This document shows positions 1 through 64,000 of a DNA stretch of 64,000 bases, piece after piece. The DNA is from Tsukamurella asaccharolytica (GTDB lineage Bacteria; Actinomycetota; Actinomycetes; Mycobacteriales; Mycobacteriaceae). The stretch is taken from positions 1 through 64,000 of the forward strand of contig NZ_VIGW01000010.1 of assembly GCF_007858435.1 (NCBI RefSeq), in the 5' to 3' direction. The stretch's first letter is position 1, and each line of letters starts with the position of its first letter. The notes beneath the pieces are model-generated. The model saw only the letters and a program-made list of their open reading frames with translations, made no database searches and had not been told where the DNA came from. Both the position numbers and the translations under genes were made by a program.

Positions 1-112
1 GCCATAGCGGAGGGGAAACGCCCGGCTCCATTCCGAACCCGGAAGCTAAGCCCTCCAGCGCCGATGGTACTGCACTCGCGAGGGTGTGGGAGAGTAGGAC
101 ACCGCCGGACTA
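1..112 (+). rRNA. rrf: 5S ribosomal RNA, 5' end cut off
   Basis: This is the 3' part of a 5S rRNA, the small RNA of the 50S subunit. The core is the conserved actinobacterial 5S sequence: the CCGAACCCGGAAGCTAAG segment at 36-53 and the AGTAGGACACCGCCG 3' strand at 93-107. Compared with the mycobacterial gene of about 115 nt, roughly eight bases are missing at the left edge, so the rRNA operon (16S-23S-5S) lies immediately outside the window on the same strand. The 3' end is placed by pairing expectation and is good to a few bases. Confidence 0.93.
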
Positions 113-128
113 AAATTAGATACAGGAT

Positions 129-187
129 GAAGGCCCTTGGGGATCGTGTCGAACACTTCGCAGTGTTCCACCTCCCCAGGGGCCTTC
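129..187 (+). terminator. Branched hairpin after the rRNA operon, likely terminator
   Basis: A 14-bp stem (129-142 with 174-187, one G-U pair) encloses a second perfect 7-bp hairpin at 151-168 with a TCGC loop. It starts about 17 nt after the 5S end and before the next gene, where an rRNA terminator is expected. No U-tract follows, as is common in actinobacteria. The structure is seen directly; the terminator role is inferred. Confidence 0.65.
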
Positions 188-248
188 GCCATGTCCAAGT
201 ACAGTAATAGCGGCAGTCGCCTCGGAGGCGACGGGAAGTGGGTGCAAC

Positions 249-1484
249 GTGGCGGCTGAGTCGAACGGCGAGCGCCGGCAGCGCGCGGGGTTCACCAATC
301 CCGCCGACCGGACCGATCGCGGCACCGACGGAGATTCGTCACGTGGCACGAACCGGGGCGGCGGCGGTCGCTCGGGTGGCGAACGGCGCGGCGGCGAACA
401 GCGCGGTGGCGAACAGCGCCGTGGCTACCAGGGCCGGAGCCGGGATCAGGGCCGCTCGGACGGGAACCGCGGGGAGCGGCGTGACGTCGGTGGTTCTCGG
501 GGCGGCGACGCGCGCGGCGACCGTCGGGACTACCGTGGCGGCGACTACCGTGGCGGCGACTCCCGGGGCGGCGCTTCCCGCGGCGGGGATCGCCGAGAGT
601 ACGGCGGCCGCCCGTCGGGCGACCGTCGCACCGGGGGCGGCGCGGATCGTCGAGGCGGCGGCCCCGGTGCAGACCGCCGAGGAGGAGGCGACCGCCGTGG
701 CGGCAATTCCTTCGGGGCTCGCAACGGCTCAGGCCCGCGTTCCAGCCAGGGCGGCCGGAGTGGTTTTCCGCGCGACGACCAGCGCTCCGAGCGGCCGCGC
801 ACCCGGGCCGGCGAGCCGTCGATCCCGAACGACGTCGATCCGAAGGAACTGGACCCCGCGATCCGGCGTGACCTGCTGAGCTTGGATAAGAACAACGCCG
901 AGCTCGTGTCCTCGCACCTGGTGCTCGCCGGTCGGCTGCTCGACAGCGACCCCGCGGCCGCTCTGGCGCATGCGCGTGCCGCCCGCGAGCGGGCCGGGCG
1001 CATCGCCGCCGTGCGGGAGGCCTGCGGCATCGCGGCGTACATGAACGGCGAGTGGTCGGAAGCGCTCAGTGAACTGCGCGCCGCGAAGCGGATGGGCGGC
1101 GCCGTCAACCTGCTCCCGCTGATCGCCGACAGCGAACGGGGCCTCGGCCGGCCCGAGAAGGCCATCGAGACCGCCCGTGGTGAGGAGGCCGCGCAGCTGA
1201 CCGGCGACGACCGGACCGAACTGCGGATGGTCGAGGCCGGCGCCCGCATGGATCTGGGGGAGTACGACAAGGCCGTCGTCACCCTGCAGGCCGAGGACCT
1301 CGATCCCGCGCGACGCGGCTTTCACGCCGCCCGCCTGTTCTACGTGTACGCAGAGGCGCTGCTCGGCGCCGAACGGCGGGACGACGCCTTGACCTGGTTC
1401 CTCAACGCCGCCGCGGCGGATGAGGACGAATTCACCGACGCGGAGGAACGCGTCGCCGAGCTGTCCGCCGACGCCGCGGAATGA
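249..1484 (+). CDS. TPR-type protein with long RGG-rich N-terminus (Rv1691-like)
   Basis: This 411-residue protein has two parts. Residues about 25-195 are low-complexity and rich in Arg, Gly and Asp, with many RGG/RGGD units; such RGG boxes are known for RNA binding and condensate formation, but that role is inferred here. Residues about 200-411 are helical, Ala/Leu-rich and repeat-like, matching tetratricopeptide repeat proteins. The neighbours (HAD phosphatase, small protein, tlyA, NAD kinase, recN) give the gene the place of M. tuberculosis Rv1691, which as I recall lacks so long an RG-rich part. The GTG start at 249 follows a GGAGG-like stretch at 220-224, rather far away. The stop overlaps the next start (ATGA). 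Confidence 0.8.
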   Translation: MAAESNGERRQRAGFTNPADRTDRGTDGDSSRGTNRGGGGRSGGERRGGEQRGGEQRRGYQGRSRDQGRSDGNRGERRDVGGSRGGDARGDRRDYRGGDYRGGDSRGGASRGGDRREYGGRPSGDRRTGGGADRRGGGPGADRRGGGDRRGGNSFGARNGSGPRSSQGGRSGFPRDDQRSERPRTRAGEPSIPNDVDPKELDPAIRRDLLSLDKNNAELVSSHLVLAGRLLDSDPAAALAHARAARERAGRIAAVREACGIAAYMNGEWSEALSELRAAKRMGGAVNLLPLIADSERGLGRPEKAIETARGEEAAQLTGDDRTELRMVEAGARMDLGEYDKAVVTLQAEDLDPARRGFHAARLFYVYAEALLGAERRDDALTWFLNAAAADEDEFTDAEERVAELSADAAE

Positions 1485-2431
1485 GCGCACCACTCGCGGC
1501 CGGCTACGACCGGCTGCTCGTCGACCTCGACGGCACCGCCTACGCGGGCGCCGTCGCGATTCCGGGCGCCGCCGAGGCGCTCGACGGTCTACCCGTCACC
1601 TACGTGACCAACAACGCCAGCCGCAGCCCCGGCGACGTCGCCCAGCATCTCCGCGACCTCGGCTTCGCGGCGCCCGACGACACCGTCGTCACCAGTGCGC
1701 AGGCCGGCGCGGGACTGCTCGCGTCCCTCGTGCCGGCGGGAACGCCGGTGCTCGTCGTCGGCGCGCAGGCGCTGTGCCAGGAGGTCGAGGCCCGTGGCCT
1801 GGTGCCGGTGGAGACGGCCGAGGAGGCCCGCGCCGTCATCCAGGGGCACAATCCGGAGACCGGCTGGGCGCGACTGTCCGAGGCCGCTCTCGCGATCCGC
1901 GCCGGCGCCGTGTGGGTCGCCACCAACACCGACGCCACCCTCCCCACCGAACGGGGCCTGCTCGTCGGCAACGGCTCGATGGTCGCCGCGGTGCGCCACG
2001 CCACCGAGCGCGAGCCGCACGTCGCAGGCAAGCCTTTCACTCCGATCTTCGTCGACGCGATGCGCGCGGCCGGGGCCACGCGCGCGCTCGTCGTCGGAGA
2101 CCGCCTCGATACGGACATCCAGGGCGGCAACGCCTTCGGAGCCGACACCTTCCTCGTGCTCACCGGCGTCAACGACGTGCAGGACGTCGTCGCCGCGCCG
2201 GACGTGCACCAGCCCACCTTCGTCGCCGACACCCTGGCGGGCCTGCGCCTGCCACCGGCGGCGTCGCGCCCGGGTCCGCGGGACGGCTGGACCGCCACCG
2301 TCGACGGGGACGAGCTGACCGTGACCGGAGCCCCCGGCGCGAACCCGGCCGATGCGACGTACGCCGCGATCGCCGCGGCCCGCGCACTCTCCGAGGAGCG
2401 GCGGTCGGGCCTGCGGCTGACGATCCGATAG
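1481..2431 (+). CDS. HAD-family phosphatase, Rv1692-like (glycerol-3-phosphate phosphatase type)
   Basis: A NagD/PGP-like haloacid dehalogenase hydrolase of 316 residues. Motif I (DLDGTAYAG) lies near residues 11-19 with nucleophile and acid/base aspartates, motif II is the TNNASRSP region, and the C-terminal motif is GDRLDTDIQG. The M. tuberculosis protein in this position, Rv1692, was reported to dephosphorylate glycerol 3-phosphate during phospholipid recycling; the same substrate is inferred here from position and family. The last 70 residues or so form an extension beyond the HAD core. The gene overlaps the TPR gene by 4 bp and is likely co-translated. Confidence 0.88.
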   Translation: MSAPLAAGYDRLLVDLDGTAYAGAVAIPGAAEALDGLPVTYVTNNASRSPGDVAQHLRDLGFAAPDDTVVTSAQAGAGLLASLVPAGTPVLVVGAQALCQEVEARGLVPVETAEEARAVIQGHNPETGWARLSEAALAIRAGAVWVATNTDATLPTERGLLVGNGSMVAAVRHATEREPHVAGKPFTPIFVDAMRAAGATRALVVGDRLDTDIQGGNAFGADTFLVLTGVNDVQDVVAAPDVHQPTFVADTLAGLRLPPAASRPGPRDGWTATVDGDELTVTGAPGANPADATYAAIAAARALSEERRSGLRLTIR

Positions 2432-2432
2432 C

Positions 2433-2660
2433 GTGGACCCCGTGGAGCCGACTGTGTTTCGAGGGGACGACCCGGCCGACGTCCGCACGGCCGTCGAGGA
2501 CCTGATGCGTCGCGTCGACGAGCTCGAGGCGGAGCCTGTCGTCGACCCCGGTGCCGTGGCCGGCGTCGGCGAGCTCGCGACCCTCGGCCGGCAGGCCGCG
2601 CTGTTCGAGCAGGCGCACCACCTGCTGGTCGACGCCCTCGACACCGTGGATCGCGCCTGA
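2433..2660 (+). CDS. Small conserved protein, Rv1693-like
   Basis: A 75-residue acidic helical protein with no cysteine, signal peptide or membrane segment. I recognise it by position, as the short gene between the HAD phosphatase and tlyA in mycobacteria (Rv1693), and by its size; no function is known to me. The GTG start lies two bases after the preceding stop, and the TGA stop shares a base with the tlyA start (TGATG), so it belongs to the same transcription unit. Two helices separated by a short Pro/Val-rich turn are suggested. Confidence 0.75.
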   Translation: MDPVEPTVFRGDDPADVRTAVEDLMRRVDELEAEPVVDPGAVAGVGELATLGRQAALFEQAHHLLVDALDTVDRA

Positions 2661-3493
2661 TGGCTCGGAGGGTGCGGCTCGACGCCGAGCTGGTCCGCCG
2701 CGGCATGGCCCGGTCCCGGGAACACGCCCGCGAGCTCATCGAAGCCGGGCGGGTCACCGTCAACAAGCAGATCGCGCGCAAGGCCGCCAATCAGATCGAT
2801 CCCGCAGACCCCGTGCACGTCACGGCCGTCGCCGGCGAGGTCGAATGGGCCTCCCGCGGGGCGCACAAGCTGATCGGGGCGCTCGACGCCTTCCCCGACG
2901 TCGCGGTCGAAGGCCGGCGTTGCCTCGACGCCGGCGCGTCCACCGGGGGGTTCACCGACGTGCTGCTGCACCGCGGCGCCGCCCGCGTCTACGCAGTCGA
3001 CGTGGGCTACGGCGAACTCGTCTGGCGACTCCGCGACGACGACCGCGTGACGGTCCTCGACCGGACCAACGTCCGTTTCCTCGAGCCGGGCGCGGTCGAC
3101 GGTCCCGTCGACCTCGTCGTCGGGGACCTGTCCTTCATCTCCCTGGGTCTCGTGCTGCCCGCACTCGCGCAGTGCGCCGCGCCCGGCGCGGACCTGCTGC
3201 CCATGGTGAAGCCCCAGTTCGAGGTGGGGAAGGAGCGCCTCGGCGCCGGCGGCGTGGTGCGCGATCCCGCGCTGCGCGCGAGCGCGGTCCGCGGCGTCGC
3301 GGAGGCCGCCGCCGCGGCGGGCCTGAGTACCCGCGGCGTGACCTTCAGTCCGCTGCCGGGGCCGTCGGGCAACGTCGAATACTTCCTGTGGTTGCGCAGG
3401 GAACCCGGCGAGGCCGGGGCCGGTGGCGCGGTGGCCCTCCCCGACGAGGTGGACGACATGATCGACAGGGCTGTGACGGAGGGACCGCAGTGA
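2660..3493 (+). CDS. tlyA: TlyA, 16S/23S rRNA 2'-O-methyltransferase
   Basis: A 277-residue TlyA-family enzyme. Members methylate ribose 2'-OH groups of C1409 in 16S rRNA and C1920 in 23S rRNA using SAM; loss gives capreomycin resistance in mycobacteria. Residues 1-60 form the S4 RNA-binding domain. The FtsJ-like methyltransferase domain follows, with the SAM loop GASTGGFTD at 92-100. A K-D-K-E tetrad is visible as K70, D156 (GDLSF), K184 (VKPQFE) and E240 (NVEYF), so the enzyme looks intact. It sits between the small Rv1693-like gene and the NAD kinase gene, overlapping both starts. Confidence 0.96.
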   Translation: MARRVRLDAELVRRGMARSREHARELIEAGRVTVNKQIARKAANQIDPADPVHVTAVAGEVEWASRGAHKLIGALDAFPDVAVEGRRCLDAGASTGGFTDVLLHRGAARVYAVDVGYGELVWRLRDDDRVTVLDRTNVRFLEPGAVDGPVDLVVGDLSFISLGLVLPALAQCAAPGADLLPMVKPQFEVGKERLGAGGVVRDPALRASAVRGVAEAAAAAGLSTRGVTFSPLPGPSGNVEYFLWLRREPGEAGAGGAVALPDEVDDMIDRAVTEGPQ

Positions 3494-4398
3494 CCACACC
3501 GCACGACCGCACATTCCTGGTGGTGGTGCACACGCTCCGCAGCGACGTGGACCGCACCGTCGACGAGATTCGCCGCCGGCTCGACGCCGCCGGAGTGCGG
3601 ATGAAGCTCGAGAGCGACGTGCGCGAGGCGCCGGACGATGCCGCGGTCGGCTGCGAGGTCGTCGTCGTTCTGGGCGGCGACGGCGGCTTCCTGCGGGGCG
3701 CCGAACTCGCGCGCCGCGCCGACGTCCCCATCATCGGCATCAACCTCGGGCACGTCGGCTTCCTCGCCGAGTCCGAGGTCGACACTGTGCCGGAGACCAT
3801 CGACGATCTCGTGCAGCGGCGCTACACCGTGCACCCGCGGATGACGCTGGACGTCGAGATCCACGACGGTGACCGCCTCGTCGCCGCGGGCTGGGCGCTC
3901 AACGAAGTCTCCGTCGAGAACCGCTCCCGGCAGGGCCTGCTCGAGCTGGTCACCGAGGTCGACGGGCGCCCCGTCTCCCGCTTCGCCTGCGACGGCCTCC
4001 TCGTCGCGACGCCCACCGGCTCGACCGCCTACGCGTTCTCCGCGGGCGGGCCCGTCATGTGGCCCGATCTGGAGGCCCTGCTCATCGTGCCGAGCAACGC
4101 GCACGCGCTGTTCGCGAGGCCCATGGTGACCAGCCCGCGGTCGGTGATCGCGATCGAGGTCGAGGGCAGCCGGCACGAGGCGATCGCGTTCTGCGACGGC
4201 CGGCGCACCCTCGACGTGCCCGAACGCGGGCGCATCGAGATCCGGCGCGGCATCGAACCGGTCCGGTTCATCAAGCTGGGCGCCGGCCCGTTCACGGACC
4301 GCCTGGTGACCAAGTTCCAACTGCCCATCAGCGGCTGGCGCGGTCGCCGCGAGGGCGACGCCGGCAGCACCGACACCAGCACGGGAATCGGGGGATAA
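3490..4398 (+). CDS. nadK: NAD kinase with a GGDGG variant of the GGDGT motif
   Basis: A 302-residue ATP/polyphosphate NAD kinase, the enzyme that makes NADP. The GTG start at 3490 overlaps the tlyA stop (GTGA). Visible family features are the glycine motif at 62-66, the NE pair at 138-139, the TPTGSTAYAFSAGGP loop that binds NAD, and a C-terminal PFTDRLVTKF segment as in mycobacterial PpnK. The odd point is motif 1: it reads GGDGG instead of the near-universal GGDGT. All other conserved parts are present and the frame is open, so it is probably active. It is translationally coupled to tlyA, with recN four bases downstream. Confidence 0.95.
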   Translation: MTTPHDRTFLVVVHTLRSDVDRTVDEIRRRLDAAGVRMKLESDVREAPDDAAVGCEVVVVLGGDGGFLRGAELARRADVPIIGINLGHVGFLAESEVDTVPETIDDLVQRRYTVHPRMTLDVEIHDGDRLVAAGWALNEVSVENRSRQGLLELVTEVDGRPVSRFACDGLLVATPTGSTAYAFSAGGPVMWPDLEALLIVPSNAHALFARPMVTSPRSVIAIEVEGSRHEAIAFCDGRRTLDVPERGRIEIRRGIEPVRFIKLGAGPFTDRLVTKFQLPISGWRGRREGDAGSTDTSTGIGG

Positions 4399-4402
4399 CG
4401 CA

Positions 4403-6190
4403 GTGCTCGAAGAGATCCGCATCTCGTCGCTCGGAGTGATCGAACAGGCCGCGGCGGAGTTCGCGCCCGGCCTGACGGTGCTCACGGGTGAGACCGGGGC
4501 GGGCAAGACGATGGTCGTCACCAGCCTGCACCTGCTCGCGGGTGCCCGCGCCGACCCGGGCCGCATCCGCGCCGGTGCGGACAAGGCGATCGTCGAGGGT
4601 CGCTTCTCGCTGGCGGGCGCCAGCTCCGCGGACCTGGTCCGCGGGACCGTCGACGACGCCGGCGGCGAGCTCGACGACGACGCCGTGATCGCCGTGCGCA
4701 GCGTGGCCGCCGACGGTCGCTCCCGCGCCTATCTCGGCGGACGCAGCGTGCCCGTCGGCACGCTCTCCGAGTTCGCCGGCCCTCTCCTCACCGTCCACGG
4801 GCAGAACGATCAGCTGCGGCTGCTGCGCCCCGAGCGGCAGCGCGACCTTCTCGACGCCTTCGCCGGCGCCCCGGCGGCCAAGGCCCTGCGCGCCTACCAG
4901 GGTGTGCGGGAGGAGTGGCTCGCCGCGCGCGCCGAGCTCGCCGACCGCACCACCCGCTCGCGCGAGCTCGCCCTCGAGCAGGACCACCTCACCGCGTCGC
5001 TCGCCGAGATCGACGGCGTCGCACCGCTGTCCGGTGAGGACACGGAGACCGTCGAGAAGATCAAGAGGCTCTCGGACCTCGACACCCTGCGCGAGGCCGC
5101 CGATACCTCGTACGCCGCCCTCACCGGCACGGGCTACGGCAGCGACGCCGAGGGCGCCGGCTCCGTGCTCGACCTGCTCGGTACCGTCCGCGCCGCACTC
5201 TCGAGCTCCGACGACGCGGCGCTGCGCGCGCTCGCCGAGCGGATCGAGGAGGCGGCGACCGTCGCCGGCGACGTGGCGACCGAGCTCGGCGCCTACCTCA
5301 CCGACCTGCCGAGCGACCCGTCCGAGCTGGAGTCGCTCCTGCTGCGCCAGTCCGAGCTCAAGACCCTGACCCGCAAGTACGCGCCCGACATCGACGGCGT
5401 CATCGCCTGGGCCGAGGAGGCGCGGACCCGGCTCGAGGGGATCGACACGTCCGCCGAGGGGCTCGCGGCGTTGCAGACCCGGGTGACCTCCCTCGAGGCT
5501 TCGCTCGCGGAGGCGGGATCGGCGCTGACCGCCGCGCGCGTCAAGGCGGCCGGCTCCCTGGGCAAGAAGGTCACCGGTGAGCTGCGCAAGCTCGCCATGG
5601 GCGGCGCGTCGATCACCGTCGACGTGGCGCCGGATGCCGCCGCGCCCGACACCGAGGCCGCCGCGGTCGTCGTCGACGGTGCGCCGCGCCGGGCCGGCGC
5701 GCACGGCACCGACGTGGTGGAGCTCCGGCTCGTCGCGCACGACGGCGCAAATCCGCTGCCCATCGGCAAGTCCGCGTCGGGCGGCGAGCTCTCCCGTGTG
5801 ATGCTGGCGCTCGAGGTGGTTCTCGCGGCCACCGAGCAGGGATTGACCATGGTCTTCGACGAGGTGGACGCCGGCGTCGGCGGCAAGGCCGCGGTCGAGA
5901 TCGGCCGCCGGCTCGCGGCGCTCGCGCAGCGGCATCAGGTGATCGTCGTGACGCACCTGCCGCAGGTCGCCGCGTTCGCGGACACGCACCTGACGGTGGG
6001 CAAGCAGACGGGCAAGGGCTCGGTGACCTCGACGCTGACCGCACTGTCGCGCGAGGAGCGGATCGCCGAGCTGGCGCGCATGCTCGCCGGGCTCGGTGAC
6101 TCCGATACCGGCCGCGCGCATGCGGAGGAGCTCCTCGAAGCCGCCGACTCGGACAAGGTCGCGCAGTCGGGGGCGCACGCGAGCGGTTAG
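4403..6190 (+). CDS. recN: RecN, DNA double-strand break repair ATPase
   Basis: A 595-residue SMC-like repair protein. The Walker A motif GETGAGKT is at 29-36, a long Ala/Glu-rich coiled-coil region fills the middle, and the C-terminal ATPase half carries the SASGGELSR signature and a Walker B near residue 485 (MVFDEVDAGVGG). RecN acts early in RecA-dependent double-strand break repair. The GTG start is placed at the N-terminal strand typical of the family (LEEIRISSLGVIE). It follows the NAD kinase gene by 4 bp and ends the tight five-gene run; a 200-bp gap with a large inverted repeat follows. Confidence 0.96.
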   Translation: MLEEIRISSLGVIEQAAAEFAPGLTVLTGETGAGKTMVVTSLHLLAGARADPGRIRAGADKAIVEGRFSLAGASSADLVRGTVDDAGGELDDDAVIAVRSVAADGRSRAYLGGRSVPVGTLSEFAGPLLTVHGQNDQLRLLRPERQRDLLDAFAGAPAAKALRAYQGVREEWLAARAELADRTTRSRELALEQDHLTASLAEIDGVAPLSGEDTETVEKIKRLSDLDTLREAADTSYAALTGTGYGSDAEGAGSVLDLLGTVRAALSSSDDAALRALAERIEEAATVAGDVATELGAYLTDLPSDPSELESLLLRQSELKTLTRKYAPDIDGVIAWAEEARTRLEGIDTSAEGLAALQTRVTSLEASLAEAGSALTAARVKAAGSLGKKVTGELRKLAMGGASITVDVAPDAAAPDTEAAAVVVDGAPRRAGAHGTDVVELRLVAHDGANPLPIGKSASGGELSRVMLALEVVLAATEQGLTMVFDEVDAGVGGKAAVEIGRRLAALAQRHQVIVVTHLPQVAAFADTHLTVGKQTGKGSVTSTLTALSREERIAELARMLAGLGDSDTGRAHAEELLEAADSDKVAQSGAHASG

Positions 6191-6218
6191 CCCTCGCGCC
6201 GGGGCGATTTCGCGGTTG

Positions 6219-6268
6219 CCAGCGGTTTCGGTGAGAAAGTGCCTGGTCGCCGCCGCCGAAACCGCTGG
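6219..6268. repeat. Perfect 13-bp inverted repeat between recN and steA
   Basis: Arm 6219-6231 (CCAGCGGTTTCGG) and arm 6256-6268 are perfect reverse complements with a 24-nt spacer. It lies 28 bp after the recN stop and well before steA. No T-run follows either arm, so it could be a terminator of the T-less actinobacterial kind, an mRNA-stabilising structure or a protein site. The repeat is seen; its role is unknown. Confidence 0.6.
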
Positions 6269-6393
6269 GAATCGGTGGGCGTGCTCGAGGTCGACGCGGA
6301 TGCGCAACTGAAGCGGTGGAAGTAGTTCAAAGTTTCCAGTGTTGTCGGCGCGCCTCCCGTGACTTTTGTGACTGGCGGGGCAGTATGTGCGGC

Positions 6394-7584
6394 ATGAAGC
6401 TCACTGGCCTGCTGTCCCGCAACACGTCGAACCTGCCCGGCGTCACCGGCACCGCCCGGGTCGACAAGGACACCACGCGTCTGCTCGGCCGGATCGGCCG
6501 CGGCGACATCGTGGTGTGCGACGAGCTGGACCTCGACCGCACCACCGCCGACCTCATGGTCGAGGCGGGGGTCGCGGCGGTGGTCAACGCGTCGCCGTTC
6601 ATCTCCGGCCGCTACCCGAACCTCGGACCCGAGGTGCTGGCGGCCGCCGGTATCGAGCTCGTCGACGACGCGGGCAAGGAGGTCTTCTCCCGCGTCAAGG
6701 ACGGCGCGAAGGTCCGCGTCCACGAGGGCGTCGTCTACACCGGCGAGCGCGAGCTGGCCCAGGGCGAGCAGCTCACCGACACCGACGTGACCTCCCGCAT
6801 GCTGGCCGCGCGCTCCGGCGTCGTCGACCACCTGGAGGCCTTCGCCGGCAACACCGTCGAGTTCATCCGCGTCGAGTCGCCGCTGCTCATCGATGGCGTC
6901 GGCATCCCCGACGTCGAGGTCAACCTCAACAACAGGCACGTACTCGTCGTCTCCGACGGCGCCGACCACGTCGAGGACCTCAAGCGACTCAAGCCCTTCA
7001 TCAAGGAGTACGCGCCGGTGCTCATCGGCGTGAACCGCGGCGCCGACGCGCTGGTCAAGGCCGGCTACCGCCCCGACCTCATCGTCGGCGACCCGGAGAC
7101 GATCACCACCAACACGCTGCGCTCCGGCGCTCAGGTGGTGCTCCCGGCCGCCCCTGACGGCCACGCCCCCGGCCTCGAGCGCATCCAGGACCTGGGCATC
7201 GGAGCCATGACCTTCCCGGCCACCGGCTCCGCCGCCGACCTCGCGCTGATCATCGCCGACCACCACGGCGCATCGCTCATCGTCTCCGTCGGACACTCCG
7301 CCTCGCTGGAGGAGTTCTTCGACGCGGGCCGCCGCGAGTCCAACCCGTCGACCTTCCTCACCCGCCTCAAGGTGGGCACCAAGTTGGTCGACGGCAAGGC
7401 CGTCGCCACGCTCTACCGCAGCCGCGGTCACGGCGGCGCGATCGCGCTGTTCATCCTCGCCGCGCTGGTCGCCGTCGTCGCTGCCGTGCTGGTCTCCAAC
7501 CAGGGCCACGACGTGCTGCAGTGGCTCATCGACCAGTGGAACCGTTTCGCGCTCTGGGTCCAGGGCCAGTTCCGGGCACTCTAG
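6394..7584 (+). CDS. steA: SteA-like cytokinetic ring protein (Rv1697-like)
   Basis: A 396-residue protein of the Rv1697/Cg1603 family. In Corynebacterium glutamicum, SteA with SteB acts in the cell-separation pathway that controls peptidoglycan hydrolysis through RipC-FtsEX. The body is cytosolic and related to thiamine-pyrophosphokinase-like folds (the VGDPET segment is visible). One hydrophobic helix near residues 345-368 would anchor the C-terminus in the membrane. The start follows the family N-terminus (MKLTGLLSRNTS); an in-frame ATG at 6385 is nearer a GGGG ribosome site and is possible. The steB start follows the stop directly, so the two are one unit. Confidence 0.9.
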   Translation: MKLTGLLSRNTSNLPGVTGTARVDKDTTRLLGRIGRGDIVVCDELDLDRTTADLMVEAGVAAVVNASPFISGRYPNLGPEVLAAAGIELVDDAGKEVFSRVKDGAKVRVHEGVVYTGERELAQGEQLTDTDVTSRMLAARSGVVDHLEAFAGNTVEFIRVESPLLIDGVGIPDVEVNLNNRHVLVVSDGADHVEDLKRLKPFIKEYAPVLIGVNRGADALVKAGYRPDLIVGDPETITTNTLRSGAQVVLPAAPDGHAPGLERIQDLGIGAMTFPATGSAADLALIIADHHGASLIVSVGHSASLEEFFDAGRRESNPSTFLTRLKVGTKLVDGKAVATLYRSRGHGGAIALFILAALVAVVAAVLVSNQGHDVLQWLIDQWNRFALWVQGQFRAL

Positions 7585-10980
<3,396 letters not shown>

Positions 10981-10982
10981 CT

Positions 10983-11927
10983 GTGCCGGTCGAGGTGGTT
11001 CTCGACGATCAGCTGCGCACGTACATCGACCACCTCACCGTCGAACGCGGTGCCGCGGCGAACACCCTGAGCAGCTACCGGCGTGATCTCGCCCGCTACC
11101 GCGAGTACCTTCGTGGGTTGGGCGTGGGCGATCTCGCCGACGTCACCCAGAGCCAGGTCAGCGGGTTCCTCGTCGCACTGCGCGAGGGCGGCCCGGAGCA
11201 TCCGCCGCTCGCGGCCAGCTCCGCCGCGCGCTCGCTGATCGCGGTGCGCGGTCTGCACAAGTTCGCGGCCGCCGAGGGCGTGACGAGCGTCGACGTGGCC
11301 CGCGAGGTCCGCCCGCCCGCGCCCGCGAAGCGGCTGCCCAAGGCGCTGCCCGTCGAGCAGGTGATCGCCCTGCTCGAGGCGGCCGGAGGGGAATCCGAGT
11401 CGGACACCCCGTCGCGGCTGCGCGACCGTGCGATGCTGGAGCTCCTGTACTCCAGCGGCGCCCGAATCTCGGAGGTCACCGCACTCGACGTGGACGACAT
11501 CGACGCGGAATCCCGGTCCGTGGTGTTACTCGGCAAGGGCGGCAAGCAACGCGTCGTGCCGATCGGGCGGCCCGCGCTCGCGGCGCTGGACGCGTACCTC
11601 GTCCGGGGCCGGCCCGCGCTCGTGCAGCGCTCGAACCCGGCGCTGTTCCTCAACGTGCGCGGCGGTCGGCTCTCCCGGCAATCGGCGTGGCAGGTGCTCG
11701 CCGTCGCGGCGGAGCGCGCGGGGATCGACACATCGCAGGTGCACGTCTCGCCGCACACTCTGCGACACTCCTTCGCCACCCACCTGCTCGAGGGCGGTGC
11801 CGACGTGCGCGTGGTGCAGGAGCTGCTCGGCCACGCCTCGGTGACCACGACACAGGTGTACACGCTGGTGACGGTGCAGGCACTGCGTGAGGTGTACGCG
11901 TCGGCGCACCCGCGCGCGTTCGCCTGA
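10983..11927 (+). CDS. xerD: Tyrosine recombinase XerD
   Basis: A 314-residue site-specific recombinase that, with XerC, resolves chromosome dimers at dif. The N-terminal SAM-like core-binding domain covers about 8-105. All catalytic residues of the C-terminal domain are visible: R161 (SGARISE), K185 (GKGGK), H258 and R261 ([12 protein letters not shown]), H284 (LLGHASV) and the nucleophile Y293. Conserved position after pyrG and the NUDIX gene (Rv1701) marks it as the housekeeping XerD rather than a phage integrase. The start is GTG, two bases after the preceding stop. No dif-like site was recognised nearby. Confidence 0.94.
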
Positions 11928-12194
11928 GTGCCCGCCTGCGCACGGGGCCGGCTACGCCCTCCGGGCGCCGGGCGCGCCTGGCGCGGGGATCGATCCGGGG
12001 TGATCGCTCGCCCGAAGAGCCATGCGTTTCTCGCATACCCCTTCTGAACTACCAAGCTGCACCCGTTCCGCGCGTGCGCACCCGGCGTGCAGGGTGCGAC
12101 GGGGTGCCGCGGGTGCGGGAAGCCATCCGCACCCGATCTGCCGACCACGATCAACGACGCTTCGATCCGGGCGCGCCCACGCAGCTGCGGGGCT
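11928..12194. other. Intergenic region after xerD, no gene seen
   Basis: No open frame here has convincing coding character. The stretch is GC-rich with scattered short repeats around 11950-11980. With the hairpin and promoter that follow, it separates the pyrG-xerD unit from the parA-scpA-scpB unit. In M. tuberculosis several genes lie between the equivalents, so this may be a rearrangement joint; no mobile remnant was recognised. Confidence 0.5.
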
Positions 12195-12226
12195 GACCCG
12201 CGTGCCGCTGCGGCGGCACGCGGGTC
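12195..12226. repeat. Perfect 14-bp hairpin just upstream of the parA promoter
   Basis: Arm 12195-12208 (GACCCGCGTGCCGC) pairs perfectly with 12213-12226 around a TGCG loop. It ends 8 bp before a TAGGCT -10 element and therefore covers the expected -35 position of the parA promoter. It could terminate readthrough from xerD or act as a palindromic operator. No T-run follows. Confidence 0.7.
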
Positions 12227-12234
12227 GCGCGCAT

Positions 12235-12240
12235 TAGGCT
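12235..12240 (+). promoter_or_regulatory. -10 element of the parA-scpA-scpB unit
   Basis: TAGGCT fits the TANNNT -10 consensus and lies 27 bp before the TTG start of the parA-like gene. The short leader contains a clear GGAGG ribosome site (12257-12261). The preceding hairpin occupies the -35 region. This is inferred from sequence only. Confidence 0.45.
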
Positions 12241-12267
12241 GGGTGTGGACTTATCTGGAGGTGGACA

Positions 12268-13188
12268 TTGGCGGCAGCGCCCGATGCGGAGAACCCGGGC
12301 CTGGACCTGGGGGAGCTGGAGCATCACCACGCGCCGAAGCCCACGGCCGAGGACGGCCTGGACGTGACCGGCCGACCGGCCGTCGAGTTCCCCGAGCCGA
12401 CGCCCAAGACCAGCCACGGCCCCGCCCGCGTGATCGCGGTGTGCAACCAGAAGGGCGGCGTCGGCAAGACGACGACCACCATCAACCTCGGCGCCTCGCT
12501 GGCCTCCTACGGGCGCCGCGTGCTGCTGGTCGACCTCGACCCGCAGGGCGCGCTGTCGGCCGGCCTCGGCGTCGCGCACCACGAGCTGGAGCTCACGGTG
12601 CACAACCTGCTCATGGAGTCCCGGATCTCCGCCGACGACGTGCTGCTGCGCACGCGGGTCGACGGCGTCGACCTGCTCCCGTCGAACATCGACCTCTCCG
12701 CCGCGGAGATCCAGCTGGTCAACGAGGTGGGCCGCGAACAGACCCTCGGCCGGGCCCTGTATCCGGTGCTGGACCGCTACGACTACATCCTCATCGACTG
12801 CCAGCCGTCCCTCGGGCTGCTCACGGTGAACGCTCTGGCCTGCGCCGACCAGGTGCTCATCCCGATGGAGTGCGAGTACTTCGCGCTGCGCGGCCTGGCG
12901 CTGCTCACCGACACCGTCGACAAGGTGAAGGACCGCCTGAACCCGCGCCTGGGCATGGCGGGGATCGTGGTCACGATGTTCGATTCGCGGACGCTGCACT
13001 CGCGCGACGTGATGGCGCGGGTGGTCGAGGTCTTCGGCGACGCCGTGTACCGCTCGGTGATCTCGCGCACCGTCCGCTTCCCCGAGACCTCCGTCGCGGG
13101 CGAGCCCATCACGTCGTGGGCGCCGAAGTCGGCCGGCGCCAACGCCTATCGCGCCCTCGCGCGCGAGGTGATCGCGCAGGAGAAGTGA
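12268..13188 (+). CDS. ParA/Soj-family ATPase (Rv1708-like)
   Basis: A 306-residue ParA-type deviant Walker ATPase. The motif KGGVGKTT is at 62-69, followed by the LLVDLDPQGALSAGLG switch region and an LIDCQPSLGLLT Walker B. Residues 1-52 are an acidic, Pro-rich extension without a domain. ParA proteins segregate DNA or position cargo. This copy is not next to a parB; it is coupled to scpA and scpB, as Rv1708 is, so a link to chromosome organisation is inferred. The TTG start has a strong GGAGG site. The stop overlaps the scpA start (GTGA). Confidence 0.92.
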   Translation: MAAAPDAENPGLDLGELEHHHAPKPTAEDGLDVTGRPAVEFPEPTPKTSHGPARVIAVCNQKGGVGKTTTTINLGASLASYGRRVLLVDLDPQGALSAGLGVAHHELELTVHNLLMESRISADDVLLRTRVDGVDLLPSNIDLSAAEIQLVNEVGREQTLGRALYPVLDRYDYILIDCQPSLGLLTVNALACADQVLIPMECEYFALRGLALLTDTVDKVKDRLNPRLGMAGIVVTMFDSRTLHSRDVMARVVEVFGDAVYRSVISRTVRFPETSVAGEPITSWAPKSAGANAYRALAREVIAQEK

Positions 13189-14093
13189 GCACCACCGAAG
13201 TCGAACCCATCGAGGCGGTCGCGGCGCCGGAGGCAGCGAACGCGGGCGGCCCGGTGGCCGACGGTGCATCCGAATCGTCGTCCGGTTTCACCGTGAAGCT
13301 CGCGAACTTCGAGGGCCCGTTCGACCTGCTGCTGCAGCTGATCGGCGGCCGTCGCCTGGACGTCACCGAGGTCGCGCTGCACGTCGTGACGGACGAGTTC
13401 ATCGCCTACACCAAGCAGCTCGGCGCGGAGGCCGACCTCGACCAGACCACCGAGTTCCTCGTGGTCGCCGCGACGCTGCTCGACCTCAAGGCCGCCCGCC
13501 TGCTCCCGGCGGGCGAGGTGGAGGACGCCGAGGACCTCGCGCTGCTCGAGGCGCGCGATCTGCTGTTCGCGCGCCTGCTCCAGTACCGCGCCTACAAGCA
13601 GGTGGCCGAGTTGATGGCCCAGCTGGAGGCGAAGGCGAACCGTCGGTACCCCCGGGCCGTGGGCCTCGAGCCCCGGTTCGAGGCGCTCGTGCCCCCGGTC
13701 CAGTTGGGCGTGACCCCGGAACAGTTCGCGCTCGTCGCGGCGTCCGCCTTCACCCCGAAGCCGAAGCCGACCGTCGGGCTGGGGCACCTGCACGTGCCCA
13801 AGGTCTCGGTGCCCGAGCAGGCGCGCCTCCTCGCGGCGCGGCTGCGCGCGCGGCCCGAGCACTGGTCCGGATTCTCCGAGCTCGTGGCCGACTGCGACTC
13901 CGGCATCGCCGTGATCGCGCGCTTCCTCGCGCTGCTCGAGCTGTACCGCGAGCGGGCCGTGCTGTTCGACCAGCCCGAGGCGCTCGGCGATCTCAAGGTG
14001 CGCTGGTCGGGGGAGAACGAGAACCTGGTGGTGGGCGGCACCCGCGACGAGTACGACGAGACACCCGGCGACGACTGGCAGGAGGAACAATGA
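13185..14093 (+). CDS. scpA: Segregation and condensation protein ScpA
   Basis: A 302-residue kleisin, the bridging subunit of the SMC-ScpAB condensin. The N-terminal domain that binds the SMC neck starts at FTVKLANFEGPFDLLLQLI (about 35-53), preceded by a 30-residue Ala/Glu-rich tail. The middle has the conserved ATLLDLKAARLLP helix, and the C-terminal winged-helix part ends in an acidic tail. The GTG start overlaps the parA stop and the stop overlaps the scpB start, giving a parA-scpA-scpB operon with translational coupling. The N-terminal tail is longer than in many homologues. Confidence 0.94.
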   Translation: MSTTEVEPIEAVAAPEAANAGGPVADGASESSSGFTVKLANFEGPFDLLLQLIGGRRLDVTEVALHVVTDEFIAYTKQLGAEADLDQTTEFLVVAATLLDLKAARLLPAGEVEDAEDLALLEARDLLFARLLQYRAYKQVAELMAQLEAKANRRYPRAVGLEPRFEALVPPVQLGVTPEQFALVAASAFTPKPKPTVGLGHLHVPKVSVPEQARLLAARLRARPEHWSGFSELVADCDSGIAVIARFLALLELYRERAVLFDQPEALGDLKVRWSGENENLVVGGTRDEYDETPGDDWQEEQ

Positions 14094-14743
14094 GCGAACA
14101 GGCCGAGGCTTTCGCCCTGGTCGAGGGCATGGAGCCGGACGAGCTGCGGTCGGCGCTGGAGGCGCTGCTGCTCGTGGTGGACGCGCCTGCGACCGCGGAG
14201 CAGCTGGGCACCGCCCTGGAGGAGCCGGAGGAGCGGATCACCGCCGACCTGCGCACCTGGGCGGGGGAGCTGGCGGAGCGACGCTCCGGCATGGAGCTGC
14301 GCGAGTCCGCGGAGGGCTGGCGGCTCTACAGCCGCGCCGAGTACGCGCCCTACGTCGAGCGGCTCCTCCTCGACGGGGTGCGGTCCAAGCTGACCCGCGC
14401 CGCGCTGGAGACGCTCGCGGTGATCGCCTACAAGCAGCCGGTGAGCCGGTCCCAGGTGGGCGCGGTGCGCGGCGTCAACGTCGACGGTGTGATGCGCACG
14501 CTCGCCGCCCGCGGCCTCATCGTGGAGGCGGGCACCGACGCCGGGGCCACCACGTACGCGACGACCGAGCTCTTCCTCGAGCGGCTCGGCCTGAGCTCGC
14601 TCGACGAACTGCCGCCGCTCGCGCCCCTGCTGCCCGAGGTCGACGTGATCGAGGACCTCAGCAGCCGGCTCGACGAGGAGCCGCGGTTCGCCAAGCTCGG
14701 CCGCAAGAGCGCCGACGTGATCGGATTCGATCCCGATGCCTGA
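14090..14743 (+). CDS. scpB: Segregation and condensation protein ScpB
   Basis: A 217-residue ScpB, the winged-helix subunit of SMC-ScpAB that dimerises and binds ScpA. It opens with ALEALLLVVDAPATAEQLG and has the family core with ALETLAVIAYKQPVSRSQVGAVRG (given here in overlapping parts) near residues 103-126, then the GLIVEAG turn of the second winged helix. It overlaps scpA by 4 bp. Its last 8 bp overlap the following membrane protein gene, so four or more genes are likely translated together. Confidence 0.94.
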   Translation: MSEQAEAFALVEGMEPDELRSALEALLLVVDAPATAEQLGTALEEPEERITADLRTWAGELAERRSGMELRESAEGWRLYSRAEYAPYVERLLLDGVRSKLTRAALETLAVIAYKQPVSRSQVGAVRGVNVDGVMRTLAARGLIVEAGTDAGATTYATTELFLERLGLSSLDELPPLAPLLPEVDVIEDLSSRLDEEPRFAKLGRKSADVIGFDPDA

Positions 14744-15347
14744 TCTCTCCGCCGTCCTCCGCGAGGCCTTCCCCGTCGGCGCCGCCGGCCCGGCGATACG
14801 CCGCTGGTGGCCCCTCGTCCTCACAGCGGTCGTCGCCGCGCTGACCGTCTGGGCGGCGACGGTGCCCTGGCTCGGATTCAAGGTCGGGCAGGTCGGGCTC
14901 CCCTGGGGCTTCACCGGTACCGGCCGGCTCGTCCTGAGCGGCGAGCTCGACGCGGATCGGGCGGCGGCCGCGGGCTTCCCCGAAGCGGGCGCGGCGACCG
15001 ACGGGGTGATCCCGTGGGGGTACGCCACCGCCGGTCTCGCGATGGTCGCCCTGATCCTCGTGATCGTGGCCGCCGTGCGACCGGCGTTCGGCGTACGCGG
15101 TCGCGCCCTGGCGAGCGGGATCCTCGGTCTGGCCGCGATCCTGTCGATCCTGGTGTGGATCTTCCCGTCCATGATGATGAGCGGGCTGGACGACCTCACC
15201 GGCGGCGATGCGGGCGGCGACCCGCTCTTCTTCCCGCCGAAGGCCGGTCTGGTCAGCACGATCGTGCTCACGTCCGTCGGGGCCTCGGTCCTGTTCATGG
15301 GCCGCCGGAACCGACCGCTGAGCGCCGCCGGGGCCGCGCCGCGGTGA
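14736..15347 (+). CDS. Hypothetical four-helix membrane protein between scpB and rluB
   Basis: A 203-residue protein I do not recognise. Four hydrophobic segments are visible, near residues 26-44, 90-110, 124-146 and 170-188, with a basic stretch before the first helix. The outer loop between helices 1 and 2 is about 45 residues long and Gly/Ala-rich. It has no enzyme motif. The ATG at 14736 lies inside scpB, so expression is probably coupled to chromosome-condensation genes. Many actinobacterial scpB-rluB junctions lack such a gene, to my knowledge. Function unknown. Confidence 0.75.
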   Translation: MPDLSAVLREAFPVGAAGPAIRRWWPLVLTAVVAALTVWAATVPWLGFKVGQVGLPWGFTGTGRLVLSGELDADRAAAAGFPEAGAATDGVIPWGYATAGLAMVALILVIVAAVRPAFGVRGRALASGILGLAAILSILVWIFPSMMMSGLDDLTGGDAGGDPLFFPPKAGLVSTIVLTSVGASVLFMGRRNRPLSAAGAAPR

Positions 15348-15389
15348 CGAATACCGATTTCGCCCGCGACCTGCGATCATGGAGGGATC

Positions 15390-16313
15390 ATGAACAGACC
15401 CGCTCGCCGTGATGGCACACCGGACAGACATCGAACCACCAAGCCGAACCAGGGAGCCGCGCCGCCGCAGAAGCAGCCGGGGCGCCAGGGCGGAGTTCCC
15501 CGCCTCTCGAACGCCAAGCCGGCGCGTACGCAGAACGTTCCCGTGCGGTCCTCGGAATCGTCGGACCAGGGGCCCGAGGGCGAGGGCATCCGCCTGCAGA
15601 AGGTGCTCGCGCAGGCCGGCGTCGCCTCGCGCCGGGTGGCCGAGGAGATGATCGCCGACGGCCGCGTCGAGGTGGACGGCGAGATCGTCACCGAACAGGG
15701 CCGGCGCGTGAACCCCGACGTCGCGGTGGTCCGCGTCGACGGCGTGCGCGTCGTGGTCAACGAGAACCTCGTGCACCTGGCGCTGAACAAGCCGCGCGGC
15801 TGGCAGTCGACGATGAGCGACGACATGGGCCGCCCCTGTGTGGGCGACATCGTCGCTGAGCGCGTGGCCGCGGGTCAGCGGCTCTTCCACGTCGGCCGGC
15901 TCGACGCCGACACCGAGGGCCTGCTGCTCGTCACGAACGACGGTGAGCTCGCGCATCGGCTCATGCACCCGTCCTATGAGGTGCCCAAGACCTATCTCGC
16001 GTGGGTGCAGGGCGAGGTGCCGCGCCGCCTCGGCAACACGCTGCGCTCCGGCGTCGAGCTCGAAGACGGCCCCGCGAAGGCGGACAAGTTCTCCGTCCTC
16101 GAGGCGTCCGAGGGGCGCTCGACGGTGCGGATCGTGCTGCACGAGGGTCGCAAGCACATCGTGCGGCGCCTGCTGGCCGAGGTGGGCCACCCGGTCGAGC
16201 GCCTGGTGCGCACCCACGTCGGGTCCGTGGCGCTGGGCGATCAGCGCCCGGGGTCCCTGCGCGTTCTCGGCCGCGACGACGTGACTTCGCTCTACAAGGC
16301 GGTCGGACTGTGA
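15390..16313 (+). CDS. rluB: rRNA pseudouridine synthase RluB-like (Rv1711-like)
   Basis: A 307-residue RsuA/RluB/E/F-type pseudouridine synthase, which isomerises a uridine in rRNA. Residues 1-65 are a disordered, Arg/Pro/Gln-rich extension. An S4 RNA-binding domain follows (about 66-125), then the catalytic domain with the key aspartate D172 in [16 protein letters not shown] site sits just before the ATG. The stop overlaps the cmk start. The exact target base cannot be read from the sequence; RluB (23S) is inferred from synteny. Confidence 0.92.
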
Positions 16314-17047
16314 CACTCGTGATCGCCATGGACGGCCCCTCGGGGACGGGCAAGTCGACGGTGGCCCGCCGCATCGCCGAGAACCTCGGCGCCCGCTACC
16401 TGGACACCGGGGCGATGTACCGCGCCGCGACGGTGTGGGCGCTGGAGCGGGAGGTCGACCTCACCGACCCGGCCGCGATCGCCGCGGCCACGGCGGACCT
16501 GCCGCTGGCGATGGGCTGCGATCCGCTGTCGGAACAGGTGGAACTGGACGGGATCTCGATCACCCGCCGCATCCGCGAGGACGATGTGACCGCGGCCGTC
16601 TCGGCCGTGTCCGCGGTGCCCGAGGTGCGCGAGCAGCTCGTGGACTACCAGCGGGCCATCGCCGCCGACGACGATACGACGATCGTGGTGGAGGGCCGCG
16701 ACATCGGCACCGTCGTCTTCCCCGACGCGCCGGTGAAGATCTACCTCACGGCGTCGGCGGAGGCGCGCGCGCAGCGCCGGCACGCGCAGAACACCGAGCT
16801 GGGGCTGCCCAGCGACTACGACGAGGTGCTGGCGTCCGTGCAGCGCCGCGACGGTCTGGACTCGACGCGCAAGATCTCGCCGCTGCGCCCGGCCGACGAC
16901 GCGATCGAGCTGGACTCGTCGGAGATGAACCTGGAGGAGACCGTTGCGGCGGTGGCCGAGGCGGCCGACCGCGCGCTGGCCCGACGACGGGAGCGAAGCG
17001 AGCGGGTCGACGCAGCTCCGGAGCCGCAGAAGGAGGTCACCCGATGA
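16310..17047 (+). CDS. cmk: Cytidylate kinase
   Basis: A 245-residue CMP/dCMP kinase that phosphorylates CMP and dCMP with ATP. The P-loop GPSGTGKST is at 9-17, followed by the [11 protein letters not shown] segment that binds CMP, and the [13 protein letters not shown] motif near residue 125. The C-terminal 25 residues are a charged tail beyond the core. The GTG start overlaps the rluB stop (GTGA) and the stop overlaps the der start, the rluB-cmk-der order also seen in mycobacteria. Confidence 0.95.
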
Positions 17048-18474
17048 GTGACAACGAGTTCGAGTACGCCGACGACGGGGTGTGGGAGGACGAGGGCGAC
17101 TTCGCCGAGTACGAGGGCGACTTCGCCGACCTCGAGGCGGAGGCCGCCGCGGCGGCGGCGAAGCTGCCGACGGTGGCCATCGTCGGGCGCCCCAACGTGG
17201 GCAAGTCCACCCTGGTCAACCGGATCCTGGGCCGCCGCGAGGCCGTGGTCGAGGACATCCCGGGCGTGACCCGGGACCGGATCAGCTACGAGGCCAACTG
17301 GGCCGGCCGACGGTTCCTGGTGCAGGACACCGGCGGCTGGGAGCCGGACGCCAAGGGCATGCAGCAGTCGATCGCGCAGCAGGCCGAGATCGCCATGCGT
17401 ACCGCCGACGCGATCGTCGTCGTCGTGGACGCGACGGTCGGTGCCACCGCGACCGACGAGGCCGTCGCCCGCGTGCTGCGCCGGTCGAAGGCCCCGGTCA
17501 TCCTCGCGGCGAACAAGGTCGACGACCAGCGCACCGAGGCCGAGGCCGCCACCCTGTGGTCGCTGGGACTCGGTGAGCCGTACACCATCTCCGCCGCCCA
17601 CGGACGGGGGACGGGCGATCTGCTCGACGTCGTCCTGGAGAAGCTGCCGGAGACGCCGCGCGAGGGCACCGGCGGTACCGGACCGCGTCGCATCGCGCTG
17701 ATCGGCAAGCCGAACGTGGGCAAGAGCTCGCTGCTCAACAAGCTCACCGGTGAGAACAGGTCCGTCGTGGACAACGTCGCGGGCACCACCGTCGACCCGG
17801 TGGACTCGCTCGTCGAGCTCGGCGGCAAGACCTGGAAGTTCATCGATACCGCCGGCCTGCGCAAGAAGGTCAACCAGGCGAGCGGGCACGAGTTCTACGC
17901 CTCGCTGCGCACCAAGGGCGCCATCGAGGCCGCCGAGGTGGCGATCGTGCTCATCGACGCCTCCCAGCCGATCACCGAGCAGGACCTGCGGGTGCTGTCG
18001 ATGGTGATCGAATCGGGCCGCGCGCTGGTGATCGCCTACAACAAGTGGGACCTCGTCGACGAGGACCGTCGGTACATGCTGGAGAAGGAGATCGACCGGG
18101 AGCTCGTGCAGATCCCGTGGGCGCTGCGGGTGAACATCTCCGCGCAGACCGGCCGCGCGCTGCAGAAGCTGGTGCCCGCGATCGAGACCTCGCTCGAGTC
18201 CTGGGACAAGCGCATCCCGACCGGTCGGCTCAACAACTGGCTCCGCGAGGTCATGGCCGCGACCCCGCCGCCCCTGCGCGGCGGCAAGCTGCCCAAGGTG
18301 CTGTTCGCGACGCAGGCGGCCACCCGGCCCCCGACGTTCGTGCTGTTCAGCTCCGGCTTCCTGGAGGCGGGCTACCGCCGGTTCCTGGAGCGCAGGCTCC
18401 GCGAGGAGTTCGGCTTCGACGGCTCGCCCGTGCGGGTGAACGTCCGGGTCCGCGAGAAGCGCGCGAAGAGGTAG
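17044..18474 (+). CDS. der: Ribosome biogenesis GTPase Der (EngA)
   Basis: A 476-residue double GTPase that assists 50S subunit assembly. Residues 1-40 form a very acidic N-terminal extension, as in other actinobacteria. The first G domain has GRPNVGKS at 48-55 and the second has GKPNVGKSS near 220-228; both have DTxG and NK(V/W)D motifs ([14 protein letters not shown]). The C-terminal KH-like domain ends the protein. It overlaps cmk by 4 bp. It closes the block that matches M. tuberculosis Rv1691-Rv1713. Confidence 0.96.
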
Positions 18475-18478
18475 CGCC

Positions 18479-19795
18479 GTGACGGCGGCGCAGGTGGATA
18501 CCGCTCCCGTGCCACGCCGCCAGGTGGCGGCGTGGTGCGCGTGGGACTGGGGGAGTGCCGCGTTCAACGCGGTGATGACCACGTTCGTCTTCACGGTCTA
18601 TCTCACCGGCGCCGTCGGCGAGGACCTACCGGGCTCGATCAGCGCCACCAGCTGGCTGTCGTGGGCGATGGCGGCCGCAGGCGTGGTCGTGGCGCTGTCG
18701 GCGCCGGTGCTCGGCGGGCGCGCGGACGCGGCCGGGCGGCGGAGGCTGTCACTCGCCGTGTGGAGTGCGGTCATAACCGTGTGCACCGCCGCGTGCTTCT
18801 TCGTGCGCGACGAGTACCAGTACCTGTGGCTCGGGCTGCTGCTGCTCGCCGTCGGGACGGCCGCGTTCGAGCTGGCGAACGTGCCCTACTACGCGATGCT
18901 GCGGCAGGTATCGACGCCCAGGACGATCGGCCGGGTGTCCGGGATCGGCTGGGCCTGCGGCTACTTCGGCGGCATCGTGCTGCTGTTGATCTGCAACTTC
19001 GGGTTCATCGCGGGCGACGGCCCGACTCGCGGGTTCCTCAACGTGCCCACCGAGGGCGGGCTGAACATCCGGCTGGTCGCCCTGTTCGCGGCGGCGTGGT
19101 TCGCGATCTCCGCGTTGCCGGTGCTGTTCCTCGTGCCCGAGCTGCCCGCCGATCCGTCCGCGGCGCCCCGGCGCGGGATCGTCGGCGCGTACCGGGACCT
19201 CATCGCGACCATCGGCGCGCTGTGGCGCGAGGACCGGAACGTGGTGTGGTTCCTGGTCTCGTCGGCGGTCTTCCGGGACGGGCTCGCAGCGACGTTCACC
19301 TTCGGCGCGGTGCTCGCGCACAGCGTCTACGGGATGAGCGAATCGACGGTGCTGCTGTTCGGTGTGGCCGCCAACGTGGTGGCCGCCCTCGGCGCGGTGA
19401 TCGCCGGCCGGTTCGACGACCGGATCGGCCCGAAGCCGGTGATCGTGACGTGCCTCGTCGGGATGCTTCTCGCCGGGACGGTGCTGCTGTTCGTAAGCGG
19501 CCAGACGATGTTCTGGATCTTCGGGTTGCTGCTCACGGTGTTCGTGGGCCCGGCCCAGTCGTCGGCGCGCAGCATGCTGGCGCGGATGACGGTGCCCGGC
19601 CGCGAGGGCCAGATGTTCGGGCTCTACCAGACCACGGGCCGCGCGGCGTCGTTCCTCGGCCCCGCTCTGTTCGGCCTCTTCGTCCTGATCTTCGGCACCG
19701 ACCGGGCGGGCATCGGCGGCATCATCGTGGTCCTTCTGTTGGGGCTGGCGATGTTCCTGCGGGTCCGCCCCGCCCGCGACCGCGCGCTCGCCTGA
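18479..19795 (+). CDS. UMF1-type major facilitator transporter
   Basis: A 438-residue membrane protein with about twelve hydrophobic helices. The start (WCAWDWGSAAFNAVMTTFVF) and the YRDLIATIGALWRED loop match the UMF1/Atg22-like MFS family, whose bacterial members are thought to export small molecules; the substrate is unknown. The GTG start lies 4 bp after der, so it may be transcribed with der even though it begins the accessory block. A short GC-rich inverted repeat follows the stop, then the 55-bp palindromic element. Confidence 0.85.
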   Translation: MTAAQVDTAPVPRRQVAAWCAWDWGSAAFNAVMTTFVFTVYLTGAVGEDLPGSISATSWLSWAMAAAGVVVALSAPVLGGRADAAGRRRLSLAVWSAVITVCTAACFFVRDEYQYLWLGLLLLAVGTAAFELANVPYYAMLRQVSTPRTIGRVSGIGWACGYFGGIVLLLICNFGFIAGDGPTRGFLNVPTEGGLNIRLVALFAAAWFAISALPVLFLVPELPADPSAAPRRGIVGAYRDLIATIGALWREDRNVVWFLVSSAVFRDGLAATFTFGAVLAHSVYGMSESTVLLFGVAANVVAALGAVIAGRFDDRIGPKPVIVTCLVGMLLAGTVLLFVSGQTMFWIFGLLLTVFVGPAQSSARSMLARMTVPGREGQMFGLYQTTGRAASFLGPALFGLFVLIFGTDRAGIGGIIVVLLLGLAMFLRVRPARDRALA

Positions 19796-19840
19796 GCCCG
19801 CACCGTCCGGGCCCGGGGGCTCGGAGGCTGTATCACTGCG

Positions 19841-19895
19841 CTCTCGGATCGTGTCCGGTACGGCCACGCTGTCCGCCGTGGACAGAATTAGAGAG
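19841..19895. repeat. 55-bp dispersed palindromic element, copy 1
   Basis: An imperfect palindrome with 25-bp arms (16 of 25 positions pair) and a 5-nt loop lies between the convergent MFS and mce gene ends. Outer arms are CTCTCGGATCGTGTCC and GGACAGAATTAGAGAG. The element has the same length and layout as 47346-47400, with matching outer arms and central part. The similarity was seen by eye. It may act as a terminator or be a member of a REP-like family. Confidence 0.65.
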
Positions 19896-19937
19896 TCGAT
19901 CCACGGGGCGGCTACGGCACCGGTGGTGCGGTGCGGG

Positions 19938-20966
19938 TCAGCGCGGCGGGAGCATCGCGGCGACCGCGGGGTAGTCCACCGAGAGCCGCAGGTTGAGCAC
20001 CGGCCCGTTGGGGGTGTTCGGCATGGCCTTGCGCACGTTGTTCATCAGCTGCGAGAGCTGGATGCCCACGCCGGTGGCGCTGCCGTTCGGGAACGCCGCG
20101 AGGATCGGCTGCAGCAGGCTCACCAGCATCGGCGACGCCGTCTTGAGCCCCTCGAGCGCCTGCGGCGTGAGGATCGCCTGCAAGCCGGCCACCAGGCCCG
20201 TGCGTTCGTCGTTGAACGCGTCCTGCATCGCGATGGTCGTCTTGCTGTCCCCGTTGTGGAGCGGCAGGTGATCGAGGCCGGCCTGGAAGGCGGGGATCAT
20301 GGCCGCGAGTGCGGGATCGGCGGCTTTGAGCGAGGCGACGATCGTCGGGAAGGTCTGCGCCGTGGACAGGCGCTGCGTCTCCTGCACCGTCTGCGCCACG
20401 CTGCCGAGCGCGGTGAGGAGTGGCAGCATCGCCTTCGACGAGGCGTCGACGTTCATCAGGATCTGGCTCATGTGCGGGCGCAGGGCGTCGTTGTTGACGT
20501 CGCCCAGGGTCCTGATCATGTTCGACACGGTGTTGTCGGTGATGGGTCGCGTCGGGGCCAGTTCGGCGCCGTTACGGAGCTCGCCGCCACCCTCGTGCGG
20601 GGTGAGGATGACCTCCGAGACGCCGAACAGGTTGCCCGCCGAGAACGCCGCCTCGAGGTTGTTGGTGAGGCTGCGGCCCTGCGGGCCGTCGATGCGCAGG
20701 GTCACGCCCTGCTGGGCGTTACCGAGGGCCCGGACCTCGCTGACCGCGCCCACGTCGACGCCCTGGATCCGCACCTTGGCGCCCTCGACGATGCCGGCGG
20801 CCACCGTCGGCGTGCGGAGGGTGAGGGTGAAGTCGTCTTTCGGGCGCAGGGCCTGGACGCCCCACACGGCGAGTGCGATCAGCGCCACGCACAGGCTGAA
20901 CGCGACGCCGCGCCGCCGGAGCTGGGCGCGCGACGGGGAGAAGCCGGGCACGGGAGCAAGATCCAC
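19938..20966 (-). CDS. Orphan Mce/MlaD-family protein
   Basis: A 342-residue MCE-family protein. An N-terminal helix (about 22-42) anchors it in the membrane with the rest outside. The MlaD/Mce domain follows (about 45-125), with VRIQGVDVGAVSEV typical of the family, then a helical part. Mce proteins form lipid-transport tunnels, usually as six-gene sets with YrbE permeases; none of these lie here. The lack of a lipobox argues against a LprK-type member. The GTG start precedes a basic segment. It is convergent with the MFS gene. Length is at the short end for Mce proteins. Confidence 0.85.
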   Translation of the reverse strand: MDLAPVPGFSPSRAQLRRRGVAFSLCVALIALAVWGVQALRPKDDFTLTLRTPTVAAGIVEGAKVRIQGVDVGAVSEVRALGNAQQGVTLRIDGPQGRSLTNNLEAAFSAGNLFGVSEVILTPHEGGGELRNGAELAPTRPITDNTVSNMIRTLGDVNNDALRPHMSQILMNVDASSKAMLPLLTALGSVAQTVQETQRLSTAQTFPTIVASLKAADPALAAMIPAFQAGLDHLPLHNGDSKTTIAMQDAFNDERTGLVAGLQAILTPQALEGLKTASPMLVSLLQPILAAFPNGSATGVGIQLSQLMNNVRKAMPNTPNGPVLNLRLSVDYPAVAAMLPPR

Positions 20967-21091
20967 AGGTAGACAAAGTATCCGCAGTTGTCTGAAACTC
21001 TTGCTCCGACGGGGCCTTTTGTGCCCACACTCACGTCATCGTCGTCCTGTGACTGCGGTCACCGGGCTCGCCGCCGATGCCCCGGAGAGGC

Positions 21092-21886
21092 CTAGTCGAT
21101 CTGTCCGACCGGGGTCCGCTTCTCGGCTTGGAAGGCGTCCTCGGCGCGGCCGCGCGCCCAGTATCCGGAGATCGAGATGCGCTCGCGCGGTACCGCGAGC
21201 TCACGCAGGATCTTGCGGATCGCCTTGATCGACTCGCGCTCGCCGTGCGCGAAGACGTGCGCGCTCGCGCTGTCCGCGGGCCAGTCCGCGACGGCCACCT
21301 GGCGTGCGAGGAAGTCGACGTCGGCGAGGTCCGGGTTCACCGCCCACCGCACGTCCACGCCCGCCGGTGCCGTCAACGCGATCCGGTCGGCGTTGCTTTC
21401 AACCTCGATGATCGCCGCGCCCCGCGCCGCGGCGGGCAGCGCCTCGAGCGCCGACGCGATCGCGGGCACCGCCGAGAGGTCGCCGGCGAACAGGTGCCAG
21501 GCGGCCTCCGGGTCGGGCGAGTAGGCGCCGCCGGGGCCCATGAGCGTGATCGTGTCGCCGGCCCGGGCGCGCTGCGCCCAGGGGCCCGCCAGTCCCTCGT
21601 CGCCGTGCACGACGAAGTCGAGGGCGATCCGGCGCTCGGCGCGATCGAAGGACCGGACGGTGTAGGTGCGCGTCACGTCGCCGAAAGCGAGCTTGACGTA
21701 CGCGTCCGTGCTGGGCAGGCCCGGAAGGTCGGGGTCGCCGAAGGAGGCGAGGCATTCGCCCTCGGCGATCACCCGGACCAGGTGTACGCCGATCCTCTCG
21801 GTGCGCGCGACAGTGACCTCGTAGGTCGGGCGCGGGCGGCGGACGGGAGCAGTGTTGTCGGTGCGGGTTTCAGTCACGGTCTCCAC
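21092..21886 (-). CDS. Siderophore-interacting protein (FAD-dependent ferric reductase)
   Basis: A 264-residue SIP/ViuB-family flavoprotein. An N-terminal FAD-binding barrel contains the RTYTVRSFD motif (about 74-82) and LDFVVHGDEGLAGPW; the C-terminal NAD(P)H-binding domain contains WHLFAGDLSAVPAI and VFAHGERESI. Such proteins reduce ferric siderophores in the cytosol to release iron. An iron-box-like sequence at 21902-21920 just upstream supports control by an IdeR/DtxR repressor. It is a single gene; no siderophore synthesis or uptake genes are adjacent. Confidence 0.92.
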   Translation of the reverse strand: METVTETRTDNTAPVRRPRPTYEVTVARTERIGVHLVRVIAEGECLASFGDPDLPGLPSTDAYVKLAFGDVTRTYTVRSFDRAERRIALDFVVHGDEGLAGPWAQRARAGDTITLMGPGGAYSPDPEAAWHLFAGDLSAVPAIASALEALPAAARGAAIIEVESNADRIALTAPAGVDVRWAVNPDLADVDFLARQVAVADWPADSASAHVFAHGERESIKAIRKILRELAVPRERISISGYWARGRAEDAFQAEKRTPVGQID

Positions 21887-21901
21887 CGTACTCCGCGAGA
21901 G

Positions 21902-21920
21902 TTAGGGTAGCCTACGTCTC
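21902..21920 (-). promoter_or_regulatory. Iron box (IdeR/DtxR operator) of the SIP gene
   Basis: The plus strand reads TTAGGGTAGCCTACGTCTC, which matches the 19-bp IdeR consensus TTAGGTTAGCCTAACCTAA at 12 positions, almost all in the left half and centre. It lies 15 bp upstream of the start of the siderophore-interacting gene, and a TAGGCT -10 on the minus strand overlaps it. Repression in iron-rich cells is inferred. Confidence 0.65.
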
Positions 21921-21985
21921 ACAGTGGAAAGTTTGCCACTCAAACTGCTCCGAACCGGGTCGGGCGAGGGCTAGCATTTCCTTGC

Positions 21986-23356
21986 ATGAGTGCAGATGTT
22001 ACGAACGGCAAGCAACTTCGCAAGCGCGTCTCGCGTTCCGCCCAGGCGGGGTTCACTCCCGACGGCCGCGATCCCGTCGACATCATCCGGGAGCAGAACA
22101 GCACCCGCATCCAGGAACTGGTGCCCGTGCGGATGTCGCGCATGCTGCACTCGCCGTTCTCCTTCTACCGCGGCGGCGCGGCGCTGATGGCGCACGATCT
22201 GGCGGGCGAGGCGAACACCGGCGTCACCGTCATGAGCTGCGGCGACGCGCACATCTCCAACTTCGGCCTGTTCGCCTCCCCGGAACGTCGGCAGTTGTTC
22301 GACGTCAACGACTTCGACGAGGCGGGCAACGCCCCGTGGGAGTGGGACGTCAAACGGCTCGCGGCCAGCGTCATGATCGCCGCGCGGGAGAACAACTACA
22401 CCGATGACCAGGCGCGGAGCGCCGTGGTCACGGCGACGGGCGCCTACCGCACCACCCTCGCGAGCCTGCTGGAGCAGGGCGCGGTCGACCGCTTCTACGT
22501 GTCCGTCGACGTCGATCGGCTCACCGCGCAGGCCGCCGGAGACAAGTCGCTCCAGGACCTCATCGAGCAGACCGCGAAGAAGGCCCGCAAGCACACCTCC
22601 GCGCGCATGGTCGAGAAGATCACCGCCGCCGGCGACGACGGCGAGCTGCACATCGTGGCAGACCCGCCGACCCTAGTGCCCGCCCCGGCGAAGCTCGTCG
22701 AGGGGTTCGAGGGCCTCTACGGGAAGTACCTGGACAGCCTCCGCCCCGATGCGGCCCAGCTGCTGGGGCAGTTCCGCGTGCTCGACTGGGCGCTGCGCGT
22801 CGTCGGCGTCGGTAGTGTCGGCACCCGCTGCTTCATCGTCCTGCTCGGGCGGGACGTCCCGGGCGGCGGCACCGAGACCCTCTTCCTGCAGGTCAAGGAG
22901 GCCGCGGAGTCCGTGCTGCAGACCTACGGGAAGCGCGGCCCGTCGACGATGCCGCCCCGCGCGCCGCAGAGCGGGGCGCAGGCCTGGCGCGTGGTCGCCG
23001 GACAACAGATCCTGCAGGCGCAATCCGACGCCTTCCTCGGGTACACGCCCACACTGCGCGACAAGGACTTCTACTGGCGCCAGTTCCGCGACATGAAGGG
23101 ATCCGTCGCCCCGGAGCTACTCACCCACGACCAGTTCGAGCAGTACGGCCAGGCCTGCGCCGCGATCCTGGCCCGCGCGCACGCACAGTCGCCGGGATCG
23201 GCCGCTGTCTCGCAGTACCTGGGCAAGTCGACGGAGTTCGAGGAGGCCATCGCGACGTTCGCGGCGGCCTACGCCGATCAGAACGAAAAGGACTACGCCG
23301 CAGTGCAGGCCGCCGTTAAGGCGGGTGTCCTGCCCTGCGCGGAGGAGGGCGTCTGA
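21986..23356 (+). CDS. DUF2252 family protein
   Basis: A 456-residue protein of the DUF2252 family, recognised by RMLHSPFSFYRGGA near residue 51, the SCGDAHISNFG motif and FDVNDFDEAGNAPWEWDVKR. The HGD-like and D-x-N-D-F-D motifs recall the kinase/phosphotransferase fold, but I know of no defined reaction. It has no signal peptide. A TAGCAT -10 at 21972-21977 lies only 8 bp before the ATG, so the mRNA is probably leaderless. The neighbours are divergent or unrelated, so context does not help. Confidence 0.88.
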   Translation: MSADVTNGKQLRKRVSRSAQAGFTPDGRDPVDIIREQNSTRIQELVPVRMSRMLHSPFSFYRGGAALMAHDLAGEANTGVTVMSCGDAHISNFGLFASPERRQLFDVNDFDEAGNAPWEWDVKRLAASVMIAARENNYTDDQARSAVVTATGAYRTTLASLLEQGAVDRFYVSVDVDRLTAQAAGDKSLQDLIEQTAKKARKHTSARMVEKITAAGDDGELHIVADPPTLVPAPAKLVEGFEGLYGKYLDSLRPDAAQLLGQFRVLDWALRVVGVGSVGTRCFIVLLGRDVPGGGTETLFLQVKEAAESVLQTYGKRGPSTMPPRAPQSGAQAWRVVAGQQILQAQSDAFLGYTPTLRDKDFYWRQFRDMKGSVAPELLTHDQFEQYGQACAAILARAHAQSPGSAAVSQYLGKSTEFEEAIATFAAAYADQNEKDYAAVQAAVKAGVLPCAEEGV

Positions 23357-23423
23357 AGTCTTAGCGCGACCTTGACGGTACCGGGCCTTCCGCGCGCGTC
23401 CCGGCCCGCGTAGACCGGTAGGC

Positions 23424-23906
23424 GTGACTCTGATGGAGGTACTGCCCTCACTCGCCCGCGCCGGCATCGCCCGGTCCTTCGACCCCACGATCTGGCCCGA
23501 GGGCACCGCGATGGACGGCGACGACGTCCTCATCGCCGGCGTCCCTTCGGCCGCGCTGGCAGGCGGGGCACCGTCGACCTACCCCGTGGTGGTGAGCCGG
23601 ATCAGCCGGCTCGTGCGCTCCGGACCGGTGGTCCTCTGCGATGTCGTCGGGGAGCTCCCGCCGCACGCGAGCCTCGCCGACGTGGCCTGGCCCGGGGTCC
23701 GCCTCGCGGGGGCACGCATGCGACAGCTGCTGGTTCGCGGCGCCGACGGTACGCGGCTCGCGGCCCGGGTCGAGGTTCCCGTCGACGTCCCGGTCGACGC
23801 GCCGATCGCCCTCGCGCTGACGCTGCCGCACGGCCTCTCGACGCCCGGTGCCCGCTCCTTCTGGCCGGAGGCGTGCGCCCACCGCAGCTTCGGGCGCCTG
23901 GCCTGA
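23424..23906 (+). CDS. Hypothetical protein
   Basis: A 160-residue protein that I do not recognise. It is rich in Val, Ala and Pro with several short beta-strand-like stretches, and ends in a basic tail with one cysteine near residue 150. No membrane helix, signal peptide or known motif is visible. The GTG at 23424 has no clear ribosome site; an in-frame ATG at 23433 is equally possible. It stands between the DUF2252 gene and the phosphatase gene, separated from both by short gaps. Codon use looks like that of its neighbours, so the frame is likely real. Confidence 0.6.
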   Translation: MTLMEVLPSLARAGIARSFDPTIWPEGTAMDGDDVLIAGVPSAALAGGAPSTYPVVVSRISRLVRSGPVVLCDVVGELPPHASLADVAWPGVRLAGARMRQLLVRGADGTRLAARVEVPVDVPVDAPIALALTLPHGLSTPGARSFWPEACAHRSFGRLA

Positions 23907-23952
23907 GCGGCGTCACCGTCGGGGCGAGCGCCGCGTCGATTAGGCTCGGGCC

Positions 23953-24687
23953 GTGCACAACTTCCGCGACGTGGCCGGTGCGGACGGCTACGCGGCCGAC
24001 GGGGGCCGGATGCGCCGCGGCCTGCTCTTCCGCTCCAGCGTCCTCGACGCCGATTCGATCGATCCCGCCCGGTTGGCGCAGGCCCGCCTCGCGGACGTCT
24101 TCGACCTTCGCATGACGGCGGAGGTGACGCCGAAGCCCGACGTCGTTCCCGACGGTGCGCGGTACGTGCGGCTCAACGTGATCGGTGACGACGTGGAGCT
24201 CGGCGCGCTGGATCCCGCGTCGTTCACGGACGCCGACGGCGCCCGCGAGCTGCTGACGGACGTCTACCGGATGTTCGTCAGCGAGGAGAACGCCCGCACG
24301 CAGTTCGCGGCGCTGGTCCGTGCGGTCGCCGCCGAGGACCGGCCGCAGGTCTTCCACTGCACCGCGGGCAAGGACCGCACCGGCTGGGCTGCGGCGATCG
24401 TGCAGCGAATCCTCGGCGTCTCGCCCGACGACGTGATGGCCGATTACCTGCTCACCAACGACTACTCCGCCGCGGTGATCGAGAGGATCGCCGCGGCCGC
24501 GGCCGCCGAGCGGGGTGAGGCGATCGGGGAGGCCGCCCGGGTGCTCGCCGGCGTCTTTCCCGAGGCGCTGACCGCAGCGTTCGACGAGGCCGACGCCCGG
24601 TACGGCGGGTTCGATGCCTATGTCCGCGACGGGCTCAGGATCGATGACGCCGTCGTCGCCCGGCTGCGCGCGAAGCTCGTCGGCTAG
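23953..24687 (+). CDS. Tyrosine/dual-specificity phosphatase, PtpB-like
   Basis: A 244-residue phosphatase of the family that includes M. tuberculosis PtpB. The P-loop HCTAGKDRTG has nucleophile C136 and arginine R142, with K140 and D141 following the PtpB pattern. The N-terminal NFRDVAG motif is typical. PtpB-type enzymes act on phosphotyrosine and phosphoinositides; the substrate here is unknown. It lacks a signal peptide. A TAGGCT -10 at 23941-23946 ends 6 bp before the GTG, suggesting a leaderless message. Confidence 0.9.
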   Translation: MHNFRDVAGADGYAADGGRMRRGLLFRSSVLDADSIDPARLAQARLADVFDLRMTAEVTPKPDVVPDGARYVRLNVIGDDVELGALDPASFTDADGARELLTDVYRMFVSEENARTQFAALVRAVAAEDRPQVFHCTAGKDRTGWAAAIVQRILGVSPDDVMADYLLTNDYSAAVIERIAAAAAAERGEAIGEAARVLAGVFPEALTAAFDEADARYGGFDAYVRDGLRIDDAVVARLRAKLVG

Positions 24688-24703
24688 CGCTGAGCCGGAG
24701 CAG

Positions 24704-25162
24704 CTAGCCGAGCGTGCGGCCGCGAGTGGAGAACCGTCCGTCCTCCTGCGTGAAGCCGGCGGAGTCGACGGAACACTCCAGCCCGTTGTCGCGCAGCGCG
24801 GTGCAGGACGCGCCGTGCACCGACAGCCGGGCGCCCTCGGGAAGGGTGCGGGGGCGCTCCTGCACGGTCAGGGTGTCGAGGTAACGCCAGCCGCGGTCCG
24901 TGACTTCCACGGCCTCGGGCCGGACGCTCCGGCCCTTGACCGTGATCCGGGTGCCCGCGGGGGCGGAGACGCCGCACCGCACGGTGGTCGGATCGGCCTG
25001 GATGGTGCAGACCCGCTTGGTGCCGTCGTAGTGGTAGAGGAAGGCGTATCCGCCGCCCTCGACGCGGTAACGGTCGGCGTCCACCGCCGGTTCCGCGGCC
25101 GCGGGCAGCGCGACCACGAAGGAGGCGGCGACGATCGTCGACACCAGCAGTGCACGCTTCAT
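24704..25162 (-). CDS. Small secreted hypothetical protein
   Basis: A 152-residue protein with a clear Sec signal peptide (MKRALLVSTIVAASF, cleavage likely after the AAA near residue 24). The mature part has four cysteines, which could form two disulfides outside the cell, and beta-rich sequence. The start was set at the second ATG because the basic residues then sit next to the hydrophobic core; the first ATG adds three residues. I recognise no family. It is convergent with the phosphatase gene and follows the sugar dehydrogenase gene on the same strand after 39 bp. Confidence 0.75.
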   Translation of the reverse strand: MKRALLVSTIVAASFVVALPAAAEPAVDADRYRVEGGGYAFLYHYDGTKRVCTIQADPTTVRCGVSAPAGTRITVKGRSVRPEAVEVTDRGWRYLDTLTVQERPRTLPEGARLSVHGASCTALRDNGLECSVDSAGFTQEDGRFSTRGRTLG

Positions 25163-25201
25163 AGCCGTCACTGTACCGCGCAGACAGCGCAGGTAGCAGG
25201 G

Positions 25202-26296
25202 CTAACTTCCGCTCACCCGCACGATGCGATCGTCGCCGGGGCGCGGGTCGCCGCGCCCGTCGGTGTTGTTGGTGAGGATCCAGGCGGAGCCGTCGGGAGC
25301 GCGCACCACGTCGCGCAGCCGACCGAGGGATCTGCCGAGCTGCTCGCTCGCCGTGTCGGTCGCGGCGAGCGGGACCGTCCGCAGCCGCTCGCCCCGCAGG
25401 TTGGCGACGAGCAGATTCGATCCCACGACGGCGATCCCGCTCGGGCTCGCCGCCGACGGCGCCCACTGCTGCAGCGGGTCGACGAAGCCTGCGCGCCGCC
25501 CGATGCCCTCGACCTCCGGCCAGCCGTAGTTGGCGCCCGGGCGGATGAGGTTCAGCTCGTCCCAGGTGTTCTGGCCGAACTCGCTCGCGTACAGCGCACC
25601 GTCGGGCGCCCATGCCAGTCCCTGCGCGTTCCGGTGACCCAGGCTGTAGACGAGGCTGTCGGGGAACGGGTTGTCCGCGGGCCGCGCCCCGTCGGGCGTC
25701 ATCCGCAGGATCTTCCCGCCGAGGGATCGGGGGTCCTGCGCGTCGTCGGGTCGCCCCGCGTCGCCGACGGTGGCGTACAGCATCCCGTCGGGCCCGAAGG
25801 CGATGCGCCCGCCGTTGTGGACCGACGCGGCCGGTAGACCGGTCAGAATCGTGCGCGCCGGCCCGAGGCTGCGCGCTCCCGGGGCGCCCCGCAGCGGCAT
25901 GCGGGCGATCCGGTTGTCCGTTGCGGTGGTGAAGTAGGCGAACAGGTCGCCGTCGCGGATCGCGATGCCCAGCAGGCCGCCCTCGCCGCGCGCCGCGACG
26001 CCGTCGATCAGGCCGACCTCGCGTGGCCCGCCCTCGACGATCTCGACGATCCGGCCGCGGTCCCGCTCGCTGACCAGCGGAGCACCGTCGGCGAAGGCGA
26101 TCGACCAGGGCGCGTCGAGACCCGTCGCGATCGTGGTCTCCGAGCCTGTGCTCTGCGAGCCCGTGTTCTCCGGGCGCGGGCCGGCGCTCGCGCTCGTCTC
26201 TGCGGTGTCCGACGGTGCGCCGCCCCCGCACGCCGTGACTGTCAGGGCCGCGAGCAGCGCGATCGCGGTACTTCGGCGTCGAAGTGGGGTACGCAT
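25202..26296 (-). CDS. PQQ-dependent sugar dehydrogenase-like lipoprotein
   Basis: A 364-residue protein of the soluble glucose/sorbosone dehydrogenase family. An N-terminal lipoprotein signal ends at C23 (TVTAC), so it is anchored outside the cell. The beta-propeller contains motifs such as LDAPWSIAFADG, GEGGLLGIA, HNGGRIAFGPDGMLYATVGD, GHRNAQGLAWAPDG and ANYGWPEVEG. Relatives oxidise sugars with PQQ, though many actinobacterial members have no proven substrate. No PQQ biosynthesis genes are present. Its promoter region faces the tRNA gene. Confidence 0.88.
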   Translation of the reverse strand: MRTPLRRRSTAIALLAALTVTACGGGAPSDTAETSASAGPRPENTGSQSTGSETTIATGLDAPWSIAFADGAPLVSERDRGRIVEIVEGGPREVGLIDGVAARGEGGLLGIAIRDGDLFAYFTTATDNRIARMPLRGAPGARSLGPARTILTGLPAASVHNGGRIAFGPDGMLYATVGDAGRPDDAQDPRSLGGKILRMTPDGARPADNPFPDSLVYSLGHRNAQGLAWAPDGALYASEFGQNTWDELNLIRPGANYGWPEVEGIGRRAGFVDPLQQWAPSAASPSGIAVVGSNLLVANLRGERLRTVPLAATDTASEQLGRSLGRLRDVVRAPDGSAWILTNNTDGRGDPRPGDDRIVRVSGS

Positions 26297-26452
26297 GCGT
26301 CCATAATAGGGAGGAACGTCCGATTCGTACCGCGATGCGACGGCCGGTGGCGCCTGACTGTGCGCGTGGGCGGGCTCCCGGGTCCGTGGGCAGGCGATTT
26401 CTCCTCGGCGCGGCGCATGGGGTAATCTCCTACAGCACCGCGAGAGCGGCCA

Positions 26453-26529
<77 letters not shown>

Positions 26530-26530
26530 G

Positions 26531-26565
26531 AAGTCCCGAGACACACAGTTTCTCGGGACTTTTTT
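26531..26565 (+). terminator. Intrinsic terminator of tRNA-Pro
   Basis: A perfect 11-bp stem (AAGTCCCGAGA at 26531-26541 with 26551-26561) and 9-nt loop is followed by a run of T (26560-26565). It begins one base after the tRNA CCA end. This is the one canonical U-tract terminator in the window. Confidence 0.94.
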
Positions 26566-26629
26566 GGTCCCCGGGCGATGTCCTGGCCGCCCAGGGAATC
26601 GCTCGCGGTCGGGCGAGGTTGGCCCTGGC

Positions 26630-27352
26630 ATGGGCGACGAACGGGAGAACGCGCACGCACTGTGGGTCTTCGCGCATCCGCGAGGAGACTCGCTCAACGC
26701 CACGCTCCGCGATGCGGGGGTGGCGCGGCTGCGGGCGGACGGCTGGTCGGTGGACGTCGCCGACCTCTACGCGGAGGGTTTCGACCCGGTCCTGGTCGAC
26801 GAGGGCGGGGACGACGTCCGCGCCGAGCAGTGCCGACTCCTCGCCGCGGATCTCGTGGTCCTGCAGTTCCCCCTCTGGTGGTACGGACCACCGGCCATGC
26901 TCAAGGGCTGGATCGACCGAGTCTTCGAGCGCGGCTTCGCCTACGACGTGCCCGACCCGGCTACCGGCCGCAACCGCAAATACGGCGACGGCGGCCTCGT
27001 CGGCCGCCGGGCGCTCGCCGTGGTCACCGCGGGCGACCGCGCCGACTCGATCTCGGCGCGCGGGATCAGCGGCGACGTCGAGGACCTGTTCTGGCCCTTG
27101 CTGCACGGCACGTTCTGGTACACGGGCATGGAGGCGCTTGCGCCGCATCTCATCACGGACGTCCACGGCATCGACGCCGACGGGGTGCGCCGCGTGGCCG
27201 GGATCCTCGCCGAGCGGCTCGGCACCGTCGGGACCGAGGAGCCGATCCCGTACCTTCCCATGACGGAGGAGTATTACGACCACTCGATCGCGCTCCATCC
27301 GCACGTCGCGGCGGGGCTGGTGGGAGGGTCGGCGCACCGGCACCGGTCTTAG
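26630..27352 (+). CDS. Flavodoxin-fold NAD(P)H quinone oxidoreductase
   Basis: A 240-residue protein of the NQO1/MdaB/KefF family. It shows the ALWVFAHPRGDSLN start, the FPLWWYGPPAMLKGWIDRVFERGFAY flavin/dimer region (quoted in part: LWWYGPPAMLKGWIDRV) near residues 84-100, and a later GTFWYTGM segment. Such enzymes transfer two electrons from NAD(P)H through FMN or FAD to quinones or other acceptors. The ATG was chosen because the sequence before it is tRNA and terminator. The physiological acceptor is not shown. It precedes an F420-type nitroreductase-like gene, so both may serve redox defence, which is inference. Confidence 0.87.
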   Translation: MGDERENAHALWVFAHPRGDSLNATLRDAGVARLRADGWSVDVADLYAEGFDPVLVDEGGDDVRAEQCRLLAADLVVLQFPLWWYGPPAMLKGWIDRVFERGFAYDVPDPATGRNRKYGDGGLVGRRALAVVTAGDRADSISARGISGDVEDLFWPLLHGTFWYTGMEALAPHLITDVHGIDADGVRRVAGILAERLGTVGTEEPIPYLPMTEEYYDHSIALHPHVAAGLVGGSAHRHRS

Positions 27353-27418
27353 CCCGTGGACGGCGGCGAACGGAACGCGGTGGATTGCTCCTGGCACTTC
27401 GCCGTGCATGATGGGCGT

Positions 27419-27871
27419 ATGAGTCTTTCGGACAAGGCTGCTGAGCTCGGCGCGTGGGGCCTCGAGAACGGCCATCGCGCCCTGCTCGCGATCACGGGCG
27501 GACGGTTCCCGAAGCGCGTACTCGGGATGCAGACGCTGGAGCTGCACACCATCGGCCGCACGTCCGGGCAGCGCCGGTCGACGATGCTCACCGCGCCGAT
27601 CTACGAGCCCGACCGCGTGGTGGTGGTCGCATCCAAGGGCGGGCACTCCGACAACCCGGACTGGTACAAGAACCTGGCGGCGAACCCCGACGTGGAGATC
27701 ACCGTCGACGAGGTCACCAGCACGTGGACGGCCACAGCGGCCAGCGCCGATGAGAAGTCGCAGCTCTGGCCGCGGATCACCAAGGCCTACAGCGGCTACG
27801 AGGGGTACCAGAAACGCACCGACCGCGACATCCCCGTCGTGGTGCTCACCCCGCGCCGGATCACCGGCTGA
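27419..27871 (+). CDS. Deazaflavin (F420)-dependent nitroreductase family protein
   Basis: A 150-residue protein of the DDN/DUF385 family. The core LHTIGRTSGQRRSTMLTAPI and the SDNPDWYKNLAANPDVEI segment are hallmark features. M. tuberculosis members bind coenzyme F420 and reduce quinones or nitroimidazoles; which applies here is unknown. The ATG at 27419 gives the usual family length. It follows the quinone oxidoreductase by 66 bp on the same strand and is convergent with the next gene. Confidence 0.88.
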   Translation: MSLSDKAAELGAWGLENGHRALLAITGGRFPKRVLGMQTLELHTIGRTSGQRRSTMLTAPIYEPDRVVVVASKGGHSDNPDWYKNLAANPDVEITVDEVTSTWTATAASADEKSQLWPRITKAYSGYEGYQKRTDRDIPVVVLTPRRITG

Positions 27872-27926
27872 CGCGCTTCGACCCGGCGCGCGGGCTGCGT
27901 GGACCGCACCCGCGCGCACCCGCCGA

Positions 27927-28496
27927 TCATTTCCCGAACGCGGGGTCCCGGCCGATGAACGCCATCAGCGAGGTGACCTCGTCGGTCCCGTCCGGCACCG
28001 GGATCGGCGCGCCGAACTGCCCCGACTCCTGCAGCATCGGCCCCATCGACTCGAGGCCGCCGCGCAGCACCCGGGCGAACGCCGGGTCGAGGTCCGGGGT
28101 GATCCCGTTCGAGCGTGCGAGGTCCCAGGTATGCATGAAGACGTCGGCCGTGTAGAACTGGTCGATCAGCGCATCGAGCTGCTTGTCCCCGAACATCTGC
28201 GTGGTGAGCACCCGCGAGGCGTCCGGCGCGTCGAGCAGCGCCTGCACCGCCTCGGTGAGCTGGCCGAAGGCCGCCGCCGGTTCCGCCGCGTCCGACGGCG
28301 CGCCGGGCAGTTCCACCCCGTTCATCGCGAGGAATCCGGGGAGCCATTCGACGAGGTGGCCGACCACCTCGCGCGCCGTCCATTCCGGGACGGGGGTCTG
28401 CGCGTCCCAATCGGTGATCGCGCCGGCGACCCCGGCGAAGGTCGCGGCTGCGGAGCGGTGGCGTTCGGCGGGGGAGAGCGTGCTGAGTTCGGTCAT
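27927..28496 (-). CDS. TIGR03086-type metal-binding protein (DinB/maleylpyruvate isomerase-like)
   Basis: A 189-residue helical protein with WTAREVVGHLVEWLPGFLA, a conserved histidine helix, and ADVFMHTWDLARSNG, which matches TIGR03086 family proteins with a DinB-like four-helix fold. Two or three histidines (near residues 47, 139 and others) probably bind a divalent metal. Some relatives use mycothiol; no reaction can be claimed here. The ATG start fits the family N-terminus (LSPAERH). It is divergent from the M28 peptidase gene over 118 bp. Confidence 0.8.
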   Translation of the reverse strand: MTELSTLSPAERHRSAAATFAGVAGAITDWDAQTPVPEWTAREVVGHLVEWLPGFLAMNGVELPGAPSDAAEPAAAFGQLTEAVQALLDAPDASRVLTTQMFGDKQLDALIDQFYTADVFMHTWDLARSNGITPDLDPAFARVLRGGLESMGPMLQESGQFGAPIPVPDGTDEVTSLMAFIGRDPAFGK

Positions 28497-28614
28497 GAGG
28501 TCACTCTGGCACGCTGCGGTCGACGGTGTGCTCCGGTTCGGCCGCTCGATGTCGATCGGATCAGTGTGCTCGTTCACCTCGCAATCGCCCTCCGTTATGT
28601 ATCTAATAAGGAGC

Positions 28615-30096
28615 ATGTTGCACAGGCGAAAGATGTCCACCACCGTCCGGGTCGTCAGCGCGCTGACAGCCGTGAGCCTCGTCGCGGCCGGCTGCGGCAC
28701 CTCGAGCGATGATGCGGCCCCGTCGAGCACGGCGGCGGGCTCGTCGTCGAAGGCGGCGCCCAGCAGCGTCGACCGGCCCGCGCCCGCCGGTGCTGCGGAC
28801 GACGCGGGGGCGACCGAGAAGGCGCGCGCTCTCGCCGACGCCGTCACGCTCGACGGCGCCGTCAAGCACCTGGAGGCGTTCCAGGACATCGCGAACCGCA
28901 ACGGCGGGAACCGCGCGCTGGGCTCGCCCGGCTACGAGCAGAGCGTCGAGTACGCCGAGAAGGTGCTCCGCGACGCCGGCTACACCCCACAGCGCCAGGA
29001 GTTCTCGACGTCCGTCTGGTCCGCCTCGAGGGTCGACGTCCAGGCCGGTGGTGCCCCCGTGAAGGCCGCTGCCCTCTCGTTCTCCGGCGCCACCGAGGGC
29101 ACCGTGACGGCCAAGGCCGTCGTCACAGGGAAGCGCGGCTGCACCGCCGCCGACCTGGAGAAGGTCACCGCGGGCTCGATCGCGGTCGTGCAGCGCGGCG
29201 ACTGCACCTTCGGTGACAAGTACAAGACCGCCGCCGCCAAGGGTGCGAAGGCCCTCGTCATCACCAACAATCAGGCGGGCGACTGGAAGGGCGGCACGCT
29301 CGGCCTCGACGACGGGGCGTCCATCGCCGTCGTCGGCGTCGCGCAGGACGCGCCGATCGCGGACGGCCAGGACCTCACGCTCACGGTTGACGCCAAGACC
29401 GAGAAGGCCAAGACCTGGAACATCCTGGCGGAGACCACGAAGGGCGACGACGGATCCGTCCAGATGGTGGGAGCGCACCTCGACGGCGTCACCGAGGGCC
29501 CCGGCATCAACGACAACGGCACGGGCTCCGCCGCGGTACTGGAGACGGCCGCCAAGCTCGGCGCGAACGCCGACGTCAAGAACAAGGTCCGGTTCGCGCT
29601 GTGGGGCGCCGAGGAGGAGGGCCTCGTCGGCTCGGAGCACTACGTCACGGCACTGAGCGAGGACCAGGCCTCGAAGATCAAGCGCTACCTCAACTTCGAC
29701 ATGCTCGGCTCACCCAACGGTGGCTACTTCACCTTCGACGGCGACGGCTCGTCCAAGCTCGAGGGCGGTGCCGGCCCCGCCGGCTCCGGCGTGATCGAGC
29801 AGGTCTTCCGGAACTACTTCGCGTGGCGGGGCGTGCCCGTCGAGGCCTCCGCGTTCGACGGTCGCTCGGACTACGGGCCCTTCAAGGAGGTCGGCATCGC
29901 CTCCGGCGGCATGGACACGGGTGCGGACGGCACCAAGACCCAGGAGCAGCAGCGTCAGTGGGGCGGCACCGTCGGCGAGATCTTCGACCCGAACTACCAC
30001 AGCCCGCGCGACACGATCGAGAACGTCAACCGCGATATGTACCGCGTCTCGCTCGGCTCGGTGGGCTGGTCGACGGCGTACTTCGCGGCGCTCTGA
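28615..30096 (+). CDS. M28 family aminopeptidase lipoprotein with PA domain (LpqL-like)
   Basis: A 493-residue extracellular zinc aminopeptidase. The lipobox ends at C27 (LVAAGC). A Ser/Ala-rich linker is followed by a protease-associated domain (about 150-250) and the M28 catalytic domain. Zinc ligands and catalytic residues match Streptomyces aminopeptidase motifs: GAHLDGVTEGPGINDNGTG, WGAEEEGLVG, NFDMLGSPNG and YHSPRDT. It probably releases N-terminal residues from peptides outside the cell. An AAGGAG site lies almost against the ATG; TTG 28618 or ATG 28633 could also serve. An A/T-rich promoter-like stretch is at 28596-28608. Confidence 0.9.
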   Translation: MLHRRKMSTTVRVVSALTAVSLVAAGCGTSSDDAAPSSTAAGSSSKAAPSSVDRPAPAGAADDAGATEKARALADAVTLDGAVKHLEAFQDIANRNGGNRALGSPGYEQSVEYAEKVLRDAGYTPQRQEFSTSVWSASRVDVQAGGAPVKAAALSFSGATEGTVTAKAVVTGKRGCTAADLEKVTAGSIAVVQRGDCTFGDKYKTAAAKGAKALVITNNQAGDWKGGTLGLDDGASIAVVGVAQDAPIADGQDLTLTVDAKTEKAKTWNILAETTKGDDGSVQMVGAHLDGVTEGPGINDNGTGSAAVLETAAKLGANADVKNKVRFALWGAEEEGLVGSEHYVTALSEDQASKIKRYLNFDMLGSPNGGYFTFDGDGSSKLEGGAGPAGSGVIEQVFRNYFAWRGVPVEASAFDGRSDYGPFKEVGIASGGMDTGADGTKTQEQQRQWGGTVGEIFDPNYHSPRDTIENVNRDMYRVSLGSVGWSTAYFAAL

Positions 30097-30161
30097 GCCG
30101 GCGCGAGCGGCAGCGGTAGTCTCGACTGCGCAAGCGGTCGAGCGTCGAGTGCGGAGGTCAC

Positions 30162-32468
30162 GTGGGCAGGTTCAGCAACAAGGTGTGGAAGGTGCTCGGC
30201 GCGCAGAGCACACGGAACCAGTCCCGGTCCGTCGCGCTGATCGAGCAGTCCGCCGTCTTCGACGAGTGGGCGCAGGGGCTCTCCGACGACGAGTTCCCCG
30301 ACGCCGCGCTGGCGCTGGACGTCTACGCCGCGAAGTCGGAGGATCGCGCGAAGTTCATCGCGATCGCCCGGGAGGGCGCCGACCGCGCCCTCGGTCTGCG
30401 CCCCTTCGACGTGCAGCTGCAGGGCGCCGACCGGCTGCTCGAGGGCGACGTGGTCGAGATGGCCACCGGCGAGGGTAAAACCCTCGCCGGCGCCATCGCT
30501 GCGGCGGGCATGGCGCTCGCCGGCCGCAGCGTGCACGTGATCTCGCCGAACGACTACCTCGCCCGGCGCGACGCGGAGTGGATGAGGCCCTTCTTCGAGC
30601 TGCTCGACGTGACCGTCGGGTACGTCGCGGAGTCCTCGACCCGCGAGGAGCGGCGCGCGGCCTACGCCAAGGACGTCGTCTACGGCTCGGTCAATGAGAT
30701 CGGCTTCGACGTGCTCCGCGACCAGCTCGCCACGCGCGCGGAGGACCTGCTCTCGCCCAAGCCCGACGTGGCGATCGTCGACGAGGCCGACTCGGTCCTG
30801 GTCGACGAGGCCCTCATCCCGCTGGTGCTGGCCGGCTCCGTCAGGGGCGACGTGCCGCAGGCCGCGATCATGGAGGTCGTGGCCCGGCTGCGCGAGGGCA
30901 AGCACTACGAGATCGATGCGGACGGAAAGTCCGCCTTCCTCACCGACGACGGCGCGAAGCTCCTCGAGGAGGAGCTCGGCGGCATCGACCTGTACTCGGA
31001 CGCGCACGTCGCGTCGACTCTGCCGCAGGTCAACATCGCCCTGCACGCCTACGCCCTCGTCGAGCGCGACGTGCACTACATCGTGCGTGACGGCCAGGTG
31101 AAGCTCATCAACTCCTCGCGCGGACGCGTCGCGGAACTGCAGCGCTGGCCCGACGGACTGCAGGCGGCGGTCGAGGCCAAGGAGGGCCTGTCGCAGACCG
31201 ACTCCGGCGAGGTGATCGACACCATCACGGTGCAGGCGCTGCTCCAGCGCTACGCGCTGGTGTGCGGCATGACGGGCACCGCCATCGCGGCCGGCGAGCA
31301 GCTGCGCCAGTTCTACGACCTGGGCGTCTCGCAGATCCCGCCGAACACGCCGAACGTTCGCGTCGATCAGCCCATGCGCGTCTACGACAACAAGGGCAAC
31401 AAGGTCGCGGGGATCGTCGACTACGTGCGCGAGGTGCACGAGACGGGCCAGCCCGTGCTCATCGGCACCCACGACGTGGCGGAGTCCGAGGAGCTCGCGC
31501 ACATGCTCAAGATCTCGGGCGTGATCGCGACGGTGCTCAACGCCAAGAACGACGCCGACGAGGCCCGGATCATCGCCGACGCCGGCACCAAGGGCGCGGT
31601 CACCGTCTCCACTCAGATGGCGGGCCGCGGCACTGACATCAAGCTCGGTGGCCACGACGCCGGCGACGCGAGTCCCGAACACGACGAGGTGGCCGCGCTC
31701 GGCGGCCTCGCCGTGGTGGGCACCGGCCTCCACGACACCGAGCGCCTCGACCAACAGCTGCGCGGCCGCGCCGGCCGCCAGGGAGACCCGGGCACGTCGG
31801 TCATCTTCGCGTCGGTCGAGGACCCGATCGTGGAGCGTCATCTGCCCCTGAAGCGACCCCCGGGCGGCGCGGACCCCGAGACCGGAGAGTTCCCCCGGGG
31901 CAAGGCGGCCGACATGCTCGACGCGGCGCAGCGCGTCGCGGAGGGCGGCATGCTCGAAACCCACGCCAACACGTGGCGCTACAACCAGCTGGTCAACCAG
32001 CAGCGCGACCTGGTGATGGCGCGGCGGCACACGCTGCTGACCACCCAGCGGCCGCTGGACGACTTCGCGGAGCTGGAGCCCGAGCGGCTCGCGCAGCTCC
32101 GCGAGGCGGGGATCGACGACGACGTCCTGGAGCAGGCGGCCCGCGAGGCCTTCCTGTACCACCTCGACCGTGGCTGGGCGGAGCACCTGGCGTTCGTCTC
32201 CGAGGTGCAGACCACGATCCACCTGCGTGCGCTGGGCAGGCAGTCGCCGCTCGACGAGTTCCACCGCCTGGTCATCGAGGAGTTTCGCAAGCTGCCGGAG
32301 GAGGCCGTGAGCCGCGCCCGGGAGACCCTGCGCGAGGCGGAGATCACCGCCGACGGCATCGACCTCGACGACGCGGGCCTCGGCCGCAACACGCTGACCT
32401 GGACGTACATGGTCCACGACAACCCGTTCGCCACGAAGGGGATGGCGAACATGTTCGGAATGATCTGA
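30162..32468 (+). CDS. secA2: Accessory preprotein translocase ATPase SecA2
   Basis: A 768-residue SecA-family ATPase that drives export of a subset of proteins in mycobacteria and relatives. Walker A is ATGEGKT at 101-107 and Walker B the [11 protein letters not shown] segment near 204-217; the second ATPase domain has [10 protein letters not shown]. It is shorter than SecA1 and lacks the C-terminal linker and zinc motif, as expected for SecA2. The GTG start follows a GGAGG site. The next gene, pgsA2, begins 7 bp downstream, the same pair as Rv1821-Rv1822. Confidence 0.95.
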
Positions 32469-32475
32469 GCCGGAC

Positions 32476-33084
32476 GTGAACGATCCGGGGCGGGAGGCAC
32501 CGTCGGTGCCGGGCACGCAGCCGAGTGCGCTCAATGTGCCCAACGCCTTGAGCCTGCTCCGCCTGCTCGGGGTGCCGGTGTTCCTGTGGCTTCTGCTGGT
32601 GGAGCACAGCGACGGGTGGGCGCTGGTGGTGCTCGTGGTGTCGGGCATCACCGATTGGCTCGACGGCAAGCTGGCCAGGCTGCTGAACCAGCAGACCCGG
32701 CTGGGGGAGCTCCTCGACCCGGCGGCCGATCGGCTCTACATGATCGCCATCCCCATCGCCTTCGGCGTGCGGGGGATCCTGCCGTGGTGGGTGATCGGGC
32801 TGCTGCTCGGGCGCGAGGTGGTGCTCGCCGCGACGGTGCCCTTCCTCCGCAGCCGCGGCATCACGGCGCTGCCGACTCTGTACCTCGGCAAAGCCGCGAC
32901 GTTCGCCCTCATGTACGCGCTGCCGATGCTGCTGGCCGGCACCTTCGACAACGGGCTGGGCGCCGTGATGCACCCGCTGGGCTGGGCGATCCTCATCTGG
33001 GGACTGGCCATGTACTGGTGGACCGTGGTCCTGTACTGGTGGCAGACGGTGCTGGTGGTGCGTGACCTGCCCAGGGTGCGGTAA
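32476..33084 (+). CDS. pgsA2: CDP-alcohol phosphatidyltransferase (PgsA2-like)
   Basis: A 202-residue membrane enzyme with about five or six helices. The CDP-alcohol phosphotransferase motif is complete: D60, D63-G64, A67-R68, G78, D81 and D85. M. tuberculosis Rv1822 in this position is named PgsA2. The product (phosphatidylglycerol phosphate or cardiolipin) is not certain from sequence. The GTG start lies 7 bp after secA2, so they share a message. The C-terminus ends in a Trp-rich helix. Confidence 0.9.
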   Translation: MNDPGREAPSVPGTQPSALNVPNALSLLRLLGVPVFLWLLLVEHSDGWALVVLVVSGITDWLDGKLARLLNQQTRLGELLDPAADRLYMIAIPIAFGVRGILPWWVIGLLLGREVVLAATVPFLRSRGITALPTLYLGKAATFALMYALPMLLAGTFDNGLGAVMHPLGWAILIWGLAMYWWTVVLYWWQTVLVVRDLPRVR

Positions 33085-33096
33085 TCGGGGGGTGTG

Positions 33097-33126
33097 TTGC
33101 TCAATCATCGTGCCGCCCACTAAGTT
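33097..33126 (+). promoter_or_regulatory. Putative promoter upstream of gcvH
   Basis: TTGCTC (33097-33102) and TAAGTT (33121-33126) are separated by 18 bp, a plausible -35/-10 pair. They lie between pgsA2 and gcvH, about 48 bp before the TTG start. This suggests gcvH and perhaps garA are transcribed independently of secA2-pgsA2. Confidence 0.5.
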
Positions 33127-33174
33127 GTAATCCGCTGCGCGGCCCCGCTCAGCCCTCGCGAAAGGACGTCCACG

Positions 33175-33579
33175 TTGAGCGCCAGCTTCCCCGGAGAACT
33201 GTTGTACACGCCCGATCACGAGTGGCTGCTGAAGAAGAGCGAGACCGTGGTGCGGATCGGGATCACCGATTTCGCCCAGGATCAGCTGGGTGACGTGGTC
33301 TTCGTGCAGCTGCCCGAGGACGACGCCGAGGTCGCCTCCGGCGACTCGTTCGCCGAGGTGGAGTCCACCAAGAGCGTCTCCGACATCTACGCGCCGCTGT
33401 CCGGCACCGTCGTGGCGATCAACGGTGAGCTCGACTCGAGCCCCGACCTGATCAACTCGGACCCGTACGGCGAGGGCTGGATCGTCGAGATCGAGGCGGC
33501 GTCCCCCGAGGACCTCGAGGCCGCCCTGGGGGAGCTTCTCGACGCCGACGCGTACAAGGCGCTGACCGCCGAGGCGTGA
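33175..33579 (+). CDS. gcvH: Glycine cleavage system H protein
   Basis: A 134-residue lipoyl carrier that shuttles the aminomethyl group between P, T and L proteins. The lipoylated lysine is K66 in VESTKSVSD, after the YTPDHEWL start. The TTG start is preceded by AAAGGA. In this genome gcvP lies about 11 kb downstream behind a glycine riboswitch, and no gcvT is in the window. A small hairpin (33572-33585, stem AGGCG/CGCCT) spans the stop codon and is followed by TTTCCTT, so it may terminate weakly. Confidence 0.95.
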   Translation: MSASFPGELLYTPDHEWLLKKSETVVRIGITDFAQDQLGDVVFVQLPEDDAEVASGDSFAEVESTKSVSDIYAPLSGTVVAINGELDSSPDLINSDPYGEGWIVEIEAASPEDLEAALGELLDADAYKALTAEA

Positions 33580-33716
33580 ACGCCTTTCCTTAGAACGGCT
33601 TTAGAGCCCCCGAATCCGGCCGCCTCCGAGGCGCCGGGCGCGGTACCGTGGACCTGTACGTCCATCAGGTGTCGTGACCTACAGAACTATGCAGTAAGCA
33701 CTGACGAAGGAGCGAT

Positions 33717-34157
33717 GTGAGCGAGAACGACAAGGGCAACGAATCGGCCCCCGTTGAGACCACTTCGGTGTTCCGCGCCGACATCATCCGCGAGATGGAC
33801 GCCTCCGGCGGCCCCGAGAACGATGCGCCCGTCCAGGGCCTCGACAACCTCCCGGCCGGCGCCGCCCTGCTCGTGGTGAAGCGCGGCCCGAATGCGGGTT
33901 CCCGCTTCCTGCTGGACCAGGAGACCACCTCCGCCGGTCGCCATCCGGACAGCGACATCTTCCTCGACGACGTGACCGTCTCGCGTCGGCACGCGGAGTT
34001 CCGCTCGGTCGAGGGCGGCTTCACGGTCGTCGACGTGGGCAGCCTGAACGGCACGTACGTCAACCGCGAGCCGGTCGACGCGTCGCCGCTCGCCCACGGC
34101 GATGAGGTCCAGATCGGCAAGTTCCGCCTGGTCTTCTTCGTCCCGGCGGCCGGCTGA
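33717..34157 (+). CDS. garA: FHA-domain regulator GarA/OdhI
   Basis: A 146-residue phosphoprotein switch. The N-terminal ETTSVFR motif has T15 and T16, the sites phosphorylated by PknG or PknB in relatives. The FHA domain shows SAGRHPDSDI, SRRHAEF and SLNGTYVN. Unphosphorylated GarA/OdhI inhibits 2-oxoglutarate dehydrogenase and adjusts glutamate metabolism. The GTG start has a GAAGGAG site six bases away. It follows gcvH and precedes a MerR regulator by 5 bp, as in Rv1826-Rv1828. Confidence 0.96.
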   Translation: MSENDKGNESAPVETTSVFRADIIREMDASGGPENDAPVQGLDNLPAGAALLVVKRGPNAGSRFLLDQETTSAGRHPDSDIFLDDVTVSRRHAEFRSVEGGFTVVDVGSLNGTYVNREPVDASPLAHGDEVQIGKFRLVFFVPAAG

Positions 34158-34162
34158 CCCCA

Positions 34163-34897
34163 GTGACGGCCCCACGCCAGGAATCGGCGGCCCCGAGCGC
34201 GATGTCGATCGGGGCCGTCCTCGAACGACTTCGTGACGAGTTCCCGGACGTGACCATCTCCAAGATCCGATTCCTCGAGTCGGAGGGGCTGGTCACGCCT
34301 GATCGGTCCCCGTCGGGGTACCGGCGGTTCTCGCCGAAGGACTGCGAGCGGCTCAAGTACGTGCTCACCGCGCAGCGCGACTACTACCTGCCACTGAAGA
34401 TCATCAAGGAGCAGCTCGACGCGCACGACCGGGGCGAGGCCGTCGAGGGCCCCGCTCCGCGTGCGCCCCGCGCGCTCGCGGCGGTGTCGTCGAAGACGGC
34501 GCCCGCCACCGACTTCTCGGCGCGCCGACAGACTCGGATCAGCCGCGCCGACCTCCTCGCCCGGTCCGGGGCCGACGAGGCCTTCCTGCGGGAGCTGGAG
34601 CGCTCGGCGCTGCTCACCTCCGGCAAGGCGGGCTTCTTCGACGAGGACGCGGTCGCGCTGGTGCAGGCCGCCAAGGCGCTCGCCGAGTACGGCCTGGAGG
34701 CGCGGCACCTGCGCGCCTTCAAGACCTCGGCCGACCGTGAGGCCGGCCTCATCGCGCAGATCGCCAATCCCGTCGCCCGCGGCGGTGACGCGGGCGCCGC
34801 CGAGCGCGCGGCCGAACTGGTGCGCGAACTGGCCGCGCTCTCGGTGACCTTCCACACCCAGTTGGTGAAGGCCGCCGTCAAGGATGCGGTGCGCTGA
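34163..34897 (+). CDS. MerR-family regulator, Rv1828-like
   Basis: A 244-residue MerR-type transcription factor. The helix-turn-helix with SIGAVLERLRDEFPDVTISKIRFLE (quoted in part) and GYRRFSPKDCERLKYVL lies at about 14-70. The C-terminal half has a second winged-helix-like domain, as described for Rv1828, rather than a metal-binding loop. Its effector and targets are not known here. The GTG start is 5 bp after garA, so the two are co-transcribed. A second MerR gene lies 0.8 kb downstream. Confidence 0.9.
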   Translation: MTAPRQESAAPSAMSIGAVLERLRDEFPDVTISKIRFLESEGLVTPDRSPSGYRRFSPKDCERLKYVLTAQRDYYLPLKIIKEQLDAHDRGEAVEGPAPRAPRALAAVSSKTAPATDFSARRQTRISRADLLARSGADEAFLRELERSALLTSGKAGFFDEDAVALVQAAKALAEYGLEARHLRAFKTSADREAGLIAQIANPVARGGDAGAAERAAELVRELAALSVTFHTQLVKAAVKDAVR

Positions 34898-34985
34898 CGC
34901 CGACCCTGGACTCGATCGGCGGCGCTCCCCGGTAACCGGGGGCGTCCGCGCTCGATCCCGGGTGTCGCGCCGGTAAGCTGGAAAC

Positions 34986-35504
34986 ATGATCGAGATGACC
35001 GTCGCGGGCATCCGGATGGATCCGCCGCAGAACGATCCCGTGCTGCTCCTGCGGGAGGTTTCGGGCCCCCGGTACCTGCCCATCTGGATCGGCCAGGGCG
35101 AGGCCACCGCCATCGCGATCAAGCTGCAGGGCGTCGAGCCGCGCCGCCCTCTCACGCACGACCTCATCGTGGACCTCCTGGAGGCCCTGGGGCGCTCCGT
35201 CACCGAGGTGCGCATCACCGGGCTCCAGGAGGGCACGTACTTCGCGGATCTCGTGCTCGACGGTGACCAGACCGTCTCGGCCCGGCCCTCGGACTCCGTC
35301 GCCATGGCGGTGCGGCTCGCGGTGCCGATCTTCGCGGAGGAGGAGGTGCTCGCCGAGGCGGGCCTTCTGCTCCCGGACGAGGAGATCGATTCGGAGGCAT
35401 CCGAATCCACCGAGGAGCCACCGGCCGACGAGGAGGTCGAGGCGTTCAAGGAGTTCCTCGATTCCATCTCGGCGGACGATTTCAAGGCGCCCGGCGACTC
35501 CTGA
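34986..35504 (+). CDS. DUF151 bifunctional nuclease family protein (Rv1829-like)
   Basis: A 172-residue protein of the DUF151 family, some plant and thermophile members of which show DNase and RNase activity. It has RMDPPQNDPVLLLRE, the LPIWIGQGEATAIA motif and DLIVDLLEALG. The last 40 residues are an acidic, Ser/Glu-rich tail. A TAAGCT -10 at 34974-34979 lies 6 bp before the ATG, suggesting a leaderless transcript. It is placed between two MerR regulators as in mycobacteria. Confidence 0.9.
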   Translation: MIEMTVAGIRMDPPQNDPVLLLREVSGPRYLPIWIGQGEATAIAIKLQGVEPRRPLTHDLIVDLLEALGRSVTEVRITGLQEGTYFADLVLDGDQTVSARPSDSVAMAVRLAVPIFAEEEVLAEAGLLLPDEEIDSEASESTEEPPADEEVEAFKEFLDSISADDFKAPGDS

Positions 35505-35551
35505 ACCCGGCGCAGCTCCGGCACCGGCCCGAGGTCACGATTCGATCTCGA

Positions 35552-35570
35552 CCTCAACTTCAACTTGAGG
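35552..35570. promoter_or_regulatory. Palindromic operator candidate upstream of the second MerR gene
   Basis: CCTCAA and TTGAGG are separated by 7 bp (CCTCAA-CTTCAAC-TTGAGG). It lies in the 214-bp gap between the DUF151 gene and the MerR gene. MerR regulators often bind such palindromes and control themselves. The repeat is seen; which protein binds is unknown. Confidence 0.4.
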
Positions 35571-35718
35571 GTACCGGAGTGTCGCGTTGATTCGGCGCCG
35601 TCGGCCCCCTAGCGTTCACGTCGAACAGGGCGGAATGGCACCGGGGGAATTACACCGACGGATTCCACCCGGCAGGCGTACTCTGAGAGTGCGCACGGAC
35701 CTCATGAGGGAGACGGCA

Positions 35719-36333
35719 GTGACCGATCAGGACGGCACCGGGCAGAACGCGCCGCAGGCGGATTCCGCAGTGGGCACGCAGGGCTCGCTGGACGACATCG
35801 CTCCGGGCCTGTTCCCGAACGACACCATCCCGGATGAGCTGCTCGGCTACCGCGGTCCCAGCGCGTGCCAGATCGCCGGCATCACCTACCGGCAGCTCGA
35901 CTACTGGGCCCGCACCTCCCTCGTCGTGCCGTCCATCCGCAGCGCGGGCGGCTCCGGTACCCAGCGCCTGTACTCCTTCAAGGACGTCCTGGTCCTCAAG
36001 ATCGTGAAGCGGCTGCTCGACACCGGCATCTCGCTGCAGAACATCCGCGTCGCCGTCGATCACCTCCGCCAGCGCGGCGTCGAGGACCTGGCCCGGATCA
36101 CCCTCTTCTCCGACGGCACGACCGTCTACGAGTGCACCAGCGCCGAGGAGGTCGTCGATCTCCTGCAGCACGGCCAGGGCGTCTTCGGTATCGCCGTCTC
36201 GGGCGCGATGCGCGAACTGACCGGCACCATCGCGGACTTCCCCGGGGAGCGCGCCGACGGAGTCACCGCCGAGGCGGCGCCCGAGGACGAGCTGGCCTCG
36301 CGTCGTCGCAACCGCGCCCGCGCCACCGGGTAG
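35719..36333 (+). CDS. MerR-family regulator, Rv1830/ResR-like
   Basis: A 204-residue MerR-type protein. The DNA-binding region has GPSACQIAGITYRQLDYWARTSLV, read in two parts, with GTQRLYSFKDVLVLKIVKRLLDTGIS after it. M. tuberculosis Rv1830 is reported to influence growth and drug survival (named ResR or McdR). The start was placed at GTG 35719 because AGGGAG lies six bases upstream; an in-frame ATG at 35704 is possible. The stop is only 26 bp from the convergent ABC ATPase gene. The conserved order breaks here and resumes at gcvP. Confidence 0.88.
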   Translation: MTDQDGTGQNAPQADSAVGTQGSLDDIAPGLFPNDTIPDELLGYRGPSACQIAGITYRQLDYWARTSLVVPSIRSAGGSGTQRLYSFKDVLVLKIVKRLLDTGISLQNIRVAVDHLRQRGVEDLARITLFSDGTTVYECTSAEEVVDLLQHGQGVFGIAVSGAMRELTGTIADFPGERADGVTAEAAPEDELASRRRNRARATG

Positions 36334-36359
36334 GCCGCGCCGGCGCCGGCCGGAGTGCG

Positions 36360-38090
36360 TCAGCCCGCCACCGAGGTCCGCGACGATCGTGCGCGCTGCA
36401 CCACCGGATCGGGATAGGGCACCGCATCGACCAACCGCCGCGTGTACTCCGACGCGGGGTTGGTGAGCACGGCGTCCGTCTCGCCCGATTCCTCGAGCCG
36501 GCCGCCCCGCAGTACCGCCACGCGGTCGGACACCTGGCGCACGACTGCCAGGTCATGGCTGATGAACAGTGCCGCGAATCCCAGGTCCGCCTGCAGGTCC
36601 ACGAACAGCTCCAGCACCCTCGCCTGCACCGACACGTCCAAGGCGCTCGTCGGCTCGTCGGCGATCAACAGTTGGGGGCGCGCGGCGAGCGCACGGGCGA
36701 GTGCCACTCGCTGCCGCTGGCCGCCGGAGAGCTCATGCGGCAATCGGTGCGCGAAGGAGGTAGGGAGTTGAACGGCGTCGAGGAGTTCTGCGACCCGGGC
36801 CGCGCGTTCTGCGCGGTCGCCGACGCGGTGGATGTCCAGCGGCTCCCGCACGGATTCTCCGACGGTGAACCGCGGGTTCAGGGAGGCCGCGGGATCCTGC
36901 GGGACGAAGGCGAGGAGCCGCCGCGTCGCGCGCAGCTCGGTGCGCGAGAGCGACGAGATGTCGCGGCCCGCCACGGTGATCGTGCCGGACGTCAGTGGGA
37001 CCAAGGCCCCGACGGCGCGGCCGAGTGTGGTCTTTCCGGAGCCCGATTCACCCACCACGCCGACGATCTCGCCGCGTCCCACCGTCAGCGAGACGTCCGA
37101 GAGCGCGCGATGTCCCGCGGCACCGAATCGCCCCGGGAAGTGGACCGAGACGCGGTCGACCACGAGGGCCGGCGCCTCCGCGGCGCTGGAATCCGCCTGC
37201 GACGGTGCCTCCTCCGTCGCGGAAGCCGACGGGGTAGGCACCGGAACACCGTCGAGTGGCAGTCGTGGCACGGATTCGAGGAGCTGCCGCGTGTACGGGT
37301 GTTCGGGGCGGGCGAACACAGTGTGGACGTCGCCCCGTTCGACGACCTCGCCGAGCTGGACGACCACCACGTCGTCGGCGATGTCGGCCACCACGCCGAG
37401 GTTGTGGGTGATGAGCAGAATGCCGGCGCCGGTTCGGTCGCGCAGTCGCACCAGCAGGTCGAGGATCTCGGCCTGGACGGACACGTCGAGGGCGGTCGTG
37501 GGCTCGTCCGCGAGCAGCAGGGCGGGCTCGTTCGCGAGCGCCAACGCGATGACCACTCGCTGCTTCTGGCCGCCGGAGAGTTGGTGCGGGAAGTAGTCGA
37601 CCCGCTTCTCCGGATCCGGGATCTCCACGAGTGCGAGCAGCTCGACCGCCCTGTCCCGTGCCTGCGCGCGGGACAGGCGTCCGTGCGCCCGTAGCGCCTC
37701 GCGCACCTGCCAGCCGATGGTCCGGACCGGGTTGAGCGCGGTCTGCGGTTCCTGGAAGACCATCGCGACCGCGCGGCCGCGGAGGGTCGTGAGCTCACGC
37801 TCGCTCCGTCCGATGACCTCGCTGCCATCGACGCGGACGGAGCCGCGCACCGTCGCTCCGCGCGGCAGGAGGCCGATCGCCGCCAGCGCGGTCATGGTCT
37901 TGCCGGATCCCGACTCGCCCACGAGCGCGAGGATCCGGCCCCGTTCGACGGTCAGACTGATTCCGGCGACCGCGGGTCGCGGGTAGTCGAACGAGATGTG
38001 CAGATCGGTCACCTCGAGCGCCGGTGGCGGCGATTCCCGGCCGTCGGCGGCTGCCGAAGCGGGCGGGCCGTGGCGTTCGGTGTCGGTCAT
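36360..38090 (-). CDS. Fused double ATPase of a peptide/nickel-type ABC importer
   Basis: A 576-residue protein with two ABC ATPase domains, equal to a DppD-DppF fusion. The first has GESGSGKT at 58-65 and LSGGQKQRV; the second has another GESGSGKTT and LSGGQRQRV. Both carry the oligopeptide-type C-terminal segment (PEHPYTRQLL and a similar ASEYTRRL). A 25-residue Ser/Ala/Pro linker joins them. It powers import by the two permeases encoded upstream. The ATG has a GGAGG site and overlaps the permease stop. It is the last gene of the leftward operon. Confidence 0.93.
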   Translation of the reverse strand: MTDTERHGPPASAAADGRESPPPALEVTDLHISFDYPRPAVAGISLTVERGRILALVGESGSGKTMTALAAIGLLPRGATVRGSVRVDGSEVIGRSERELTTLRGRAVAMVFQEPQTALNPVRTIGWQVREALRAHGRLSRAQARDRAVELLALVEIPDPEKRVDYFPHQLSGGQKQRVVIALALANEPALLLADEPTTALDVSVQAEILDLLVRLRDRTGAGILLITHNLGVVADIADDVVVVQLGEVVERGDVHTVFARPEHPYTRQLLESVPRLPLDGVPVPTPSASATEEAPSQADSSAAEAPALVVDRVSVHFPGRFGAAGHRALSDVSLTVGRGEIVGVVGESGSGKTTLGRAVGALVPLTSGTITVAGRDISSLSRTELRATRRLLAFVPQDPAASLNPRFTVGESVREPLDIHRVGDRAERAARVAELLDAVQLPTSFAHRLPHELSGGQRQRVALARALAARPQLLIADEPTSALDVSVQARVLELFVDLQADLGFAALFISHDLAVVRQVSDRVAVLRGGRLEESGETDAVLTNPASEYTRRLVDAVPYPDPVVQRARSSRTSVAG

Positions 38091-39058
38091 GCATTCCTCC
38101 GAGCTCGGGAGAAGGACTGGGCGATCAGGGCGAACCCGAGGACGAGCGCCGTGATCGCCAGCAACGGTGCGATGGAGATCCACGGGTTCGACTCGAGGTA
38201 GCCGTTCCCGGCGGCGAGAATGGAACCGAGCGAGGGGGCCGGGGCGGGGATGCCGATGCCGAGGAAGCTCAGCCCGGACTCGATGAAGACGGCGAGCGAG
38301 AGCGACAGCGCCACCTGGACGATGAGCGCGTCGATCGAGTTGGGCAGCACATGGCGGCCGAGGATCCGGGTGGTGCTCGCGCCGCTGACCGTCGCGGCCT
38401 CGACGTACGGGAGCTCGCGGACGGACAGCACGGCGGTGCGCACGAGCCTGCCGAAGATCGGGATCTCGGCGACGGTGATGATGATCGCGATGGTGACCGC
38501 GCCGGGGGAGAGGATCGCCGTGAGCGCGATCCCGAGAATCAGGGCGGGGAAGGCGAGGATCACGTCGAAGGCCCGCTGCGCGATCACGTCGGTGACGGGG
38601 TGGGACACCGCGACGAGACCGACCAGCGCACCCAGAACCGCCCCGATGGGCACCGCGGTGAACGCGATCAACAGGTCGATCCGGATTCCGTGAAGCACGC
38701 GGGTCAGTACGTCGCGGTTGACGTCGTCGGTCCCGAACGGGTGACTCGCGCTCGGGCCGAGCAGGTAGGCGCCGTCGATCTGCTGCGTCGGTCCGTACGC
38801 GGTGAGGAGCGGGCCGAGCAGGCCCGCTACCAGCACGATGCCGACGAGCACCGTTCCGATCAGGCCGGGACCCGTGACCAGGGCGCGCCACAGCGGTGGC
38901 CGCGCCGTCCGCCGATCCCGGTCACCCGGTTCTTCGGGGACGAGGCCGGGCGTGATGGTGGGCTCGCCGGCGGGTGCAGCGACGTCGACACTGGTCATGG
39001 GGTTCTCCTCGCCCGGCGGTGATGCGACCGGTAGGTTCCGTGCGGATTCGGCGGTCAC
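38087..39058 (-). CDS. ABC importer permease, DppC-like
   Basis: A 323-residue inner-membrane permease with about six helices, preceded by a 50-residue cytosolic region. The BPD transport segment has VEAATVSGASTTRILGRHVLPN, read in parts, where the EAA loop meets the ATPase. It pairs with the DppB-like permease. The GTG at 39058 overlaps the preceding stop; an ATG at 38998 has a better AGGAG site and would remove 20 residues. Peptides, nickel or other small solutes are family substrates; the adjacent sulfatase suggests a sulfate ester, which is inference. Confidence 0.9.
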   Translation of the reverse strand: MTAESARNLPVASPPGEENPMTSVDVAAPAGEPTITPGLVPEEPGDRDRRTARPPLWRALVTGPGLIGTVLVGIVLVAGLLGPLLTAYGPTQQIDGAYLLGPSASHPFGTDDVNRDVLTRVLHGIRIDLLIAFTAVPIGAVLGALVGLVAVSHPVTDVIAQRAFDVILAFPALILGIALTAILSPGAVTIAIIITVAEIPIFGRLVRTAVLSVRELPYVEAATVSGASTTRILGRHVLPNSIDALIVQVALSLSLAVFIESGLSFLGIGIPAPAPSLGSILAAGNGYLESNPWISIAPLLAITALVLGFALIAQSFSRARRNA

Positions 39059-40014
39059 GACCGTGCTCCCAGGCGGATGCGGGGATCGAGCCAGGCGTGG
39101 GCCACGTCGGCGAGCAGTTGAACGACGATGAACACCGTGACCGAGAGGAGCAGCAGCACCTGCACCAGGGGGTAGTCACGGCTGAAGATCCCCTGCTCGG
39201 TGAGCATGCCGAGCCCGGGGTACCCGAAGACGGTCTCGACGAGGATCGCGCCGCCGAGGAGTCCTCCGACGAGCAGGCCGAAGGCGGTGACCGTGGCGGG
39301 TAGCGCATTCCGTAGCGCGTGCCGGAGCACGATCCGGCGCTGGGAGACGCCGAGCGAGCGCGCGGTCACCGCGTAGGGCTTGCCCAGTTCGGTGTGCAGG
39401 GACTCCGTCAGGAACCGGGCGAGCATCGCGCCCGTGGGCAGCCCCAGCGTGATCGCCGGAAGGATCAGGTACTGGACCGCGATGGTGGGTTCGGTCAGGT
39501 AGCCGTCCGGCGGGGCGCCACCCGCGGGCAACCAGCGCAGCCGCACCCCCGCCAGCAACACCAGCAGCGTGCCGAGGACGAAGGTGGGGATCGCGATCGC
39601 CGCGGCGTTCACCCCGGTGACGACCGCGGAGAGCCAGCGATTGTCGAAGACGGTGACCGCCAGCGCGAGCCCGACGGCGAGAACGACCGCGACCAGCAGG
39701 GCCGCGCCGGTCAGCACGAGGGTGTTCACCAGGCCGAAGCTGATGAGCGCGCTGATCTCGCCGCCGACCTGGTAGCTGCGCCCGAAATCCAGGCGGAGTA
39801 TCGACGAGATCCAGGTGAGGTACTGCGCGAAGAAGCTGCGGTCGAGGCCGAGTTCGTGGCGCAGTGCCTGCACGTCGCTCGGCGAGGCGTCGGGGCCGAG
39901 CAGCGCCGCCTCCGGTCCGCCCGGAATGAAGCGCAGGATGCCGAAGATGAGGACGGACGCGAGCAACAGCACCAGCAGGGCCGTCGGAACGCGGCGGAGG
40001 AGATACGCGGTCAT
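39055..40014 (-). CDS. ABC importer permease, DppB-like
   Basis: A 319-residue permease with the typical DppB start (LLRRVPTALLVLLLASVLIF), a DFGRSY segment, and the EAA-like loop YAVTARSLGVSQRRIVLRHA. Six helices are visible, and a conserved ETVFGYPGLG precedes the last ones. It forms the channel with the DppC-like permease. The ATG start is 27 bp after the binding-protein stop. The genes follow the usual order of binding protein, two permeases, ATPase. Confidence 0.92.
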   Translation of the reverse strand: MTAYLLRRVPTALLVLLLASVLIFGILRFIPGGPEAALLGPDASPSDVQALRHELGLDRSFFAQYLTWISSILRLDFGRSYQVGGEISALISFGLVNTLVLTGAALLVAVVLAVGLALAVTVFDNRWLSAVVTGVNAAAIAIPTFVLGTLLVLLAGVRLRWLPAGGAPPDGYLTEPTIAVQYLILPAITLGLPTGAMLARFLTESLHTELGKPYAVTARSLGVSQRRIVLRHALRNALPATVTAFGLLVGGLLGGAILVETVFGYPGLGMLTEQGIFSRDYPLVQVLLLLSVTVFIVVQLLADVAHAWLDPRIRLGARS

Positions 40015-40040
40015 GGGATTCTCCAATATCGGGCGGCCGG

Positions 40041-41624
40041 CTACTGCGGCGAGGCGAGGTAGGTCCGGGCGAAGCGCAGGTCGTTGCGCTTGCCCCAGTC
40101 GACGCCCCCGACCTGGGGTGACGCTGCGACCTGGGTGATCCGCACCCCGATCTCGACGATGAATAGGTCGCGGAGCAGGATCTCGCTGAGACGGCGGTAG
40201 GCGGCGAGCGCCTGCGGCGACGTACCGTCGGCGACGCGCCACGCCGCCTCCGCGGCCGCGGTGTAGTCGGGGTCGGAGTAGTTGGACGAGTTCTTCGCCG
40301 CGTTGAACGGGTAGGCGGAGACAGCGAGCGTGGACGGGGTGAACTGGGCGAAACCGTGCTCGAGGATCCATAGCCCCTCGAACTTCCCGCCGACCAGCTT
40401 CTCGGACTGCTGCGCGTAGTCGTTCGCCACCAGGCGCACCTTGATGCCGGCGTCGGCGAGATTGGACTGCACGATCTCCGCGATGATCCGCTGATTGCCC
40501 CCGGAGGCGTAGTCGAGGGGGATCTCAGGAATCTCGCCGATCTCGCGGACCAGTTCACGGGCCTTGTTCACGTCGCGGCGATAGGTGCGGTTGTCCGCCT
40601 CGTCGTAGGCGGGCGACCACCTGGGCCAGGCGACGTTCACCGCGTACGCGCTGCCGCGCGTGACATCGTTGACGATCCGCTCGCGGTCGATCGAGTACGC
40701 GATCGCTTGGCGAAGCCGCACATCCGACAGCGCTGGATTCTTGACGTTGACGCCCACGTACTGCTGGGACTCGGCGCCGACGAGGGACACGTTCTGGAAG
40801 CCGTTGCGCCCGGCCGCCAGTTGCTGGTCCTGGGGAGTCAGTTCGTCCGCGATGTCGATCTGCCCGGTGAGCAGGCGGGTGTACAGCGCCCGGCTGTCCG
40901 GGATCACCTGATAGGAGATGTGTTCCAATGCGGGGCGCCCGCCCCAGTACCGGTCGTTCCGATCGAGTCGTAGTGATTGTTTCGGCTGCCACTGCCCGAA
41001 TCGGAACGGCCCGGTGCCGTTGTAGACGGTGCCCTCCTTGAGCTGCGGAAGGGTGGCGACGTCGAGGATCGGGGCGGAGTCCAGCAGGTCGAAGACATTG
41101 CTGAGCGGATGCGCGAAGTACAGGATCACGCGGTGCGGGTCCTGGGTGTCGAACCGCGTGATGGCGGCCGCGGTGCGCTTGAACTGCGCCGTCCAGGGAC
41201 CGCCGATGTACGCCTTGATCGACTCCTCGACGTCGCGGGAGACGAAGGGGCGTCCGTCGTGGAAGGTGACGTCGGATCGCAGGTCCAGCTCGAGTGAGAG
41301 CCCGTCGGGAGCGAGCCGCCACGCGGTGGCGAGGGACGGGGTCGGCGTGACCCCGTCACGGGTGTACCGGATCAGCGTGTCGTAGACGTTTGCGAGGACG
41401 GTGCCGTTGAGCTTCTGGCCGATCTGCAGGAAGGTCTTGGGAGAGAAGTCCTGATCGACACCCACGCGCAGGGTTCCGCCCTGGGGGACGGAGCCGTCCG
41501 TGCGTGGTGCCTGGGTGGCTGCGGTGCGCTGACGCGCCACTGCCGACTCACAGCCGGAGGAGCCGACCGCCAGTATCAGGACGACGATCAGTGCGATCGC
41601 ACGGGTGACCGGGGATTTCGTCAC
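40041..41624 (-). CDS. Solute-binding lipoprotein of the ABC importer (SBP family 5)
   Basis: A 527-residue extracellular binding lipoprotein; the lipobox ends at C25 (GSSGC). It is an oligopeptide-type SBP_bac_5 protein, with GGTLRVGVDQDFSPKTF, YDTLIRYTRDG, ATAWRLAPDGLSLELDLR and VTFHDGRPF. It captures the substrate and delivers it to the permeases encoded next. Ligand cannot be told from sequence. It is divergent from the sulfatase gene; the 200 bp between them must hold both promoters, though no element is clear. Confidence 0.93.
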   Translation of the reverse strand: MTKSPVTRAIALIVVLILAVGSSGCESAVARQRTAATQAPRTDGSVPQGGTLRVGVDQDFSPKTFLQIGQKLNGTVLANVYDTLIRYTRDGVTPTPSLATAWRLAPDGLSLELDLRSDVTFHDGRPFVSRDVEESIKAYIGGPWTAQFKRTAAAITRFDTQDPHRVILYFAHPLSNVFDLLDSAPILDVATLPQLKEGTVYNGTGPFRFGQWQPKQSLRLDRNDRYWGGRPALEHISYQVIPDSRALYTRLLTGQIDIADELTPQDQQLAAGRNGFQNVSLVGAESQQYVGVNVKNPALSDVRLRQAIAYSIDRERIVNDVTRGSAYAVNVAWPRWSPAYDEADNRTYRRDVNKARELVREIGEIPEIPLDYASGGNQRIIAEIVQSNLADAGIKVRLVANDYAQQSEKLVGGKFEGLWILEHGFAQFTPSTLAVSAYPFNAAKNSSNYSDPDYTAAAEAAWRVADGTSPQALAAYRRLSEILLRDLFIVEIGVRITQVAASPQVGGVDWGKRNDLRFARTYLASPQ

Positions 41625-41825
41625 GTGCCTCTCCGTCTATGTCGAACACGGCGCACGCGCCAGTCTGGATCGGAATCACCGTAGGGTTCGGGACCGGTGG
41701 CGGGCCAATCTTTGGATCAGGCTGAGCGCAAGTGATTTCGCGCAGCAGTGAGCAAAACTCGATGGGTGATGATGGTCGAGGCCGCGCGCCCGAGCGCGGC
41801 GTCGAGGGATGAGGGTGGCGAGACG

Positions 41826-44204
41826 GTGAGTGATTCCGAGCGGCGGGCCGATGGCGGCGCGGCGACCGACGAGAGCACGGACATCCCGGCGGACGCGCGG
41901 GGCTATGAGGGCTTCGAAGGTGTGGTCCGCCGGCTCGCGTCCCGCTCGGTCCCCGCGTGGGCGCCCGAGCTGCGTGCCCCCGACGGTGCCCCCAACATCG
42001 TCGTGGTCCTCATCGACGACATGGGCTTCTCCGATATCTCGCCGTTCGGCTCCGAGATCGACACCCCGCATCTCGCGGCTCTGGCCGACCGCGGTGTGCG
42101 CCTGACGAATTACCACACGACGCCGGTGTGTTCGCCGGCCCGTGCGGCCCTGCTGACCGGGCTCAATCCGCACCGGGCGGGGTACGGCACCGTCGCCAAT
42201 TCCGATCCCGGCTTCCCCGGCCAGCGTCTCGAGCTGGCGGACGACGTCCTCACCCTCCCGGAGATTCTGCGGGCCTCGGGGTACGCGACCTTCGCCGTCG
42301 GCAAGTGGCATCTGGTCCGCGATGCGAACATGGGGCCGGGTCGACCCCGCGAATCCTGGCCTTTGCAAAGAGGATTCGACTCGTACTACGGATCGCTCGA
42401 AGGGCTGAACTCGTTCTTCTACCCGAACCAGCTGATCGCCGACAACACCGTGGTGGACGTCGAGGACTACGGCGACGACTATTACGTGACCGACGACCTG
42501 ACCGATCGCGCGGTGGCCTCGATCACGTCGCTGCGTGCGCAGGAGCCGGACAAGCCCTTCTTCCTGTACTTCGCCCATATCGCGATGCACGGCCCGCACC
42601 AGGCGAAGGCCGCCGACATCGACAAGTACCGGGGCCGGTACGCCGAGGGCTGGGACGAGATCCGGCGGCGCAGGTTCGCCCGTCAGGTCGCCGACGGGCT
42701 GTTCGACGAGAACACCCCCATCGCGGAGCGCAACACCGAACCCGGGTACGACGCGCCGCCGTGGGATTCGCTCACCCCGGACGAGCAGCGCCGGTTCCAG
42801 CGGTACCAGGAGGTGTACGCCGCGATGGTCGACAGCATCGACCAGAGTCTGGGGCGGATCACCCGCCTGCTGACCGATCTCGGCGAGCTGGACAACACCA
42901 TCATCGTCTTCACCTCGGACAACGGCGGCACCGCCGAGGGCGGCCCGGTGGGGACCCGCTCCTACTTCAGTCAGTTCGTGCACTCGCCGGTGCCCGCGGA
43001 CTGGGAGCGCGACGTCGATCACGACGAGGACCTGATCGGGACCGCGGCGCTGGGCACCCATTATCCGCGGGGCTGGGGACAGGCGTCCAACACGCCGTTC
43101 CGCTTCTACAAGGGGCAGACCTTCGCGGGCGGCGTGCGTGTGCCGTTCGTCCTCTCGTGGCCGCGAGGCCTACCCCGCTCGGCGGACGACAACGGCGTGC
43201 GGCGGCAGTTCACCTACGTGACGGACCTCGCGCCGACGCTGTTGGACCTGGCAGGGGTGCCGACGCCCGCCGAGCGGCACGGCAAGCGGGCGAAGGACCG
43301 GGACGGCGTCAGTGTGGCGGACGTGCTCAGGTCGGCCGACCTTCCGAGCCCGAGGCACGAGCAGTACGCGGAGTACGGCGGGCACCGGGGCTTCTACCGC
43401 GACGGGTGGAAACTGCTGTCCCTGCACACCGACCCCAGGGCGGTCGACGATCCGACCTGGCAGTTGTTCGACGTGCGCACCGACCCCGCGGAGACCCGCG
43501 ACGTGGCGGCCCAGTACCCGGACAAGGTCGCCGAGCTTTCCGCGGCCTGGGACCGCGCCGCTTGGCACAATACGGTCTTCCCGCTGTACGACGATCCCGC
43601 CGCGCAGGTCCGGCGGCGGCCGGAGGAGGCGCGCTACAGCGATCCGATCCGGATCCTGGCCGGTACTCCGACGCTCGAGCGGTACCGGTCGAGCAGGCTG
43701 ATCGCCTACCGGGACGTGCAGATCGACGTCGAGCTGTCCGGGTGGACGCCGGCCGACGAGGGAGTCCTGGTGGCCCACGGCGACCCGCAGGGGGGCTACC
43801 TGCTCTACATCGAGGACGCCGTCGCCCACCTCGTCGTCAACTCCTACGGACGGTTCCATCGGACGTCCGCTCCGGTGCCCGCGGGGACCGACTCCCTGGT
43901 GGTGCGGATCGGTGCATCGCCGAGCGTGCGGTGGAACCTCGCCCTCAGCGCTCGGTCCGGCGCGGACGAGGTCCATCTCGCCGAACTCGACGGCGTGGTC
44001 GCCCTGGTCGGCATGGCGCCGTGGACCGGGATCTCGGTGGGCGTCGACGCCCGGGGCCCCGTCGACCCCGAGCTGCGAGCTCGGCGGGGCCTGTTCCGGT
44101 TCGGCCCCGCGCTCACGGCGGTCACGTACACGCCGGGCACCGTTCGCGTCCCCGAGCCGGTGCGCCGGGGTCTCGATGAGGAGGCGGAGGAGTACGCGGA
44201 CTGA
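41826..44204 (+). CDS. Formylglycine-dependent sulfatase (AtsA/AtsD-like size)
   Basis: A 792-residue type I sulfatase that hydrolyses sulfate esters. The active-site motif CSPAR at 102-106 contains the cysteine converted to formylglycine. Metal ligands are seen in IVVVLIDDMGFSD and FTSDNGGTAEGG, with the GKWHL motif between. Length matches mycobacterial AtsA and AtsD (about 787). No signal peptide is visible, so it should act in the cytosol unless exported in another way. GTG 41826 was chosen as the start by a GGCGAG site; in-frame GTG 41748 would add 26 residues. It is divergent from an ABC importer operon, suggesting uptake then desulfation. Confidence 0.92.
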   Translation: MSDSERRADGGAATDESTDIPADARGYEGFEGVVRRLASRSVPAWAPELRAPDGAPNIVVVLIDDMGFSDISPFGSEIDTPHLAALADRGVRLTNYHTTPVCSPARAALLTGLNPHRAGYGTVANSDPGFPGQRLELADDVLTLPEILRASGYATFAVGKWHLVRDANMGPGRPRESWPLQRGFDSYYGSLEGLNSFFYPNQLIADNTVVDVEDYGDDYYVTDDLTDRAVASITSLRAQEPDKPFFLYFAHIAMHGPHQAKAADIDKYRGRYAEGWDEIRRRRFARQVADGLFDENTPIAERNTEPGYDAPPWDSLTPDEQRRFQRYQEVYAAMVDSIDQSLGRITRLLTDLGELDNTIIVFTSDNGGTAEGGPVGTRSYFSQFVHSPVPADWERDVDHDEDLIGTAALGTHYPRGWGQASNTPFRFYKGQTFAGGVRVPFVLSWPRGLPRSADDNGVRRQFTYVTDLAPTLLDLAGVPTPAERHGKRAKDRDGVSVADVLRSADLPSPRHEQYAEYGGHRGFYRDGWKLLSLHTDPRAVDDPTWQLFDVRTDPAETRDVAAQYPDKVAELSAAWDRAAWHNTVFPLYDDPAAQVRRRPEEARYSDPIRILAGTPTLERYRSSRLIAYRDVQIDVELSGWTPADEGVLVAHGDPQGGYLLYIEDAVAHLVVNSYGRFHRTSAPVPAGTDSLVVRIGASPSVRWNLALSARSGADEVHLAELDGVVALVGMAPWTGISVGVDARGPVDPELRARRGLFRFGPALTAVTYTPGTVRVPEPVRRGLDEEAEEYAD

Positions 44205-44270
44205 GAGGGGCACTTGACGCGCCACCCGCGACCCGTCCCCTCACCGTACGGGCGTCTTGTTGAAATGCGC

Positions 44271-44276
44271 TAGAAT
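44271..44276 (+). promoter_or_regulatory. -10 element of gcvP
   Basis: TAGAAT is an excellent actinobacterial -10. Transcription would begin near 44283, just before the glycine aptamer. No strong -35 was found at the expected distance. Confidence 0.6.
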
Positions 44277-44282
44277 CTTCGT

Positions 44283-44453
44283 GCGCCGCAACACCGCGTG
44301 GGAGAGCCCTGCGGGCACCGTCGAGCACGGGCCCCGGGGCGCCGAAGGAGCAACACCTCTCCGTCAATCTCTCAGGCACCAGGACCACGTGGGTTGGGCG
44401 CCTCTGGAGCCGCCGGCGACTGAGGGAGAGGCCACCCGGCCCGGAGGTCCCCA
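44283..44453 (+). promoter_or_regulatory. Glycine riboswitch in the gcvP leader
   Basis: The leader carries the glycine aptamer core: GGAGAG (44301-44306), GCCGAAGGAGCAA (44341-44353), CTCTCAGGCACCAGGAC (44370-44386) and a closing CTCTGGAG (44402-44409). Only one aptamer is seen. CCTCTCC of the aptamer (44356-44362) can also pair with GGAGAGG (44425-44431) between aptamer and ribosome site (GGAGG at 44443-44447), a possible expression platform. Glycine binding would be expected to raise GcvP expression; the direction is inferred from the family. Confidence 0.9.
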
Positions 44454-47285
<2,832 letters not shown>

Positions 47286-47345
47286 CGCCTGCCGGGGGCG
47301 GGCCGCCGCCTGGGGCCAGGGGGAGGAGGTGCGCCGGTCCGCGCG

Positions 47346-47400
47346 CTCTCCGATTCTGTCCATGACGGACGCCGTGTCCGACATGGGCAGAATCCGAGAG
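47346..47400. repeat. 55-bp dispersed palindromic element, copy 2
   Basis: 25-bp arms (47346-47370 and 47376-47400) pair at 22 positions plus one G-U around a 5-nt loop (GCCGT). Outer arms read CTCTCCGATTCTGTCC and GGGCAGAATCCGAGAG. It lies between the convergent gcvP and MT0933-type genes and resembles 19841-19895 in length, arms and centre. The rest of the 277-bp gap is GC-rich without a gene, apart from a terminator hairpin near 47500. Confidence 0.75.
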
Positions 47401-47497
47401 CCGGGTTGGGGCGTGGATGTCATCAGCGCCCGGAACGGCGGTCGCCCTGCTCAGCGAGGACCGTCATGCGGAGCTGAGTGCGAGGCGAACGCGAAAC

Positions 47498-47521
47498 GCC
47501 CGTCCCGAGAACGGGACGGGC
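47498..47521 (-). terminator. GC-rich hairpin terminator after the MT0933-type gene
   Basis: A perfect 10-bp stem (GCCCGTCCCG with CGGGACGGGC) and AGAA loop. On the minus strand it is followed by GTTTCGCG, 40 bp beyond the stop of the small gene. It probably ends that leftward transcript and may also stop rightward readthrough from gcvP. Confidence 0.7.
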
Positions 47522-47561
47522 GCTCCATGCCGAGGCGGACCCGAGGCGGGCCCGCGGGCAC

Positions 47562-47813
47562 TCAGTTCTGCGGGGGAGTGGGCGGCTGGTTGCCCGGCGC
47601 CGGCGGGGTGCCCGGCGCCTGCTCGCCGCCCGGGGCCGGCGGGGTGGTGTTGGCGCTGCCCGTGGCGCCCTTGACCTTGTTCACCGCCTGATCGATCTTG
47701 TCCTCGTGGCCGGCGAACTTGCCCTTCGCCGCCGCGCCCGCCTTGTCGATCACTTTGTTGACCTGCTCCGGGTTCTTGCCGAGCAGTTCCTTGATCTTGT
47801 CGAGAAGCGCCAT
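47562..47813 (-). CDS. Small MT0933-type (annotated antitoxin family) protein
   Basis: An 83-residue protein. Residues 1-50 form an amphipathic helical domain (MALLDKIKELLGKN, then VIDKAGAAAKGKF and HEDKIDQAVNKVKG) matching the MT0933_antitox family of M. tuberculosis Rv0909. The last 33 residues are Pro/Gly-rich and disordered. The family name suggests an antitoxin, but no toxin gene is adjacent, so the role here is open; the domain also resembles stress-type amphipathic proteins. The ATG follows a GGAAGGA site. A terminator hairpin lies downstream. Confidence 0.8.
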   Translation of the reverse strand: MALLDKIKELLGKNPEQVNKVIDKAGAAAKGKFAGHEDKIDQAVNKVKGATGSANTTPPAPGGEQAPGTPPAPGNQPPTPPQN

Positions 47814-47965
47814 GGTGCATCCTTCCGATGGTTCTGTTCGCGGCCTTGTTCCTCGTTCACCGTATCGGAGTTCGGCCGCCCCGGCCGAGGTCGCGATCGC
47901 CCAGATTCCAGACCGGAAGGAGGAATGCGACAAATCCCCGCGGCGGCGAGAACGGCCTTCTGGAT

Positions 47966-49069
47966 CTAGCGGCGGTTCAGGGAGTCGGCGAGCGAGATCA
48001 CGGTGGCGTTCCCCGCCGGGGCGAGGGGCTCGACGGTGCCGAAAGCGACGGAATCCGTCTTCGCGGGAGCGGGCTCGCCAGTGACCCGGAAACCTGCCTC
48101 GGCCAGTGGTTTCGCATTGCCCTGCCGGGTCAGGTAGGCGACGAAGTCGGCGGCGGCGCGATGGTGGGCGTCGGTCGTGTCCCCGCGGTCGAGCACGGCG
48201 GCGGGGTAGGTGGCCGAGGCGGTCGGGCCCGCCGGGTACACCGCGACCGGTGCGGCCGCCCCCCGGCCTCGGGCGAACGTGGCGAGCTGCTGTTCGAGGA
48301 CGGGCACGGCGCGCACGGCGTCGCCCGGCGTGGTCAGCGCGTCGAGGGCGGCGCCGGTCGTGGCGGACGCGGGGGCGTCCTTCGCCCAGCGGGCGAGCGC
48401 GCCGGTGACCACCGGGCTCCGGGCCGCATCGTCGGACAGCGCGGCCCCGGACGTGCGCGCGACCGCGGCGCCGACGGACTGCGCTGCGAGGTAGGTCCCG
48501 TCCGCCTCGGCGCCCGTCGGCAACGCGATCCGCAACTGCTCCTGCCGCGCCGGGAGGTCGAGCCATCGCACCCCGTCGAAGGCCGGCCGCGCGGACCCGC
48601 GCACGGCCAGGACCACGGGCGACGTGGCGATCGACGTCGGCTGTCCGGACAACTCGGCGGGCTTGACCGCCGCGAGGCGCGCCGTCCACACCGTGCTCTC
48701 CGGGATCCACAGCGACGGCGCCGCGCCGAGCTTCGGGTCCCAGGCGCCCGCCAGGGCGTCCAGCGCGACGCGGGAGTCTATCCCCGTCACCTGGATCTTC
48801 GCGCAGTAGTCCGCCGAGACCGTGCCGCTCGCGTTGAAGCCCTCCGCGACCCGGCGTAGTGGCTCGACGAGCGCGGGGGCGGCCGCGACCTGCACCGCGA
48901 GGTCGCCGCGCACGCACGAGGCGGCCGCGTCACGGCCCTCCTGGGCCGAGCGACCCGACAGCCAGACCATGGCGCCGGCGACCGCGGCCACCACGACGAC
49001 CGCGGCGACCGCGACGATCAGCCAGCGCGCGATCCCGCGGGAACCAGTTGCAGAACGATGTGATCCCAT
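47966..49069 (-). CDS. Solute-binding-like protein resembling Rv1836c without the VWA domain
   Basis: A 367-residue protein with one N-terminal membrane helix (about 17-38) and an extracellular type 2 periplasmic-binding-like domain. From its place next to glcB, two conserved cysteines and motifs such as LWIPESTVWTARLA and SPVVLAVR it resembles M. tuberculosis Rv1836c. That protein, as I recall, continues into a von Willebrand A domain; this one stops after a SLADSLNRR end where the VWA part would begin. The ATG lies 7 bp after a TAGGTT -10 that overlaps the preceding stop codon, so it may be leaderless. Ligand unknown. Confidence 0.78.
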   Translation of the reverse strand: MGSHRSATGSRGIARWLIVAVAAVVVVAAVAGAMVWLSGRSAQEGRDAAASCVRGDLAVQVAAAPALVEPLRRVAEGFNASGTVSADYCAKIQVTGIDSRVALDALAGAWDPKLGAAPSLWIPESTVWTARLAAVKPAELSGQPTSIATSPVVLAVRGSARPAFDGVRWLDLPARQEQLRIALPTGAEADGTYLAAQSVGAAVARTSGAALSDDAARSPVVTGALARWAKDAPASATTGAALDALTTPGDAVRAVPVLEQQLATFARGRGAAAPVAVYPAGPTASATYPAAVLDRGDTTDAHHRAAADFVAYLTRQGNAKPLAEAGFRVTGEPAPAKTDSVAFGTVEPLAPAGNATVISLADSLNRR

Positions 49070-49079
49070 CGAGAGCAAC

Positions 49080-49886
49080 CTACCCGAAGACGCCGCGCGG
49101 CGGCATAGGAGACTCCTGTGCGTTCGCGCTGGTGAAAGGCTTCGCGCCGCCCACGAACCGGGTCACCTCGCCGCCGGAGAGCAGGGTCCCCGGGAACGGG
49201 TCGCCCGCCAGCCGCCGGGCCAGCCCGTCCGGCACCGCGCCCGCCACGACGACCAGGTTCCCGAACCGCCGGCCCTTGAGCACGGCGGGCTCCGCGGCCA
49301 CGGCCACAGTGCCCCCGGTCGATGCGCCGAAGACCTCCGCGACCGTCGCGATCACCGACCTGGCGAAGGCGAGCGGCGGACCGTCGGCGACGTTGAGCGC
49401 GACCACCGCCCCCGGGGCGAGCAGGGGTTTCAGCGAGGCGAGGAATTCCGACGTGGTCAGGCCGGACGGGGTGCGCGCCCCGGCGAAGACGTCGACGACG
49501 AGCACCTCGACGGTGCCGAGCATTCCGGGCGGCAGCACGGTGGCCGCGAGCGCGGCGTCGGCGCAGCGGATCTTGATCTGCTCGCGCTTCGGGAGCGGCG
49601 CCGCGGCCCGGACGGCGTCGATGAGCGCACGGTCGACTTCGAGCACCTGCTGCCGCGAACCGGGCCGGGTGTGCGCGATGTAGCGGGGCAGGGTGAAGCC
49701 GCCGCCGCCCAGGTGCACGGCGGTGACGGGGACGCCGGGCGGCCGCGCCAGGTCGATCACGTGGCCGATCCGGCGCACGTACTCGAAGACCAGGTTGGTC
49801 GGGTCGCCCGTGTCGATGTAGCTCTGCGGCGTCCCGTCGAGGAACACCGTGAACGCACCGGGCCGGTCGCGATCGGCTTCGATCAC
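49080..49886 (-). CDS. Spermidine synthase-like protein
   Basis: A 268-residue protein with a Rossmann-type methyltransferase fold of the spermidine synthase family. It shows QSYIDTGDPTNLVFEY, the VTAVHLGGGGFTLPRY dinucleotide loop (SAM/dcSAM site), and VLEVDRALIDAVR. The DVF segment replaces the catalytic D-x-x-D of true aminopropyltransferases in part, so polyamine synthesis is uncertain; many actinobacterial members have no proven reaction. It lies 44 bp after glcB on the same strand. Its stop overlaps the promoter of the next gene. The GTG start lacks a good ribosome site. Confidence 0.8.
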   Translation of the reverse strand: MIEADRDRPGAFTVFLDGTPQSYIDTGDPTNLVFEYVRRIGHVIDLARPPGVPVTAVHLGGGGFTLPRYIAHTRPGSRQQVLEVDRALIDAVRAAAPLPKREQIKIRCADAALAATVLPPGMLGTVEVLVVDVFAGARTPSGLTTSEFLASLKPLLAPGAVVALNVADGPPLAFARSVIATVAEVFGASTGGTVAVAAEPAVLKGRRFGNLVVVAGAVPDGLARRLAGDPFPGTLLSGGEVTRFVGGAKPFTSANAQESPMPPRGVFG

Positions 49887-49930
49887 GACCGGCCCGGAAC
49901 CCGACGCAGCGCCGGTCTCGGCTGCGCCGC

Positions 49931-52132
49931 TCAGCTGTTCGCGGCCTTGTACTCGCGACGGCGCGCGTGCAGGATCGGCTCGGTGTACCCGTTCGGCTGC
50001 GTGCCGCCGAGCAGGATCAGGTCCTTCGCGGCCTGGAACGCGATGTTGGTGTCGAAATCCGGCGCCAGCGGGCGGTAGTCCGGGTCACCGGCGTTCTGCT
50101 GGTCGACGACCGGCGCCATGCGCTTGAGCGCGTCGATGACCTCCGCCTCGGTGACGACGCCGTGGCGCAGCCAGTTCGCGAGCAACTGCGACGAGATGCG
50201 CAGCGTCGCGCGGTCCTCCATGAGGGCGACGTCGTGGATGTCCGGGACCTTGGAGCAGCCGACGCCGGCGTCGATCCAGCGGACCACGTAGCCGAGGATC
50301 GACTGCGCGCTCTCGTCCAGCTCTTCGCGCTTCTCCTCCTCCGACCAGTTCGCGTTCTTCGCGAGCGGGATGGTGAGGATGTCGTCGACCGACGCGGGAT
50401 CGCGCTTGGCGATCTCGTTCTGCACCTCGAAGACGTCCACCAGGTGGTAGTGCAGGGCGTGCAGCGTCGCGGCGGTGGGCGAGGGCACCCACGCGGTGGT
50501 CGCGCCGGCCTTGGGCTGGGCGATCTTCTGCTCGAGCATCGCGGCCATGAGGTCGGGCATGGCCCACATGCCCTTGCCGACCTGGGCCTTGTGCTGCAGG
50601 CCCGCGTGCAGGCCGATGTCGACGTTGCTGTCCTCGTACGCGGGGTACCAGGTCTGGCCCTTGAGCTGGCCCTTCCGGACGATCGGCCCCGCCACCATCG
50701 AGGTGTGGATCTCGTCGCCCGTGCGGTCCAGGAAGCCGGTGTTGATGAACACCACGCGGTCGTTCGCGGCCGCGATCGCCGCCTTGAGGTTCACCGACGT
50801 GCGGCGCTCCTCGTCCATGATCCCCATCTTGAGCGTGAGAGCGGGCAGGCCCAGCAGCTGCTCGACGCGGGCGAAGATCTCCGCGGCGAAGGCCACCTCC
50901 TCGGGGCCGTGCATCTTCGGCTTCACGATGTACACCGAGCCGGTGCGGGAGTTGCGGATCTCGCCCGAGAGGCCGTGGATGGCGATGAGCGAGGTGACGA
51001 TGCCGTCGAGGATGCCCTCGCCGATCTCCTCGCCGTCCAGCAGGATCGCGTCGGTGGTCATGAGGTGGCCCACGTTGCGGACGAACAGCAGCGAGCGGCC
51101 GTGGAGCACCAGCTCCGAGCCGTCGGTCGCGGTGTAGACGCGGTCCGGGTTCAGGGTGCGGGTGAAGGTCTTGCCACCCTTGCTGACCTCTTCGGCGAGG
51201 TCGCCCTTGTTCAGTCCCAGCCAGTTCCGGTAGCCCAGGACCTTGTCGTCGGCGTCGACGGCCGCGACCGAGTCCTCGAAGTCCATGATCGTGGTGACCG
51301 CGGACTCCACGAGCACGTCCTTGACGCCGGCACGGTCGGTCGAGCCGATCGGCGACGCGGCGTCGATCTGGATCTCCAGGTGGAGGCCGTTGTGGCGCAG
51401 CAGGAGGCCGGTCGGCGCGGTGCGCTCACCGGTGTAGCCGACGAAGGCCGAGGGATCGGCTAGGCCGACCGAGGCGTCCTCGCTGGAGCCGGACGCCCCC
51501 TTGACGGTGGCGAGGAGCTCGGCGCCGTTGATGCGGTACTCGACGACGTCGACGTGCGAGCCGGACTCGAGCGGGACGGCCTGGTCGAGGAAGTCCTTGG
51601 CGAAGGCGATCACCTTGTCGCCGCGGACCTTGTTGTAGCCGGGCTTGCCGCCGGGCGCCTTCTCGGCGCCGTCGGCCTCCGAGATGGCGTCGGTGCCGTA
51701 GAGGGCGTCGTACAGCGAGCCCCAGCGGGCGTTAGCGGCGTTGATCGCGAAGCGGGCGTTGAGGATCGGGACGACCAGCTGCGGGCCGGCGGTGGAGGTG
51801 ATCTCGGTGTCCACGTTCGCCGTGGTGATCTCGCGGTCCTCGGGTACCGGCACCAGGTAGCCGATGTCGGTGAGGAACTGCTTGTACGCCGGGAAGTCGG
51901 TGATCTCGCCGGGAGCGGCGGCGTGGTACTCGTCGATCTTCGCCTGCAGCTCGTCGCGCGTGGCGAGGAGCGTGCGGTTCTTCGGGGCCAGATCGCCGAT
52001 CAGCTGCGCCGCGCCCGCCCAGAAGGCGTCCTGATCCACACCCGTGCCCGGAAGCGCCTCGTCGTTGATGAAATCGTAGAGGACCGTCGCGACATCGAGG
52101 CCGGCGACGGACGTGCGGGCGGTATCGGCCAT
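49931..52132 (-). CDS. glcB: Malate synthase G
   Basis: A 733-residue malate synthase G, which joins glyoxylate and acetyl-CoA to malate in the glyoxylate shunt. The size fits isoform G. Conserved regions include [18 protein letters not shown] near residues 270-290, [14 protein letters not shown], and the [10 protein letters not shown] and [17 protein letters not shown] parts around the active site, plus the C-terminal [14 protein letters not shown]. The start follows a GAAGGGTTG-like site. It corresponds to Rv1837c. No isocitrate lyase is in the window. Confidence 0.97.
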
Positions 52133-52169
52133 GGCTGTGTCAACCCTTCGTCGAGAAGCAGTACGACCA

Positions 52170-53912
52170 TCAGGTTACTCCGCGCGCGATCGCCGCCGAC
52201 GCCGGGACCACCTGGCCGAAGTCCAGTTTCACCAGCTGGTCGGCACGGTCGAAGTACCTGTCGTCATGGGTGATCACCACGACTGTCTTCCCCCGTGTCC
52301 GCAGGTCCGGGATGATCCGGTCGTAGAAGACGGCGCGGAATCGCGGGTCCTGGTCGGCGGCCCACTCGTCGAACAGGTAGACGGGGCGGTCCTCCAGGAG
52401 CGCCGTGAGCAGCGCGAGCCGCTTGCGCTGCCCCGTCGACAGCGCGAGGGTCGAGAGTTTCCCATCCTGAACGCTGACGGCGTGCGCCAGCTCCAGTTCG
52501 TGCAGCAGTCCGCGCACCCGGTCGTCCAGGTCGTCCGCGGCGAGACCGAGGTAGTCGTCGAACAGGTGGAAGTCGGAGAACACCGCGGTGGTGTGCTGCC
52601 GGAACCACTCCGTGTTCTGCGGGCCGATCGGCTCGCCGCCGGCGCGGATCTCGCCGATCCGCGGCGCGTACAGCCCGCAGATGAGCTTGGCCAGCGTCGA
52701 CTTGCCGCTGCCGTTGCCGCCGACCACGAAGGTCACCTCGCCGGGGCGCAGCGTGAGGTCGACGGGGCCGAGGCGGAAGCCGTGCGGGGCGCCCGGCGGG
52801 GGTCCCTGGGGAGGGTGCGGCGGCGGGCCGCCGGGGCCCCTGTGGCCGCCGGGGCCGCCGGGCGGCGGATGGCCGGGCCCCTGCGCCCCGGGCGGAGGCT
52901 CGGGGAGGTACTCGTAGCCGACGCCCCGCAGTTCGATGGTGCCGTCGCCCACGGGCCGCCCGTCGTAGGGCAGCACCGACTCGTCGCGCGGGGTCTCCAG
53001 GGAGAGGTCGAGGCCCCGGATCTTCGCGAGCGCGACGTCGCCGCGCAGCAGGTCGGGGATGCGGTGCAGGAGGCTCTGCATGGGCATCGACAGGAAGGTC
53101 GTGACCAGCACGTAGCCGATCATCGTCTCCCGTGGCAGCTCCATCGCCCGGGCGAGGACGAACAGGATGAGCACCATCGTGCCCAGCTGCAGCACCTGCC
53201 CCAGCGCCTGCCCGCCGGCGAACCGGCTCCCCGCGGCGACGTGCTTGCGGCGCAGGTCCTCGGCGGTGCCGAGGAGCTTGCGGTCGAGGAAGTCGCCGCG
53301 GCGCGCGCGGTGCAGTTTGAGCTCCTTGACGCCCTGCGTGACCTCCTGGAACGAGCCGATGAGCGCGTCGTCGAGCTCGCGGGCCCGGCGGTAAGTCTCC
53401 CGCACCCGCCGCAGCACCGTCTCCACGCAGGCGATGCCGATGAGGGTGCCGGCCACGGAGACCGCGAACAGCGGGCCCGAGACCGTCGCGAGGTAGGCCA
53501 GTGCGCCGATGATCGTCGCCAGGTCGATGCACAGCCCCGGGATGCCCGAGACCGCCATCGACAGGGAGCGGACGTCCTCGGTGAGCGTCGCCAGCAGCCG
53601 GTGATCGCCGAGCCGCTCGATGTGCTCGAGCGGCGCCGCCAGCACCCGCTGCGACAGCCGCGCCCGCAGCCGGTAGACGGCCGCCTGCGCGAGGTGCAGC
53701 AGGATCAGCTGCGAGGTCACGCCCGCCACGACCACGACGACGGCGGTCAGCACGAACCGGGTGACGGTGACCGTCGGCATGGGGCCCGGCGCGACCAGGC
53801 CGTTGATGAGGGTGAGCAGGTAGGCGTTCGCGGCACCGGCGATGAGGCCCGCGACCACCGCCGCGGCGATCGCCGCCGGCGAGATCGACAGCAGGAACCT
53901 GAAGAGCTTCAC
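52170..53912 (-). CDS. SyrD/PvdE-type ABC exporter (membrane and ATPase domains)
   Basis: A 580-residue half-transporter of the cyclic-peptide/siderophore exporter family. Six helices lie in about 1-310. The ATPase has GGNGSGKST (Walker A, near 395-403), the divergent signature LSTGQRKRL, Walker [12 protein letters not shown] and switch ITHDD; the DEWAADQDP form is typical of SyrD-like exporters. An insertion of about 38 residues made of Pro, Gly and His lies between the first ATPase strand and Walker A (near 342-380). It sits 7 bp downstream of the type III PKS gene and probably exports its product or a precursor. Confidence 0.9.
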
Positions 53913-53919
53913 GGCGCGC

Positions 53920-55101
53920 TCACTCGCCGCCGGTCACGACGTCGAAGAGGAAGCCCTCGACGGTCACGCCGGGCGCGAAGGAGAAGGCCATGCCGGTCTG
54001 CGGCGACCCGTCGGACTGGCCGCCGGCACCGTCGTGGACCTGGGACAGGAGCCGCTCGAGGACGAACAGCAGAGAGACGCTGAGCATGTTGCCGTGCTCG
54101 GCCAGCACCCCCCAGCTCGTCCGGGAGGCCTCGTCGGGCAGGCCCAGCGCCGCGGCGGCGGACTCGATGATCCTCGGGCCGCCGGGGTGGATCGCCCAGT
54201 GCGCGATGGCCTCGCGGCCGAGCCCGTTGCGGCGCAGCACCTCGTCGACCACGGGCGCGACGCCGTTCACGATGTACTGCGGCAGGGACTGGGCCAGCTC
54301 GCACGTGATGCCGTTGGCGTTGACGCCCAGCACGATCCCGTCCTCGGCGCCGTCGAGCAGGTGGGTGAAGGTGTCGCGCACGACGATGCGGCCGGCCGCC
54401 AGCGGGTGCCCGACCTCGCTGGCGCCGATGAGGGCGGCGCCGCAGCCGTCGGCGAACAGGCTGGAGATCACTACGTCGTTCGGCTCGCCCGAGAGGACGG
54501 CGTTCACCGAGCTCAGTTCCAGGCAGATCAGCAGCGACTTGCGGTCCGGGTGGGCGCGCACGTAATCGGAGGAGACGCGCAGCGCGTTCATCGCCGCGGC
54601 GCAGCCCATGAAGTTGATGACCACGCGGCTGGTCTGCGGCGCCAGGCCGAGGGCGCGGATCACCGCGACGTCGACGCCGGGCGCGAGGAAGCCGGTACTG
54701 GTGACGAAGACCAGCTGGCCGACGTCGGCGGGCTCGAGATCGCCGAGCGCGCGGCGGGCGGTCTCGATCGCCAGCGGCGCGGCGTACTCGTAGAACAGGT
54801 CCATGCGCTCGCGGACGGTGTCCGGGCGGGTGCTGAACTCCGCGAACTCCGGGGTGAGCGGGTCGATCGCGAGGTGCCGCTCGGCGACCCTCGTCTTGGC
54901 GTAGACGCGCCGGATCCGCTCGGCCTGCGCCGGGTCGCCGAACCGCGCTGCCACCCGGTCGGCGGACTCGGCCTGGCCGTGGACCTGCGCGGGCGACCCC
55001 GTCGCGAGCGCCTCGATCACCGCGACCGAGGTCGGCGGCGCCGGCGGCGCGCCGAGCCAGGCCTGCCGGGGCAGAACGGTCTGCTGCTCCGTGGTGTTCA
55101 T
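53920..55101 (-). CDS. Type III polyketide synthase (Pks18-like)
   Basis: A 393-residue chalcone-synthase-fold enzyme. The catalytic triad is complete: C167 (NFMGCAAAMNALR), H305 (WAIHPGGPRI) and N338 (EHGNML). Such enzymes extend an acyl-CoA with malonyl-CoA to pyrones or resorcinols. M. tuberculosis Pks18 takes long-chain acyl-CoA to make alkylpyrones, and that gene lies beside a b5-desaturase gene (Rv1371), the same pairing as here. The product is therefore likely an alkylpyrone or alkylresorcinol lipid, by inference. The ATG has a GGAGATC site, and the gene begins 10 bp after the desaturase stop. Confidence 0.93.
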   Translation of the reverse strand: MNTTEQQTVLPRQAWLGAPPAPPTSVAVIEALATGSPAQVHGQAESADRVAARFGDPAQAERIRRVYAKTRVAERHLAIDPLTPEFAEFSTRPDTVRERMDLFYEYAAPLAIETARRALGDLEPADVGQLVFVTSTGFLAPGVDVAVIRALGLAPQTSRVVINFMGCAAAMNALRVSSDYVRAHPDRKSLLICLELSSVNAVLSGEPNDVVISSLFADGCGAALIGASEVGHPLAAGRIVVRDTFTHLLDGAEDGIVLGVNANGITCELAQSLPQYIVNGVAPVVDEVLRRNGLGREAIAHWAIHPGGPRIIESAAAALGLPDEASRTSWGVLAEHGNMLSVSLLFVLERLLSQVHDGAGGQSDGSPQTGMAFSFAPGVTVEGFLFDVVTGGE

Positions 55102-55111
55102 GGTGATCTCC

Positions 55112-56758
55112 TTACACCGTGCCGATGCCGGTGAAACCGGCGACGACGTACGAGCCCGAGGTCTTGAGCGCCTCGGGCGAGAAGTGCTCGCGGAAGAAGC
55201 CGTGGCCCTGCTCCTGCGCGGGCCGCGCCTTGCTGCCGAGGAAGGTGCGGACCTGGTCCGGCAGGCGGTCGAAGAAGAAGCTGCGGCGCGGCAGCCATTC
55301 CACGCCGAACTTCGCGGCCTCCTCGGCCATCAGCTCCTCGGTGGCGATGTTGGCGAAGCCGCTGCGCTGGTAGGGCAGGACGTGGTGCACGCGGTGGCTG
55401 GACAGGCCGGCCGAGAGGAAGCAGTCGACGTACCGATTGCCCGAGATCCGCAGGTCGTAGGCCTGGTTGAGCTGGTTCACCGCCCAGTCCTCGGTCTCGA
55501 TCTCGGGGAGTTCGTCGACGTCGGTCTCGAAGTCGTGGCTCGCCACCACGAGGAACGTGCTCACCCACAGCACGGCCACGAACTGCGCGACCCATGCCCA
55601 GACGTCGCCGAGGAACAGGAACAGGAAGAACTCGCCGATGAGCAGCGCGCGCATGGCGAAGGCCCCGACGAAGTGGGGGAGCGCGCCGCGGAGCGACCCG
55701 TACATGTCGGCCACCCCCACCTGGCGGGTGAGTTTGACGATCTCGAACAGCCGCATCGTCATGCCCGTCGCGGTATGCCCGAACTTGTGCAGGGTATGGA
55801 TCGGGATCCGGTACCAGCGTGGGATGTCCATCATCATGGTGAAGACGTTCTTCTTGATATCCACCTCGCTCTGCGTGTGCGGGTGATGCAGTAGCGCGTG
55901 GCCGTCGGCCGTCACGAAGGACAGGGCGACGTAGTTGATGTCGAAGGCGTTCACCAGCACCTTCGTCGCGCCCTTCTGCGCGCGGTGGATCGCGTAGTGG
56001 CCGAAACCCGCGAGCGAGCTGCGCAGGATCACCATGAGTAGCACGAACAGCCAGATCGGCATCCACGACGGCACGCTGAGCCGGGTCGCGATGACCACGA
56101 CGTAGGCGACGGCCAGCGCCGCGGCGGCGACGTTGAACCAGCGGTCCATCCGCTGGATGCGCGCCCTCATCGCGGGATCGCGCAGTCTTGCCTTCACGGC
56201 GTGCAGTAGGTCCTTCGGATCGTCGAATCGGTAGCGCGGGGTGTCGCGCCAACTGTCGAAGCCGTCCTTGAAGAGGAACGCGGGGGCATTGTTCTTCGGG
56301 TGCACGTCCTCGACGCGGGCGTCACGGTCGAGCGCGAACCGTTCCAGCATCTTCTCGATCTTCTCGGGATTCGCGTGATACGAGCCGATGATCGACGTGA
56401 TGTCACGATTCTTGGACCGACCGATGAAGAATTCCCCGCCCGGATGCTTGTTGATCCATTCCGAGAGATCGTAGGCGCGGCCTTTGTAAATCCAAACATT
56501 CGACAACTGTGGTCCCCCGCCGGGACCGGGTTCGCGCCCCAGATCGCGCGGCCCGGGGTCGCCGCTCTCGGTCTCGAAATCGCGGCCGCGGGGGCCCGCG
56601 GGGCGGCGGCCGGGATCACTCTCGGCGGGACTGGAAGCATCGTCCTGACCTGCGCCGCCCCCGCGCCCCGGGTCGGTGCCGCGCTCAAGGTCGCGGGGGC
56701 CGGGATCGGCCGCGCCGCGCCCGGACGGCGCCCGTGGCGGGGTGGAATTGATCGACAC
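55112..56758 (-). CDS. Cytochrome b5-fatty acid desaturase/hydroxylase fusion (Rv1371-like)
   Basis: A 548-residue membrane enzyme. Residues 1-82 are disordered and contain DPGPRDL twice (18-24 and 67-73). A cytochrome b5 domain follows (about 84-150) with heme ligands H105 (HPGG) and H128. The desaturase domain has four to six helices and histidine boxes HYAIH (254-258), HALLHHPH (287-294) and HRVHH (455-459), which bind a di-iron centre. It introduces a double bond or hydroxyl into an acyl chain. It starts the leftward three-gene set with the PKS and exporter, and its ATG is 241 bp from the divergent lipoprotein gene. Confidence 0.93.
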   Translation of the reverse strand: MSINSTPPRAPSGRGAADPGPRDLERGTDPGRGGGAGQDDASSPAESDPGRRPAGPRGRDFETESGDPGPRDLGREPGPGGGPQLSNVWIYKGRAYDLSEWINKHPGGEFFIGRSKNRDITSIIGSYHANPEKIEKMLERFALDRDARVEDVHPKNNAPAFLFKDGFDSWRDTPRYRFDDPKDLLHAVKARLRDPAMRARIQRMDRWFNVAAAALAVAYVVVIATRLSVPSWMPIWLFVLLMVILRSSLAGFGHYAIHRAQKGATKVLVNAFDINYVALSFVTADGHALLHHPHTQSEVDIKKNVFTMMMDIPRWYRIPIHTLHKFGHTATGMTMRLFEIVKLTRQVGVADMYGSLRGALPHFVGAFAMRALLIGEFFLFLFLGDVWAWVAQFVAVLWVSTFLVVASHDFETDVDELPEIETEDWAVNQLNQAYDLRISGNRYVDCFLSAGLSSHRVHHVLPYQRSGFANIATEELMAEEAAKFGVEWLPRRSFFFDRLPDQVRTFLGSKARPAQEQGHGFFREHFSPEALKTSGSYVVAGFTGIGTV

Positions 56759-56928
56759 TTCTCGTTCCTCCTGAACGCTTCCGAATCGGCCGTTGGGTAG
56801 ACCGTCCCCGATGACGCTAATGGATCACTGAAGATGCACTTGCCGCTACCTCCAGTTGTCCGTTTTGTTCCGAAACGGCGCGGAAGAGGGGGTCGACCGC
56901 CTCCGGAATTCATGCATACTTCATCGTG

Positions 56929-56949
56929 AAGGGCGGGGCTTCCGCCCTT
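56929..56949 (+). other. 8-bp hairpin in the lipoprotein gene leader
   Basis: AAGGGCGG (56929-56936) pairs with CCGCCCTT (56942-56949) around a 5-nt loop and is followed by T and CATT. A CATACT -10 candidate is at 56914-56919. The hairpin would start the transcript about 50 nt before the ribosome site and could stabilise or attenuate it. The other 170 bp of the divergent gap show nothing certain. Confidence 0.4.
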
Positions 56950-56999
56950 TCATTCGGCTCCGGGCGATTCCGCCCGGACTGATTCACAGGGGGGAACCC

Positions 57000-57821
57000 A
57001 TGAATGTCAAGGCATCGCGGGCGGCCGTAGCGCTGCTCGCCGCCGGCGCGCTGGTGCTGACCGGCTGCGCTGATAAGAAGTCCGACGACAGCGGCACGAC
57101 GACCGCGACGGCCGCCGCTGCGGGCGGCGCGTCCGGCTCACCGACGGCCGCGCCCTCGGTCGACGCGAGTGGACTGCCCACCGTCCAGATCGTGAAGGAC
57201 GCGGCCCTGGCCACTCGGGAGACCTACTCGGAGCACCTGACGCTCGCCGTCGACAAGGGGATCCAGGGTCTGCCCGTCACCAGCGTCACGGGCGACATCA
57301 TCTCCTTCAAGGACACCAAGCGCGTTGCCGCACAGGGCGACGCCAACGTCCGGGTGCAGGACAACTACGTCCAGACGAAGTTCGTCGTGATCGACGGGGT
57401 CATGTACGCCAACCTGGGCGGAGCCAAGTACCAGCCGATGGGCAAGACGGGCGAGAAGGGCGTCTACGATCCGGCGATCATCCTGGACCTGGAGAAGGGC
57501 CTCGCGAAGATCCTCGACTCGGTGCAGAACCCGAAGGTCGACGGCAAGGACACCGCCAACGGGCTCAAGACCGTCAAGGTCACCGGCACCGTCGCCACGC
57601 AGGTTCTGGACCCGCTCCTGCCGCAGATCACCGACATCGCCACCCGCGGCAACGCCGGCACGTCGCTGCCCATCACGCTGTGGATCGTCTTCGACCCGTC
57701 GGCGAACCCGCAGCCCAAGCCGAACGTGACGCGGATGGAGGTCAAGCTGAAGGAACTGCCCATCACGCTGAACCTCACCGACTTCGGCAAGGACGTGAAG
57801 ATCACCAAGCCCGCCGGCTGA
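57000..57821 (+). CDS. LppX/LprG-family lipid-carrier lipoprotein
   Basis: A 273-residue lipoprotein. The lipobox ends at C22 (LVLTGC), followed by a Ser/Thr/Ala-rich linker to about residue 58. The mature domain is the LppX_LprAFG fold, with YVQTKFVVIDGVMYANLGG and YDPAIILDLEKGLAKIL. Members carry lipids such as PDIM, triacylglycerol or lipoglycans across the periplasm to the outer envelope. It is divergent from the desaturase-PKS-exporter set, so it may transport the lipid they make; that link is inferred. The ATG has a strong GGGGGA site. A perfect terminator hairpin follows. Confidence 0.9.
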   Translation: MNVKASRAAVALLAAGALVLTGCADKKSDDSGTTTATAAAAGGASGSPTAAPSVDASGLPTVQIVKDAALATRETYSEHLTLAVDKGIQGLPVTSVTGDIISFKDTKRVAAQGDANVRVQDNYVQTKFVVIDGVMYANLGGAKYQPMGKTGEKGVYDPAIILDLEKGLAKILDSVQNPKVDGKDTANGLKTVKVTGTVATQVLDPLLPQITDIATRGNAGTSLPITLWIVFDPSANPQPKPNVTRMEVKLKELPITLNLTDFGKDVKITKPAG

Positions 57822-57848
57822 TCGGCAGGCGCGCGGGCGGGAGTACGA

Positions 57849-57883
57849 GGGCCCGGCGGACTTCGGGGGAGTCCGCCGGGCCC
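57849..57883. terminator. Perfect 14-bp bidirectional terminator hairpin
   Basis: GGGCCCGGCGGACT (57849-57862) pairs perfectly with AGTCCGCCGGGCCC (57870-57883), loop 7 nt. It lies between the convergent lipoprotein and leftward gene ends and can serve both strands. No U-run is present. Confidence 0.85.
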
Positions 57884-57926
57884 CGTCGTCGCCCGGGCGC
57901 TCGCCCAGCGTCCTTCGCAGGGGACG

Positions 57927-58832
57927 CTAGCCGGACGATGCGGGGGGCTCTCCGGGGCGCTCGTCGGGCCAGGATCGGACCACCGCGAGGAGTCGTTCGC
58001 GGATCGGCGCGGCGCGCTCGGCGAGCGCCGCCTGCTGCCGGACGTACTCGCGGCGACCGTCGGCGGTCTCGATCGGGATGGGCGCGAAACCGTGCTCGGC
58101 GAGATCGTAGGGGCTCGCCCGCATGTCCAGCTCGCGGGCGTCGCGGGCCAGGTCGAAGGCGTCCGCCACCAGGTCCGACGGTGCGCCCGGGGTCAACTTG
58201 AACGCCCATTTGTAGAGGTCCATCCCGGCGTGCAGGCAGCCGGGCTGCTCCGACCCGACCTGGGTCTCGCGGGTGAGCTCGGTGGCATTGCGGGGGACCG
58301 CATCCGGGGTGAAGAAGCGGTAGGCGTCGTAGTGCGTGCACGTCAGTTGTCCCGCGCGGACGACTTCGTCGGTGCCCGTCGGGCCCAGGCGCAGCGGCAC
58401 CGGGTGACGGGCCTGATCGGCCTCGCGGTAGACCATGGCCCACTCGTGCAGGCCGAAGCAGCCGAACACCGGCCGGCGCGCGGCGGTGGCCCGAAGGAGC
58501 CGCGCGACGTATTGCGCGGTGCCGGCGCGCTTGGCGAGAACGGCCGGATCCTGGGTCACGTGCGTCCCCGCGACGGCGTAGCCCCGGACCCCGCCGAATT
58601 CTTCCGCCGCCCGCGGCCCGACGAGCTGGGTGCCGAGCCCGGGATGCCAGCGCAGTAGGTGCGCGGGGCGGTGCCCGTAATAGGTGAACAGGAAGTCCCA
58701 GACAGGGTGCTTCTCGCCGCGCGCCGCGCGCTGCCGGTGTGCGGCGACGAAGGGGCTGAGCCGATCCCGGTGCGCGGCCGCGAGCGGCTCCCACTGCCCG
58801 TCGGTCAGGGTGCGAAGACCGGTACCGCTCAC
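57927..58832 (-). CDS. Conserved protein commonly annotated as 3-methyladenine DNA glycosylase
   Basis: A 301-residue protein known in many actinobacteria, often under the name 3-methyladenine DNA glycosylase. It has HPVWDFLFTYYGHRPAHL, FGCFGLHEWAMVYR, THYDAYRFFTP, QPGCLHAGMDLYKWAFKL and LDMRASPYDL. I see no helix-hairpin-helix or AAG/AlkA motif, so the glycosylase name is doubtful and the function is best called unknown. The many conserved His, Asp and Cys residues suggest an enzyme. Its start overlaps the following CNNM gene's stop by 4 bp. Confidence 0.8.
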   Translation of the reverse strand: MSGTGLRTLTDGQWEPLAAAHRDRLSPFVAAHRQRAARGEKHPVWDFLFTYYGHRPAHLLRWHPGLGTQLVGPRAAEEFGGVRGYAVAGTHVTQDPAVLAKRAGTAQYVARLLRATAARRPVFGCFGLHEWAMVYREADQARHPVPLRLGPTGTDEVVRAGQLTCTHYDAYRFFTPDAVPRNATELTRETQVGSEQPGCLHAGMDLYKWAFKLTPGAPSDLVADAFDLARDARELDMRASPYDLAEHGFAPIPIETADGRREYVRQQAALAERAAPIRERLLAVVRSWPDERPGEPPASSG

Positions 58833-59902
58833 ACGCGATGCGTTCCGTCGCGCACGGTGCCGACGAACTCCTCGACCACGTCCTCGAGCGCCACGATCCC
58901 GATGGTCCGTCCGTGGTCGTCGGCGACGGCCGCGAGGTGTCCGCCGAGGCGTCGGAGGTCGCCGGCGGCCTGATCCAGGGACAGGCTTCCATCGACCACG
59001 GGGAGCGGCCGGATGCGGGTGGCGCCGATGACCGACTCGGGGCCCACGGCGGGGTCCATGATGTCCGGCAACACGTCCTTGACGTGCAGATAGCCGGTGA
59101 ACGCCCCGGCGCTGCCGCGCACCGGATAGCGCGAGTAGCCGGTCTCGGCGACGGCGGACTCGATCTCGCCGAGGGTCGGGCCCCAGACGCCGTTCCCGTC
59201 CTGTACCGCCTGGAGCCCGCGGATCCGGGTGAGCGGGATCGCGACATCGGCGACGGTGCGGCGCGAGTTCTGCAGCGCGCGGGTCAGGCGCATCCGCTCC
59301 TCGGCGTCGATCAGACCCTCGTCGTGCGATTCGGCGATGAGCACGCTCAGCTCGCCGGCGGAGACGGTGCCCTCCAGCTCGTCGCGCGGCTCCACCCCGA
59401 CCGCGCGCAGGACCAGCATCGCGAGCCAGTTGTAGACCGCGATGAGGGGCCGCGCCAGGCGGACGAAGGCCACGAGCGGGGGGACCAGCAGCATGGCCGC
59501 GGCCTCGGGGCCGGCGAGCGCGATGTTCTTCGGCACCATCTCGCCGAGCAGGATGTGCAGCACCACGACGAGGCCGAGCGAGACGGTGAAGGAGATGGGG
59601 TGCAGCAGCGAATCGGGCACGTTCGCCCAGTTCAGCGGTACTTCCAGCAGGTGCGCGATGGCCGGCTCGCCGACCTTGCCGAGCAGGATCGAGCAGATCG
59701 TGATGCCCAGCTGGCAGCCGGCCAGCATGAGGGAGAGGTTCTCCGAGGCCTTGATGACGGCCTTCGCGCTCGACCGGCCCTGCTCCACGAGCGCCTCGAG
59801 CCGGTCGCGGCGGGCCGCGATGAGGGCGAACTCCGCGGCGACGAAGAAGGCGTTCGCGGCGAGCAGCAGCACGGTCAGGGCCACGCCCAGGAGGTCATTC
59901 AT
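58829..59902 (-). CDS. CNNM/CBS-domain membrane protein (Rv1841c-like)
   Basis: A 357-residue hemolysin-family (HlyC/CorC, CNNM-type) protein. The DUF21 domain with four helices (about 1-180) begins with LLAANAFFVAAEFALIAARRDRL, and two CBS domains follow (about 215-350), including SRYPVRGS and GIVALEDVVEEFVG. It lacks the large C-terminal CorC domain. CNNM proteins are linked to Mg2+ export. It overlaps the related upstream gene by 8 bp; the two may form a heterodimer, by inference. Confidence 0.9.
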   Translation of the reverse strand: MNDLLGVALTVLLLAANAFFVAAEFALIAARRDRLEALVEQGRSSAKAVIKASENLSLMLAGCQLGITICSILLGKVGEPAIAHLLEVPLNWANVPDSLLHPISFTVSLGLVVVLHILLGEMVPKNIALAGPEAAAMLLVPPLVAFVRLARPLIAVYNWLAMLVLRAVGVEPRDELEGTVSAGELSVLIAESHDEGLIDAEERMRLTRALQNSRRTVADVAIPLTRIRGLQAVQDGNGVWGPTLGEIESAVAETGYSRYPVRGSAGAFTGYLHVKDVLPDIMDPAVGPESVIGATRIRPLPVVDGSLSLDQAAGDLRRLGGHLAAVADDHGRTIGIVALEDVVEEFVGTVRDGTHRV

Positions 59903-61235
59903 GGGTCACCTCCACCAGGTCCACGCGCCGGCCGTCCATCCGGGCCACCCGCGCCGACCACCGCGGGGCCGCGACCTCGTCGTCGACCGACTGGTGGTGG
60001 GGGAGCGGGACGCGGTCACCGACCGCAGGGATGCGGCCCAGAAGGAACATCACCAGGCCGCCGAGCGTGTCGTATTCGCCTTCGGGGGCGCGGTAGCCGG
60101 TGTCGCGCTCCAGCTCGTCCACGCGGAGCAGGCCGGAGCACAGGAAGCCGTCGTCCGTGCGCTGCACGTCGACCGGCTCGTTCGCGTCGTGCTCGTCGCG
60201 CACGTCGCCCACGATCTCTTCGATCAGGTCCTCGACGGTGACGATCCCGGCGGAGCCGCCGTACTCGTCGACCACGAGGGCGATCTGCAGGCCGTTGGCG
60301 CGCAACTGCTCCATCAGGGCGTCGCCGTCCAGTGTCGTGGGCACGACGGGGGCCGTCGTGGCGATCTCCGCCACCGTCACCGTCGCGCGACGGTCCGCGG
60401 GCACGGTCAGCGCCTGCTTCACGTGCACCAGCCCGATCGTGTCGTCGAGGTCGCCGCGGACCACGGGGAACCGGGAGTGCCCGGATTCGATCGACAGCGC
60501 CACCAGGTCGGCCACGGTGTCGTCCGCGTCGAGCGAGCGGATCCGCTGCCGCGGCGTCATCAGCTCCTCGGCGGTGAGCTCGCCGAACTCGAGGCTGCGG
60601 CCCACGAGCTCGGCGGTCGTCTCGTCGATGGCGCCGTGTGCGGCCGAGTTGCGCACGAGCGCACTGAGTTCCTGGGTCGAGCGGGCCGAGCTCAGTTCCT
60701 CTGCGGGCTCGATGCCCAGGCGGCGGACCATCGCGTTCGCAGTGCGGTTGAGGAAGGAGATCGCGAATCGGAAGGTCGAGGAGAACAGCGATTGCGCGCC
60801 CGCGGTGAGCCGCGCGGTCTGCAACGGCCGCGCGATCGCAAGGTTCTTCGGCGCCAGCTCACCCATGACCATCGACAGCGAGGTCGCGATGACCAGGGCC
60901 AGGATCAGGGTGAGCGCAGCCGACCAGACCTCCGGCATCCCCGTCCACTCCAGCGCGGGTCGCAGGAACTTCGAGAGCACCGGCTCCGCCAGGTAGCCGG
61001 TGACCAGGGTGGTGATCGTGATGCCCAGCTGCGCGCCGGAGAGCTGGAAGGAGAGGGTGCGGTGCGCGTTCTGCACCTGCTTGGAGCGGCGGTCGCCGCG
61101 GTCGCGCACGTCCGCGTCGATCGTCGACTTCTCGAGCGCGGTCAGCGAGAACTCCGCGGCCACGAACAGCGCGGTGCCGGCGGTGAGCGCGAGGAAACCG
61201 ACGATGGCGCCGACGGTGATCAGCGCACTAGCCAT
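59895..61235 (-). CDS. CNNM/CBS/CorC-domain membrane protein (Rv1842c-like)
   Basis: A 446-residue relative of the downstream protein. It has the DUF21 membrane domain (about 1-190), two CBS domains (about 215-340, with SRFPVVRGD and GIVTVEDLIEEIVG) and a C-terminal CorC/HlyC transporter-associated domain (about 350-440, DGFLCSGLLRVDEL). It is likely involved in Mg2+ or Co2+ homeostasis. The ATG starts after a 135-bp gap from guaB1. The tandem pair is conserved in M. tuberculosis (Rv1841c-Rv1842c). Confidence 0.92.
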   Translation of the reverse strand: MASALITVGAIVGFLALTAGTALFVAAEFSLTALEKSTIDADVRDRGDRRSKQVQNAHRTLSFQLSGAQLGITITTLVTGYLAEPVLSKFLRPALEWTGMPEVWSAALTLILALVIATSLSMVMGELAPKNLAIARPLQTARLTAGAQSLFSSTFRFAISFLNRTANAMVRRLGIEPAEELSSARSTQELSALVRNSAAHGAIDETTAELVGRSLEFGELTAEELMTPRQRIRSLDADDTVADLVALSIESGHSRFPVVRGDLDDTIGLVHVKQALTVPADRRATVTVAEIATTAPVVPTTLDGDALMEQLRANGLQIALVVDEYGGSAGIVTVEDLIEEIVGDVRDEHDANEPVDVQRTDDGFLCSGLLRVDELERDTGYRAPEGEYDTLGGLVMFLLGRIPAVGDRVPLPHHQSVDDEVAAPRWSARVARMDGRRVDLVEVTHE

Positions 61236-61370
61236 CGGCCCGCCCCTGCGAGGTGGTCGGTGCGGTCCGCGCTCGTCGTCGGCGACCTTCGCCGGGGCTT
61301 CGGGACTTCATTGCCTTCCAGAGGTTCGTCGGTCGAGTTACTGCATCGTACCGACGATCCGTCGAAGTTC

Positions 61371-62816
<1,446 letters not shown>

Positions 62817-62851
62817 TCATGTTACCCACCCGCGGTGACGGCCCCCGACGA

Positions 62852-63400
62852 CTACGACCGGAGGACGCGTCCCTGTGCGTCACGGACGCTGCCGGTGAGC
62901 ATCATGATCGCGTCGATCAGCGCCCAGATGCCTCCCGCCAGGAAGAACAGCATCGCGATGAGCATGCCGATGCCGAGGGTGATGAATCCCAGGAAGAAGA
63001 AGAACCAGCCGACGAGGTTGAGGCCCAATTGGAGGCCGCCGATCACGCCGTAGCCCAGGTAGAACCGGCCGGCGCCGAGGCCCCCGAGGAAGAGCTGAAG
63101 GAGCCCCGCCACGACCTTCGACTTGTCCGACAGCGGGAGACCCGTCGCCGGATCCACGCCGTACCCTCCGGCCGGCCCGTACCCGAACTGCGGGTATCCG
63201 GCCTGCGGATAGCCCGGCTGCGGGTACCCCGACTGGCCGTAGGCGCCCTGCGCGACTCCCTGGTAGGGCGCGATCGCGCCGTACGGTTGCTGGGCGTACG
63301 GGTCCTGCGATCCGTACGGCTGCGGATCGTATCCCTGCTGGGTGTACGGGTCGTATTGCTGGCCGTACTGACGGCCGTACGGCTGCTGCGGATCGGTCAT
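62852..63400 (-). CDS. TM2-domain protein with Tyr/Gln/Pro/Gly-rich N-terminus
   Basis: A 182-residue membrane protein. Residues 1-90 are low-complexity, built from Y/Q/P/G units such as YGQQYDP and [14 protein letters not shown]2 domain follows with two main helices (about 97-160), including [24 protein letters not shown] (in part). TM2 proteins are common in actinobacteria and lack a firm role. The ATG has a GGAG site (GGAGACCACC). It ends 41 bp from guaB1 on the same strand. Confidence 0.85.
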
Positions 63401-63448
63401 GGTGGTCTCCTCACTCTCCCCTGAGGAGCTCAGCGTACCGGCGCCGGA

Positions 63449-64000
63449 TCAATGCAGCAGGAGTCGGGAGAGTTCGGTGAGCCAGGGCACCGCGACCGCG
63501 ACCGTGGGCACCACCAGGATCAGGCCCGCGAGCAGGTAGACCGACGCGCTGAACAGGGTGCTGGCCGGGGGCATCGACAGCCGCTCCACGCGGACGACGG
63601 TGCCGGTCCCGCCCACGGCGAGGGCGCCGTGCGGCGCGGGGCTCTGCGCGCAGGTGACCAGGGCGTTGGCGAGGGGGACCGGCCCGGCGGCGGCGACGGC
63701 CTCGTCGTCGGCGAGGAGCTCGACCAGGAGCTTCACCGAGTCGAGTGCGGCCGACGAGCGGACCAGCTTGGGGAAGGCGTGGTGGACGGCGGTGAAGGCC
63801 TCGAGCACCAGATCGTGTCGTGAGCGCAGGTGGGCTCGCTCGTGCGCGAGAACGGCGGTCAGCTCCTCGTGGCTGAGCTGATTGAGGGTGCCGACGCTGA
63901 GCACGACGCGGTGCCGCAGGCCGGGCAGGCAGTAGGCCAGAGGCTGGTCGACGCCGAGCACGCGCAGGTCGGCGGCGGAGACGGGGTGGTCACCGTCGAC
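63449..64000 (-). CDS. M56-family peptidase (BlaR1/Rv1845c-like), 5' part outside window
   Basis: The C-terminal 183 residues of a membrane metalloprotease. The zinc motif HERAH (LAHERAHLRSRHD) is present with the downstream LLADDEAVAAAG glutamate/aspartate region and a C-terminal helix. Coding continues open to the right edge, so the start lies beyond 64000. M56 enzymes sense or cleave at the membrane and often pair with BlaI-type repressors; Rv1845c lies beside Rv1846c (BlaI), which would be just outside here. The synteny block Rv1841c-Rv1845c ends at the edge. Confidence 0.88.
   Translation of the reverse strand, partial: VDGDHPVSAADLRVLGVDQPLAYCLPGLRHRVVLSVGTLNQLSHEELTAVLAHERAHLRSRHDLVLEAFTAVHHAFPKLVRSSAALDSVKLLVELLADDEAVAAAGPVPLANALVTCAQSPAPHGALAVGGTGTVVRVERLSMPPASTLFSASVYLLAGLILVVPTVAVAVPWLTELSRLLLH

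Follow-up and report, generated by a model that had tools for sequence, protein, structure and literature searches.

Four neighbouring genes in a 64,000-nucleotide stretch of Tsukamurella asaccharolytica DNA (contig NZ_VIGW01000010.1, positions 1 to 64,000; hereafter the window) raise the question of whether the making of a polyketide lipid and its passage to the cell envelope are encoded side by side. To our knowledge the biological role of neither Pks18 nor LprF, two proteins of solved structure to which products of this locus are related, has been settled. An earlier note, made from the window alone, had proposed a dedicated synthesis-to-envelope route. The gene identities, motifs and conservation described below support this in part, whereas the product, enzyme substrates, export, binding and destination of the lipid are matters that we infer; overall we put at slightly better than even (roughly 0.5) the probability that the four genes constitute one module for making, modifying, exporting and carrying a long-chain type III polyketide lipid.

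All four genes lie where the earlier note had placed them (Table 1), three forming a leftward array with gaps of 7 bp (PKS to ABC exporter) and 10 bp (desaturase to PKS) and the lipoprotein gene running divergently. The open reading frame list starts the lipoprotein at TTG 56856, and the ATG at 57000 opens the signal peptide and lipobox. A promoter scan returned no promoter-like sites, together with two terminator-like sites against 2.2 expected. The divergent intergenic region shares 68-88% DNA identity with its counterpart in other Tsukamurella loci.

Table 1. Positions of the four genes and the divergent intergenic region in the window.
Feature	Position	Strand	Remarks
ABC exporter	52170-53912	-	580 aa; SyrD/PvdE-type half-transporter: membrane domain, Pro/Gly/His-rich linker, ATPase domain
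Pks18-type type III PKS	53920-55101	-	393 aa
Cytochrome b5-fused desaturase-family membrane enzyme	55112-56758	-	548 aa; first ~85 residues low-complexity
Divergent intergenic region between leftward array and lipoprotein gene	56759-56999		no sigma-70 consensus site found
LprF-type lipoprotein	57000-57821	+	273 aa; lipobox Cys23

The PKS is a complete type III enzyme, as first supposed: it contains the Pfam domains Chal_sti_synt_N and Chal_sti_synt_C, and in an alignment of 81 rows the catalytic triad is intact, with Cys167 and His305 present in 81/81 and Asn338 in 80/81. Its best solved relatives in a PDB search are 7cb3 (479 bits), which we take to be M. marinum MMAR_2190, and Pks18 (1ted, 458 bits), with 1tee also among the best matches and 4b0n next at 281 bits. 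Residue 197, which aligns with Pks18 Cys205, is Ser or Cys, i.e. small, in all 81 rows; one report (PMC6274091) describes Cys205 as an acyl-tunnel residue, and Pks18 as converting C6-C20 acyl-CoA into pyrones of the tri- and/or tetraketide type. Judged by sequence, the window enzyme would be of the Pks18 type, with putative long-chain alkylpyrone synthase activity.

The identification of its neighbour as a b5-desaturase is supported by Cyt-b5 and FA_desaturase domains, both above the Pfam cut-off and found in 31/31 and 29/31 homologues, respectively, and by an HPGG heme motif and an eight-histidine pattern (H254xxxH258, H287xxxH291H292, H455xxH458H459) that are invariant across 31 rows. A fold search with the predicted structure, a poor query at pLDDT 63.6, gave no match at E <= 0.001.

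The exporter scores 391.5 bits against TIGR01194 (cyclic peptide export ABC transporter; curated cut-off 286.2), which upholds its description as SyrD-like and places it in one family with SyrD, PvdE and YojI. Both ABC_tran and ABC_membrane domains are present, and the Walker A, signature, FDEWAADQ and THDD motifs are conserved in a 63-row alignment; by domain and TIGR01194 match it is thus an ABC protein and not a member of the MFS/Rv1410 family. The known substrates of TIGR01194 exporters are peptides or lipopeptides, whereas this exporter is accompanied by a type III PKS, a desaturase and a lipid carrier, and none of these partners is a peptide synthetase.

The fourth product matches LppX_LprAFG (PF07161) at 142 bits, against a cut-off of 24, and its lipobox Cys23 is invariant in 28 rows. 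The assignment to the LppX/LprG-type lipid carriers therefore holds, and can be narrowed: LprF is a closer relative of the protein than either LprG or LppX, being the nearest of solved structure (120.6 bits) with LprG behind at 76 bits, and the predicted fold is LprF-like, i.e. that of a lipid carrier.

Part of this arrangement is already familiar from M. tuberculosis, where, as the earlier note says, the desaturase and PKS genes form a pair, Rv1371-pks18 (Rv1372), in the same order as in the window; the lipoprotein type is also shared, the series reading lprF - Rv1371 - pks18 - Rv1373 with IS6110 between lprF and the pair. The M. tuberculosis locus differs in lacking an ABC exporter and in having a sulfotransferase after the PKS, and in the mycobacterial loci read the lipoprotein gene is co-directional, whereas that of the window is divergent. 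Among the matches listed, mycobacterial members share 56-61% identity with the window PKS. The M. marinum cluster mmar_2189-2193 (PMC8730385, PMC5916927) likewise has a desaturase followed by MMAR_2190, the pks18 ortholog, with two sulfotransferases and a methyltransferase in the exporter's stead. In a 2026 study of rv1371/2/3 (PMC13141999), the three genes are co-transcribed in BCG, lipid differences are slight, the product was not found, and the authors argue from unchanged colony form that it is not a structural wall lipid. A search of the open-licence literature found no paper on an exporter at this locus, on its exchange for a sulfotransferase or on a four-gene module, and no listed paper in which lprF and 'type III polyketide synthase' are named together. 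Accordingly, of the two genes once thought to be newly joined to the PKS-desaturase pair, the exporter keeps that standing and the lipoprotein, as LprF, does not as regards position.

To what extent the four genes are kept together was examined in two collections that have contigs in common: 59 PKS places with readable flanks from 401 family genomes (PKS search at E <= 1e-80, a level at which 343 of the 401 lack the PKS), and 80 named loci, taken as the best-scoring of 186 relatives and hence favouring close PKSs, with Nocardia contributing 46. The full set, which is shared by several related genera, is present at 44/59 places and a PKS-adjacent desaturase at 53/59; the refuting condition set in the earlier note, that the genes are found apart in relatives, accordingly fails, and since these places were located by PKS similarity alone, a chance neighbourhood can be rejected, the set recurring amid changing surroundings. 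Where the desaturase is present and the place can be judged, the lipoprotein adjoins the PKS-desaturase pair in 49/51. Among the best 80 of 186, the desaturase is found in 80/80, the lipoprotein in 76/80 (a further three cut by a contig end) and the exporter in 62/80 (one further cut). Apart from these four, no gene family occurs in over 18 of the 81 loci that were clustered, in a clustering by codon composition that found the PKS in 71/81 and the exporter in 58/81, below tblastn.

The partners also appear to follow the PKS. No desaturase (E <= 1e-30) was found in 28 of the genomes lacking the PKS at E <= 1e-80, nor any exporter (E <= 1e-50, with up to 48 candidates per genome scored and no positive genome run alongside); where found, the exporter is single-copy (10 genomes examined) and is PKS-adjacent in 5/6, the sixth, in Tsukamurella G003, lying at a contig end. 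The PKS occurs in 15/16 Tsukamurella genomes examined, and in G003, the exception, the exporter and desaturase each end at a contig edge (L086, L146), so that an assembly gap is likelier than loss of the PKS. At five of the 59 places none of the three partner genes is present, nor a sulfotransferase, and two have no nearby lipoprotein; all five belong to genus g28, which contig matches assign to Nocardia.

The principal departure from the four-gene set is in Mycobacterium. All 17 named, readable loci of this genus within the best 80 of 186, whose titled species are presumably slow growers, have a sulfotransferase after the PKS and no exporter, as have 5/6 in the 59-place set, where the desaturase is kept; the two counts rest partly on common contigs. 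No exporter copy was found in any of four g27 (Mycobacterium) genomes with a single PKS locus, and the exporter is dispensable in this genus. Conversely, no sulfotransferase stands beside the exporter in 55/56 named loci (best 80 of 186) with at least 3.5 kb downstream; both genes are present at one Mycolicibacterium locus. In a quick, midpoint-rooted PKS tree, in which two long rows (L061 and L067) are of unsure placement, the exporter-less rows form one clade (SH-aLRT 98), corresponding to a single change. The exporter was thus probably lost once, in the lineage of most Mycobacterium loci.

In the mechanism that we propose, the b5-desaturase-family enzyme, acting at the inner membrane, would desaturate (or hydroxylate) an acyl chain, and the Pks18-type PKS would extend a long-chain acyl-CoA with malonyl-CoA and cyclise it, the likeliest product being an alkylpyrone. 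The SyrD-type half-transporter, working as a homodimer, would then use ATP to carry this amphipathic lipid through the inner membrane, and LprF, anchored at the periplasmic face, would take it into its hydrophobic cavity and on towards the mycomembrane. A precedent for the last step may be LprG, which according to PMC10576003 receives extracted triacylglyceride from a dedicated transporter, the MFS protein Rv1410. The resemblance is one of working principle, with no family membership claimed: the transporter there is of the MFS type, the lipoprotein is LprG and not LprF, and the pair has no lipid-making enzymes. In Mycobacterium, where a sulfotransferase replaces the exporter at most loci, the product would probably be sulfated and leave by another route.

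Several observations weigh against a single module, namely the partner-less g28 places (5/59), an exporter family named for cyclic peptides, the dispensability of the exporter in Mycobacterium, the divergent transcription of the lipoprotein gene in the window, the poor desaturase model with its fruitless fold search, and the slight lipid differences and non-structural product argued for rv1371/2/3 in PMC13141999. An alternative is that the desaturase-family enzyme is a hydroxylase, its hydroxyl being sulfated in mycobacteria and the hydroxylated product exported in the exporter-bearing genera, to give a polar polyketide lipid, perhaps a secreted signal or surfactant, and not a mycomembrane building block. 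Di-iron enzymes of the desaturase fold include hydroxylases, and the third histidine box reads HxxHH, whereas front-end desaturases have QxxHH. Wherever the desaturase is kept and the exporter is lacking, a sulfotransferase stands after the PKS (17/17 in the best 80 of 186; 5/5 in the 59-place set; some contigs in common), and differential polar bands are described for a negatively charged lipid fraction of BCG in PMC13141999. Nevertheless, Pfam assigns 29/31 members to FA_desaturase and none to a hydroxylase family, and a pyrone enol or resorcinol hydroxyl could take sulfate without a hydroxylase; this alternative seems to us rather unlikely.

The association of exporter and lipoprotein with the PKS bears on two further possibilities. 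Were the lipid made by the PKS and desaturase to stay in the inner membrane, with the ABC protein exporting something else or flipping an ordinary lipid and LprF acting as a sensor or general lipid chaperone, the PKS-desaturase loci without an exporter, or without a lipoprotein, would be readily understood, as would the link of LprF to the KdpD sensor. This is distinctly unlikely given the 0/28 PKS-less genomes with an exporter, that of G003 being an end only, cut at a contig edge, and the 49/51 places with an adjoining lipoprotein. Very improbable, finally, is an exporter that merely accompanies the locus for self-protection or for peptides, with a secreted antibiotic-like pyrone as product and no envelope lipid: the peptide and lipopeptide substrates of TIGR01194 would fit, but the near-constant PKS in Tsukamurella suits a core envelope trait, and the LprF partner has a predicted lipid-carrier fold.

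The preferred reading, a module for a long-chain polyketide lipid, can be extended, tentatively and at somewhat less than even odds, to a dedicated, ABC-driven route by which a Pks18-type polyketide lipid would reach the mycomembrane, LprF taking over this non-peptide compound from the SyrD-family exporter; this would represent the ancestral pks18 locus, rewired in the Mycobacterium line, including the tuberculosis-type locus, by loss of the exporter and sulfation of the lipid. The conserved exporter joined to Pks18 and LprF would then suggest a concrete role for LprF as carrier of the Pks18 lipid, the alternation of exporter and sulfotransferase would mark a specific change in the fate of that lipid within Mycobacterium, and the exporter-bearing form is open to study in Tsukamurella, Gordonia and Williamsia.

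Two apparent horizontal transfers were set aside: a locus titled Kitasatospora (L016) lies on a contig matching family genome G389 (genus g83), and one titled Acidobacteriaceae (L058) on a contig matching G007, of the window's own genus, so that both titles look misassigned. In Tsukamurella sp. PLM1 (L006), frameshifts split several neighbouring genes and are taken as probable assembly errors.

The genome bearing the window spans 4.12 Mb in 81 contigs. Domain families, together with TIGR01194 for the exporter, confirm the gene identities proposed in the earlier note, i.e. three leftward genes encoding a b5-desaturase-family enzyme, a type III polyketide synthase (PKS) and an ABC exporter, separated by 10 bp (desaturase-PKS) and 7 bp (PKS-exporter), and a divergent LppX/LprG-type lipoprotein gene. 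The malate synthase gene beside the exporter, which we take to be glcB, occupies the same place in five named Tsukamurella loci (L002-L006), this order being absent in a further locus, L071. The 301-aa gene adjoining the lipoprotein gene is retained in Tsukamurella loci and has no matches in Pfam or NCBIfam.

Features of the locus and its flanks (window coordinates)
Feature	Position	Strand	Remarks
Spermidine-synthase-like protein	49080-49886		stand-alone; matches C-terminal part of fused MFS/spermidine synthases
Malate synthase gene region	49931-52169	-	gene starts 37 bp beyond exporter
ABC exporter	52170-53912	-	ABC exporter families; passes TIGR01194
Exporter linker	52779-52910 (approx.)		~44 residues, Pro/Gly/His-rich; membrane-ATPase domain junction
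Type III PKS	53920-55101	-	chalcone/stilbene synthase families
b5-desaturase-family gene	55112-56758	-	Cyt-b5 + FA_desaturase
Desaturase N-terminus	56504-56758		~85 residues, Gly/Pro/Arg/Asp low-complexity; modelled pLDDT <50
Lipoprotein gene	57000-57821	+	LppX_LprAFG
301-aa gene	57927-58832		

Conservation of this four-gene module was assessed in two sets of loci that have some contigs in common, namely 80 named loci representing the best 80 of 186 relatives (46 titled Nocardia, 18 Mycobacterium, 6 Tsukamurella and 10 others) and, to reduce selection bias, the PKS places found by searching 401 genomes of the family at E <= 1e-80. In the named loci the desaturase adjoins the PKS in 80/80, the lipoprotein is present in 76 (cut in 3, absent in 1) and the exporter in 62 (absent in 17, cut in 1). 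When the surrounding genes were clustered, for the window as well as for these loci, only the four families exceeded 18 of the 81 loci (58 to 80); the next commonest occurred in 18, every one Mycobacterium, and a few of the rarer families (15 loci or fewer) span more than one genus, e.g. one family present at 14 loci across Nocardia, Gordonia and Antrihabitans. The family search located the PKS in 58 genomes at 60 places, of which the 59 besides the window were analysed together with their flanks. All four genes are kept at 44 of these (lipoprotein divergent at 28, on the same strand at 16), the complete sets coming from genera coded g1, g9, g28, g83 and g88 (matched to Tsukamurella, Gordonia, Nocardia, Williamsia and Antrihabitans), so that the co-occurrence on which the earlier note depended holds among relatives. 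The other places carry lipoprotein, desaturase, PKS and a sulfotransferase without the exporter (5), exporter, desaturase and PKS either without the lipoprotein (2) or with its side beyond the contig end (2), the PKS alone (5), or a truncated PKS with the exporter and no desaturase (1). Flanking genes, presumably malate synthase and HlyC-like in Tsukamurella and beta-lactamase-like and pyrimidine genes in mycobacteria, vary between groups, so the four genes move, or are retained, as one set.

The locus occurs twice in Antrihabitans stalactiti (L043/L121 and L079/L124), and one of these copies lacks the lipoprotein. The module also occurs in records titled Kitasatospora (L016) and Acidobacteriaceae (L058), whose contigs match genomes placed with Williamsia and in the window's genus, and these titles look misassigned. 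A group of Nocardia (g28) PKSs, 54-57% identical (L138, L140-L143), lacks the three partners and the sulfotransferase, which suggests a separate role.

Exporter and sulfotransferase (Rv1373 in M. tuberculosis) largely replace one another. A sulfotransferase lies 3' of the PKS in all exporter-less loci that keep the desaturase, both named (17/17; L076 is cut) and in the 59-place set (5/5), the five PKS-alone places having neither gene. Of the named loci that have the exporter and 3.5 kb or more of downstream sequence, 55 of 56 lack it, and it was seen at none of the 49 exporter-bearing places of the 59, some with short flanks. The exception, Mycolicibacterium arenosum L067, has the order lipoprotein, desaturase, PKS, exporter, sulfotransferase (Pfam Sulfotransfer_1). 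In a PKS tree built by a quick method and drawn with a midpoint root, a single branch (SH-aLRT 98) separates the exporter-less rows from all others, and together with exporter-bearing mycobacterial L061 and L067 they make up a set of 20 (support 100), these two being long rows of unsure placement; the simplest reading would be a single exporter loss, the sulfotransferase having arrived earlier. Among 28 PKS-less family genomes the desaturase was found in none (four genomes were positive in the same search), and neither was the exporter, for which up to 48 candidates were scored per genome and no genome was positive in that search. The same exporter query matched 6/10 genomes in another search, always as a single copy, which adjoins the PKS in five and is truncated by the end of a contig in G003. 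No exporter copy occurs in four Mycobacterium (g27) genomes that have one PKS each, and in G228 (g27), where there are two PKS loci, it accompanies just one of them. G228 holds both versions (L135, L136), one with the exporter and no nearby lipoprotein, the other with lipoprotein and sulfotransferase.

The window locus is a variant of an already known one. Co-transcription of the M. tuberculosis genes in BCG is reported in PMC13141999, where knockout and complemented strains differ slightly in lipid profile, with the product unnamed and the authors doubtful of a structural wall lipid. For M. marinum, PMC8730385 describes a desaturase and a PKS together with two sulfotransferases and a methyltransferase, and O-methylated C12 and C16 triketide pyrones detected in its biofilms. 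Since an M. tuberculosis intergenic region bears the name lprF:Rv1371 (PMC9363015) and an IS6110 upstream of Rv1371 is listed after Rv1368 (PMC4236100), the lipoprotein partner was already known by position, although we found no open-licence paper drawing that link. Of the two partners that the earlier note regarded as unfamiliar, only the exporter remains so, no report of its joining this locus having been found in the open-licence literature.

The exporter's family is known for peptide and lipopeptide substrates, and carriage of a putative amphipathic alkylpyrone by it would be reasonable. We consider the most likely arrangement (probability roughly 0.5) to be one in which a PKS-based product would be synthesised, exported by the ABC protein and then carried by the LprF-type lipoprotein. 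The strongest analogue of this handover is Rv1410-LprG, in which, according to PMC10576003, the transporter pulls triacylglyceride from the inner membrane and hands it over to the LprG cavity. A less likely reading takes the b5 enzyme to be a hydroxylase. The dedicated synthesis-to-envelope route of the earlier note is strengthened as regards gene conservation and partly supported as a whole.

Judged by sequence, the module enzymes look intact. The PKS triad is conserved over 81 aligned rows (Cys167 81/81, His305 81/81, Asn338 80/81), and the exporter ATPase motifs are kept. The desaturase retains its heme motif HPGG and all three His boxes in 31/31 rows. At the tunnel position Cys205 of Pks18 the window PKS has Ser (62 Ser and 19 Cys among the 81 rows), and the solved entry 1tee, which we take to be a mutant structure, aligns with Phe. 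The triad aligns with Pks18 Cys175, His313 and Asn346, as numbered in PMC6274091. Among the best 80 of 186 relatives the nearest named PKS is that of T. ocularis (89%). In several exporter homologues, tblastn matches are interrupted at the Pro/Gly/His-rich linker.
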